A DNA stretch of 39,549 nucleotides from positions 1-39,549 of the forward strand of contig JAPUDS010000031.1 in NCBI GenBank assembly GCA_027492975.1. The letters are read 5' to 3'. The translations under genes and the position numbers were made by a program. Of this stretch, positions 1-39,549 are shown one piece after another (positions within the stretch are counted from its first letter, which is position 1; the number at the start of each line of letters is the position of its first letter). This DNA is from Candidatus Saccharimonadota bacterium (GTDB taxonomy: Bacteria > Patescibacteriota > Saccharimonadia > Saccharimonadales > Saccharimonadaceae). The notes under the pieces are model-generated. The model saw only the letters and a program-made list of their open reading frames with translations, searched no databases and was not told the origin of the DNA.

Positions 1-468
1 AGTAATGCTTTTGCGATCCAGGTGTGGGTAGATAGCCAGATGGACCCACCACAGCCCGGTCATGACGTATCGATCACCAATGTGGAGTTTCTCGTACGGG
101 AGGATTCCTTCAAGCTCGCGGACCACGTTCGTTCGGACGCTGAGATGTTTGGCGAAGGGTCGCAATATCTAAAAGACGCAAGGGTTTCTTTCGACGACGC
201 CAAAGTGATGAACGGTGCCATGTGGCAGCGTGCCTTTGGCGAGCACCTCGCTATCGATGATATGTTCCAGGCATTTTCACCAACCGGCAATAGCTTCCGG
301 ATCGCCCCGGCCTATACCGCCGAGGAGTGCCCCGATTGTCTCAGGGAACAGGATGCTAGGCGCGAAGTCCGGTTCGCAGTAGATGAGCAACGCGAGATCC
401 GTGCAGTTAAATTTGACCTAACTATCGACGGCGTCAAAAAAACCGTTGCCTATGCCACTGCTTGGTAG
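1..468 (+). CDS. C-terminal part of a secreted or membrane-anchored paralog (5' end outside window)
   Basis: The reading frame is open from base 1, and its first residues (SNAFAIQVW) align with the middle of the next gene (MDQFAISIW). This is therefore the 3' part of a longer gene whose start lies outside the window; the internal GTG at 22 is not the start. The remaining residues align with the C-terminal half of the 504-1358 protein. Shared landmarks are NVEFL/NIEFL, MWQRAFG/LWQRAFG, FSPTGNSFRIAPA/YSPSGNTFQIAPA, a CPDC/CPEC pair and AVKFDLTIDG/AIKFDLTVDG. No known family is recognised. The paired cysteines suggest a domain folded outside the cytoplasm. Confidence 0.75.
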   Translation, partial: SNAFAIQVWVDSQMDPPQPGHDVSITNVEFLVREDSFKLADHVRSDAEMFGEGSQYLKDARVSFDDAKVMNGAMWQRAFGEHLAIDDMFQAFSPTGNSFRIAPAYTAEECPDCLREQDARREVRFAVDEQREIRAVKFDLTIDGVKKTVAYATAW

Positions 469-503
469 GCTTGAAGTGTAAAATATAAGAAAGGTAGCCA
501 AAA

Positions 504-1358
504 ATGTTTCCCAACAATCCTCAACAACCAAACCAGCCTCCGGTAAACCCATATCAGGCGCAACCGCCAGTTATGTCATCACCTGAGCAGCCAAAAAGCA
601 AGAAGAAACTATTCATTGTAGGGATTATCATTGCCATTGTAGTCGTGGCAGGCGTACTCCTCTGGCTGTTAGTTTTCTCGAGCAAATCCGACTCTGATAG
701 TTCAACGCAAAAACAAGCAAATAGCGCTCAAAATTCTTCTGATCTTGGCAAGGATTGCGAGGGTAAGGCTCTCCCAGATGTTGGTCAGTGGCAGGAATAC
801 TTGGTGGCTCGGGCAGAAACTCAAACCGGCATAGTTTCATGCGGCGTTACGGTGGGTGATTTGCGAGCGACCGTTCACGATCTGTCGGCGATGGATCAGT
901 TTGCGATTTCTATCTGGCCGAAAGACTTTCCCGACCAGCCATACCCGGCTCACAAAGTGACGGTTAGCAACATAGAGTTCCTTATAGGCAACACTACTTT
1001 CAAAGTCTCGGAGCATCTCGTCTCAGATAGCCAGAGCGACTTTGCCCGTTATCTTGAAGACGCCAAAGGAATGTACAAGACCTACCAGGTCAATCAAGGT
1101 AAGTTGTGGCAGCGCGCGTTCGGTCGTGAACTGACCTTTGATGAGGTGTACCAGGCATATTCACCCAGTGGCAATACATTCCAGATCGCTCCTGCGTTCT
1201 CGGACGATGAATGCCCTGAGTGCAGCTGGAATTGGGACTCCAACCGCAATATTCGCTTTGAAATCGACAATCCAGAGCAAACGACTGTGCGTGCTATCAA
1301 GTTCGATCTAACTGTCGATGGCAAAACAAAGACCGTCGCATTTGCTGTCGCCCAGTAG
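504..1358 (+). CDS. membrane-anchored protein, paralog of preceding gene
   Basis: The 284-residue protein starts with about 33 proline-, asparagine- and glutamine-rich residues, then SKKKLF and one strongly hydrophobic segment (about residues 36-58). A Ser/Asp/Asn-rich linker leads to an extracytoplasmic domain of about 210 residues. This layout predicts a single-pass protein with the C-terminus outside. The domain has four cysteines, one pair in CPEC, and ends in the block shared with the upstream gene. An AAAGG ribosome-binding sequence lies 9 nt before the ATG. The 35-nt gap after the first paralog resembles the sequence after this gene, so the unit has been tandemly duplicated. Function is unknown; a surface or cell-contact role is only a guess. 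Confidence 0.8.
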   Translation: MFPNNPQQPNQPPVNPYQAQPPVMSSPEQPKSKKKLFIVGIIIAIVVVAGVLLWLLVFSSKSDSDSSTQKQANSAQNSSDLGKDCEGKALPDVGQWQEYLVARAETQTGIVSCGVTVGDLRATVHDLSAMDQFAISIWPKDFPDQPYPAHKVTVSNIEFLIGNTTFKVSEHLVSDSQSDFARYLEDAKGMYKTYQVNQGKLWQRAFGRELTFDEVYQAYSPSGNTFQIAPAFSDDECPECSWNWDSNRNIRFEIDNPEQTTVRAIKFDLTVDGKTKTVAFAVAQ

Positions 1359-1359
1359 G

Positions 1360-1428
1360 CTAAAACGTAAGATACGAGAAGGATATCCGATATTTCCAGA
1401 TGATCAACCAACGCCAAGCAACGCATAG
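1360..1428 (+). pseudogene. remnant of a third tandem paralog (start region only)
   Basis: After the stop at 1358 the sequence repeats the spacer and gene start seen after 468: GGCTAAAACGTAAGATACG here against GGCTTGAAGTGTAAAATAT there. It then reads ATA TTT CCA GAT GAT CAA CCA, that is IFPDDQPTPSNA followed by TAG at 1426-1428, where the intact gene reads MFPNNPQQPNQPP. The start codon has become ATA and the frame closes after 12 codons. The rest of 1429-1524 shows no further recognisable homology or gene. Confidence 0.5.
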
Positions 1429-1524
1429 CTGGGGCAACAACTTTTTCAACGGAGCAGGACTGGGTGAAGATTCTAATCTCAATTTTAGAACCAAAAATCC
1501 CGATACCATGGTCGGCAAAGACAG

Positions 1525-3150
1525 TCAGAAGGTGGTCGAGTTTGTTGACGCAACGAGATAACAATTTTGGAATGTATCTTTCCACCGCAGGGTATGTGCC
1601 TCGTTACTCTCTGTGAGACGTGAGATATGTTGCTCAAGCATTGCGACCGACTCGAGCGTAATATGATCATCAGTCAGCGCGGCGCTCAAGATGCTTTTCA
1701 CGAACTCAGGTTTTTCCTCGGCGCGACCTTCGTCAAATGTTAGTTCTGTTGCGTCCATAAGACCATCGATAAGCATCTGTGCGGGGTTATATTCTCGTAT
1801 TTTGGCCAGTGCATCGGGTTTGATATAGTCGGTGAGATAGTAGCCATTATAGCCAAGCGTTGCTCCGTAGCGACGACGCCAGTACGCACCTTTTTTATCT
1901 ATACTGGTGATTGTTTCAGGGTGATGCTGTAACTCATGAAGACCAGCAAGACGAAACCGTATGTACGCATCCATGGCTCGTTCCTTACTGCTATGCGGCA
2001 TATCGTCTCGGTTGCCCCAAAAAGCAATCTCATAGCCTTCATCCGCTTCACAATCAGGAATTAGCTCGCCGTGCAGCGGGCTGATCGGCGCAGGATATTG
2101 CGCGATGCGTTCATCAACGATAGCCACACGATCTTCAACAAGCATCTCGCTCACTGACTTGACGATAGATTTTTTATCGCCTGCAAACTTGATGCGCTCG
2201 GTCGGTTTCGTAAAATCATGCATCATCTCAGTAAAATGCTGCGGCACCGAACCGCCAAATATCACATTTACCACCGGGTCGCTAGCTGAAGCAGCAGGCT
2301 CTATGTTCCACTCGCTCCCGACAAGATCGAAACGAACACCACCCACCGTGCCCTTGGCGCGCAGCAGCGGGTTTGTGTCGTTGTGTACAAATGGTCTGAG
2401 CAACTGCTCAATGTGTTCAATCGTCACGCCTTGCTTCATCCTCAAAGATTTCGCACTCACGCCATGGTTGTGATGATGGTGCTCATGTCCGTGCCCTTCA
2501 CACTCACATATCATCGGCAATATATCCCGGCCAAAACGAAGTTGTCGCTCCACACCTCGCAGTTTGGCGAGAATCTCGAAATAGTCCGTCGAGCCAGGTT
2601 TTATCAGCTTGACCGAAACATTTTCGGGCAGCGGCGGCAGTTGTTTGAGGACCGACTCCATGACCACAACCTCGTCTTCTTCGTTCGGGATATGCGTAAT
2701 ACCGATGACATCAGCAACCGATAACTGGCTCGGCAACACCTGCCACTTTAGATCACGTGATACCGTCTGGGCATTCGTAAGTGTCAAAATGGAGAGGTCA
2801 AACCCACTCGAGCGCACCACATCAGCAATTTCCGTCCCCGGCGCAATGCCAGTCGGCTCGATAAATAGTACGTTGACGCCCGCATCATGCACTTTTTCCA
2901 GCGCTTCCTGGAACTGTGTCACGTCGCTGCAGCCGATGCACCCGGCCGTCAGTGGGATGATCTTTTCGCTCCGATTTGCCGGGTGATCCCAAATGCGCCC
3001 AGCATCGATGTTACTTTCTCCAACGTCATTGACCACCACAGCGTAGCTATCGCTGAGCGGCACATGTTCGATCAGTCGGTTGAGTGTTGTTGTTTTGCCG
3101 GACCCCAGGGGCCCAAGCACAGAGATGACTTCAAAGTTTTCTCGGCTCAT
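1525..3150 (-). CDS. COG0523-family (CobW/ZNG1-like) GTPase, putative zinc metallochaperone
   Basis: The N-terminal 200 residues form a SIMIBI-type G domain with the Walker A motif GPLGSGKTTTLN. The metal motif usually written CxCC appears as GCIGC, so one cysteine is missing. A CECEGHGHEHHHHNHG stretch near residue 220 is a probable metal-binding loop, and a CobW C-terminal-like region follows. COG0523 proteins use GTP hydrolysis to deliver zinc or other metals to client proteins, and members are often Zur-regulated. At 541 residues it is longer than the usual 300-400; the last 200 residues are unassigned. The ATG at 3150 is preferred over the GTG at 3153 because AGGAG lies 8 nt upstream. 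It follows the SDR-like gene by 3 nt and is probably cotranscribed with it. Confidence 0.85.
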   Translation of the reverse strand: MSRENFEVISVLGPLGSGKTTTLNRLIEHVPLSDSYAVVVNDVGESNIDAGRIWDHPANRSEKIIPLTAGCIGCSDVTQFQEALEKVHDAGVNVLFIEPTGIAPGTEIADVVRSSGFDLSILTLTNAQTVSRDLKWQVLPSQLSVADVIGITHIPNEEDEVVVMESVLKQLPPLPENVSVKLIKPGSTDYFEILAKLRGVERQLRFGRDILPMICECEGHGHEHHHHNHGVSAKSLRMKQGVTIEHIEQLLRPFVHNDTNPLLRAKGTVGGVRFDLVGSEWNIEPAASASDPVVNVIFGGSVPQHFTEMMHDFTKPTERIKFAGDKKSIVKSVSEMLVEDRVAIVDERIAQYPAPISPLHGELIPDCEADEGYEIAFWGNRDDMPHSSKERAMDAYIRFRLAGLHELQHHPETITSIDKKGAYWRRRYGATLGYNGYYLTDYIKPDALAKIREYNPAQMLIDGLMDATELTFDEGRAEEKPEFVKSILSAALTDDHITLESVAMLEQHISRLTESNEAHTLRWKDTFQNCYLVASTNSTTF

Positions 3151-3153
3151 CAC

Positions 3154-4026
3154 TTACGCTCCTAGGTGCGGAAATTGCCCGTACGGCAGCAGGACGATCT
3201 CGCGGACATTACAGTTAGCATCAAGAGTATATTTCGCGGCATCACCGATTTGTTCAGCGGTAAACAGCGGATATGTCTCGGCTGTCGGGTGATACCCCAA
3301 ATTTTTCGTAACTTCAACAGCCGTCTCGAGACTAAAATCATTGTCAAAAAACCCGGTGTCAGTGCTGCCCGGCATAATTTCGGTCACAAAAATGTTTTCC
3401 GGCGTCAGATCGAGAGCGATAGTGCGGATCAGGCCGTGTCCCGCACCCTTTTGCGCAACATCAAGCCCGAGCATTTGTTTGGCTCGAACCGCTGCGGCGG
3501 CCGAGATGAAGACGACTTTGCTGATCGGTTGATCGGCAAAAATTTCTGCTCGTTTCATGGCCTGGAGTAGGTTTATGAGAGTCACACAATTGTTCGCAAC
3601 GAGATCCGGCAAAGCTTCAGCGCGAAGGTCCCATGTGTGCGCGAGTAGGCTATCGTTTGGCAGCGGTGTTTTGGTGTCCGACGCGCCGCCATAGTGAACG
3701 AGATGGACGGGTAGCCCCAGTTTTTCTTTGAGTTTCAGGATCTCATCGACAAATGCCGCGACCTCATCTTGTTGAAGCAAATCGACTTCGTGGAATCGAT
3801 CTGCCATCAGGCCGCACTCGGTCTCAAGTATCGGCGCGTCGTTCTTTGAGTATCCGCACGCGATAATCTCATAGTCTTTACTGAGCTGGTGAACGGCCCC
3901 TGCGGCGGCGTTCATTTTGTACTTACGACCATCTTTTTCGAGATAGGTGACGATCTGACCACCGGTAAACTCCCTTTTTAGTGCCGAGAGTTTTACTCCC
4001 GTTATGACGACGATAGCTTTTTTCAT
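3154..4026 (-). CDS. short-chain dehydrogenase/reductase-like protein, probably Zur-regulated
   Basis: The 290-residue protein has a Rossmann-like SDR layout: an N-terminal beta strand (AIVVITG), an NNCVTLINLL helix matching the SDR NAG region, VVFISAAAAV matching the strand with the catalytic serine, and a PGSTDTGFF segment matching PGxxxT. The cofactor glycine motif is atypical, and the tyrosine of YxxxK is not obvious (GLDVAQK stands at that place). It may therefore be a degenerate SDR. The start at 4026 (MKKAIVV) is chosen because upstream in-frame codons run through the operator region and overlap zur. It is the first gene of a leftward pair with the COG0523 GTPase. Confidence 0.7.
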   Translation of the reverse strand: MKKAIVVITGVKLSALKREFTGGQIVTYLEKDGRKYKMNAAAGAVHQLSKDYEIIACGYSKNDAPILETECGLMADRFHEVDLLQQDEVAAFVDEILKLKEKLGLPVHLVHYGGASDTKTPLPNDSLLAHTWDLRAEALPDLVANNCVTLINLLQAMKRAEIFADQPISKVVFISAAAAVRAKQMLGLDVAQKGAGHGLIRTIALDLTPENIFVTEIMPGSTDTGFFDNDFSLETAVEVTKNLGYHPTAETYPLFTAEQIGDAAKYTLDANCNVREIVLLPYGQFPHLGA

Positions 4027-4054
4027 GGATTCCAGTGTAGAACTATGAGTATTT

Positions 4055-4102
4055 AAATTGCAAAATTGTTGCAATTTGTGATATGGTATTGCAACAATGC
4101 AA
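4055..4102. promoter_or_regulatory. divergent operator region of the Zur-type module
   Basis: A perfect palindrome with 9-bp arms AAATTGCAA (4055-4063) and TTGCAATTT (4069-4077) is separated by 5 bp. A second, shorter site, TTGCA-N4-TGCAA (4089-4102), covers the ATG of the regulator at 4097. Fur-family operators are AT-rich inverted repeats of about this size. The position between divergent genes implies control of both the SDR/GTPase pair and the regulator itself. A leftward promoter can be read as TTGCAA-18-TACACT ending near 4034. Confidence 0.65.
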
Positions 4103-4525
4103 GAAGCGCTAAAAACATTCAAATCCATACTGCGTAAGAACAACGACCACGTGACACATGCCCGGCAGCGAGTGTTTGCGACCCTGTATGGCAAAGGTCC
4201 TCAGAGCATGAGCGAGTTACACAAGATGCTTGGATGCGAAATCAACCGCACGAGTATCTACAGGGTGGTAGAGTTGTTCGAACAGCGCGGCATCGTTCGT
4301 CGGATACAGATAGGCTGGAAGTATAAAGTTGAGTTGTCGGAGGTATTTGTAGCGCATCACCACCACATCAGTTGTCTGTCGTGCGGGCGGGTATTTGCTA
4401 TAAAAGAAGATGAACGGATAGAGCTGCTGATCGCGGAGATTGCGCGAAAAAACCACATCAGCCATCCAGTACATCAACTCGAGATTCAGGGCTACTGTCG
4501 GCAGTGTGCCGGTAAATTATCATGA
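4097..4525 (+). CDS. zur: Fur/Zur-family metal-responsive repressor
   Basis: The 142-residue protein has the Fur fold. A winged helix occupies about residues 1-80 (ARQRVFATL...NRTSIYRVVELFEQRGIVRR). A dimerisation domain follows with the HHHHISCLSCG metal region and a second cysteine pair, YCRQC, giving the two CxxC motifs of the structural zinc site. The general call Fur family is firm. Zur is preferred over Fur or PerR because of the divergent COG0523 metallochaperone, a classic Zur target. The start codon lies inside the second palindrome, which implies tight autoregulation and a very short leader. Confidence 0.85.
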   Translation: MQEALKTFKSILRKNNDHVTHARQRVFATLYGKGPQSMSELHKMLGCEINRTSIYRVVELFEQRGIVRRIQIGWKYKVELSEVFVAHHHHISCLSCGRVFAIKEDERIELLIAEIARKNHISHPVHQLEIQGYCRQCAGKLS

Positions 4526-4527
4526 CG

Positions 4528-4591
4528 AACCCCGCCTGATCCCGGAGGACCAGAGCGGGGCTCCTAGGGTCAACTCGACGGGGGCGGGGTT
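4528..4591. terminator. convergent inverted repeat between zur and leftward small genes
   Basis: AACCCCGCC (4528-4536) pairs perfectly with GGCGGGGTT (4583-4591); an inner CCCCGC/GCGGGG (4530-4535, 4555-4560) alternative also exists. It sits between two convergent stop codons. A good U-tract is lacking on either side, so intrinsic termination is plausible but unproven. Confidence 0.45.
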
Positions 4592-4892
4592 ACTTTGGGG
4601 CGTGCTCTTGGCCGCTTGCGTTGCTGTCGTTGAAGACATGAATCAAGAGACGCCACTGGCCGGCAGGATCAGGGAAGGGTATGAAGACAGAGACCTGGCG
4701 ATAGTATTGAGAGGTATTCACCTCCTTTGTAACTAGTGCAGCAAGCGCATCACGCGCGCTCTCGGTCCAATCACCGTCAACGCCGAACGCAAGAACAACG
4801 TTTTTGACGTGCGTTCCCGAGCAGAACACACGCCTTACTTCCCGGATGACCCTTTCTGCAAAAACAGGATCTACTTCCGAAATTACACGCAT
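4590..4892 (-). CDS. hypothetical small protein (100 aa), last gene of leftward unit
   Basis: The ORF begins MRVISEVDPVFAERVIREVRR and ends NDSNASGQEHAPK; it has one cysteine and no membrane segment. Coding is supported by strong third-position bias (GTC, CTC, GAG rather than the A/T-ending codons common around it) and by the start codon ATG overlapping the stop of the preceding frame (TGATG at 4894-4890), a classic translational coupling. The family is not recognised. A cytoplasmic alpha/beta protein is likely. Confidence 0.55.
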   Translation of the reverse strand: MRVISEVDPVFAERVIREVRRVFCSGTHVKNVVLAFGVDGDWTESARDALAALVTKEVNTSQYYRQVSVFIPFPDPAGQWRLLIHVFNDSNASGQEHAPK

Positions 4893-5080
4893 CACATCTT
4901 CCTTTCTCGAAAGCCAACTTGACGAGGTAGGTAGGCTGGTTCGGCGTGAATACTGGCATCATAGCTTCTGCCGTCGTCCACATAGTAGCTCCAGATCCTG
5001 TGGGCCGGGTACATGGTCTCGAGGCAGTCGACGACGATCTCGGCTAGATCTTCGAAAGGGTCACATGGGCCCCTTGTAGC
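4892..5080 (-). CDS. hypothetical small ORF without start codon; probable 3' half of a frameshifted gene
   Basis: This frame opens after an in-frame stop at 5081-5083 and reads DPFEDLAEIVVDCLETMYP and AHRIWSYYVDDGRSYDASIH with coding-like third-position bias. No ATG or GTG exists before the internal Met at about residue 23. It overlaps the end of the 5241-5044 ORF in the -1 frame; joining the two at about 5067 gives one continuous plausible protein (LGYFELQGAHV then DPFEDLAEIV). It is either the 3' half of a frameshifted gene, a product of recoding, or a sequencing indel. Its stop overlaps the next start. Confidence 0.45.
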   Translation of the reverse strand, partial: ATRGPCDPFEDLAEIVVDCLETMYPAHRIWSYYVDDGRSYDASIHAEPAYLPRQVGFRERKM

Positions 5081-5241
5081 TCAAAGTATCCGAGCCTCCA
5101 TGTTGCCGTCTGCGATCCCGATTCGAGCTGCTCCTGGATCGCACTAATGGCGATAGGAACAAAGCTGAAGATGCGTTCGGTACGCTCGAGCAATCTCTGG
5201 CGATGCTGCATGAGGATCTCATATGGAATCGGGACTGACAT
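5044..5241 (-). CDS. hypothetical small protein (65 aa), first ORF of leftward unit
   Basis: The ORF reads MSVPIPYEILMQHRQRLLER and continues through an Arg/Glu-rich helix to a beta-like segment WRLGYFELQGAHV, ending at TAG 5046-5044. An AGAGGA Shine-Dalgarno lies 8 nt upstream, and a good leftward promoter at 5282-5310 leaves a leader of about 35-40 nt. The last seven or so codons overlap the following -1 frame, which carries a better continuation of the protein. No family is recognised. Confidence 0.55.
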   Translation of the reverse strand: MSVPIPYEILMQHRQRLLERTERIFSFVPIAISAIQEQLESGSQTATWRLGYFELQGAHVTLSKI

Positions 5242-5270
5242 GACTCATTCCTCTCTTGAAAGGTACTCCT

Positions 5271-5310
5271 ACTTGAGCTCAAGTGTAGCTGAAACGATGA
5301 CGATTTACAA
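5271..5310 (-). promoter_or_regulatory. leftward promoter with overlapping 14-bp palindrome
   Basis: Read leftward, TTGTAA (5310-5305), 17 bp, TACACT (5287-5282). The perfect palindrome ACTTGAGCTCAAGT at 5271-5284 overlaps the -10 box and probable start site, the position expected of a repressor operator. The -35 box coincides with that of a rightward promoter for rpsJ. Confidence 0.5.
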
Positions 5311-5332
5311 GCATACGTGAATATGCTACAGT
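5304..5332 (+). promoter_or_regulatory. candidate rpsJ promoter
   Basis: TTTACA (5304-5309), 17 bp, TACAGT (5327-5332), giving an rpsJ leader of about 150 nt. Another -10-like sequence, TATTATAAG, follows at about 5340. The -35 box is shared back-to-back with the leftward promoter, so the two could compete for polymerase. Apart from these boxes the stretch 5333-5492 shows no clear element. Confidence 0.4.
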
Positions 5333-5492
5333 AGTCAGCGTATTATAAGTCGTTCCGAGAACTGGGCGTGACGTGACAAGATACGGTTCATACACAGGTT
5401 ACGGAGCATAACACGAGTATGAGTGCTGCTAGTTTGCTAGAAATCCCTTTCTACTTACTGCTTTTCACTTACTACTCAAAGGAGATTACTGT

Positions 5493-5813
5493 ATGGCAGA
5501 TCAACCTGCAGCGCCACGGATTCGCATCCGTTTGAAGGCCTATGACCACAAAGTCATCGACCAGTCCGCAAAACAAATCATTGACACGGCGCTCCGCACT
5601 GGTGCGCAGATCGCTGGTCCGGTACCGCTACCAACGCGCCGCAGCACGTTTACGGTCGTCAAAAGCCCGCATGTCTACAAAAAGGGCGGCGAGGCGTTCG
5701 AGATGCGCGTTCACAAACGGCTTATCGACATTATCGGTGCAACGCCGAAGACTATTGACAGCTTGCAGAACCTCAGCCTTCCTGCTGGGTGCGACGCTGA
5801 AATTCGAATGTAA
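5493..5813 (+). CDS. rpsJ: 30S ribosomal protein S10
   Basis: The 106-residue protein matches S10 throughout: [40 protein letters not shown] and [13 protein letters not shown]10 sits in the 30S head and is also the NusE subunit of antitermination complexes. AAAGGAG lies 8 nt before the ATG. In most bacteria rpsJ is the first gene of the rplC-containing operon. Here it has its own terminator and is separated from rplC by 5.7 kb, so it is a transcription unit of its own. Confidence 0.98.
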
Positions 5814-5836
5814 TAAAAGATTACAGTCTATAACAG

Positions 5837-5865
5837 ACAGCCGACAGAATATGCCGGCTGTTTTT
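5837..5865 (+). terminator. intrinsic terminator after rpsJ
   Basis: ACAGCCG (5837-5843) and CGGCTGT (5855-5861) form a 7-bp stem followed by TTTTTG, 23 nt after the rpsJ stop. Confidence 0.85.
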
Positions 5866-5884
5866 GTGTTATGCTAAAGAAAGA

Positions 5885-7093
5885 ATGGCAGAGAAATCTA
5901 AAATAACGAGTAAAAAGAAATGGCTTCTTGCTGCGCTGGTTCTTTTTGGAGTTGGAGGAATTTCCGCTGGTGTTTGGTGGTTCTGGGCTCGGAGTGGCCA
6001 ACAAGAACAGGTTTTTTCGCCAGCCGTAACTGAAGTAAAGCCAGAGGAAAAGCCAGAAACCATCATTCGTCTCGCTATGATGGGTGATATGCTGGCGCAT
6101 GACAGTGTCAACGCGCAGGCGAAAACAGCAACTGGCTATGACTACACGCCGTATTTCACAAAGATCCGACCTTTGTATAAGGATGCTGACGTCGTATTTT
6201 GTAACCCTGAAACTCCGGTCGCAGGAGACGCACTTGGCATCAGTGGCTATCCAACGTTTAATGCGCCAAGTGCATTTGCGCGTGATCTCGTACAAGGTGC
6301 TGGCTGCAATGTTATAAATCTTGCATCAAACCACCAAAGTGACAAGGGGCAGGCTGGTATAGATGCGTCGCTAGCGGTCTGGAAAAACCTAAAGCCCTAT
6401 GCGTATAACGGTATGAATTCGTCGACTGACGAACAAAATACAGTGGCGTACTTTACGGTCAAGGGTGTAAAGATCGCGTTCGTCGCGTTTATGGACTTTA
6501 GTAACGCATCGCCGCCACATGCGTACAGTGTCAACACGTACCACAGTGCGGCGCTCGTGCAGAAATTGATAGCTGAGGCAAAACAGAACGCTCAAGTAGT
6601 ACTCGTCTCGGCTCACTGGGGCACTGAAGATTCAAACGACGTTACTGCCGACCAAAAAGCAGCCGCTCAACTGTTCGTAGATGCTGGAGCGACCATCGTT
6701 ATCGGCACGGGTCCGCATGTTGAGCAAGCAGTGGCCTGGCTAAAGAGTAGTGATGGCCGCGACGTGCCAGTTTGGTACTCCATAGGCAACATGCTTTCGA
6801 GCCAGCTAGGAATAAACGGACTGACGAGCGGAGTAGCGCTGTCGGATATCGACGTGTCATCTGGAAAACCAGTCGTAAAAAATCTAGCATTTGCCCCAAC
6901 ATTTATGTCGTACGATTGGCCAGCGGCAGACAAGGCTGCAGGGCGGCTTCTTACGCGCAATAATTTAGTATTACAGCCGCTGAGCGATGCCGAATCTGCT
7001 ATCCAGTCGATGTTTGGTTCTTCGGTTGCTGAACGGCGTGCGTATCTCGAACGGGTACTTGACGCTGCTAGCGCTGGCGTTACTGTGCTGTAA
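5885..7093 (+). CDS. CapA/PgsA-type poly-gamma-glutamate or capsule synthesis protein family
   Basis: The 402-residue protein has a cytoplasmic KSKITSKKK start, one membrane anchor (about residues 13-32) and an extracytoplasmic PGA_cap domain of the metallophosphoesterase superfamily. Motifs in order are LAMMGDMLAHDS, FCNPETPVAG, NLASNHQSDKG, VVLVSAHWGTED, VIGTGPHVEQAV and PVWYSIGNML. The family is named for poly-gamma-glutamate capsule genes, but many members act on unknown surface polymers; no PgsB or PgsC partner is visible here. The ATG at 5885 is preferred over an in-frame ATG at 5864 inside the terminator. A TATGCT box at 5871-5876 would make the mRNA nearly leaderless. Its end overlaps the convergent VanY gene by 14 bp. 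Confidence 0.85.
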   Translation: MAEKSKITSKKKWLLAALVLFGVGGISAGVWWFWARSGQQEQVFSPAVTEVKPEEKPETIIRLAMMGDMLAHDSVNAQAKTATGYDYTPYFTKIRPLYKDADVVFCNPETPVAGDALGISGYPTFNAPSAFARDLVQGAGCNVINLASNHQSDKGQAGIDASLAVWKNLKPYAYNGMNSSTDEQNTVAYFTVKGVKIAFVAFMDFSNASPPHAYSVNTYHSAALVQKLIAEAKQNAQVVLVSAHWGTEDSNDVTADQKAAAQLFVDAGATIVIGTGPHVEQAVAWLKSSDGRDVPVWYSIGNMLSSQLGINGLTSGVALSDIDVSSGKPVVKNLAFAPTFMSYDWPAADKAAGRLLTRNNLVLQPLSDAESAIQSMFGSSVAERRAYLERVLDAASAGVTVL

Positions 7094-7901
7094 TTTTTCC
7101 CTGGTCGATCAGTTCGGTCCGAGCTTTTTGTAGGTACGGATACGCTTCGTCGAGAGTGAGGCCGCTTTGTTGCAATGCAGCGGCGAGTGGTTTGCCGGCG
7201 TAGCGTAGGTGCCAGGGTTCGTACTGATACTTTGTGATAGCAGTTTTATCGGCAGGATAACGAACTATGAAACCGTAGTTTGCCGCATTTGCGGCGATCC
7301 ATTTGCCGGCTGGGGTGTCGCCGAAACAGACATCGAGATAGCACTGCATGGAACGAAGTGTGATGTCGAATGCAAGTCCGGTCTGGTGTTCGCTTTGACC
7401 CGGTTTTGCGCTGTATTTGTTTGCTTGTTCTTCACCTGAAACGGCGACGTAGTTGTTATAGTAGAAGGCTTGCAAGCTGTAGGGACGAAAGCCGCTGCCG
7501 ATGATAAGGTCAAAACCGGCTGTTTTCGCATCCGCGATCATGCTGTCAAAATCAGGGACGACGATACTACGGAGCGAGCGCTCGTCGGTTCCTTTGTCGG
7601 TGCGACTGAACTCGGACAGGAGCGTTAAATCATTCGGTCGATACTGCTGGTTGCTAAGCGGCAGGTCTTTGTTGACAACAACCCAGATACTGGATGGCTC
7701 GTTGTAATCTTCGGTACGAGCTTCGATCGGATCAGCTCCAGGAAGTGCCACCATGACAACCTTTTCTTTTGGAACGGTACTTGAGTCTGGGTTTGATGAC
7801 TGTTGGGATTGGTGTGGTGCGGATGAACGAGTCGACCACACTACGACACCGCAGACTATGAGAACCAGTAAAACCACGATGAACACAAAGCGTTTCCTCA
7901 T
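7080..7901 (-). CDS. VanY-type D-alanyl-D-alanine carboxypeptidase, membrane anchored
   Basis: The 273-residue protein has an N-terminal anchor (FVFIVVLLVLIVCGVVVW), a Ser/Pro linker, and a peptidase M15B (VanY) domain. The zinc-site motif is SEHQTGLAFDI (SxHxxGxAxD), and EPWHLRYAG holds the second histidine and the catalytic acid. GFRPYSLQAFYYNNYV matches the helix preceding the active site. Such enzymes trim the terminal D-Ala from peptidoglycan stem peptides outside the membrane. ATG at 7901 follows TATACT at a distance that implies a very short leader. A second M15B gene lies 0.4 kb away with different flanks, so these are diverged paralogs. Confidence 0.9.
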   Translation of the reverse strand: MRKRFVFIVVLLVLIVCGVVVWSTRSSAPHQSQQSSNPDSSTVPKEKVVMVALPGADPIEARTEDYNEPSSIWVVVNKDLPLSNQQYRPNDLTLLSEFSRTDKGTDERSLRSIVVPDFDSMIADAKTAGFDLIIGSGFRPYSLQAFYYNNYVAVSGEEQANKYSAKPGQSEHQTGLAFDITLRSMQCYLDVCFGDTPAGKWIAANAANYGFIVRYPADKTAITKYQYEPWHLRYAGKPLAAALQQSGLTLDEAYPYLQKARTELIDQGKITAQ

Positions 7902-7929
7902 GGCTTTAGTATAACACTAGGAGCTGAGT

Positions 7930-7953
7930 GAAATACCCGCTTGCAGGTATTTC
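7930..7953. promoter_or_regulatory. palindrome in divergent promoter region
   Basis: GAAATACC (7930-7937) and GGTATTTC (7946-7953) form a perfect 8-bp inverted repeat with an 8-bp centre, between the leftward VanY gene and the rightward gene at 8015. TATACT -10 boxes lie on both sides (near 7910 leftward and about 8003-8008 rightward). It could be an operator or a hairpin. Confidence 0.4.
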
Positions 7954-8014
7954 CGAGACGACGAAGTGTTACACGAACCGAAGGTTTTAGTATGACATTT
8001 GCTATACTAGTGGT

Positions 8015-8299
8015 ATGACGAAAAAACAAAAACGAACCAAAAAGACCGAACCTGTCGAGACAGATAGTACGTACTTTTTAAAACTAATTTTATTTATACT
8101 GCTGGGCGCGACCTGGATAAAGTTTGCCACACCGCTACAACTCGGTGCATTTCAGCTAAATGGCGCTCCGATAGGTATGCTGCTCGGCCTAGTGTTTGCT
8201 GCTCATGATCACTTTGCTATCGACCGTAAGATAGAGTATGCCATCCTCATCATCATGATGGTGCTGACGTATTTCTTGCCGGCCGGTATCGTGCTTTAA
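8015..8299 (+). CDS. small integral membrane protein, unknown function
   Basis: The 94-residue protein starts with a Lys/Thr-rich cytoplasmic tail (MTKKQKRTKKTEPVE). Three hydrophobic segments follow, at about residues 21-39, 48-63 and 74-93, separated by a short HDHFAIDRK loop. GCTATACT stands about 6 nt before the ATG, suggesting a leaderless or nearly leaderless mRNA. Its stop overlaps the stop of the convergent VanY gene by a few bases. No family is recognised; the location among envelope genes suggests an envelope role. Confidence 0.65.
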   Translation: MTKKQKRTKKTEPVETDSTYFLKLILFILLGATWIKFATPLQLGAFQLNGAPIGMLLGLVFAAHDHFAIDRKIEYAILIIMMVLTYFLPAGIVL

Positions 8300-9051
8300 C
8301 GAGCATAGCCCGGCGCGATCTGTTGGACGAATTCATCTAGGGTTATATTTGCAGTGGAGAGTGCTTTCGCAAGCGGAACGCCGACGTAGCGATAATGCCA
8401 GTGTTCACCGGAGACGCCGGTGATGGATTGTTTGCCGGACGGGTAGCGTTCGATAAATCCGTAACTTGCTGCGTTGGTGCGCAGCCAGGTGATGCCAGTA
8501 GCGTCGAGGCTGCAAGCGTCCGCGTCGAGTTTGCAGCCTTGCGACACACTTGCGATATCGACAGCGAGGCCGGTTTGGTGTTCGCTGGTGCCAGGAACTG
8601 CAACGTATTGCTGTACGTACTGACTGCCTCGTAACCCGAGGAGCGTGTCGTATAATTCCTGCTGGTCGGTCGCCGAACGGTACGCGCTCGACAGCATGAG
8701 GTTGACGTTGTTACTGGTAGCTGCCGTAAACATTGAGTTTAACGGACCTTCGATGTGCTTGCCGATAGTCGTCACGCCGGGCGCGTGGTCGAGTGTTGTT
8801 TCGGCGAGCTCGGGCGTGAAGTTGGATTCTAAGTGATGCTCGGGGCTAACAAGACTCCACATCTTGCCGGCATGAAAGAGATTCCAAGTCGGCACGGAAA
8901 GTGTCGCACTACCGAGCTCTGCGCGCGCAACAGGCTGAGTGCTGTCGTAAATAGCTTGCTCTACAGAACTTCTAAGATACATCGCCCCGCAGAAAATCGT
9001 AACGAGCGCGAGAACTATGAGAGCGATATAATTCGTTTTAACCTGACGCAT
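8296..9051 (-). CDS. VanY-type D-alanyl-D-alanine carboxypeptidase, second copy
   Basis: The 251-residue protein has an N-terminal membrane segment (YIALIVLALVTIFCGAMYL) and an M15B domain. SSAYRSATDQQELYD precedes the zinc motif SEHQTGLAVDIA, and GEHWHYRYVG carries the C-terminal zinc histidine and catalytic residues. It shares the active-site framework of the 7080-7901 protein but little else, so the pair may differ in substrate or growth-phase use. It is transcribed divergently from the small secreted-protein gene at 9079. Two cysteines near GCKLDADACSL could form a disulfide. Confidence 0.88.
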   Translation of the reverse strand: MRQVKTNYIALIVLALVTIFCGAMYLRSSVEQAIYDSTQPVARAELGSATLSVPTWNLFHAGKMWSLVSPEHHLESNFTPELAETTLDHAPGVTTIGKHIEGPLNSMFTAATSNNVNLMLSSAYRSATDQQELYDTLLGLRGSQYVQQYVAVPGTSEHQTGLAVDIASVSQGCKLDADACSLDATGITWLRTNAASYGFIERYPSGKQSITGVSGEHWHYRYVGVPLAKALSTANITLDEFVQQIAPGYAR

Positions 9052-9078
9052 CTATATAAGTATTGTACAATAAGCAGT

Positions 9079-9276
9079 ATGAAACAGCGTCTAATTGTCA
9101 TTTTCGCTGTCATTGTCGCGACGAGTGTTGCTGTCGTTGCGGTGCCTGCGCGTGCCGAATCTCCCTCATGTACGCCGCGTAACGTGCTGTGTTACCAACC
9201 GGCGGCCGAAGTACTTATAGAAAAAATAACTACCGTGAACGAGCCGTCTATCGCCGTTCCGGTGTGGTTGGAGTAG
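9079..9276 (+). CDS. small secreted protein (65 aa)
   Basis: MKQRLIVIFAVIVATSVAVV is a typical signal peptide with a likely cleavage site after PARA. The mature part is about 37 residues with two cysteines (SCTPRNVLC), enough for one disulfide. TACAAT at 9066-9071 is 7 bp before the ATG, so the transcript would be leaderless. The next gene starts 3 nt after the stop and should be cotranslated. No homolog is recognised. Confidence 0.6.
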   Translation: MKQRLIVIFAVIVATSVAVVAVPARAESPSCTPRNVLCYQPAAEVLIEKITTVNEPSIAVPVWLE

Positions 9277-9279
9277 GGC

Positions 9280-10125
9280 ATGGGCGACGAAGAAAAGTTT
9301 ACCAACCGACATGGCCACACAGTTTCGTCGTTTAAAGAAGCGCTCGATATCTTGCCGGAACCGGAATACCGCGCAGCACCAAAGCCGCCGAAACGTCGAA
9401 AACGACGCACTTTTCGGTTGAGCAGAGTACAAAAGCTGGCCCTTGTCGGTGTTCTTATCGTTGTTGTTGCGGTTCCGGTTGTAGTCGGGGAGTATGTTCG
9501 CGGCGCGTACGCTCAGGACGTCGAAGCAGCCAAAAGCAGCCTGGCGAAATTGCTTTCGCAGCAGACGGATTCAACAACCGGCCAGACGCTCAAAGGTGTT
9601 GACACTGAGCTGGCGACTATTCGGGACAATTTATGTCCCGGCGGCTTTCTTGATAATCTCGCGAAGCTCTACCCGAGAGCTCAGCAAGCCTACGATGAGT
9701 GTGCGGCGTATCGAAGTAGTATCGCGGCACTTGAAAGTCTCGTTAGTAGTGCGGCGGAACAGATGATCTACCTCGAGCAGCTCCAACCGTTACTTGACGG
9801 TGTTTCGCAGCCGCTCGAAGATCAATTTGCGGTGTTGAGTGCTCAGCAGGAAAACTGGCAAGATTTTGTTGACGGACTGGGCCGCTTGTCGGTTCCGGCT
9901 GCTTTTAAGGCGGCGCATGACGGGCTTGCTACGCAGGCTTCGGCGGTTCACGACCAGTGGATTGCGCTCGCACAAGCCTCGAACAGTGAAGATAGTATCG
10001 CGTTTCGGGAGGCTCGCACGAAGCTTACGGAAGGGTTCGCTGCGCTACGCGCCCAGTCGGCGCAGTTTTCTGCCGCCGTCAGTGATACACAGACGGTTAT
10101 CACGGAAGCGATATCGAGTCTTTGA
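9280..10125 (+). CDS. single-pass membrane protein with long helical extracellular part
   Basis: The 281-residue protein has a cytoplasmic head of about 50 residues ending in PPKRRKRRTFR, and a transmembrane segment (LALVGVLIVVVAVPVVVGEYV, about 53-72). About 205 alanine-, glutamine- and serine-rich residues follow, predicted largely helical (AAKSSLAKLLSQQT, ALESLVSSAAEQMIYLEQL); a coiled coil is likely. Two cysteines (LCPGG, DECAAY) may form a disulfide. It is translationally coupled to the small secreted protein upstream. Function is unknown; a fibre-like surface or scaffold protein would fit the layout. Confidence 0.7.
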   Translation: MGDEEKFTNRHGHTVSSFKEALDILPEPEYRAAPKPPKRRKRRTFRLSRVQKLALVGVLIVVVAVPVVVGEYVRGAYAQDVEAAKSSLAKLLSQQTDSTTGQTLKGVDTELATIRDNLCPGGFLDNLAKLYPRAQQAYDECAAYRSSIAALESLVSSAAEQMIYLEQLQPLLDGVSQPLEDQFAVLSAQQENWQDFVDGLGRLSVPAAFKAAHDGLATQASAVHDQWIALAQASNSEDSIAFREARTKLTEGFAALRAQSAQFSAAVSDTQTVITEAISSL

Positions 10126-10137
10126 GCAAATTCAAAT

Positions 10138-10162
10138 GGCCTGGAACATAAATTTCCAGGCC
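10138..10162 (-). terminator. perfect 9-bp hairpin
   Basis: GGCCTGGAA (10138-10146) and TTCCAGGCC (10154-10162) with a 7-nt loop lie between convergent genes. Read leftward the stem is followed by ATTTGAATTTG, a weak U-rich tail. It probably ends the leftward unit and may also serve the rightward gene. Confidence 0.55.
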
Positions 10163-10167
10163 GTGTG

Positions 10168-10195
10168 CTCGGGGCGGGCCCATTGCCGCCCCGAG
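10168..10195. terminator. perfect 10-bp GC-rich hairpin
   Basis: CTCGGGGCGG (10168-10177) and CCGCCCCGAG (10186-10195) with an 8-nt loop directly precede the other hairpin on the leftward transcript. No U-tract follows this stem, so it may protect an RNA 3' end or cooperate with the next hairpin. Confidence 0.45.
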
Positions 10196-10213
10196 CGTAT
10201 ACTCCGCGTGGAG

Positions 10214-10501
10214 TCACTCGCTGTTGGACTCCGAAGTCACCCTGCCGACAATCTCACTGATGATCTCGTCGATCGAGCGGGTGATGCGACATGCCTGTGG
10301 TGGCGAGATGCCACCAACGAGAGTCACCTTGACCCCGACATCGGTCGGCTCAGCGTTCACGACACGCGACTTCGTCTTCAGTTGATCGCAGATCTCGAGA
10401 AGGAAGTCACCAGTCTCGCGCTTCCTGTCAGGAAGGAATGAGGTGAGATTGCACTCCAAGATCGGCACCGAGTACTCAACTCGGTCCTCGGGACTACTCA
10501 T
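10214..10501 (-). CDS. hypothetical small protein (95 aa)
   Basis: The ORF MSSPEDRVEYSVPILECNL... has coding-like codon use (GTC, CTC, GAG, ACC), a GAGAAAGG Shine-Dalgarno about 7 nt before the ATG, and a consensus-like promoter upstream at 10565-10593 (leader about 60 nt). It lacks a signal peptide or membrane segment and contains two cysteines (LECNL, EICDQL). Family not recognised. Codon use and gene layout resemble the leftward small genes at 4590-5241 and 10899-11222 rather than the surrounding genes. Confidence 0.55.
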   Translation of the reverse strand: MSSPEDRVEYSVPILECNLTSFLPDRKRETGDFLLEICDQLKTKSRVVNAEPTDVGVKVTLVGGISPPQACRITRSIDEIISEIVGRVTSESNSE

Positions 10502-10564
10502 GACAATACCTTTCTCTCATTGGAAATGCGAGGACGATGTGCCCTCACAAGGTGTCATCTTATC

Positions 10565-10593
10565 ATTATAGCACGAAAACGAAAATAAGTAAA
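10565..10593 (-). promoter_or_regulatory. sigma70-type promoter of the 10214-10501 gene
   Basis: Read leftward, TTTACT (10593-10588), exactly 17 bp, TATAAT (10570-10565). This is among the strongest-looking promoters in the window. Confidence 0.65.
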
Positions 10594-10769
10594 GACCTTT
10601 GCGTCGGTATCCACGTGACGCAAGTGTTGTAGCTCACAATTTCAATCTGAACGGGATGAAGAGTATATCGCTCAACTTGTCGAAAGACTAAGCCGAGACT
10701 TGACTGCAGCTTATAATTCTATGCACTCGCATCTTTGAGAACCCCCCCTCTAATGCAACCCCTATAAAA

Positions 10770-10813
10770 TTTGTATACTTAATTTAACCGATCGGTTAGA
10801 GTAAATATACAAA
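10770..10813. promoter_or_regulatory. nested palindromes, TetR-operator-like core
   Basis: A perfect 14-bp palindrome TAACCGATCGGTTA (10785-10798) sits inside outer arms TTTGTATA (10770-10777) and TATACAAA (10806-10813). The core resembles operators of TetR-family repressors, but no TetR gene is in the window. The region 10594-10769 shows no ORF; it ends in a C7 run at 10742-10748. Confidence 0.4.
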
Positions 10814-10823
10814 ATATCGAAAC

Positions 10824-10889
10824 CCGCACCTCCTGCGGAGGCCGGGCCTCGACGCTAGGTGCGGATTTGGGGTGCCGAGTGCAACTCGG
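10824..10889 (-). terminator. hairpins downstream of the interrupted small ORF
   Basis: CCGCACCT (10824-10831) pairs with AGGTGCGG (10857-10864) around inner self-complementary GAGGC/GCCTC segments. A second stem, CCGAGT/ACTCGG, occupies about 10875-10889. Both follow the leftward stop at 10899 on the transcript; the tail GGGTTTCGATATTTTG is only weakly U-rich. Confidence 0.4.
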
Positions 10890-10898
10890 TGCGATGAC

Positions 10899-11222
10899 CT
10901 AGTCGGTCGTGAAGCAGTAGACCCACGGGTTGTCACTGGGACTGTAGTTGCCCACATACAGTGAGCTGATGGAGAATCGACCGTCCCTGACTACGAGCTC
11001 TACCTTGCGAGGTTCGCGTTTGAGAGTCGGTTCGAAGAGACCGATGTCCAGCAGGCACTTGACCGGAACCTCCAGGCCACTGAACTCGAGGACGAAGTAA
11101 GTCTACATCAGTTCACCACCGGCCGATTCACGTCGCCGACCGGTCTCCCATGAGGTCACGGCGACAACGAGCTGGTGGACAGGGAGTAAAACTTTCTGCG
11201 AATTGTCGATCAGACTAGTCAC
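10899..11222 (-). pseudogene. small ORF (106 codons plus internal TAG) of unknown function
   Basis: From a GTG at 11222, with AAAGGAG 8 nt upstream, the frame reads MTSLIDNSQKVLLPVHQLVV through GGELM. It meets TAG at 11105-11103, and the same frame then continues for 67 codons (TYFVLEFSGLEVPVKCLLDI ... NPWVYCFTTD) to TAG at 10901-10899. The second half has clear coding bias but no start codon near its beginning. It is a nonsense-mutated gene, a readthrough gene, or a sequencing error. Its own promoter (11297-11325) and downstream hairpins are intact. No family is recognised. Confidence 0.5.
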
Positions 11223-11250
11223 TTTGCACACTCCTTTCGGATTCAAGGTG

Positions 11251-11267
11251 CGAGACAAGGTTGTCTC
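11251..11267. repeat. inverted repeat in leader of the interrupted ORF
   Basis: GAGACAA (11252-11258) and TTGTCTC (11261-11267) are perfectly complementary with a 2-nt centre; as RNA this gives a 6-bp hairpin with a tetraloop about 30 nt before the GTG start of the leftward ORF. Confidence 0.4.
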
Positions 11268-11296
11268 CGTAAGTTGTTGGTGTGCTCAACCTCTAC

Positions 11297-11325
11297 ATTA
11301 CAGCACAAAGTGTAAAATTAGTCAA
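11297..11325 (-). promoter_or_regulatory. sigma70-type promoter of the leftward interrupted ORF
   Basis: Read leftward, TTGACT (11325-11320), 17 bp, TGTAAT (11302-11297). It is divergent from the ribosomal protein promoter about 100 bp away. Confidence 0.55.
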
Positions 11326-11417
11326 TACTTCAATCTGTTGGCTGAAGACTATCTACGGTTGGCTTACCTGCGGCTTTCTTCCTTCATCTTTCTACCTTTT
11401 AACATCTGATAAAACTG

Positions 11418-11446
11418 TTGACTCACGCCCCTGTTTTTGCTACTAT
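11418..11446 (+). promoter_or_regulatory. main promoter of the rplC-rplO operon
   Basis: TTGACT (11418-11423), 17 bp, TACTAT (11441-11446). Arms CCTGTTT (11430-11436) and AAACAGG (11447-11453) flank the -10 box. The leader of about 105 nt contains AAGAAA/TTTCTT and CTTGG/CCAAG complementary pairs, so it may fold; autoregulation as in the E. coli S10 leader is possible but not shown. Confidence 0.65.
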
Positions 11447-11556
11447 AAACAGGTTACTTTATAAGAAATAGTAGTTTCTTGGTGAGTTACAAGGTCCTCC
11501 GAACAGGGGTAGAAACCGGTAGCTGCCAAGAATTTTAAGTGGGAAAGGGACGTCTC

Positions 11557-12171
11557 ATGAAGACCCTAATCGGTACCAAAGTTGGTATGACCCAGATCCT
11601 CGGCGAGGATGGCGAAGCTATTCCAGTGACGCTCATCAAAGCCGGCCCAGTCACCGTGACTCAGGTGAAAACTGTCGAAACAGACGGTTACACAGCGGTG
11701 CAGCTCGGGTATGGAAACGGGAAGAACCTGAGCAATGCCGTGGCCGGACACGTAAAAAAAGCCGGCGTCACACCAAAAACACTAAAAGAAGTTCGCGTGG
11801 AAGATCCCGGCGAGATGAAAGTTGGCGATGCATTTGACGTCGCTCTTTTTGCAGTCGGCGATAGCGTGGACGTGACAGGTGTTAGTAAGGGTAAAGGCTT
11901 TGCCGGTACCATCAAGCGCCACAACTACAACCGCCAGCGCAAGACGCATGGTGGTAAAGGTGATACTCGCAAAGTCGGTTCTATCGGCTCAATGTATCCG
12001 CAGAAGATTTTTAAAGGTAAGACTATGGCCGGTCACATGGGTCACGAACGGGTGACAGTAAAGAACCTGACCGTTGTATATGTTGATACTACCGACGGTG
12101 TTATAGGACTTAAAGGTGCTGTTCCTGGTCCGCGCAAGGGCGTAGTCAGCATAAAGGGAGAGGAGAAGTAA
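11557..12171 (+). CDS. rplC: 50S ribosomal protein L3
   Basis: The 204-residue protein has the L3 start KTLIGTKVGMTQIL and the central loop RQRKTHGGKGDTRKVGS, which reaches toward the peptidyl transferase centre. The ATG at 11557 (MKTLIGTK) is preferred over an upstream in-frame GTG at 11539 because GGGAAAGGG lies just before it and L3 proteins normally begin here. It is the first gene of the operon; rpsJ, its usual upstream partner, is 5.7 kb away. Confidence 0.97.
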   Translation: MKTLIGTKVGMTQILGEDGEAIPVTLIKAGPVTVTQVKTVETDGYTAVQLGYGNGKNLSNAVAGHVKKAGVTPKTLKEVRVEDPGEMKVGDAFDVALFAVGDSVDVTGVSKGKGFAGTIKRHNYNRQRKTHGGKGDTRKVGSIGSMYPQKIFKGKTMAGHMGHERVTVKNLTVVYVDTTDGVIGLKGAVPGPRKGVVSIKGEEK

Positions 12172-12172
12172 T

Positions 12173-12790
12173 ATGGCTGAAACGACAAAAACAACTCTTC
12201 CGAAAGATATTTTCGGCGTCGAAGTGACTAACCACGAGCTTTTGAAAGTTGCGTATAACATGTACCTCGCAAATGCACGCAGTGCCCAGGCGAAGACAAA
12301 GAAGCGCGGCGAAGTCAGCGGTGGTGGTAAAAAACCATGGAAGCAAAAGGGAACGGGCCGAGCTCGTTTCGGTAGCTCACGCGTGCCAATCTGGCGCGGT
12401 GGTGGTATTACTTTCGGTCCAACCGGCAACCAGAACTACACTATGAAACTCAGTGTTGGCGCAAAGCGCACCGCACTCCGCCAGGCGCTCAGCCTCGCGA
12501 ATAAAGCAGGCAAGCTCGTCGTTATCGACACATTCGCCTGTCCTCTCGGCAAAACCAAAGAGACGACAAAGTTACTCGATGCACAGAAGATTACCAAAGA
12601 ACAGCGTGTCTTGCTCGTCGTCAGTGTCAAAGATGACCTCGTACGGCGTGCCACAAACAATGTCAATCAAGTCAAGGTTATTCAGGCGATGTACTTGAAT
12701 GTCTTTGACATTCTGAACGCCGACAAGATTCTTGTCAGCAAAAAAGCGCTTGAACTCGTCAATGAATGGCTGCGAAAGGAGGCAAAATAA
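12173..12790 (+). CDS. rplD: 50S ribosomal protein L4
   Basis: The 205-residue protein has the L4 layout: a globular alpha/beta body and the basic loop KPWKQKGTGRARFGSSR, which lines the exit tunnel. In E. coli, L4 also represses its own operon by acting on the S10 leader; here rpsJ is on another transcript, so any such control would act on the rplC leader. It starts 1 nt after the rplC stop, after GGGAGAGGAG. The last base of its stop is the first base of rplW's ATG. Confidence 0.97.
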   Translation: MAETTKTTLPKDIFGVEVTNHELLKVAYNMYLANARSAQAKTKKRGEVSGGGKKPWKQKGTGRARFGSSRVPIWRGGGITFGPTGNQNYTMKLSVGAKRTALRQALSLANKAGKLVVIDTFACPLGKTKETTKLLDAQKITKEQRVLLVVSVKDDLVRRATNNVNQVKVIQAMYLNVFDILNADKILVSKKALELVNEWLRKEAK

Positions 12791-13104
12791 TGCCCCACGT
12801 TATTACTCCACGCATGAGCGAAAAGGCCTACCAGAGCGCTCAGACGGGTACGTATGTATTTAACGTTCCGTTCGGACTTGAAAAAGCTGAGATTATTCGC
12901 GCTGTCGAAGCCGACTACAAAGTGAAGGTTGTCGACGTTCGCGTCGTCGTTCGCAAGGGCAAAACTATCCGTAGTTCCCGCGGCAAACGCGCTATGCCAG
13001 TCTTAGCTGACCGCAAAGATACGAAGAAGGCCTATGTTCGTTTGGCTGAGGGTCAAAAACTCGATCTCTTCGGTGAAGATGAGAAGAAAGAGGAGAAAAA
13101 GTAA
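12790..13104 (+). CDS. rplW: 50S ribosomal protein L23
   Basis: The 104-residue L23 begins MPHVITPRMSEKAYQ and contains the tunnel-exit body with YVFNVPFGLEKAEIIRAVEA. L23 is the docking site for trigger factor and SRP at the polypeptide exit. The ATG overlaps the rplD stop by one base and is preceded by AAAGGAGG inside rplD, so translation is coupled. A Lys/Glu-rich tail (EDEKKEEKK) is appended. Confidence 0.96.
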   Translation: MPHVITPRMSEKAYQSAQTGTYVFNVPFGLEKAEIIRAVEADYKVKVVDVRVVVRKGKTIRSSRGKRAMPVLADRKDTKKAYVRLAEGQKLDLFGEDEKKEEKK

Positions 13105-13946
13105 TGGCCCTTACACAGTACAAACCAACAACCAATGGCCGCCGCGGTATGACGAGCCAGGATTTCTCCGATATCACAACGAGGAAGCCGCTCAAGAGCC
13201 TCTTGAAGGCAAAGAAGTCAACTGCTGGCCGCAATAACCAAGGACGGATTACGACCCGTCATCGTGGCGGTGGTGTCAAACAGTTCTATCGCCTGATGAA
13301 TCACAGTCTCGCAGCCGGAACGGAAGCTGTCGTCGAACATATCGAATACGATCCGAACCGTTCAGCGCGCATCGCTCGTATCAAAGATCAGCATGGCCTA
13401 TATCACTACGTCCTCGCAAGCAAAGGCATGACGGCGGGGTCTGTTATCAAAGCTGGCGAAGAAGTACCTGTTGAGGTCAACAACCGCTTGCCGCTTGCGA
13501 AGATCCCGACTGGTACGCAGATCTACGCTATCGAGCTTCAGGCTGGTAAGGGCGCGCAAGTTGTCCGTGCCGCCGGCACAAAAGCACAACTTATGGCGAA
13601 AGAGGGCGATCACGCGCTTGTTCGTATGCCGAGTGGTGAAGTCCGCAAATTCCGTCTCGAATGTATGGCAAATATCGGTGTTGTCGGCAACGAACAGCAT
13701 CAGAATGTGAAGATAGGTTCAGCTGGCCGCAAGCGCCGTATGGGTATTCGCCCGAGCGTTCGTGGTGTTGTTATGAACGCAGCCGATCACCCGCATGGTG
13801 GTGGTGACGGTGGTCGTCACGGTACTGGTAAACCGCCGCGTACGCCATGGGGTCAGTTGACTCTTGGCTACCGTACTCGCCGACGTAAGAGTACAAATAA
13901 GATGATAGTAAGAAGCCGACATGCGGCGAAGAGGAAGCGAGGTTAA
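13104..13946 (+). CDS. rplB: 50S ribosomal protein L2
   Basis: The 280-residue L2 contains the hallmark [14 protein letters not shown] near the C-terminus, which includes the conserved histidine near the peptidyl transferase centre, and the N-terminal TPGRR-like RNA-binding part [20 protein letters not shown]. It is needed for subunit association and tRNA binding. Start and upstream stop share one base. Length is normal for the family. Confidence 0.98.
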
Positions 13947-13947
13947 T

Positions 13948-14211
13948 ATGAGTAGAAGTCTCAAAAAAGGCCCATTCGTCGATGCCAAGCTTGCGAAGAA
14001 AGTCGCAGCGCTTGGAGCCGATGATCGGACAGTTATAAAAACCTGGGCGCGCGCCAGCACCATCACACCAGAGATGGTTGGTCGCACGGTCGCAGTCCAC
14101 AACGGCCGCGTACACGTCCCGGTCTATGTCAGTGAGAACATGGTTGGCCACAAGCTCGGCGAGTTCAGCCCAACCCGCAAGTTCCGTAAACATGGCGGAA
14201 AGGCGAAGTAA
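13948..14211 (+). CDS. rpsS: 30S ribosomal protein S19
   Basis: The 87-residue S19 begins [15 protein letters not shown] and contains [21 protein letters not shown] and [14 protein letters not shown], all diagnostic. It sits in the 30S head and pairs with S13 near the A site. The ATG at 13948 is chosen over an in-frame ATG at 13921 inside rplB because the family begins MSRSxKKGP and GAAGCGAGG lies upstream. Confidence 0.97.
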
Positions 14212-14212
14212 T

Positions 14213-14599
14213 ATGGCTGAAGTATCTATCAAAGCCTACGCAAAAGGTGTTCGCCTAGCTCCACGAAAGGTAAGCCTAGTTGCAGGTCTCGTCCGTGGGC
14301 GTACTGTTGCTGATGCACTGGTTATTTTAGAGCACACACCGAAACGCGCTGCAAAGCCGCTCGCAAAGCTGGTCGCAAGCGCCAAGGCAAATGCTGTTAA
14401 CAATCACCGTATGCAGGAAGATGGTTTGATCATCACGACACTGTCTGTAACGGCCGGTGAGCGCCTCAAACGCTACCGTCCGGCTGCACATGGCCGCGCC
14501 CTACCATTTCAGAAAAAGACAAGCAACGTGCTAGTCGTCGTGAGCGGTAGCGAGAAAGTTAAAAAAGCTGCTAAGCCAGCGAAAGAAGAGGAGAAGTAG
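14213..14599 (+). CDS. rplV: 50S ribosomal protein L22
   Basis: The 128-residue L22 has the core KGVRLAPRKVSLVAGLVRGR and the hairpin RLKRYRPAAHGRALPFQKKT, which projects into the exit tunnel, the usual site of macrolide-related changes. The C-terminus carries an extra KKAAKPAKEEEK tail. It starts 1 nt after the rpsS stop and ends 3 nt before rpsC. Confidence 0.97.
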   Translation: MAEVSIKAYAKGVRLAPRKVSLVAGLVRGRTVADALVILEHTPKRAAKPLAKLVASAKANAVNNHRMQEDGLIITTLSVTAGERLKRYRPAAHGRALPFQKKTSNVLVVVSGSEKVKKAAKPAKEEEK

Positions 14600-14602
14600 A
14601 CG

Positions 14603-15235
14603 ATGGGACAAAAAGTCAATCCGATCAGCATGCGTCTCCAGGTCCACAAAAACTGGCGTTCGCGCTGGTTTGCGACCGGTAAAGAGTTTGTCGCTTGGCT
14701 GCAGCAGGACATTGCGGTCCGCAAAGCTATCGAGAAGCGCTTTGAAACGCGTGCTGTTATAAACGATATCGAGATCGAGCGCTCGGCAAATCTCGTTACC
14801 GTAACGATCCACACCAGCAAAGCCGGTGTTGTTATCGGTCGAGGTGGTTCGGGTGTCCAGGAAGTAAAAGCAGATATAGAGAAAATCGTTGGCCAACCGG
14901 TTCGTGTCAATATCGAAGAAGTGAAACGTCCGGAACTTGCTGCGAAACTTGTTGCGGAAAATATCGCGCGTCAACTCGAACGACGTATCAACTTCCGCCG
15001 GGCAACAAAGATGGCTGCCCAGAGCGCCATGAACGCCGGCGCGAAGGGTATTCGTATAGAAGTCGCTGGCCGCTTAAATGGTGCTGAGATGAGCCGCCGT
15101 GAAAAGATTATTCAGGGAAGTGTGCCCCTGCACACACTCCGCGCCGATATCGATTACCACGTTGCTCGTGCGCAACAGCCAGGCGCTGGTACCATCGGTA
15201 TCAAGGTGTGGGTGTATAAGGGAGAAAGGAACTAG
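14603..15235 (+). CDS. rpsC: 30S ribosomal protein S3
   Basis: The 210-residue S3 begins MGQKVNPISMRLQVHKNWRS, has a KH domain with the GxxG loop in VVIGRGGSGVQEVK, and a C-terminal domain with GAKGIRIEVAGRLNGAEMSR. It forms part of the mRNA entry channel. The C-terminal tail beyond IKVWVYKGE is very short, as in many small-genome bacteria. Confidence 0.97.
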   Translation: MGQKVNPISMRLQVHKNWRSRWFATGKEFVAWLQQDIAVRKAIEKRFETRAVINDIEIERSANLVTVTIHTSKAGVVIGRGGSGVQEVKADIEKIVGQPVRVNIEEVKRPELAAKLVAENIARQLERRINFRRATKMAAQSAMNAGAKGIRIEVAGRLNGAEMSRREKIIQGSVPLHTLRADIDYHVARAQQPGAGTIGIKVWVYKGERN

Positions 15236-15238
15236 GCT

Positions 15239-15652
15239 ATGCTACTACCAAAGAAAACCAAGTTCCGCAAAGTACGAAAGGGTAAAAACGGTGGCGTTGC
15301 GACGCGTTCTAACTACGTTGCATTTGGCGACTACGGTCTCCAGAGTCTGACGAACGAACGCATCACGAGCCGCCAGATCGAATCAGCCCGCCAGGCGATG
15401 ACTCGCCACACAAAGCGCGGCGGCAAGATCTGGATTCGTATCTTCCCACATACTCCTGTCACGAAAAAGCCGCTGGATGTGAAAATGGGCTCCGGCAAAG
15501 GCAACCCTGAGTTTTTTGTCGCGAAAGTTAAGACCGGTACGATCCTATTTGAAATGAAAGGCATCGACGAAGTAACGGCTCGCGAAGCTATGCGGCTTGC
15601 CGCCAACAAACTTCCAGTCAAGACACGTTTTGTCGTGAAGGAGGAGGCATAG
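15239..15652 (+). CDS. rplP: 50S ribosomal protein L16
   Basis: The 137-residue L16 begins [19 protein letters not shown] and has [20 protein letters not shown], then [19 protein letters not shown]. It organises the A-site and elongation-factor entry region of the 50S subunit. It lies 3 nt after rpsC, and its stop is followed after 1 nt by rpmC, with GAAGGAGG before that start. Confidence 0.97.
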
Positions 15653-15653
15653 T

Positions 15654-15914
15654 ATGGCGAAGAAAGCTGAAACTAAGGTAACGACAAAAACCGTGAAATC
15701 AACGGTTACTACCGAAGAGTTGCGTAAACACACGCTAGAAGAACTGGCTGAGACACTGAAAAGCGTACAGACGGATCTCGCCGAGGCACAGCGAAGTCAC
15801 GTTGCCGGAGAGCTCGTCAACCCGCGCGTACTCAGTATGAATAAGAAGACAATTGCCCGTGTCCGGACCCTGATGGTCGAAAAGACACGTGAAGCTAACG
15901 GAAAGGAGGACTAA
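15654..15914 (+). CDS. rpmC: 50S ribosomal protein L29
   Basis: The 86-residue protein has a two-helix L29 core from about residue 20 (TTEELRKHTLEELAETLKSV ... NKKTIARVRTLMVEK). It is about 20 residues longer at the N-terminus than usual, through a Lys/Thr/Val-rich extension. GGAGG before the first ATG and the tight spacing support the long form; an ORF starting within the core has no better ribosome-binding site. Confidence 0.9.
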   Translation: MAKKAETKVTTKTVKSTVTTEELRKHTLEELAETLKSVQTDLAEAQRSHVAGELVNPRVLSMNKKTIARVRTLMVEKTREANGKED

Positions 15915-15917
15915 GCT

Positions 15918-16247
15918 ATGGCAAAGAAAGTAACTGGCGTTGTGACGTCTTCCGTCCAAGACAAGACGATTGTCGTCACAGTAACGTCCCGCAAGACCCA
16001 TCCGGTCTACGGCAAACAGTACACAGTGAGCCGCAAGTACACTGCTCACGATGAAGCGAACAAGGCGGAAGACGGCAACGTTGTCGAACTCGTCGAATGT
16101 CGCCCGATTTCGAAGCGAAAAACCTGGAAACTTGAGCGTATCGTCGAGGCTGGGCACGGTAAAGTTGAGCTGAAAGAAGAAGAGGAAGTCGTTGAGAAAA
16201 AACAGCGAGCCGAAAAGGTCGAAAAAACGACCGAGGAGGCAGCATGA
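15918..16247 (+). CDS. rpsQ: 30S ribosomal protein S17
   Basis: The S17 OB-fold core is clear ([61 protein letters not shown]). At 109 residues it carries a charged tail of about 25 residues ([20 protein letters not shown]) beyond the usual end. The stop overlaps the rplN start as ATGA at 16244-16247. Confidence 0.95.
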
Positions 16248-16612
16248 TCCAGCAAGAATCACGTCTGAAAATAGCTGATAACAGCGGTGCAAAAAGTATT
16301 CTCTGTATCCGCGTTCTCGGTGGCACGCGTCGCCGTTATGCACGAGTTGGTGATGTTATCGTTGCGACTGTCAAGGATGCATCAACGACTGGTCAGGTAA
16401 AGAAAAAGTCTGTCGTAAAGGCGGTTGTCGTCAGAACGACTGATAAGATTCGTCGCAAAGACGGCTCGACTATCTGTTTTGACGAGAATGCAGCTGTTAT
16501 CATCGGTGACGATAAAACTCCGCGCGCAACCCGTGTTTTCGGTCCAGTGCCGCGTGAGCTGCGTGACCTCGGCTATGCGAAAATTATCAGCTTAGCTCCG
16601 GAGGTACTGTAA
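16244..16612 (+). CDS. rplN: 50S ribosomal protein L14
   Basis: The 122-residue L14 is full length and highly conserved: [64 protein letters not shown]. It lies at the subunit interface, where it contacts silencing factor RsfS in species that have it. GGAGG inside the end of rpsQ serves as ribosome-binding site. Confidence 0.98.
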
Positions 16613-16956
16613 TGAGAAATCAGCCAACAGTAAGCAGCCGGCAGACAATGAGAATAAAGAAGGGCGATACAGTAAAGGTTATTGCCGGTAGTCAAAAGGG
16701 TAAAACTGCCAAGGTTGAGCGAACCGACGCCGTAAAAGGTCTCGTGTATCTTGAAAAAGTCGGACTTATCAAGCGCCACGTCAAACCGAGCCAGTTAAAC
16801 CCACGCGGCGGCACCAAAGAACTACACAAAGGTCTACCCGTGAGCAATGTCGCACTTGTTGTCGACGAAGCAAAAGGTAAAACCGCCAAGGTTGCCTACA
16901 AAGTAAAAGATGGTAAGAAAGTTCGCATCACGCGTTCGAACGGAAAGGAGATCTAA
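16612..16956 (+). CDS. rplX: 50S ribosomal protein L24
   Basis: The KOW motif is clear in MRIKKGDTVKVIAGSQKGKT, followed by NPRGGTKELHKGLPVSNVAL. L24 initiates 50S assembly. Two starts are possible. ATG 16612 overlaps the rplN stop by one base and has CCGGAGG upstream; ATG 16648 gives the usual family start MRIKKGD but lacks a good ribosome-binding site. The first is preferred, giving 114 residues with a 12-residue leader that is unusual for L24. Confidence 0.93.
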   Translation: MRNQPTVSSRQTMRIKKGDTVKVIAGSQKGKTAKVERTDAVKGLVYLEKVGLIKRHVKPSQLNPRGGTKELHKGLPVSNVALVVDEAKGKTAKVAYKVKDGKKVRITRSNGKEI

Positions 16957-16957
16957 C

Positions 16958-17536
16958 ATGGCTAAAACAGTAGTATATGAACCACGCCTCAAGGCTCTCT
17001 ACCGTGAGAAAATTGCCGGCGAACTAAAAAGTGAACTTGAACTTGATAATATCAACCAAGTTCCAAAACTTCAGAAAATAATTGTGAGCGTCGGAATCGG
17101 CAAGCACAAAGATGACAAGCGCTTCCATGAAGTTGTCGTCAACACGCTTCGCAAGATTACCGGCCAACAGCCTATCGATAGGATGGCGAAGAAATCTATC
17201 GCTACCTTCAAGATTCGCAAAGGTATGAACCGTGTCGGTGTCAGCGTGACGCTTCGCGGTGCAAATATGTACGAATTTCTTGACCGTCTGATCAACGTTG
17301 CACTGCCGCGTGTTCGCGACTTCCACGGGGTCGGTTCGAAAGGATTTGACCGTAGCGGAAACTATAGTCTCGGTATTATTGAGCAGTCGGTATTTCCTGA
17401 GCTTAATTTCGAGGATACTCAGGTGTTGCACGGTTTGCAGGTTACCTTTGTGATGAAGACCGAGAGCCGTAAGCATACACGACTGTTGCTTGAAAAGTTT
17501 GGCATACCGTTTGAGAAAGAAGGAGGCAAAAAGTAA
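16958..17536 (+). CDS. rplE: 50S ribosomal protein L5
   Basis: The 192-residue L5 contains [18 protein letters not shown], the [20 protein letters not shown] region and [20 protein letters not shown]. It binds 5S rRNA and contacts the P-site tRNA. The start at 16958 ([12 protein letters not shown]) follows AAAGGAG; an upstream in-frame start inside rplX is rejected. Its stop overlaps the rpsN start by one base. Confidence 0.97.
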
Positions 17537-17805
17537 TGGCGAAGAAATCTATGGTCGCAAAAGATGCGAAGCGCCAGCGGATGATCGAGAAATACGCTGC
17601 GAAACGTGCCGAGCTTAAGAGCGCTGGTGACCTCGAAGGCCTCCAGAAGCTCCCGAGAAACAGTAGCCCGACGCGGTGGAAGAACCGCAGTGTCGAATCG
17701 GGTCGGCCAAGAGCCTATATGCGCAAGTTCGGGATGGATCGTATCTCATTCCGCGAGCACGCATCCAAGGGTGAGATCCCAGGCGTAACGAAAGCCAGTT
17801 GGTAA
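17536..17805 (+). CDS. rpsN: 30S ribosomal protein S14, zinc-free form
   Basis: The 89-residue S14 has [20 protein letters not shown] and ends [27 protein letters not shown]. It has no cysteine, so it is the long C-minus form that does not bind zinc, unlike the 61-residue zinc form of many Firmicutes. It stabilises the 30S head. GAAGGAGG in the end of rplE supports the start. Confidence 0.96.
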
Positions 17806-17823
17806 GGAAGGAGAAGGAAGAAT

Positions 17824-18225
17824 ATGTCATTACAATCTACAGATCCTATCGCAGATATGCTAACGCGCATTCGTAACGCAGGTATGGTTGGCAAGAACGA
17901 AGTTCGTCTGCCAAGCAGCAAGCTGAAAGTGACGGTTGCCGAGCAGCTGAAAAAAGCCGGTTACTTACAGTCCGTGAAAGTTGAGAAGGCTAAACCACAA
18001 GACGAGTTAATCATCACCATCTTTGAGGATGGTCGTAATCCGGTCTTTACCGAGATTGAGCGTGTCAGCAAACCTGGTCGTCGTGTCTATGCCGGTGCTG
18101 GCGACATACCAAAGGTCAAAAATGGCCGCGGTATCGTGCTTGTCAGTACTTCAAAGGGTGTTATGACCGGTGTTGAAGCTATCAAGCAGCGCCTTGGCGG
18201 CGAGCTAATTTGTAAGGTGTATTAA
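17824..18225 (+). CDS. rpsH: 30S ribosomal protein S8
   Basis: The 133-residue S8 begins DPIADMLTRIRNAGMVGK, the family signature, and ends with GRGIVLVSTSKGVMTGVEAI. It binds the central domain of 16S rRNA and in E. coli represses the spc operon; no equivalent site was looked for successfully here. The ATG follows GGAAGGAGAAGGAAG. Confidence 0.97.
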   Translation: MSLQSTDPIADMLTRIRNAGMVGKNEVRLPSSKLKVTVAEQLKKAGYLQSVKVEKAKPQDELIITIFEDGRNPVFTEIERVSKPGRRVYAGAGDIPKVKNGRGIVLVSTSKGVMTGVEAIKQRLGGELICKVY

Positions 18226-18246
18226 ATAAGTAACGAAAGGTAACGT

Positions 18247-18786
18247 ATGAGTCTGAGTCGAATCGGAAAACTACCAATCATGGTTCCGTCAGGTGTGACA
18301 ATCACGGTTGACTCTGGTGACGTGACTGTAGTCGGGCCAAAAGGCACGCTCACGCAGTTCATCACACCAGCGGTCGATGTGAAAGTCGAAGATGGTACTC
18401 TCACTGTTCATCCAAAGGATGAATCAAAAGAAGCCCGCAGCCAGCATGGTCTGATGCGCGCGCTTATCAACAATATGGTCACCGGTGTAACAAAAGGTTT
18501 CGAGAAAAAACTTGAAGTGAACGGTGTTGGCTTCCGTGTTGCTGTCAGCAACAACGAACTGGATATGGCACTTGGTTTCAGCCACCCGGTCAAATACAAA
18601 GCACCGGAAGGTGTGATGATCACGAACGATAAGATGGTCATCACGGTGAGCGGCATCAACAAACAACAGGTTGGTCAGGTCGCTGCCGAGATTCGTGCAC
18701 TGAAGAAGCCTGAGCCGTATAAGGGCAAAGGTATTAAATATGTCGACGAAGTCATCCTTCGCAAGGCAGGAAAGACGGGGAAATAG
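18247..18786 (+). CDS. rplF: 50S ribosomal protein L6
   Basis: The 179-residue L6 shows its internal duplication and signature motifs: MSLSRIGKLPIMVPSGVTI at the start, VNGVGFRVAVSNNELDMALG in the middle and PEPYKGKGIKYVDEVILRK near the end. It lies near the sarcin-ricin loop. Start is supported by CGAAAGG 6-8 nt upstream. Confidence 0.97.
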   Translation: MSLSRIGKLPIMVPSGVTITVDSGDVTVVGPKGTLTQFITPAVDVKVEDGTLTVHPKDESKEARSQHGLMRALINNMVTGVTKGFEKKLEVNGVGFRVAVSNNELDMALGFSHPVKYKAPEGVMITNDKMVITVSGINKQQVGQVAAEIRALKKPEPYKGKGIKYVDEVILRKAGKTGK

Positions 18787-18789
18787 GCC

Positions 18790-19122
18790 ATGAGTAACAT
18801 CGCATTACGCAAAAACCGTGTCCGTGCTACCGTGAGTGGCACCGCCGAACGACCACGTCTCACGGTGACGATTTCAAACATCCATGTATCGGCACAGTTG
18901 ATAGATGATGTTGCCGGCAAGACACTCGCAGCTGCAACGACGGTCGGTTCAAAAGCAAAGGGTACATTGACGGAAAAAGCGGCTGTTGTTGGTAAGGAAA
19001 TTGCCAGCAAGGCCAAAAAATCCAAGGTGACGAAAGTGGTATTTGACCGCAACGGTCGCAAATACGCTGGTCGGCTCAAGGCGCTTGCCGACGCAGCACG
19101 TAAGGAAGGATTGGAGTTCTAA
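18790..19122 (+). CDS. rplR: 50S ribosomal protein L18
   Basis: The 110-residue L18 has RPRLTVTISNIHVSAQLIDD, DDVAGKTLAAATT and VVFDRNGRKYAGRLKALADA. It binds 5S rRNA together with L5. It is slightly short at the N-terminus compared with the usual 117-120 residues. It lies 3 nt after rplF and 1 nt before rpsE. Confidence 0.95.
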   Translation: MSNIALRKNRVRATVSGTAERPRLTVTISNIHVSAQLIDDVAGKTLAAATTVGSKAKGTLTEKAAVVGKEIASKAKKSKVTKVVFDRNGRKYAGRLKALADAARKEGLEF

Positions 19123-19123
19123 T

Positions 19124-19750
19124 ATGGCTGAAGAAGTAAAGACAACAGCAGTCGCAGCAGAACGCGCTCCTCGGCGCGATAATCGCCGCGGAAATGGTCC
19201 TCGTCGCGGCCAGGGACGCCCCGAACTGCCAAAGGAAGAGAAGCTCTTCGAAGAAAACGTTATCGCTATCGACCGCGTCGCACGCGTCGTAAAAGGCGGT
19301 CGACGCTTCCGTTTCAAGGCACTTGTCGTCGTGGGTGACCGCAAAAACAAAGTTGGCGTCGGTGTCGCAAAGGGCGCTGATGTTCAAGTTGCGGTACAGA
19401 AAGCAACAGAGGTTGCGAAGAAGCATCTACTGACGGTCCCTATCATCGGTACGACTATTCCACATGACGTTGAAGTGAAGGTTGATGGTGCTCGCGTGCT
19501 TTTGAAACGTGCTGCTCCAGGTACCGGTATTATTGCCGGTGGTGTTGTCCGTTCGGTTGTTGCCGTTACGGGTATCACCGACCTGCTTTCGAAGTCACTT
19601 GGTAGTACGAACAAAGTTAACATTGCCTACGCAACCATCGAGGCACTTCGCAGTCTTGTTCCGAAAGACCAGTGGGTGACGAGCGAGAAAAGTAGTAAAG
19701 CAAAGGTAGTAAGTAGTAAGGAAGAGAAAACAAAGAAAGGGGACAAGTAA
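19124..19750 (+). CDS. rpsE: 30S ribosomal protein S5
   Basis: The 208-residue S5 has a basic N-terminal tail rich in Arg and Gly, the dsRBD-like part VVKGGRRFRFKALVVVGDRK then VGVGVAKGADVQVAVQKA, and the C-terminal domain LLKRAAPGTGIIAGGVVRSV. It takes part in decoding fidelity. The start at 19124 (MAEEVKTT) follows AAGGAAGGATTGGAG. A Lys/Ser-rich tail follows the core. rplO comes next with no L30 gene in between. Confidence 0.96.
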   Translation: MAEEVKTTAVAAERAPRRDNRRGNGPRRGQGRPELPKEEKLFEENVIAIDRVARVVKGGRRFRFKALVVVGDRKNKVGVGVAKGADVQVAVQKATEVAKKHLLTVPIIGTTIPHDVEVKVDGARVLLKRAAPGTGIIAGGVVRSVVAVTGITDLLSKSLGSTNKVNIAYATIEALRSLVPKDQWVTSEKSSKAKVVSSKEEKTKKGDK

Positions 19751-19753
19751 GCT

Positions 19754-20260
19754 ATGAAATACAACGAATTGCAAGTCTCCACCAACAAGAGCAAAAAGCG
19801 CGTCGGGCGCGGTATTTCAGCCGGACAGGGGAAGACCGCTGGCCGGGGTACGAAGGGTCAGGGTGCGCGTACGGGTAAGAAGATCGGTCCTACTTTCAGT
19901 GCTAGCCACGAACACCCTCTTTCCGGTATCCCGAAGAAGCGCGGTTTTCGCAGTCTTCGTGTCAAAGCTCAGGTTGTATATACGGCGCAGCTGAACGGTA
20001 TCAAGGGGGCAAATATCGATAACATGACCCTTTATGAAGCTGGTCTTATCGCAACGCCGTACCACACGGTCAAACTCATCACTCGTGGTGAATACACCGG
20101 CAAAGCAACCGTGAAGCTTCAGGCGGCAAGTGTCGGCGCCATAGCACAACTTGAAAAAGCTGGTGGTGCATTTACTGCTGTTGACACACCAAAGCTTCCT
20201 GCTTCAAACAGGGAACGGGCCAAAAAGCGCACCGAAAAAGCTGAAAAGCAAGCGAAGTAG
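19754..20260 (+). CDS. rplO: 50S ribosomal protein L15
   Basis: The 168-residue L15 has MKYNELQVSTNKSKKRVGRG, then the Gly-rich stretch AGQGKTAGRGTKGQGARTG and GFRSLRVKAQVVY. It assembles late on 23S rRNA. A Lys/Glu/Ala tail (ERAKKRTEKAEKQAK) extends it. It is the last gene before a strong terminator, so secY is not in the same simple transcript as in most bacteria. Confidence 0.95.
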   Translation: MKYNELQVSTNKSKKRVGRGISAGQGKTAGRGTKGQGARTGKKIGPTFSASHEHPLSGIPKKRGFRSLRVKAQVVYTAQLNGIKGANIDNMTLYEAGLIATPYHTVKLITRGEYTGKATVKLQAASVGAIAQLEKAGGAFTAVDTPKLPASNRERAKKRTEKAEKQAK

Positions 20261-20277
20261 CTTTCTGCTCAAATCAT

Positions 20278-20311
20278 GAAAAGCCCCTGACGATTTGTCT
20301 GAGGGCTTTTC
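20278..20311. terminator. intrinsic terminator ending the rplC-rplO operon
   Basis: GAAAAGCCC (20278-20286) and GGGCTTTTC (20303-20311) form a 9-bp stem; the A-run and T-run inside the stem allow it to work in both directions. Confidence 0.8.
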
Positions 20312-20332
20312 GTGTATACTTAGTAGGCAATT

Positions 20333-22648
20333 ATGGGAGAGAAAAAAGAAGTGTACCAAGGTCTGACGACTGCCGAGGTTAAGCAGCGGGTTTCTGACGG
20401 GCGTGTCAATGTCAGCACCGATAAAGCTAGCCGAAAAGTCTGGGATATCGTTCGAACAAATGTATTTACGCGGTTTAATGCTTTACTGAGCATACTATTT
20501 GTCGTTATTTTGTTCGTCGGACATCCCATAGACGGGTTGTTTTTCATAGCTGTTATCATCAACAGCGCTATGGGGATCGCCCAGGAGCTTCGCGCCAAAC
20601 GGACACTCGATAAATTAACGATTCTTAGCGCCCCGAGGGTGGTGGCAAAGCGTGACAACAAGGACCATGAGATAGCAAGCGAAGCGGTCGTTATCGATGA
20701 CCTTATCAGGCTCAAAATTGGCGATCAGGTGCCTGCTGACGGTGTCGTTACGGAAGCAGATAGCGCTGAGATCGACGAAGCGCTTCTCACTGGTGAAGCC
20801 GACCCTGTTACAAAGCGTGCAGGCGACACGGTCCTGTCCGGTTCTATCGTTGTTGCGGGATCGTTCTGGTATAAAGTAACGGCAGTTGGCAATGATTCGT
20901 ACGCGCTTCAGCTAACAGCTAAGGTGAAGGTATTCAAAAAAGCTCACAGCGAGCTACTAGCGGGTACGAACAAACTTCTTGGGTATATAAGTATCGTTAT
21001 TCTCGTCGTAGCTCCATTATTGATATGGGGTCAGCTAACTCGGGCAAATGACGTTTCGCTCCAGGAAGCGATAGTCAGGTCGATCGCAGCTATCGTCGGC
21101 ATGATACCGGAGGGGCTGGTTGTGTTGACGAGCTTTGCCTTCGTGCTTGCGTCGCTAACGCTAGCGCGTCGCAAAGTGCTCGTGCAGGAGCTACCGGCGG
21201 TTGAAGGTCTTGCCCGTGTCGATACGATTTGCCTTGATAAAACCGGTACGTTGACAGAAGGTACTATTACCTTTGCTCGACTGGAAGTTGAAAAGGGAAC
21301 AGACAAAAAAGAAGTGGCGGGTGTCCTCGGTGCTTTTGCGGATACGCCCGACTCCCCGACGCTTGAGGCGTTGCATGAAGCGTTTAGCGAGACGACCTTG
21401 CGGCCATCATCTCGTGTGGCGTTTAACTCGAAACGTAAGTGGAGTGCTCTAACTATAGCCGGTACTAGTTGGATCATGGGTGCACCAGAAATCCTATTTT
21501 CGTCGCCTGACGGTGCTATTCGTAAAAAATCAGACACGTACGCGAAAGATGGACTGCGCGTACTTGCGCTGACGTCGGCAAAAGGCACTGTTTCTGCAAA
21601 ATCGCTACCAGACAAGCTTGTACCGCACGCTCTCATCGTTCTCGAGGAGAAAGTACGAAGTGATGCGGCAGAGACACTTCGGTATTTCAAGGAACAAGGA
21701 GTTGAACTAAAAGTTATCAGCGGCGACAATCCGCGCACGGTTGCGGCAGTCGCGAGACGAGTTGGTATAGCGTGCGACGAACCTTTCGATGCGCGTATCC
21801 TACCGACAGACAAGGAAGAACTGAGTAAAGTCCTTGCGTCGTACAATGTTTTCGGGAGAGTCTTGCCGGAACAAAAGCAACTGTTCGTGAGCGCACTGCA
21901 AGCAAGCGGCCATGTTGTTGCTATGACTGGTGACGGAGTCAACGATGCGCTTGCACTTAAAGACGCCGATATCGGTATCGCTATGGGTAACGGCGCGCCA
22001 GCAACGCGGGCGGTTGCGCGTCTTGTATTGCTCGACAGCAAGTTTTCACATATGCCGTACGTGCTCGGCGAAGGTCGCCGCGTGATCGCAAATATCGAAC
22101 GAGTGGCAAATCTGTTCGTTATCAAAAATGTCTACAACCTTATCTTCGCACTTTCCGTGACGGTGCTCGCCCTTTCATTTCCGTTTCTACCGCGCCACTT
22201 GTCGCTTATCTCTTGGTTGACTATAGGTATTCCGTCGTTCTTCCTGGCGCTTGCGCCGAATAATCGCCGTTATATACCTGGTTTTTTGAAAAGAGTACTA
22301 CGTTTTGCCGTACCGATAGGGTTTATCGTTGCCGCCGCTGCTATGTATACTTACACATCAACGCTTTCGGACGACATCTCTATCCAGGTTGCGAGCTCAG
22401 CTGCGGTTATCAGCGTTGTGACTATCGGTCTATGGGTGCTCGCATGCCTCGGCCGTCCGCTCAAAGGCTGGAAAATCGGTCTCATAACGACGATGGGTGT
22501 GATATTTTACCTTGCCATCTCCTGGCCGTGGTTATCCGGCATCCTCAAATTTCAGTCGGTGTGGCCATATAATTTTGAAGGATTTTTGGTTGGGCTTGCT
22601 GGCGCACTTCTGGTCGAACTCGTGTGGCGATTTGACCAACGACGCTAG
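20333..22648 (+). CDS. P-type cation-transporting ATPase, CtpE-like
   Basis: The 771-residue protein has the P-type signature motifs in order: LLTGEADP (actuator), MIPEGL in membrane helix 4, DKTGTLTEG with the phosphorylated Asp, and TGDGVNDALALKDADIGIAMG. Two helix pairs precede the catalytic loop (about residues 45-85 and 220-290) and about six follow (from residue 600). PEGL and the following LVVLTSFAFVLASLTLARRK then LVQELPAVEGLARVDTICLD resemble the CtpE group, whose mycobacterial member is linked to calcium uptake. The substrate is not proven. It has its own TATACT box (20315-20320) directly after the rplO terminator and splits rplO from secY. Confidence 0.9.
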   Translation: MGEKKEVYQGLTTAEVKQRVSDGRVNVSTDKASRKVWDIVRTNVFTRFNALLSILFVVILFVGHPIDGLFFIAVIINSAMGIAQELRAKRTLDKLTILSAPRVVAKRDNKDHEIASEAVVIDDLIRLKIGDQVPADGVVTEADSAEIDEALLTGEADPVTKRAGDTVLSGSIVVAGSFWYKVTAVGNDSYALQLTAKVKVFKKAHSELLAGTNKLLGYISIVILVVAPLLIWGQLTRANDVSLQEAIVRSIAAIVGMIPEGLVVLTSFAFVLASLTLARRKVLVQELPAVEGLARVDTICLDKTGTLTEGTITFARLEVEKGTDKKEVAGVLGAFADTPDSPTLEALHEAFSETTLRPSSRVAFNSKRKWSALTIAGTSWIMGAPEILFSSPDGAIRKKSDTYAKDGLRVLALTSAKGTVSAKSLPDKLVPHALIVLEEKVRSDAAETLRYFKEQGVELKVISGDNPRTVAAVARRVGIACDEPFDARILPTDKEELSKVLASYNVFGRVLPEQKQLFVSALQASGHVVAMTGDGVNDALALKDADIGIAMGNGAPATRAVARLVLLDSKFSHMPYVLGEGRRVIANIERVANLFVIKNVYNLIFALSVTVLALSFPFLPRHLSLISWLTIGIPSFFLALAPNNRRYIPGFLKRVLRFAVPIGFIVAAAAMYTYTSTLSDDISIQVASSAAVISVVTIGLWVLACLGRPLKGWKIGLITTMGVIFYLAISWPWLSGILKFQSVWPYNFEGFLVGLAGALLVELVWRFDQRR

Positions 22649-22708
22649 ACAACCTCGTAGAATTCTGATACCCTGTTATGAGTAAAAAGAAGGGTGTAAA
22701 ATCGTAAC

Positions 22709-24127
22709 ATGAACTGGCGTACTATCTTTGCCTCGCTGAAAAGTCGTGAAATGCTCCGTCGTCTCGGTGCTGTTCTCGGCGTCATTATCGTCTATCGGTT
22801 CTTATCGCAGATTCCTGTGCCGCTTGCTGAACCGACCGAACTAAAGACTATTGTTGATAACGCCCTTGGCGCCACTGATCTCGGCGGTTTCATGAACCTG
22901 CTTTCCGGTGGTGCGCTGGCGTCTCTTAGCATCGTCCTCGTTGGTCTGAGTCCATACATCACCGCCTCTGTTATCACGCAGCTGCTCACAAAAGCTATCC
23001 CGAAGCTTGAGGAGTTACATAAAGACGGCGAGTCGGGGCGACGGAAAATCAACCAGTGGACGCGTATCATCACGGTGCCGCTCGCTATCTTGCAGTCTAT
23101 CGCCTTTATCTTTATCATTCGCCAGACGGTACTTGCCGGTAATACAGCCGTCCTCAGTGAGACGACGGCATTTCAATGGGTGCTCGCTGTGACCGCCATG
23201 GCAACTGGCGCCATACTCATGATGTGGCTCGGTGAACTGGTCACGGAACAAGGGGTCGGAAATGGTATATCGCTGCTTATTTTTGCCGGTATCATCTCCA
23301 GTCTTCCGGGAACATTCTCGACCATGTGGACGTCGCTGACGACAGTCTCCACCGAAGCCGACAAACTACACATCTTTAACTGGTTTACGTTGCCCATCAA
23401 CGCCTTTGCCTTCTGGATATTCTTAGGGATTGCCGTTACGGGGCTGGCGGTCTTGTATTTCCTTGTGAAGATAAACGAGTCGCAGCGCATCATCACTATC
23501 AACTATGCAAAGCGTGTGCATGGCAACACGACTTATAGCGGTGTGAAGAGTATTTTGCCCGTAAAGCTTATCACCGCCGGTGTTATCCCAGTTATCTTTG
23601 CTGTTGCGTTTCTAGCGCTTCCTGCTTTTGTGGGACAGTTGTTTAGAAGTATGAACAACCAACCAAATCTCGCTGCTATAGGAGAAAATCTCGTCAAATG
23701 GTTCCAGACACCGAGCGCAACCATATTTGCTGAAGCAACTGACTGGACAGTCTTCATCTATCCTATAGTGTACTTTGCTCTCGTTGTGCTGTTTACGTAC
23801 TTTTACACTGGTATCGTGTTCAACTCGAACGAGATTTCCGAGAGCCTTCAAAAACAGGGCGGCTTCATAGAGGGTATCAGACCCGGTCCGCAGACCGAAT
23901 CGTACCTGAGCAGAACTGTCAATCGCCTGACACTCTTTGGGTCGGTCTCGCTCGGTCTTATCGCTATCTTGCCGTTTGTTTTTGAGTATATCTTCGGACA
24001 ACTCGGTATCACCGGAACGAACCTCGCCATAGGCGGCACAGGACTCCTTATCGTTGTGTCGGTTGCGCTCGAAACGCTGCGCCAGATCAACTCGCGCGCG
24101 CTTATGGTGACGTACGATAACTACTAG
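22709..24127 (+). CDS. secY: Sec translocon channel subunit SecY
   Basis: The 472-residue protein has about ten membrane helices and the SecY pattern: LGAVLGVIIVYRFLSQIPVP (helix 1), GGALASLSIVLVGLSPYITA (plug and helix 2), GVGNGISLLIFAGIIS, and the cytoplasmic loop QGGFIEGIRPGPQT used for ribosome and SecA contact. It forms the protein-conducting channel with SecE. A candidate promoter TAGACA-17-TACCCT lies at about 22648-22676. No adk or map gene follows it; instead a structured segment and terminator lie downstream. Confidence 0.97.
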   Translation: MNWRTIFASLKSREMLRRLGAVLGVIIVYRFLSQIPVPLAEPTELKTIVDNALGATDLGGFMNLLSGGALASLSIVLVGLSPYITASVITQLLTKAIPKLEELHKDGESGRRKINQWTRIITVPLAILQSIAFIFIIRQTVLAGNTAVLSETTAFQWVLAVTAMATGAILMMWLGELVTEQGVGNGISLLIFAGIISSLPGTFSTMWTSLTTVSTEADKLHIFNWFTLPINAFAFWIFLGIAVTGLAVLYFLVKINESQRIITINYAKRVHGNTTYSGVKSILPVKLITAGVIPVIFAVAFLALPAFVGQLFRSMNNQPNLAAIGENLVKWFQTPSATIFAEATDWTVFIYPIVYFALVVLFTYFYTGIVFNSNEISESLQKQGGFIEGIRPGPQTESYLSRTVNRLTLFGSVSLGLIAILPFVFEYIFGQLGITGTNLAIGGTGLLIVVSVALETLRQINSRALMVTYDNY

Positions 24128-24160
24128 ATCCTTGAATTTTCGAAAAATATTGAAAAATGA

Positions 24161-24196
24161 TTGACAAATAGTACCCTGAGCGGGTACTATTTTTTG
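24161..24196 (+). promoter_or_regulatory. promoter with internal palindrome, or terminator of secY (both readings fit)
   Basis: TTGACA (24161-24166), 18 bp, TACTAT (24185-24190) is a near-consensus promoter for the structured RNA downstream. The same bases hold the palindrome AATAGTACCC (24167-24176) / GGGTACTATT (24182-24191), with a 5-bp centre, followed by a T-run, which as RNA is a good intrinsic terminator for secY. Both could be true, and the palindrome between -35 and -10 could also be an operator. Confidence 0.6.
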
Positions 24197-24338
24197 TAAG
24201 CTAAAAAGGTTGAGTGGACCACTCCCTGACAACTAGCCCTTTGATATGCAAATGGTAGCTGCTCGTGTTGAGCGCTAGTATGTGAAATAGCTTTGACATA
24301 CATGCGCTCAACAAGGAGCAGACACAGGAGGTAAACCT

Positions 24339-24443
24339 ATGATCGGAAACGGTATCGTCGACATCGGCCCGCCGAGGGGCTGCATCGACACCACGGCCAA
24401 CATGATCTTCGACTCCGACTGCGGCGCCGCCGCGACCACCTGA
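24339..24443 (+). CDS. small ORF (34 aa) inside the structured segment
   Basis: AGGAGG (24326-24331) stands 7 nt before the ATG, ideal spacing. The peptide starts MIGNGIVDIGPPRGCIDTTA and ends DSDCGAAATT. Codons are strongly GC-rich in third position, unlike infA or secY. The long hairpin at 24259-24321 ends 4 nt before the ribosome-binding site. A further 11-codon frame, MYKLRDKPSPR, starts at 24466. Translation is plausible but unproven. Confidence 0.45.
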   Translation: MIGNGIVDIGPPRGCIDTTANMIFDSDCGAAATT

Positions 24444-24629
24444 CCAACGACGAACAGGGCTACTCATGTACAAGCTGCGTGACAAACCCAGCCCGCGGTA
24501 GCGGGCTCGACAAGGCGTGGAGCTTCTCATCGAAGCTCGGACGCGTCACGATCCTTAACCACCGCTAGTCTCTGAAGGGGCGGACACCGGCACTCTTCGT
24601 GCCGCTACAAGCCCGCCTCTTCAGGACAG

Positions 24630-24671
24630 CCTCCGAGAGGAGGATTATGACCGACAGCTAAGCATCCTCCT
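24630..24671 (+). promoter_or_regulatory. mutually exclusive hairpins over a Shine-Dalgarno and four-codon ORF
   Basis: GGAGG (24639-24643), 3 nt before ATG ACC GAC AGC TAA (24647-24661, MTDS), can pair with CCTCC (24630-24634) across a GAGA tetraloop. Alternatively AGGAGGAT (24638-24645) pairs with ATCCTCCT (24664-24671) across the mini-ORF. Both cannot form at once, the logic of an RNA switch or attenuator. Confidence 0.45.
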
Positions 24672-24764
24672 ATCACAGTTCTGGGCGGGAACGGCAGTGC
24701 GTAAGCCTGTCGTTCCCGCTCCCTGTGATTCACATTTGCATATCAAATACAACAGATTTACCTC

Positions 24765-24785
24765 AGCGCCACAGGGCGCTTTTTG
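24765..24785 (+). terminator. intrinsic terminator after the structured segment
   Basis: AGCGCC (24765-24770) and GGCGCT (24775-24780) with an ACAG loop, followed by TTTTG and more T residues; 17 nt after the closing inverted repeat. Confidence 0.85.
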
Positions 24786-24892
24786 TTTTCTCTACTGTCT
24801 AATGTCTATCGTCCGCCATCTAAATCTGCTACAATTAAGCCAAGTTCGGATAGAAATAAAACTGGAAACCAGACAAAATTATAGGTCTCTCT

Positions 24893-24921
24893 TGTCAACA
24901 GGGATCTTTTACTGTATAGTG
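24893..24921 (+). promoter_or_regulatory. promoter of the infA-rpsI operon
   Basis: TTGTCA, 17 bp, TATAGT lies just before infA. The start site would fall near 24927, so the ATG at 24924 would not be in the message and infA translation would begin at 24936 with about a 9-nt leader. A further box, CTACAATTAAG near 24829, may be a second -10. Confidence 0.6.
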
Positions 24922-24935
24922 GGATGCTGAAACTT

Positions 24936-25160
24936 ATGCCCGTAAACAAGGAAGTCATCAAACTCAACGGCGTAGTAGTGGAAACACTACCTGGCGCGAA
25001 GTTTAAGGTCGAACTTGAAAACGGACACAGTATCATCGCTCACGTGTCAGGAAAGATGCGCAAGCACTACATACGGTTAGTGCCGGGCGATAAAGTCGAG
25101 GTTGAGTTAACCCCGTATGATCTTACGAAGGGCAGAATCAGCTTCCGACTCAAGGATTAA
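24936..25160 (+). CDS. infA: translation initiation factor IF-1
   Basis: The 74-residue OB-fold protein reads [40 protein letters not shown] and [16 protein letters not shown], all diagnostic of IF-1. It blocks the A site during initiation. The ATG at 24936 is chosen because the upstream ATG at 24924 lies at or before the predicted transcription start; family length is 72. It heads the second half of the ribosomal cluster. Confidence 0.96.
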
Positions 25161-25184
25161 CTTTAACGTTTAAGGGAGTGACTG

Positions 25185-25301
25185 ATGAAAGTTCGCGCAA
25201 GCGTCAAGAAAATCAGCCCCGATGACATTTTGGTCCGCCGCAAAGGCCGACTCTATGTCATCAACAAAAAGAAACCCAAAAACAAGCAGAGGCAAGGGTA
25301 A
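25185..25301 (+). CDS. rpmJ: 50S ribosomal protein L36, zinc-free form
   Basis: The 38-residue protein begins [20 protein letters not shown] and ends [11 protein letters not shown]. Length and ends match L36 exactly, but all four zinc ligands of the classical form are replaced: Cys11 by Ser, Cys14 by Asp, Cys27 by Asn and His33 by Asn. It is thus a C-minus paralog that is the only L36 seen here. TTTAAGGGAG precedes the ATG. It lies between infA and rpsM in the standard order. Confidence 0.95.
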
Positions 25302-25307
25302 ACGGCC

Positions 25308-25694
25308 ATGACTCGTATAGCAAACGTCGTTATCCCAAGCGAAAAGCAGGTGCAGATCGCGCTCAGGTACATCTATGGTATCGGGCCAAAGCACGCTGCT
25401 CTCATACTAACGGCCGCGAAAGTCGATCCGACTAAGCGCGTCAAAGACCTCACTGAGGCCGAAGAGAAAGCTATCCGCGACGAAGTGGATGCGAACTTTA
25501 CGGTTGAAGGTGACCTGCAGCGAATCGTTGCAAACAATGTTAAACGTCTGAAAGATATTCAGTCATACCGCGGCGAACGGCACAAGAAAAATCTGCCGTC
25601 ACGCGGTCAGCGCACGCGCACGAATGGTCGAACACGCCGAGGCAAACGTATTGCTGTCGGTGGCGCGCAGCCAAAAGCAGCAAGTAAGACCTAG
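25308..25694 (+). CDS. rpsM: 30S ribosomal protein S13
   Basis: The 128-residue S13 begins MTRIANVVIPSEKQVQIALR, has YIYGIGPKHAALILTAAKVD and the basic tail RGQRTRTNGRTRRGKR, which contacts P-site tRNA and the B1 bridges. It starts 6 nt after rpmJ and is followed by rpsK in the canonical order. Confidence 0.97.
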   Translation: MTRIANVVIPSEKQVQIALRYIYGIGPKHAALILTAAKVDPTKRVKDLTEAEEKAIRDEVDANFTVEGDLQRIVANNVKRLKDIQSYRGERHKKNLPSRGQRTRTNGRTRRGKRIAVGGAQPKAASKT

Positions 25695-25709
25695 GAGAAA
25701 GGAGCCGAT

Positions 25710-26108
25710 ATGGCAGAAGCTACACCAACAAAATCTGCAAAGAAAAAAGCCCGCCGATCAGTTCCAGCTGGTCAGTTGCACATCTTAGCAACCTTTAACA
25801 ACACGCTCATCGCGTTTACCGACACCAAAGGCAATGTTCTCGCGCAGTCAAGCGCCGGCGCCTGCGGGTTCAAAGGAAGCAAGAAAGGCACCGCGTACGC
25901 TGCTCAGGTTGCGAGCGAAAAGGCAGCCGAAACAGCAAAGAGCCAGTACGGACTCACCAAAGTTGACGTATTCGTCAAGGGTGTTGGTCTGGGTCGTGAC
26001 GCGGCTATCCGCACGCTGCAGAACTACAATATTTCAGTTGAAAGTATCAAGGACGTGACCGGTATCCCGCATGGCGGCACCCGTCCGCCAAAGGCAAGGA
26101 GAGGCTAA
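25710..26108 (+). CDS. rpsK: 30S ribosomal protein S11
   Basis: The 132-residue S11 has LHILATFNNTLIAFTDTKGN, SAGACGFKGSKKGTAYAAQ and the C-terminal signature IPHGGTRPPKARRG. It lies on the 30S platform near the mRNA exit. GAAAGGAG stands before the ATG. Confidence 0.97.
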   Translation: MAEATPTKSAKKKARRSVPAGQLHILATFNNTLIAFTDTKGNVLAQSSAGACGFKGSKKGTAYAAQVASEKAAETAKSQYGLTKVDVFVKGVGLGRDAAIRTLQNYNISVESIKDVTGIPHGGTRPPKARRG

Positions 26109-26109
26109 T

Positions 26110-26727
26110 ATGGCGAGAGACCGAGATCCCATAGTCAAACAGAGCCGCCGCGAAGGCTATGCCTTGCATCCAAAGGCTCACAAAATCATGGCCCGCAAGA
26201 GCGGTATTCCCGGCCAGCACGGCCGCGATCGTCAGGGCAAAGTGAGCATGTACGCTCAACAGCTTCGTGAAAAACAGAAGGTTCGCCGTCTGTATGGCTT
26301 GCTCGAAAAGCAATTTTCATTGCTCATGAAAGAAGCGACTCGTACTGAAGGCAAATCCGGCGAAGTGCTCCTGCAGCTGCTCGAGCGCCGCATGGACAAC
26401 GCGGTGTACCGCGCCGGCTTCGCGCTTTCGCGCCGCGCCTCACGCCAGCTCGTCAGCCACGGGCATTTTATGCTCAACGGCCGACGTGTCGATATTCCAT
26501 CGATTCGCCTAAAAGCTGGCGATGTTATAACGGTTCGACCAAAGAGTGTTTCGAGCGGGTATTTCAAAGGCCTTGACGAAGTCATCAAGGACGCAAACCA
26601 ACCGAGCCTCGGTTGGCTGAAAAGCGACCCGAAGAAAATGACCATCACTATCACCGGTTTGCCAGCCCGGAGCGAAGCAGAAGCTGACATCAATGAACAG
26701 TTAATCGTTGAGTACTACTCACGCTAA
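26110..26727 (+). CDS. rpsD: 30S ribosomal protein S4, zinc-free form
   Basis: The 205-residue S4 begins MARDRDPIVKQSRREGYALH, lacks any cysteine in the N-terminal region where zinc forms have CxxC motifs, and has the S4 RNA-binding domain RASRQLVSHGHFMLNGRRVD. It starts 16S assembly. The ATG at 26110 is chosen over an upstream in-frame start inside rpsK because GCAAGGAGAGG precedes it. Confidence 0.97.
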   Translation: MARDRDPIVKQSRREGYALHPKAHKIMARKSGIPGQHGRDRQGKVSMYAQQLREKQKVRRLYGLLEKQFSLLMKEATRTEGKSGEVLLQLLERRMDNAVYRAGFALSRRASRQLVSHGHFMLNGRRVDIPSIRLKAGDVITVRPKSVSSGYFKGLDEVIKDANQPSLGWLKSDPKKMTITITGLPARSEAEADINEQLIVEYYSR

Positions 26728-26747
26728 ATAAGGGAAGGGCAAGACAA

Positions 26748-27671
26748 ATGTCACAAGCAATTCACAATCCAACTCTCGCCGGTATCGACGAGCATAGCGC
26801 AGTGAGCGCCTCATTCATTATCGAGCCGCTTCATACCGGCTACGGTATGACGCTCGGCAACAGCCTCCGGCGCGTTCTTCTCTCGAGTATCCACGGTGCT
26901 GCTATGACAGCATTTCGTGTCGAGGGCGTGACCCACGAATTTACGACCATACCTGGTGTTGTCGAAGATGTCGTTGATATCATGCTGAATATCAAGGCTA
27001 TTCGCCTCCGTTCAGCTAGCGACGAACCAGTTGAAGTTACTCTCGAGAAAAAAGGTGCTGGCGTCGTTACGGCCGGTGATATCAAACTCACTGCTGACGT
27101 CGAAGTTGTTAACCCGGAAGCAGTTATCTGCACTATCGACGACCCGAAGGGTTCAGTTCGTATCCATTTCGTCGTCGAATCCGGTCGCGGCTATCGCACA
27201 CTCGAAGAATCCAGCAACAAACGCATCCATAGTGATATGATCGCGCTTGATGCCTTCTTCAGCCCAGTGCAGCGCGTTCGCTACAAGGTTGAGAGTACTC
27301 GCGTTGGTCAAAACACCAACCTCGACAAACTCATCCTAACAGTTGACACCGATGGTTCTATATCACCAAAAGACGCATTTGAGGAAGCTGCAGCAATTCT
27401 CGTCAACCAATACACTGCACTTGCTGGTTCAACTCGAGTCGAAGCTGCACCAAGTCTTATCGGTGGTGACGATGACGCTAGCAACAAACTCATGATGCCG
27501 ATAGAGGAAATGAACCTCAGTGCTCGGACGACAAATGCGCTTATCAACAACGATATCCGCACTATCAACGACCTAGTAACCCTCAGTGAAACCGATCTTC
27601 GCGAGCTGAAGGGTTTTGGCAGTAAAGCGCTCGATGAAGTCAAAGATGCGCTCGCGGGGATGGAGTTCTAG
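26748..27671 (+). CDS. rpoA: RNA polymerase alpha subunit
   Basis: The 307-residue protein has the N-terminal dimerisation domain (FIIEPLHTGYGMTLGNSLRR, VEGVTHEFTTIPGVVEDVVD) and a C-terminal helix-hairpin-helix domain (MNLSARTTNALINNDIRTIN ... LRELKGFGSKALDEVKDAL) joined by a short acidic linker. The C-terminal domain contacts UP elements and activators, so activator-dependent control is possible in this organism. Standard position between rpsD and rplQ. Confidence 0.98.
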   Translation: MSQAIHNPTLAGIDEHSAVSASFIIEPLHTGYGMTLGNSLRRVLLSSIHGAAMTAFRVEGVTHEFTTIPGVVEDVVDIMLNIKAIRLRSASDEPVEVTLEKKGAGVVTAGDIKLTADVEVVNPEAVICTIDDPKGSVRIHFVVESGRGYRTLEESSNKRIHSDMIALDAFFSPVQRVRYKVESTRVGQNTNLDKLILTVDTDGSISPKDAFEEAAAILVNQYTALAGSTRVEAAPSLIGGDDDASNKLMMPIEEMNLSARTTNALINNDIRTINDLVTLSETDLRELKGFGSKALDEVKDALAGMEF

Positions 27672-27674
27672 CCT

Positions 27675-28217
27675 ATGCATCGACACGGATATAAAGGTCG
27701 TAAGTTCGGTCGCGAGACCGACCAGCGCCGCGCCCTTATCAAGGGACTCGCGACAAGCCTGGTTGTCTACGGATCTATCGAAACGACCATAGAAAAAGCG
27801 AAAGCGGTCGTACCATACGCCGAAAAGCTGATCACCAAAGCAAAGCGCGGTGATTTGCACGGACGACGTCAGGTTATCGCCGGACTTTCGACTATCGACG
27901 CAGCCCAGAAGCTCGTTGATGAGATTGCCCCGAAGCTCGGTGGACGCACTAGTGGACATCTGCGAATCGTGCGCACACGCCAACGAGTTGGCGACAACGC
28001 GCAACTGGCCCGCGTCAGTTTCGTGGACAACATCCTAGGTGATGACAGCAAACAGCCGATAGCCGACAGAAAAGTTACGGCAAAAGCCGAGCCAACTCAT
28101 GACCCGAAGAAGGCTGCTACAGCTAAAAAAGCTGCGACACCAAAGTCTGTTAAGGCGAGCGACAAGCATTTGTCGCACAAACCGACCGTGACAGTCAGAA
28201 AGAGCGGGGAACGCTAG
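27675..28217 (+). CDS. rplQ: 50S ribosomal protein L17 with C-terminal extension
   Basis: Residues 1-120 match L17 (MHRHGYKGRKFGRETDQRRA, LATSLVVYGSIETTIEKAKA, GDNAQLARVSFVD). About 60 further residues, rich in Lys, Ala, Thr and Pro (KKAATAKKAATPKSVKASD), make it 180 residues, well beyond the usual 115-130. The tail is presumably disordered and RNA-binding. The gene begins 3 nt after rpoA and ends 1 nt before rplM. Confidence 0.95.
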   Translation: MHRHGYKGRKFGRETDQRRALIKGLATSLVVYGSIETTIEKAKAVVPYAEKLITKAKRGDLHGRRQVIAGLSTIDAAQKLVDEIAPKLGGRTSGHLRIVRTRQRVGDNAQLARVSFVDNILGDDSKQPIADRKVTAKAEPTHDPKKAATAKKAATPKSVKASDKHLSHKPTVTVRKSGER

Positions 28218-28218
28218 T

Positions 28219-28650
28219 ATGAAAACATTTCATCTAAAACAGGCTGATATTTCGCGTGCATGGGTCGTCGTTGACGCCTCCGAAGCGCCGCTTGGCCGTT
28301 TGTCAACGCTTATCGCAACCCGGCTCACGGGCAAATACAAGCCGACATTCACGCCGCATGTCGATGATGGTGACTACGTTATCGTCATTAACGCTGAACG
28401 GCTCGTTGTCACGGGTAACAAAGAAACCGCCAAGGTGTACTATCGCCACAGCGGCTACCCTGGTGCACTCAAAGAACGAACGCTCAAAGAAGCTCGCGCG
28501 CTCAACCCGGCGGAAGTTATCACCGCTGCGGTGAAAGGCATGGTTCCGAAGAATAAACTTGCTGCCGAGCGTCTTGCTCGCCTACGGATCTTTACTGGCA
28601 CCGAGCATACGCACACAGCACAGAAACCTAAGAAATTGGAGGTGAAGTAA
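28219..28650 (+). CDS. rplM: 50S ribosomal protein L13
   Basis: The 143-residue L13 contains WVVVDASEAPLGRLSTLIAT, the core FTPHVDDGDYVIVINAERLV, and YRHSGYPGALKERTLKEARA, all diagnostic. It is an early assembly protein. rpsI follows after 1 nt, the universal rplM-rpsI pair. Confidence 0.97.
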   Translation: MKTFHLKQADISRAWVVVDASEAPLGRLSTLIATRLTGKYKPTFTPHVDDGDYVIVINAERLVVTGNKETAKVYYRHSGYPGALKERTLKEARALNPAEVITAAVKGMVPKNKLAAERLARLRIFTGTEHTHTAQKPKKLEVK

Positions 28651-28651
28651 T

Positions 28652-29053
28652 ATGGCGAAATCCAACGATTACTTCTATGGCCTCGGCCGGCGCAAAAGCG
28701 CCACGGCTCGCGCTCGTCTGACTGGTGGAAAAGGTGTTATCGTCATCAACGGCAAGCCTGCCGAAGAGTATCTCGACGGCAATACGACGCTGCTTGCTGA
28801 ACTCACCGATCCGCTCGCCCTCGTTGGCAAGCAAAAAGAGTTCGATGTCAGTCTCGTTATCAGCGGCGGCGGCACGAGTGGTCAGGTTGACGCAGCAAAG
28901 AGCGCCATAGCAAAAGCTATCGCCGAAATGGACGAAACGCAGCGCAGTTCGCTCAAAAAAGCCGGGTTTATCAAACGCGATCCTCGCGAGAAGGAACGCA
29001 AAAAATACGGCCTTCGTTCTGCTCGTAAACGCGAACAGTTCTCGAAACGTTAG
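28652..29053 (+). CDS. rpsI: 30S ribosomal protein S9
   Basis: The 133-residue S9 has YGLGRRKSATARARLTGGKG, the GGGTSGQVDAAKSAIAKA segment and the universally conserved terminus KKYGLRSARKREQFSKR, whose SKR end touches P-site tRNA. It is the last gene of the operon, followed by a strong terminator. Confidence 0.98.
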   Translation: MAKSNDYFYGLGRRKSATARARLTGGKGVIVINGKPAEEYLDGNTTLLAELTDPLALVGKQKEFDVSLVISGGGTSGQVDAAKSAIAKAIAEMDETQRSSLKKAGFIKRDPREKERKKYGLRSARKREQFSKR

Positions 29054-29071
29054 TTTTGCAGCTACGCAGCT

Positions 29072-29097
29072 AAACGACTCCACCAGGGGTCGTTTTT
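29072..29097 (+). terminator. intrinsic terminator after rpsI
   Basis: A 10-bp stem (29072-29081 with 29086-29095, one T-G pair) with loop ACCA, its 3' arm ending in a T-run and followed by more T residues. Confidence 0.85.
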
Positions 29098-29134
29098 GCT
29101 TTTATGTATAGATTTGTGTTATTATAAGTGTAAT

Positions 29135-29779
29135 ATGACTGAAAGAAAATTCGGTATTCCGGTCAGCGGGTTTGTTGTCGATAGATTTGCAAACGTTCGA
29201 AGTAAAGACATTCCTGAACGTATCAAAGCCGTCGGCGTCGATGTTGATGGTACGCTTCGGTTCTACCACCATCCTTGGCTAAATGGCACGATACAAAGCG
29301 CCCTGACGGAAGTTGCTGAAAGTCGTCCGACATACATCGTGGCAAATATGTACGGTCAGCACGAGGCATATTTGTCTAAGATGTTCAAAAATGTACCGTT
29401 ACGAGGCATTTTGACACCGTCAGTAGTGGTGACGCCGGGTAAAAAGCCAGGAACCGCCCGAAAGCCAAACCCGGACATGTTGCAGTACATACGCGATATA
29501 GAGGATGTTCAACCTGATGAGATTTTGATGTTTGGCGATCAGTTGTCGGCTGATATAGAAGCCGCTGCGCGCTTCGGCACGGAGTCTGCGTTGGTACCGC
29601 GACTCGGTAGGCTTGATCATCCCGGTGTACGCATAGTTCGACGCGGCCCCGAAGCTCTTGCTCGCGCCGTGCTCGACATGCCGGTTCGTGCGAGGGACTT
29701 TCCATCACGGCTGACTCCGCTCAGTGAATGGCAAGCGGCCAAAAAGAGCGGACGTTCGCGTGGCGAAAAAACTGCGTAG
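29135..29779 (+). CDS. HAD-superfamily phosphatase, YqeG-like
   Basis: The 214-residue protein has HAD motif I in AVGVDVDGTLRF, a possible motif II region with PTYIVANMYG, and motif III/IV in ARKPNPDMLQYI and LMFGDQLSADIEAA. This layout resembles YqeG-type HAD subclass IIIA phosphatases, some of which act on phosphatidylglycerophosphate. The substrate is unknown. The ATG at 29135 follows TATTATAAG by about 10 nt, so the leader is very short; an in-frame ATG at 29096 lies in the terminator and is rejected. Confidence 0.75.
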   Translation: MTERKFGIPVSGFVVDRFANVRSKDIPERIKAVGVDVDGTLRFYHHPWLNGTIQSALTEVAESRPTYIVANMYGQHEAYLSKMFKNVPLRGILTPSVVVTPGKKPGTARKPNPDMLQYIRDIEDVQPDEILMFGDQLSADIEAAARFGTESALVPRLGRLDHPGVRIVRRGPEALARAVLDMPVRARDFPSRLTPLSEWQAAKKSGRSRGEKTA

Positions 29780-29806
29780 CTTCTCGCTTCGTAGTACAAT
29801 ATAGCT

Positions 29807-30226
29807 ATGAGAATTTTTTACACCGACGGATCGGCTAGTCCGAATCCGGGTCCTGGCGGTTATGCCGTGATAGAAAACGGTATGCCTATCGCCCTTGGCA
29901 GCGAGGATGGCGAGACGACAAATATCCGTATGGAGGGCAAAGCGCTTGTCCACGCGCTCGAACTGGCGGCTGGTGACGAAGTGACGATATACACCGACAG
30001 CGAATTTTGGATAAATGTCATCACCAAATGGGCGCCCGGCTGGGAAGCAAAAGGCTGGAAAAAGTCTGGCGGTCCTATCAAAAACCTAGACATAGTTCAG
30101 AAGGTGTATGCGCTATTTGGCGAGAGCCACGCGACGCTAACCTGGGTGCGCGGCCACGAAGGCGACCCCGGTAACGAAGCAGCCGACGAATGGGCGAACA
30201 AAGCCCGCGAAGGCGCACGGCTCTAA
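29807..30226 (+). CDS. rnhA: ribonuclease HI
   Basis: The 139-residue enzyme has the catalytic carboxylates in order: YTDGSASPNPGPGGYA (Asp7), RMEGKALVHAL (Glu), IYTDSEFWIN (Asp) and NEAADEWANKA (Asp), plus the substrate-handling VRGHEGDPGN. It removes RNA from RNA-DNA hybrids. TACAAT stands about 9 nt before the ATG, indicating a leaderless mRNA. The region 30227-30375 after it holds a weak GATCC/GGATC inverted repeat and the trpS promoter but no gene. Confidence 0.95.
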   Translation: MRIFYTDGSASPNPGPGGYAVIENGMPIALGSEDGETTNIRMEGKALVHALELAAGDEVTIYTDSEFWINVITKWAPGWEAKGWKKSGGPIKNLDIVQKVYALFGESHATLTWVRGHEGDPGNEAADEWANKAREGARL

Positions 30227-30337
30227 GATCCATTCTGCATAGCCGGCTTGGCGGATCTTCCAACCGACGAGGCTACCCACTACTGAACCGATAAGACTCC
30301 AATAAGTTGAGTAATTGGTATCTTCTCATTTTAGCAC

Positions 30338-30368
30338 AAATACAATACTTTGTCAATAGTTTATAATA
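30338..30368 (+). promoter_or_regulatory. promoter of the trpS operon
   Basis: TTGTCA (from about 30352 in ACTTTGTCAATAG) is too close to TATAAT (30362-30367) to be its -35 box, but TACAAT at about 30341-30346 and TATAAT at 30362-30367 are both good -10 candidates. The second gives a leader of only a few nucleotides before the ATG at 30376. Confidence 0.45.
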
Positions 30369-30375
30369 TCAGGTA

Positions 30376-31407
30376 ATGAAAGACGTGATTTTAACCGGGA
30401 TTCGTGCAAACAACGACTTACATATAGGTAATTATTTTGGGGCGATGTTGCCCATCATCGACATGGCAAAAAACAGAGCTAGCGACTATCAGGTCAACAT
30501 GTTTATACCCGACCTGCACAGTTTCACGACGCCGGTTGAGTACGGTCAGTCGCTTCATGACGCGATACTGAACAACGCCCGCGTGTTTGCTGCCGCTGGA
30601 CTACCGTTTGACAACGACAGCATCAGCCTTTATCGACAAAGCTATATACCGGCTCACAGCGAGCTGACGTGGATTCTTGACTGTTTCAGCGGTATAGGCC
30701 AGCTCGAGCGCATGACGCAGTTCAAAGATAAGTCCGCAAAACTCGGAAACGAGCAGATCAGTGCCGGGTTGTTCAACTACCCCGTGCTCATGGCTGCGGA
30801 CATACTACTGTACGGTGCGAAATACGTACCGGTCGGCGATGACCAGTCGCAGCACCTCGAGTTTACGCGTGACGTTGCGGAACGGATGAACAGTAGGTTT
30901 GGCGACCTGTTTGTCGTACCGGAACCGGTCGCAAAACAGCATGAGTTCTTCGGCAAAGATCAGGGTCTACGCATCAAAGATCTGCTCGACCCTAGTAAAA
31001 AGATGAGCAAAAGCGATGAGACTGGTAGCGGCGTTATATTCTTAAGCGACAGTCCAGAAGATGCAAAGAAAAAGATCATGCGCGCTACAACCGACAACGA
31101 AGCGTGCGTTCGATACGACAAAGAGCGACAACCGGGTATCGCAAATCTTATAGATATCCTCGCACTACTTCGGGGCGTGGCAGCGGCTGAGGTTGCGGCT
31201 GAGTACGAAGGTATGGAAAAGTACGGTGAATTCAAGGGCATTCTAGCCGATGAGATGGTGAAATTCCTTGAAAAATTCCAGCAAAATCTTGCAGATGTTG
31301 ACGATGCTGCTGTTCGAGCGAAACTTGAAAAGTCAGAGGCGGCTATGAACATACAGGCAAACGAAACATTACTCCGCGTTCAAAAAGCCGTCGGTTTACG
31401 GATATGA
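30376..31407 (+). CDS. trpS: tryptophanyl-tRNA synthetase
   Basis: The 343-residue class I synthetase has the HIGH variant LHIGNYFGA and KMSKS in LLDPSKKMSKSDE. GLFNYPVLMAADILLYGAKY and VPVGDDQSQHLEFTRDVAER identify TrpRS rather than TyrRS. It charges tRNA-Trp. Length is normal. The stop overlaps the next start (ATGA at 31404-31407), so the downstream pseudouridine synthase is translationally coupled. Confidence 0.97.
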   Translation: MKDVILTGIRANNDLHIGNYFGAMLPIIDMAKNRASDYQVNMFIPDLHSFTTPVEYGQSLHDAILNNARVFAAAGLPFDNDSISLYRQSYIPAHSELTWILDCFSGIGQLERMTQFKDKSAKLGNEQISAGLFNYPVLMAADILLYGAKYVPVGDDQSQHLEFTRDVAERMNSRFGDLFVVPEPVAKQHEFFGKDQGLRIKDLLDPSKKMSKSDETGSGVIFLSDSPEDAKKKIMRATTDNEACVRYDKERQPGIANLIDILALLRGVAAAEVAAEYEGMEKYGEFKGILADEMVKFLEKFQQNLADVDDAAVRAKLEKSEAAMNIQANETLLRVQKAVGLRI

Positions 31408-32252
31408 GACTTGATATATATATGGCGCAGTACTGGCCAGAGTACTCACGGTCGGTTTGGCAAAAGTACATCGAGATGGGGTTGGTGCGGGTAAATGGCG
31501 ATGTCGTGACATCGGTTCGTTATCAGCTAGGGGAAGATGATGAAGTAACGGTTGATACGCTACCTGTAGCGTCCTTTGATGACGATACGCTACCTGTGGT
31601 GTACGAAGACGAGCATGTCGTCGTCATAAATAAGCCAGCTGGAGTACTTACGCACGCCAAGGGCGCTCTGACAGAAGAGTTTAGTGTTGCCGAATTTGTC
31701 CGACCGCGTATGAGCGAGCCAGATGAAACTAACCGACCCGGGATCGTGCACCGACTAGATAGGGCAACGAGCGGTATCATCGTCGCCGCGAAAGATAACA
31801 AGGCAAAGCGGCTTCTGCAGAAGCAATTTCAGGACAGAAAAGCCCATAAAACATATATTGCAGTTGTTAAAAGTGTTCCAAAACTCGCTGAAGCAAAGAT
31901 TGATCTGCCGATAGAGCGCAACCCCAAGCAGCCAAGCAGCTTTCGAGTTGGCGCTAAGGGTAAGCCGGCGACAACGTACTACCGTGTTCTTGCGAGCAAC
32001 GGAACATATAGTGTGGTCGAGTTAAAACCTGAAACCGGTCGAACGCATCAACTGCGGGTACATCTGTCGTATATCGGCTGCCCCATCGTCGGCGATGCAC
32101 TCTACGGTAGCGGAAAAAGCCCGATCGGCAGGATGTGCCTGCACGCAAGTGAACTCGAGATTACTATCCCGGTTAGCAGGCGGAAAACATTTACCGCGCC
32201 TTTGCCGGATGATCTCGAACGGTTTATAGAGGAAATCGGTCATGCAGTTTGA
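31404..32252 (+). CDS. rluD: RluA/RluD-family pseudouridine synthase
   Basis: The 282-residue protein has an N-terminal S4 domain (residues 1-60, WQKYIEMGLVRVNGDVV) and the RluA-type catalytic domain with GIVHRLDRATSGIIVAAK, in which the Asp is catalytic, and KPETGRTHQLRVHLSYIGCP. RluD modifies 23S helix 69, but paralogs RluA and RluC share this layout, so the exact target is uncertain. It overlaps trpS by 4 nt and the next gene by 11 nt. Confidence 0.9.
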   Translation: MRLDIYMAQYWPEYSRSVWQKYIEMGLVRVNGDVVTSVRYQLGEDDEVTVDTLPVASFDDDTLPVVYEDEHVVVINKPAGVLTHAKGALTEEFSVAEFVRPRMSEPDETNRPGIVHRLDRATSGIIVAAKDNKAKRLLQKQFQDRKAHKTYIAVVKSVPKLAEAKIDLPIERNPKQPSSFRVGAKGKPATTYYRVLASNGTYSVVELKPETGRTHQLRVHLSYIGCPIVGDALYGSGKSPIGRMCLHASELEITIPVSRRKTFTAPLPDDLERFIEEIGHAV

Positions 32253-33069
32253 ATCGCTCATACTTCACGATATGACACGGACGCTTTTACGCGCCTACGT
32301 ACGGCATCCCAAGCAAGGACTACTCCTCGCCGGACCTATCGGCAGCGGCTTGTTCACCGCAGCCCGTGCTGCAGCTGGGGAGATAACGACACATCGTTCA
32401 GCTATCATGGTCGTACGACCGGACGAAAAAGGTACTGTCTCGATAGAGCGAGTACGTAACTTGTACGTTGAGACTCGCGGTGTTCGTTCGGAACGGTTCG
32501 TGATCATCATCGATGACGCGGACAGTATGAGCCATGACGCCCAGAACGCGTTTTTGAAGTTACTCGAAGAGCCAGTCGACAATGTGTATTTTATCCTGAC
32601 AACGCATGAGCCATCGAGGCTGTTACCGACAATTCTTTCGAGAGTTCAGCGCATCGATATGGCACGGCTGACAAAAACAGCCAGCGAATCACTACTCAGA
32701 GCGCATCGCGTGGCGCTGCCAGCAGCCATCCAACAAATGCTATTTATCGCCGAGGGGCTACCAGCGGAACTAACGCGGCTTGCCGGGGACAAAGATCATT
32801 TTGAAAGCAAAGCACGGCTTGTTAGGTTGGCGCGAGATTTTTTAACCGCAGGAGCTCATGACAGATTGACCGTAGTGAGTCAGGTAACAAGCAGGGAAGA
32901 AGCACTCGCATTTACTGCAACCATCGCATCAGTACTTGGATTTACGTCACGCCGCGACCCATACGTGGCCGCCGATATCCCGGCTGAAGTACTTGAAACA
33001 GCGACAGCCCGACTCGCCATGAACGGGCATGTAAAGACACAGCTGATGTATTTAGCGGTGAACGCATGA
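32242..33069 (+). CDS. holB: DNA polymerase III delta-prime-like clamp-loader subunit
   Basis: The 275-residue protein has the AAA+ clamp-loader layout: QGLLLAGPIGSGLFTAARAA, VIIIDDADSMSHDAQNAFLK, LLEEPVDNVYFILTTHEP and LPTILSRVQRID (SRC-like). The P-loop lacks GKT, so it is unlikely to hydrolyse ATP, as expected of delta-prime rather than gamma/tau. GAGGAAA precedes the ATG, which lies within the end of the preceding gene. Confidence 0.88.
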   Translation: MQFESLILHDMTRTLLRAYVRHPKQGLLLAGPIGSGLFTAARAAAGEITTHRSAIMVVRPDEKGTVSIERVRNLYVETRGVRSERFVIIIDDADSMSHDAQNAFLKLLEEPVDNVYFILTTHEPSRLLPTILSRVQRIDMARLTKTASESLLRAHRVALPAAIQQMLFIAEGLPAELTRLAGDKDHFESKARLVRLARDFLTAGAHDRLTVVSQVTSREEALAFTATIASVLGFTSRRDPYVAADIPAEVLETATARLAMNGHVKTQLMYLAVNA

Positions 33070-33096
33070 TTTCATGCTGTATAATGGAACATTAGA

Positions 33097-33753
33097 ATGT
33101 TAGGGCTACTTATCATCGCTGTGCTTGGCGCCTGGGCGCTCTTGTACCAGAGGCCGCTCGACGAAGTTGGCAACGAATTGCCGTCTAAAATATCTGAACG
33201 GCTCGACAAGTTATGGAAGATCGCATCTGAAAGCATAAAAGACCGCAAATACTTGCGTGCCGAGAAAGCGCTTCTCACGATACTTCGCGTCGACGAACGC
33301 AATGCAACGGCATATAACCGCCTGGGAATCCTCTACGCCAAACAGCGAGCCTATCAGGATGCTATAGAGTGTTTTGAGATCGCTCAAAGCCTGGAGCCGA
33401 GTGCATCGAGTCTGCACAATGTCGGCCTGATCTACTTTGAGACTGGCGTCTACGACAAAGCGGCGCTGGCTTTTGAGCAGGCGCTCGAGATGGAAAATAA
33501 CTTAGCCGCACGGTACATCGCCTATGCGAAAGTTCAGGAAAAGCTCGGTGACAGCAAAAAGATGATTGCCGCACTCGAGCAAGCTGTCGAACTTGAGCCT
33601 AACCCGCAAAGCCTCGGTATACTAGCCGACGCATATGAGCGCACCGGACAAGAAGAGCTGGCAGCCGAGCTTCGCGCAAAAGCGCAGAAGATGATCATCC
33701 CGGCAGGAGTGCCAAAGCAGGTTGTCCGCCACCCGCGACGAGTCGTGATGTAG
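33097..33753 (+). CDS. membrane-anchored TPR protein
   Basis: The 218-residue protein starts with one hydrophobic segment (MLGLLIIAVLGAWALLY). From about residue 60 it holds about four TPR-type helix pairs: AEKALLTILRVDERNATAYN, YQDAIECFEIAQSLEPSASS, YDKAALAFEQALEMENNLAA, KKMIAALEQAVELEPNPQSL. Such proteins scaffold complexes; partners are unknown. TATAAT at 33079-33084 is 12 bp before the ATG, so the leader is very short. Confidence 0.8.
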   Translation: MLGLLIIAVLGAWALLYQRPLDEVGNELPSKISERLDKLWKIASESIKDRKYLRAEKALLTILRVDERNATAYNRLGILYAKQRAYQDAIECFEIAQSLEPSASSLHNVGLIYFETGVYDKAALAFEQALEMENNLAARYIAYAKVQEKLGDSKKMIAALEQAVELEPNPQSLGILADAYERTGQEELAAELRAKAQKMIIPAGVPKQVVRHPRRVVM

Positions 33754-33810
33754 CCGGGGCGCAAAAAAGCAGTTTTCTTACATTAACAGATATGCTAAAA
33801 TGACTCATGC

Positions 33811-33887
33811 GCCGCTTTAGCTCAGCTGGTTAGAGCAACTGTTTTGTAAACAGTAGGTCCACGGTTCGAATCCGTGAAGCGGCTCCA
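33811..33887 (+). tRNA. trnT-UGU: tRNA-Thr(UGU)
   Basis: The 77-nt cloverleaf is complete: acceptor GCCGCTT/AAGCGGC, D stem GCTC/GAGC, anticodon stem ACTGT/ACAGT around the loop TTTGTAA (anticodon TGT), T arm with GGTTCGAATCC, and encoded CCA. A -10-like TATGCT lies about 14 bp upstream. Its acceptor stem starts with the same GCCGC as the intron-containing tRNA-Thr at the window end. Confidence 0.95.
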
Positions 33888-33901
33888 CGTTTATAATATA
33901 T

Positions 33902-33958
33902 CAGCCCAGTAGTGAACTTTTGCTCGATATAAAGTAGTAAAAGTCTACTACCGGGCTG
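33902..33958 (+). repeat. imperfect 20-bp inverted repeat between two tRNA genes
   Basis: Arms at 33902-33921 and 33939-33958 match at 17 of 20 positions; the right arm includes the first four bases of tRNA-Tyr. The precursor RNA could form a long hairpin that occludes the 5' end of tRNA-Tyr before processing. The loop is 17 nt. Confidence 0.5.
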
Positions 33959-34040
33959 GGATAGTGAAGCGGTCAAACACGACAGACTGTAAATCTGTTG
34001 GCATTCGCCTTCGTAAGTTCGAATCTTACTCCCAGCACCA
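33955..34040 (+). tRNA. trnY-GUA: tRNA-Tyr(GUA)
   Basis: Class II cloverleaf with acceptor GCTGGGA/TCCCAGC, anticodon stem ACAGA/TCTGT around CTGTAAA (anticodon GTA), a long variable arm (TTGGCATTCGCCTTC), T arm with AGTTCGAATCT, and encoded CCA. GUN anticodons are targets of the queuine/preQ1 transglycosylase encoded at 37090-38286. Confidence 0.93.
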
Positions 34041-34050
34041 CTATAAAAAT

Positions 34051-34070
34051 GCCACCTTTGGTGGCTTTTT
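34051..34070 (+). terminator. intrinsic terminator after tRNA-Tyr
   Basis: GCCACC (34051-34056) and GGTGGC (34060-34065) with a TTT loop, followed by TTTTT. Confidence 0.9.
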
Positions 34071-34122
34071 ATATTTGTAATATGTGAAATAAATTCGAAC
34101 CAACATACCAAAGTGTTATGAT

Positions 34123-35211
34123 ATGTCACATATGTTGAAAGCAAACTTGGCCGATACGCCATCTGGAGCAGAGTCGAAAGAGCGCCGAAAGATGCCTTTG
34201 CGACGCAAGATTGTCGCTGGGATAGGTGTAGCAGCCATCGGTCTACCGGCAAGCATTGTTGCGGCTGGTTCAGTCATGACCTATGCAGTAACGCCGCCGG
34301 ATAGCGAAGCTGTTACTATGGCGTATAACCCGGTTGTTACGCGAAATTTTGAAGACCCCTGGGCTGAGTATCGAATAACCGGCAAGGATCCGGCGGCCGA
34401 ACGAGAGTGCGAAAACCGCGAGGTGTATGCCGTAACCAGGAGCGGAACCGGGCCAGAAGTGAGCCAGTATATGGCAGGGCTGATGGATGAACAACTAAGA
34501 GCAATGGGTGGCTGCGCACTGGTTTTGTGGCGCGGAGCGAACTCGTCCTTGGAGAGCGAGGCGCGTGTCATAGGAGAAGAAATACAGGAGCTTACTTCAA
34601 AAGATAGTCCAGCAACCATCTTGCTGTTCGGTTTGAGTAGCGGCGGAGGCGCAATGGTTGAGATTGCACGCCACCCCAAACAGCTTGAGATACCCAGTAT
34701 AGATCAAATCGTCGTAGTGATGGATAGTTCTCCTTTGAGCCTTGCACAAACTAAACAGACTATCGGGGGTGTGTCGGCGGAGCAATTGCAAGATTTTTTC
34801 AGGCAAGATTTACCAGATGTCATCACTTATAACCACGCGCCGATCGCGATCAGCAACGGCAATGGTTTAACCGCTATGGGAAAGTTGGACGACCAACAGG
34901 CCATACTAGACAGCTGGACTACGTTAAAGAAAACCTGGCCGCCCATCATCTGGCGTGAACTCAAGTATCTTGCTGAGCATACGGCGGACAAGCAGATCGA
35001 CGAGACGGTTTGGTATCTTGCGCCCAACGATCCTGACATCGACGTCAACAAAGTTATCGCTGAGCTTGAAGAGACCGTAACCGGCTCGTTGCATATTCGG
35101 AGGATCGACGGCACCTTCCATGCTAAATCATGGGAAGAATACTACTACAACCGCTACTATAAAGATATAATTTCAGAGATACTCGAGCACGAAACAGGTC
35201 ATTCGCGCTAG
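34123..35211 (+). CDS. membrane-anchored alpha/beta-hydrolase-like protein
   Basis: The 362-residue protein has a basic cytoplasmic tail, a membrane segment (VAGIGVAAIGLPASIVAAGS, about residues 30-50) and an external domain with the nucleophile-elbow sequence ILLFGLSSGGGAMVEIARH (GxSxG), a MDSSPL strand and a late His in DGTFHAKSW. The serine hydrolase fold is inferred from these; the substrate is unknown. The start may be ATG 34132 rather than 34123, because TATGAT at 34117-34122 puts the transcription start near 34129. Its 3' end overlaps the convergent GH13 gene by 4 bp. Confidence 0.65.
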   Translation: MSHMLKANLADTPSGAESKERRKMPLRRKIVAGIGVAAIGLPASIVAAGSVMTYAVTPPDSEAVTMAYNPVVTRNFEDPWAEYRITGKDPAAERECENREVYAVTRSGTGPEVSQYMAGLMDEQLRAMGGCALVLWRGANSSLESEARVIGEEIQELTSKDSPATILLFGLSSGGGAMVEIARHPKQLEIPSIDQIVVVMDSSPLSLAQTKQTIGGVSAEQLQDFFRQDLPDVITYNHAPIAISNGNGLTAMGKLDDQQAILDSWTTLKKTWPPIIWRELKYLAEHTADKQIDETVWYLAPNDPDIDVNKVIAELEETVTGSLHIRRIDGTFHAKSWEEYYYNRYYKDIISEILEHETGHSR

Positions 35212-36962
35212 TCCTGCGACAAGATCAGTGCATTGTATGCTGTGAGCGGAACTGTGATCGTTTGGTTTGGGTCAGTCTCGGCGACGAGGACGAATGACTC
35301 GCTTGAGTCCGACTTATAGCCGCTCCACGAGGAGTTAAATCTCACTGTCCACGCGCCAGGTACGGGTACAGAGAACGTGTACTCTTTGAAGTTTTCGCCG
35401 CCAAAATTCAAGATAACATAGACATCATCGCGAGGTCCGCCCGCATGCCAGCGGTGATATGCGTAAACATTATTTTCATGGTCAACATGAAAGAGATTGA
35501 CGCCGCGGCCAGTCAGACCGGCGGTGTTGCTATACGCATCGCACCGCAGATCTATGAGATGCTGGTGGGCGAGCACGATACCGTTGAACTGCTCCGTTTT
35601 TGACCACTCTAACTCTTTCCAGTCACTAAAATCACCGTCTTGCATAAATTCCTCACCCTGTGCGAGCATCGGAACACCAGGGGCAGTTAGTGTCGCGGCG
35701 CTCGTTACGAGAGTGTGTTGACGTGCTTTTGCGCTTTCGCCGTTACCGGGTGTCACGGCTTCGTTCAGGCGTACCTGACCGTTCGCTGCCGTGTCGTGTG
35801 AGTCGGCAAAGATGATTTTCTGGAAACAATCGCCGTTGTAGTTTGCTGCGAGCTCCTGCGTAAAGTCGACAGGGAAGGGTGTAGAAAGACCAGAGAGCGC
35901 TCGCATACTGTGCGGAAAATTCAAACCCCACTGCGCATCAAACCCGCAACCGCCGTCACGAACTGGTTTTGTGAGATACGGATTGACAGAACAGTCCTCG
36001 GCGATGATCATCGCGCCCGGGTTGATCCGGTGCGCTAGCGTCGTCATATCCCCGAGTAACCGCCAAGCATCGGCTATATCGTGTGCCGGATCGTCATTTT
36101 GACCCAGGCTATTGCGCATATAGATCGTCGAGTCCAAACGGAGTCCATCGAGCCGGTATTCACCGAGCCACATAGCGACGTTGTCGAGGAAAAATTGCCG
36201 CACTTCCGGCCGGCCATAATCCGGTCGGGCACCCCACGGCGTATCTCCGCGTTCGTCATTATAAAAGTAGATACCACCACGTTCATTTTCACTCCAGCCG
36301 TCAAATTGCCAGAGATCAGTCGAACTAAAGTGGTTGTAGACTATATCGGCGATAACGCCTATGCCGCGTTCATGCGCGGCTCGTACAAATCTCATCAAAC
36401 CGTGGCGTCCGCCATATGTAGGTTCAACCGAAAAAATATGGCTTGTGCTGTAGCCCCAGCCGTGATCGGTCGCCATAGTCGTTACGGGCATAAGCTCGAC
36501 CATATTGACGCCGAGATCCGCCAGATAGTCAAGCTTCTCGATAGCGGTCTCAAAAGTACCTGGTGTCGAAGCGTCTGGCCGGTTAAATGTTCCGACGTGC
36601 AGTTCGTAGTATACTTGCTGTTCTTTGGGTACCGGCATGAACAGATCATCACCCCAGTCAAAATCATGAGCCGCAACAACAGACATGCCGCCTTCCGCTG
36701 CGGTAAGAACGCGGGCTCTCGGGTCATTACGCCTGACGACACCTGTCTCGGTTTCGATAAGATACTGGTAGCTAAAGCCGGCTTCGGCACTACTCACAAA
36801 CACGCTCCAGTACCCGGCGCCTTCGTTATCAAGAGGCGCGCCTTCGTTGTTGTAGCTTGCCGTGACTAGTCGGATACTTTTTGCAAACGGCGCCCAGACA
36901 CGAAACATAGCCCCATCATGGCGAAGCGTTACCCCTAAATCTTTCTTTACCTGGTATTTCAT
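35208..36962 (-). CDS. GH13 glycoside hydrolase, branching-enzyme/trehalohydrolase-like
   Basis: The 584-residue enzyme has an N-terminal CBM48-like beta domain (MFRVWAPFAKSIRLV) and a GH13 barrel with region I DIVYNHF, region II DGLRLDST (nucleophile Asp), region III IIAEDCS (acid/base Glu) and region IV FADSHDTA. A C-terminal beta domain follows. YELHVGTF resembles malto-oligosyltrehalose trehalohydrolase and GYSTSHIFSVEPTYGG resembles GlgB; no glg or tre partner is here to decide. The start at 36962 (MKYQVKKDLG) follows TATACT by a few bases; longer in-frame starts run into the divergent tgt promoter region. Confidence 0.85.
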   Translation of the reverse strand: MKYQVKKDLGVTLRHDGAMFRVWAPFAKSIRLVTASYNNEGAPLDNEGAGYWSVFVSSAEAGFSYQYLIETETGVVRRNDPRARVLTAAEGGMSVVAAHDFDWGDDLFMPVPKEQQVYYELHVGTFNRPDASTPGTFETAIEKLDYLADLGVNMVELMPVTTMATDHGWGYSTSHIFSVEPTYGGRHGLMRFVRAAHERGIGVIADIVYNHFSSTDLWQFDGWSENERGGIYFYNDERGDTPWGARPDYGRPEVRQFFLDNVAMWLGEYRLDGLRLDSTIYMRNSLGQNDDPAHDIADAWRLLGDMTTLAHRINPGAMIIAEDCSVNPYLTKPVRDGGCGFDAQWGLNFPHSMRALSGLSTPFPVDFTQELAANYNGDCFQKIIFADSHDTAANGQVRLNEAVTPGNGESAKARQHTLVTSAATLTAPGVPMLAQGEEFMQDGDFSDWKELEWSKTEQFNGIVLAHQHLIDLRCDAYSNTAGLTGRGVNLFHVDHENNVYAYHRWHAGGPRDDVYVILNFGGENFKEYTFSVPVPGAWTVRFNSSWSGYKSDSSESFVLVAETDPNQTITVPLTAYNALILSQD

Positions 36963-37002
36963 ACCTCTACTTAGTATAAAGCATAGCCGTTTTATCGAAT
37001 AG

Positions 37003-38286
<1,284 letters not shown>

Positions 38287-38321
38287 TAGCTATATCTGAG
38301 AGATATATGGATAATTAAGAT

Positions 38322-38599
38322 ATGGCTGAACATTTTGTACGACATGGACAAACCGACTGGAACCTTGAGCATAAAATCCAAGGGAGGATTGACATAGGGC
38401 TTAACGCCGAAGGTCGAGTCTTCCCATTTCTTGATGCAATTCGACGTGAGTACGCAGGGAGAGATGTACTGCTCGTCGCGCACGGCGTATCGGTTTGACT
38501 ATCGAAACGTATTATCGAGGCGTACCTGCTGACAAAAACTTGTTGCAATATGTATCTGGCAATGGTGAGTTGAGAGTGTATGATGTCGTAGAGCGATAA
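38322..38599 (+). pseudogene. degenerate histidine phosphatase (phosphoglycerate mutase-like)
   Basis: The frame from ATG 38322 reads MAEHFVRHGQTDWNLEHKIQ with the RHG catalytic motif, then GRIDIGLNAEGR. It jumps directly to FLDAIRREYAGRDVLLVAHGVS, the C-terminal AHG region, so the middle part with the second RH-type segment is missing. A frameshift and TGA at 38496-38498 follow; the -1 frame continues GLTIETYYRGVPADKNLLQY to RVYDVVER and TAA at 38597-38599. Both an internal deletion and a frameshift mark it as dead. Confidence 0.75.
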
Positions 38600-38646
38600 A
38601 GTCAGCCTCATGGTATACTTGATGTACATGGAGGTCTTTCTTTACC

Positions 38647-39273
38647 ATGGACAAAGAATTACTAATCAACCTTTATCGTGAACAAAAACTTTCAGTATCG
38701 CAAATTGCAACCAAATTAGACTGTTCGCAAAATCGAGTTAATTATTGGCTCAATAAATATGAGATCCCGAAACGAACGATTAGCGAGGCGGTTTATCAGA
38801 GAAATCATCCCAATGGCGACCCGTTCCATGTACAGCCAGTAGATACACTTGAGAAAGCGGAACTGTTTGGGATGGGAATGGGGCTGTATTGGGGAGAGGG
38901 AACAAAAGCAGCCAAATACGCAATCCGGCTTGGCAATAGCGACCCTGACCTTATCTATACCTTCATGAGGTTTCTGCAAGAACTTTATGGTGTAGAAAAA
39001 GATGATTTTAAGTTCGGATTACAGCTTTTTACAGATTGTGATATCGAAGAAGCTTTTCACTACTGGACGTCCAAACTCGGGGTTAAAAGATCGCAGTTCT
39101 ATAAGGTTCATGTTACAATATCTGGCAGTATTGGCACGTACCGTACAAAAAGTCGGTTTGGGGTCGTTACGTTGTACTATCATAACTCACGTCTCCGTGC
39201 CATACTGGCTGATAATCTGCAAAATTTACACGATAGAGTAAAAAGCGCAGGTATTAACAATTTGCCGCGATAG
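38647..39273 (+). CDS. LAGLIDADG-like homing endonuclease family protein
   Basis: The 208-residue protein has an N-terminal helix-turn-helix (LSVSQIATKLDCSQNRVNYW) and a single LAGLIDADG-type helix in ELFGMGMGLYWGEGTK, with the acidic residue in GEG, followed by an alpha/beta body (YTFMRFLQELYG, FKFGLQLFTDCDIEEAFHYW). One copy of the motif implies a homodimer. The last codons and TAG stop (39271-39273) lie within the acceptor stem of the intron-containing tRNA-Thr, a 10-bp overlap. TATACT at about 38613-38618 is the likely promoter. Base use is AT-richer than its neighbours, consistent with a mobile gene. Confidence 0.75.
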   Translation: MDKELLINLYREQKLSVSQIATKLDCSQNRVNYWLNKYEIPKRTISEAVYQRNHPNGDPFHVQPVDTLEKAELFGMGMGLYWGEGTKAAKYAIRLGNSDPDLIYTFMRFLQELYGVEKDDFKFGLQLFTDCDIEEAFHYWTSKLGVKRSQFYKVHVTISGSIGTYRTKSRFGVVTLYYHNSRLRAILADNLQNLHDRVKSAGINNLPR

Positions 39274-39549
39274 CTCAGTGGTAGAGCACTTCCATGGTGG
39301 GTCGCTAAGACTCCCGCCCATCTCGACGGAAACATCGAGATGAATCCCGAATAACGGTTAACATCCTGTATGAGGATAAGACCGTGGCAATCCGTTTTCA
39401 TAGCGGAAGGCCCGAACGACTGACAAGGGAAGCTACGTCGCTTTATGCGATACGCTTAAGATACAGTCTAGCCCTCTTATACATATTTTCACAAAAAGAG
39501 GTGTAAGCGAAGGAAGGGGTCCCGGGTTCAAATCCCGGTCGCGGCTCCA
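39264..39549 (+). tRNA. trnT-GGU: tRNA-Thr(GGU) interrupted by a group I intron
   Basis: Exon 1 is 39264-39298 and exon 2 is 39510-39549. Joined, they give acceptor GCCGCGA/TCGCGGC, D stem GCTC/GAGC, anticodon stem CTTCC/GGAAG around the loop ATGGTAA (anticodon GGT, Thr), T stem CCGGG/CCCGG with TTCAAAT, discriminator T and encoded CCA. The gene ends at the last base of the window. The intron splits the anticodon loop after position 36. Confidence 0.92.
39299..39509 (+). ncRNA. group I self-splicing intron (211 nt)
   Basis: The insertion follows a U (39298) and ends in G (39509), the two hallmarks of group I splice sites. P2 is CATCTCGA/TCGAGATG (39319-39326, 39335-39342). P7 is GACTG (39418-39422) with CAGTC (39464-39468), the latter in AAGATACAGTC, which matches the usual AAGAUAUAGUC core sequence. 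P8 can be GTCGC/GCGAT, and P9 CCTCTT/AAGAGG (39473-39478, 39496-39501). GGCAATCC at 39386-39393 resembles the conserved P4 side. P1 can form between CATGGT plus the first intron Gs and CCCGCCCAT with one bulge. No ORF lies inside the intron. Confidence 0.88.

Follow-up and report, generated by a model that had tools for sequence, protein, structure and literature searches.

A putative end-closed structured mRNA encoding a 34-residue orphan peptide in the secY–infA gap of a Candidatus Saccharimonadota bacterium

The window, i.e. the whole 39,549-nt stretch of DNA analysed here, carries secY and infA, and the gap between these genes holds a GC-rich unit whose features are collected in Table 1. 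The promoter and the terminator that a first-pass annotation had assigned to this unit were both found in place. However, the –10 box of the promoter sits in the stem of a terminator-like hairpin downstream of secY (24166–24196, exact arms of 11 nt), which is a caveat for its assignment.

The same annotation had described perfect 15-bp arms about 480 nt apart; the arms were exact, with a spacing of 478 nt. In a scan of the 39.5-kb window for perfect inverted repeats (12 bp or more, spaced 200–900 nt), these arms were the only hit. With the arms confined to the observed positions, the energy of the closing helix was reached by 0/5000 shuffles, and in wider search windows 1/2000 shuffles were as good. 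The 601-nt segment was calculated to fold at –261 kcal/mol (z –13.1, matched by 0/20 shuffles) and its opposite strand at z –8.9, figures which, like all fold figures for the unit, are limited by the unreliability of energy models at 590 nt. Many strong stems were predicted, where at least six had been claimed; their outermost pairs were 24259/24321, 24266/24313, 24278/24301, 24490/24507, 24520/24538, 24572/24624, 24588/24604, 24672/24729 and 24683/24721.

Table 1. Features of the window unit and of its counterpart in the sister species G001
Feature	Position	Strand	Remarks
Promoter-like TTGACA-18-TACTAT	24161–24190	+	10/12 consensus matches
Probable secY terminator AAATAGTACCC TGAGC GGGTACTATT TTTT	24166–24196	+	inverted repeat AAATAGTACCC/GGGTACTATTT, then T run
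5' stem GCTA...TAGC around GAGTG/CACTC	24200–24237	+	pair probabilities 0.89 and 0.80
5' arm of long-range closing helix, TTTGATATGCAAATG	24240–24254	+	15 bp, perfect with 24733–24747; pair probability 0.97
Large 5' hairpin CTGCTC + TGTTGAGCGC + GTATGT	24259–24321	+	predicted fold
Shine-Dalgarno (SD) AGGAGG	24326–24331	+	7 nt upstream of ATG 24339
34-aa ORF MIGNGIVDIGPPRGCIDTTANMIFDSDCGAAATT, then stop	24339–24443	+	SD AGGAGG; GC3 0.94; N-terminus kept in G001
Hairpin AGCCCGC/GCGGGCT	24490–24507	+	predicted fold
Hairpin GCGT + GAGCTTC/GAAGCTC	24515–24544	+	predicted fold
Hairpin CTGAAGGGGCGG/CCGCCTCTTCAG, inner CGGCAC/GTGCCG	24572–24624	+	predicted fold
Alternative local hairpin GGAGGAT/ATCCTCC	24639–24671	+	rivals SD for CCTCCT 24666–24671
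Large 3' hairpin ATCACAG + GGGCGGGAACGGCAG	24672–24729	+	predicted fold
3' arm of long-range closing helix, CATTTGCATATCAAA	24733–24747	+	pairs exactly with 24240–24254
Intrinsic terminator AGCGCC-ACAG-GGCGCT-TTTTG	24765–24785	+	
G001 promoter TTGACA-17-TATCAT	same place as promoter of window unit		
G001 large 5' hairpin	transcript positions 61–119		size and position as 24259–24321, sequence different
G001 ORF of 48 codons, MIGNGFKLGNIGPPTADQFLSFATVGDNKGTFSCITIISNTTTAAITG, then stop (begins MIGNGFKLGNIGPP...)	same secY–infA gap		GC3 0.90
G001 hairpin AGCCCGCT/AGCGGGCT	secY–infA gap		
G001 14-bp hairpin	469–516		same relative place as 3' hairpin 24672–24729
G001 strong GC-rich hairpin	before end of gap		

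The ORF at 24339–24443 had been overlooked in the first-pass annotation. Its GC content by codon position was 0.47/0.56/0.94, compared with a GC3 of 0.51–0.61 in the neighbouring genes. Such a strong third-position bias is a sign of coding and is unexpected from RNA structure alone. By inspection, the peptide contained no membrane-length hydrophobic, membrane-spanning or signal-like stretch. Three other small frames were set aside because their translation was poorly evidenced: MYKLRDKPSPR (24467–24502) in the window, MVIYMICRLDQERR in G001, and MTDS within a hairpin, each ending at a stop codon.

The genus comparison comprised two further species, G001 and G002. In G001, the secY–infA gap was 953 nt long without a long gene, and its counterpart of the unit, which also carried a 5' stem upstream of the large hairpin, folded at z –8.6. 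The stem sequence of hairpin 24490–24507 recurred at the same relative place (428–447). The peptides of the two species had MIGNG, IGPP and a few C-terminal residues in common and nothing more. A closing helix was also found in G001, formed by CGTTAATATGTAGTTT beside the large 5' hairpin and AAACTACCTATTGACG before the last hairpin, with 15/16 pairs; its energy was reached by 7/5000 shuffles at fixed positions, and 59/2000 shuffles were as good in wider search windows. Because plain MAFFT of both units failed to superpose the arms, the positions of the 5' and terminal hairpins served as reference points for aligning them. Among 14 aligned pairs, counted by eye, 7 were unchanged, 5 were changed on both sides, 1 was changed on one side and 1 was broken, in a comparison of two sequences whose structure-placed alignment leans towards structure, the G001 arms having come from an independent fold.

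The secY–infA gap of G002 held, instead of the unit, an open frame of 379 aa that weakly matched a membrane protein. A DNA pattern for MIGNG...GPP was found in 2/394 family genomes, exactly at the window unit and in the G001 gap, and the reversed control gave 0 in both. In GTDB contigs the pattern gave 8 matches, of which the only convincing one was the G001 record (Candidatus Saccharibacteria bacterium isolate INTA.AUR.006); the other 7 were rejected as chance. A profile search of the 394 family genomes yielded, beyond G001, only weak matches, which on inspection were not start-anchored small ORFs. Neither the 34-aa peptide of the window unit nor the 48-aa peptide of G001 matched Pfam, NCBIfam or PHROGs, and no match for the peptides was obtained in IMG/VR, by pattern or by alignment. 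In the phage protein search, the 34-aa peptide gave nothing beyond chance matches of 15 residues and the 48-aa peptide gave none; the plasmid peptide search returned nothing. At the DNA level, the comparison with 100 related genomes recovered nothing except the window unit itself. Comparison of the gap among relatives, as proposed by the first-pass annotation, brought a closing helix kept in G001 with compensatory changes, but no other homologues. In the data searched, the unit appeared to be limited to two species of one genus.

On the basis of the arms, the fold, the ORF, the kept peptide N-terminus and the closing helix kept with compensatory changes, all of which were obtained by computation, we read the unit as a stand-alone, end-closed structured mRNA of a 34-aa orphan peptide, with a probability of about 0.5. 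It had previously been taken for a stand-alone RNA gene. The part of this reading that concerns a separate structured transcript agreed with the predictions; its non-coding character was not supported in view of the perfect SD, the GC3 and the kept N-terminus.

That the unit is a structured RNA of unknown class with no coding role at all, its ORF being fortuitous, seems unlikely to us. The very strong fold, the compensated closing helix in G001 and the lack of any Rfam match that could be confused with it would suit such an RNA, but a correctly spaced perfect SD, a GC3 of 0.94 while GC1 and GC2 are near 0.5, and a start-anchored peptide conserved in G001 argue against it. ROOL, GOLLD and OLE are large ornate non-coding RNAs of bacteria. 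The unit resembles them as an RNA of ~600 nt with many stems and no obvious explanatory protein gene nearby; unlike them, it matches no Rfam model and holds a likely translated ORF.

In the full-length fold, the SD was predicted to pair with CCTCCT (24666–24671) 340 nt downstream with a probability of ~0.98. SD accessibility in this RNA was 0.02, compared with a median of 0.47 for 20 window genes, of which 1/20 was that low. Forcing the alternative hairpin at 24639–24671 cost just 2.6 kcal/mol (–258.2 vs –260.8), which makes two conformations plausible. For shorter transcripts with 3' ends at 24400–24650, SD accessibility was already 0.11–0.17, through other partners; end closure as a clean on/off translational switch is therefore not indicated, and this idea was dropped. 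Because the SD region of G001 was less buried (accessibility 0.30, without distant anti-SD pairing), we infer silencing for the window unit rather than regard it as a tested feature common to both.

These results suggest the following mechanism, in which transcription of the unit, production of the peptide and silencing by the fold would each be expected from the model. A monocistronic transcript of ~590 nt would serve both as mRNA for the 34-aa peptide and as a compactly structured RNA. Its 5' end would pair with the segment just upstream of the terminator, closing the whole molecule. With the SD paired to CCTCCT, the finished RNA would be stable and poorly translated; as for icaR and the aapA and hok mRNAs, the peptide would be made only after the RNA had been re-folded or processed at its 3' end. 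By analogy the unit may work like these mRNAs; we do not claim that it belongs to them.

One of the closest likenesses was to the aapA/IsoA type I toxin mRNAs of Helicobacter, which also have a short ORF and a long-distance 5'–3' interaction, and in which a distant anti-SD masks the SD of the full-length form while local pairing does so in shorter RNAs (PMC6733600). In aapA3, metastable SD-burying hairpins are followed by the final 5'–3' interaction (PMC6733600). In contrast to aapA/IsoA, the unit has a much greater length, numerous additional GC-rich hairpins and a non-hydrophobic peptide; it shows no sequence relation, and no antisense promoter was recognised in it by consensus scan. In the icaR mRNA of Staphylococcus aureus, a 3' anti-SD motif of the same mRNA likewise pairs with the SD (PMC3868564); icaR, however, encodes a full-size regulator and uses a single short motif, whereas the unit is folded throughout and has a separate 15-bp closing helix.

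Another rival reading is an aapA/hok-like type I toxin-antitoxin locus, comprising a silenced toxin mRNA with long-distance 5'–3' pairing plus an antisense RNA; we consider it quite improbable. The short ORF with a long-range 5'–3' helix is consistent with it, as is an SD that is held by a distant anti-SD and is poorly accessible in truncated forms too, as in aapA3 (PMC6733600). Both 5'–3' pairing and SD sequestration were found in the window unit; in G001, the helix was present and SD burial was partial. However, the peptide lacks the hydrophobic character of a membrane peptide, and the unit was not filed under type I toxins. The known families in Pfam, NCBIfam and PHROGs were unmatched, and a consensus scan, which is weak evidence, found no promoter-like site for an antisense transcript within the unit.

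The position of the unit was then considered across the order. In other families, the secY–infA gap was mostly ~40–140 nt. The first-pass annotation had suggested that the unit occupies the usual place of adk and map; because secY and infA are nearly adjacent in most of these families, adk and map have not been displaced. In Saccharimonadaceae, the gap was variable and contained a sortase gene (PF04203), other protein genes, or little, and it is an insertion hotspot in this family. In G018 (L017), the gap of 324 nt had no long ORF and folded as a whole into a single long, imperfect hairpin, with the look of a palindromic element. Upstream of infA in G106 (L204), two orphan ORFs of 115 and 162 aa were observed in the gap; an inverted repeat GACAGAGAG at 755 and 1314 suggests that a second cassette-like unit may stand there in tandem.

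A gap that is short in most other families and variable in Saccharimonadaceae would also accommodate a small mobile or foreign insert, i.e. terminal inverted repeats round GC-rich foreign DNA, and the interior GC of ~0.60–0.68 against 0.45–0.5 in the flanks points the same way. We nevertheless regard this explanation as very improbable. The arms are not outermost, since the promoter and the terminator lie outside them, and they differ between the species in a compensatory way. By DNA search the unit was present as a single copy in its genome (G000), where copies elsewhere had been named as a sign of a mobile element. Phage DNA showed no similarity to it, and plasmid DNA gave only five scattered, chance-level matches of ~30–40 nt.

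A known class of RNA (tmRNA, RNase P, SRP or 6S) in strongly diverged form would suit the size and structure but is hardly credible, and for tmRNA and RNase P it can largely be dismissed: as the first-pass annotation had held, no known class was recognised, since Rfam 15 gave nothing at the gathering threshold in the unit or its counterparts and only chance miRNA models in the unit at E up to 10, RF00023 (tmRNA) and RF00010 (RNase P) were absent from the window, and both RNAs were located elsewhere in 5/5 genomes tested (in this genome at G000:C26:17289-17680 and G000:C26:20425-20862, respectively).

In two other genera, the gap contained units on the opposite strand, with an ORF of 116 aa in G017 (L050) and of 95 aa in G058 (L077). 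Both were GC-rich and strongly folded, with a promoter, SD, ORF and terminator on the minus strand, and neither ORF had a convincing family match. When the ends of the fold were set at the predicted promoter and terminator, the transcript start was joined to the terminator by the outermost helix, which had 12 bp in G017 (12/3000 shuffles as good) and 10 bp in G058 (30/3000). As the sequences are unrelated, what these units have in common with the window unit is a layout rather than a demonstrated homology; the recurrence of end closure was counted in favour of the reading of the window unit as an end-closed mRNA. In other species of these two genera, such units were not seen in the secY–infA gap.

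Separately, a dispersed, covarying cassette family with SD/anti-SD arms was observed in Saccharibacteria, three family gaps having the arm GACAGAG(G/A)AG in common. In this GACAG/CTGTC family, the 5' arm GACAGAGGAG, which overlaps the SD, pairs with the 3' arm CTCCTCTGTC, and downstream of the latter follows CTCATCTC-covarying hairpin-GAGATGAG. The ORFs between the arms were unrelated (70–204 aa), and the five that were scanned had no Pfam match. The 3' element was found in 5 genomes by exact pattern and, by covariance model, in 20/394 genomes of 11 genera, although the weakest matches (E near 0.01) may have arisen by chance. The loci included L170–L174 and copies in G010, G048, G059, G131, G157, G044, G037, G196, G006 and others; about six were located between secY and infA. 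In 17 arm pairs, 8/12 positions were changed on both sides, with a covariation score of 0.400 vs 0.149 for shuffled arms, which is overstated because some 5' arms were picked by complementarity. By arm search alone, several weaker members were no better than shuffled arms. The inner hairpin covaried independently (0.386 vs 0.114). Model R1, which combines the 3' arm CTCTGTC with the CTCATCTC/GAGATGAG hairpin, had no match in the unit, G000 or G001, and membership of the window unit in this family was ruled out.

Saccharibacteria are episymbionts with very small genomes, and to our knowledge their regulatory RNAs have been little described. Tentatively, and with less confidence than the reading of the window unit itself, we suggest that they may contain an undescribed class of end-closed single-gene units, in which a helix between the transcript start and the sequence upstream of the terminal hairpin, often over the SD, encloses a fast-changing orphan ORF, with the secY–infA gap as a hotspot; within this class, the window unit together with that of G001, the GACAG/CTGTC family and the units of G017 and G058 would each represent a lineage of their own. 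A self-sealed structured mRNA with an orphan peptide would add this phylum to the bacteria that share the regulatory logic of icaR and a few toxin mRNAs, and the secY–infA spacer would offer a defined place for studying the origin and replacement of orphan units.
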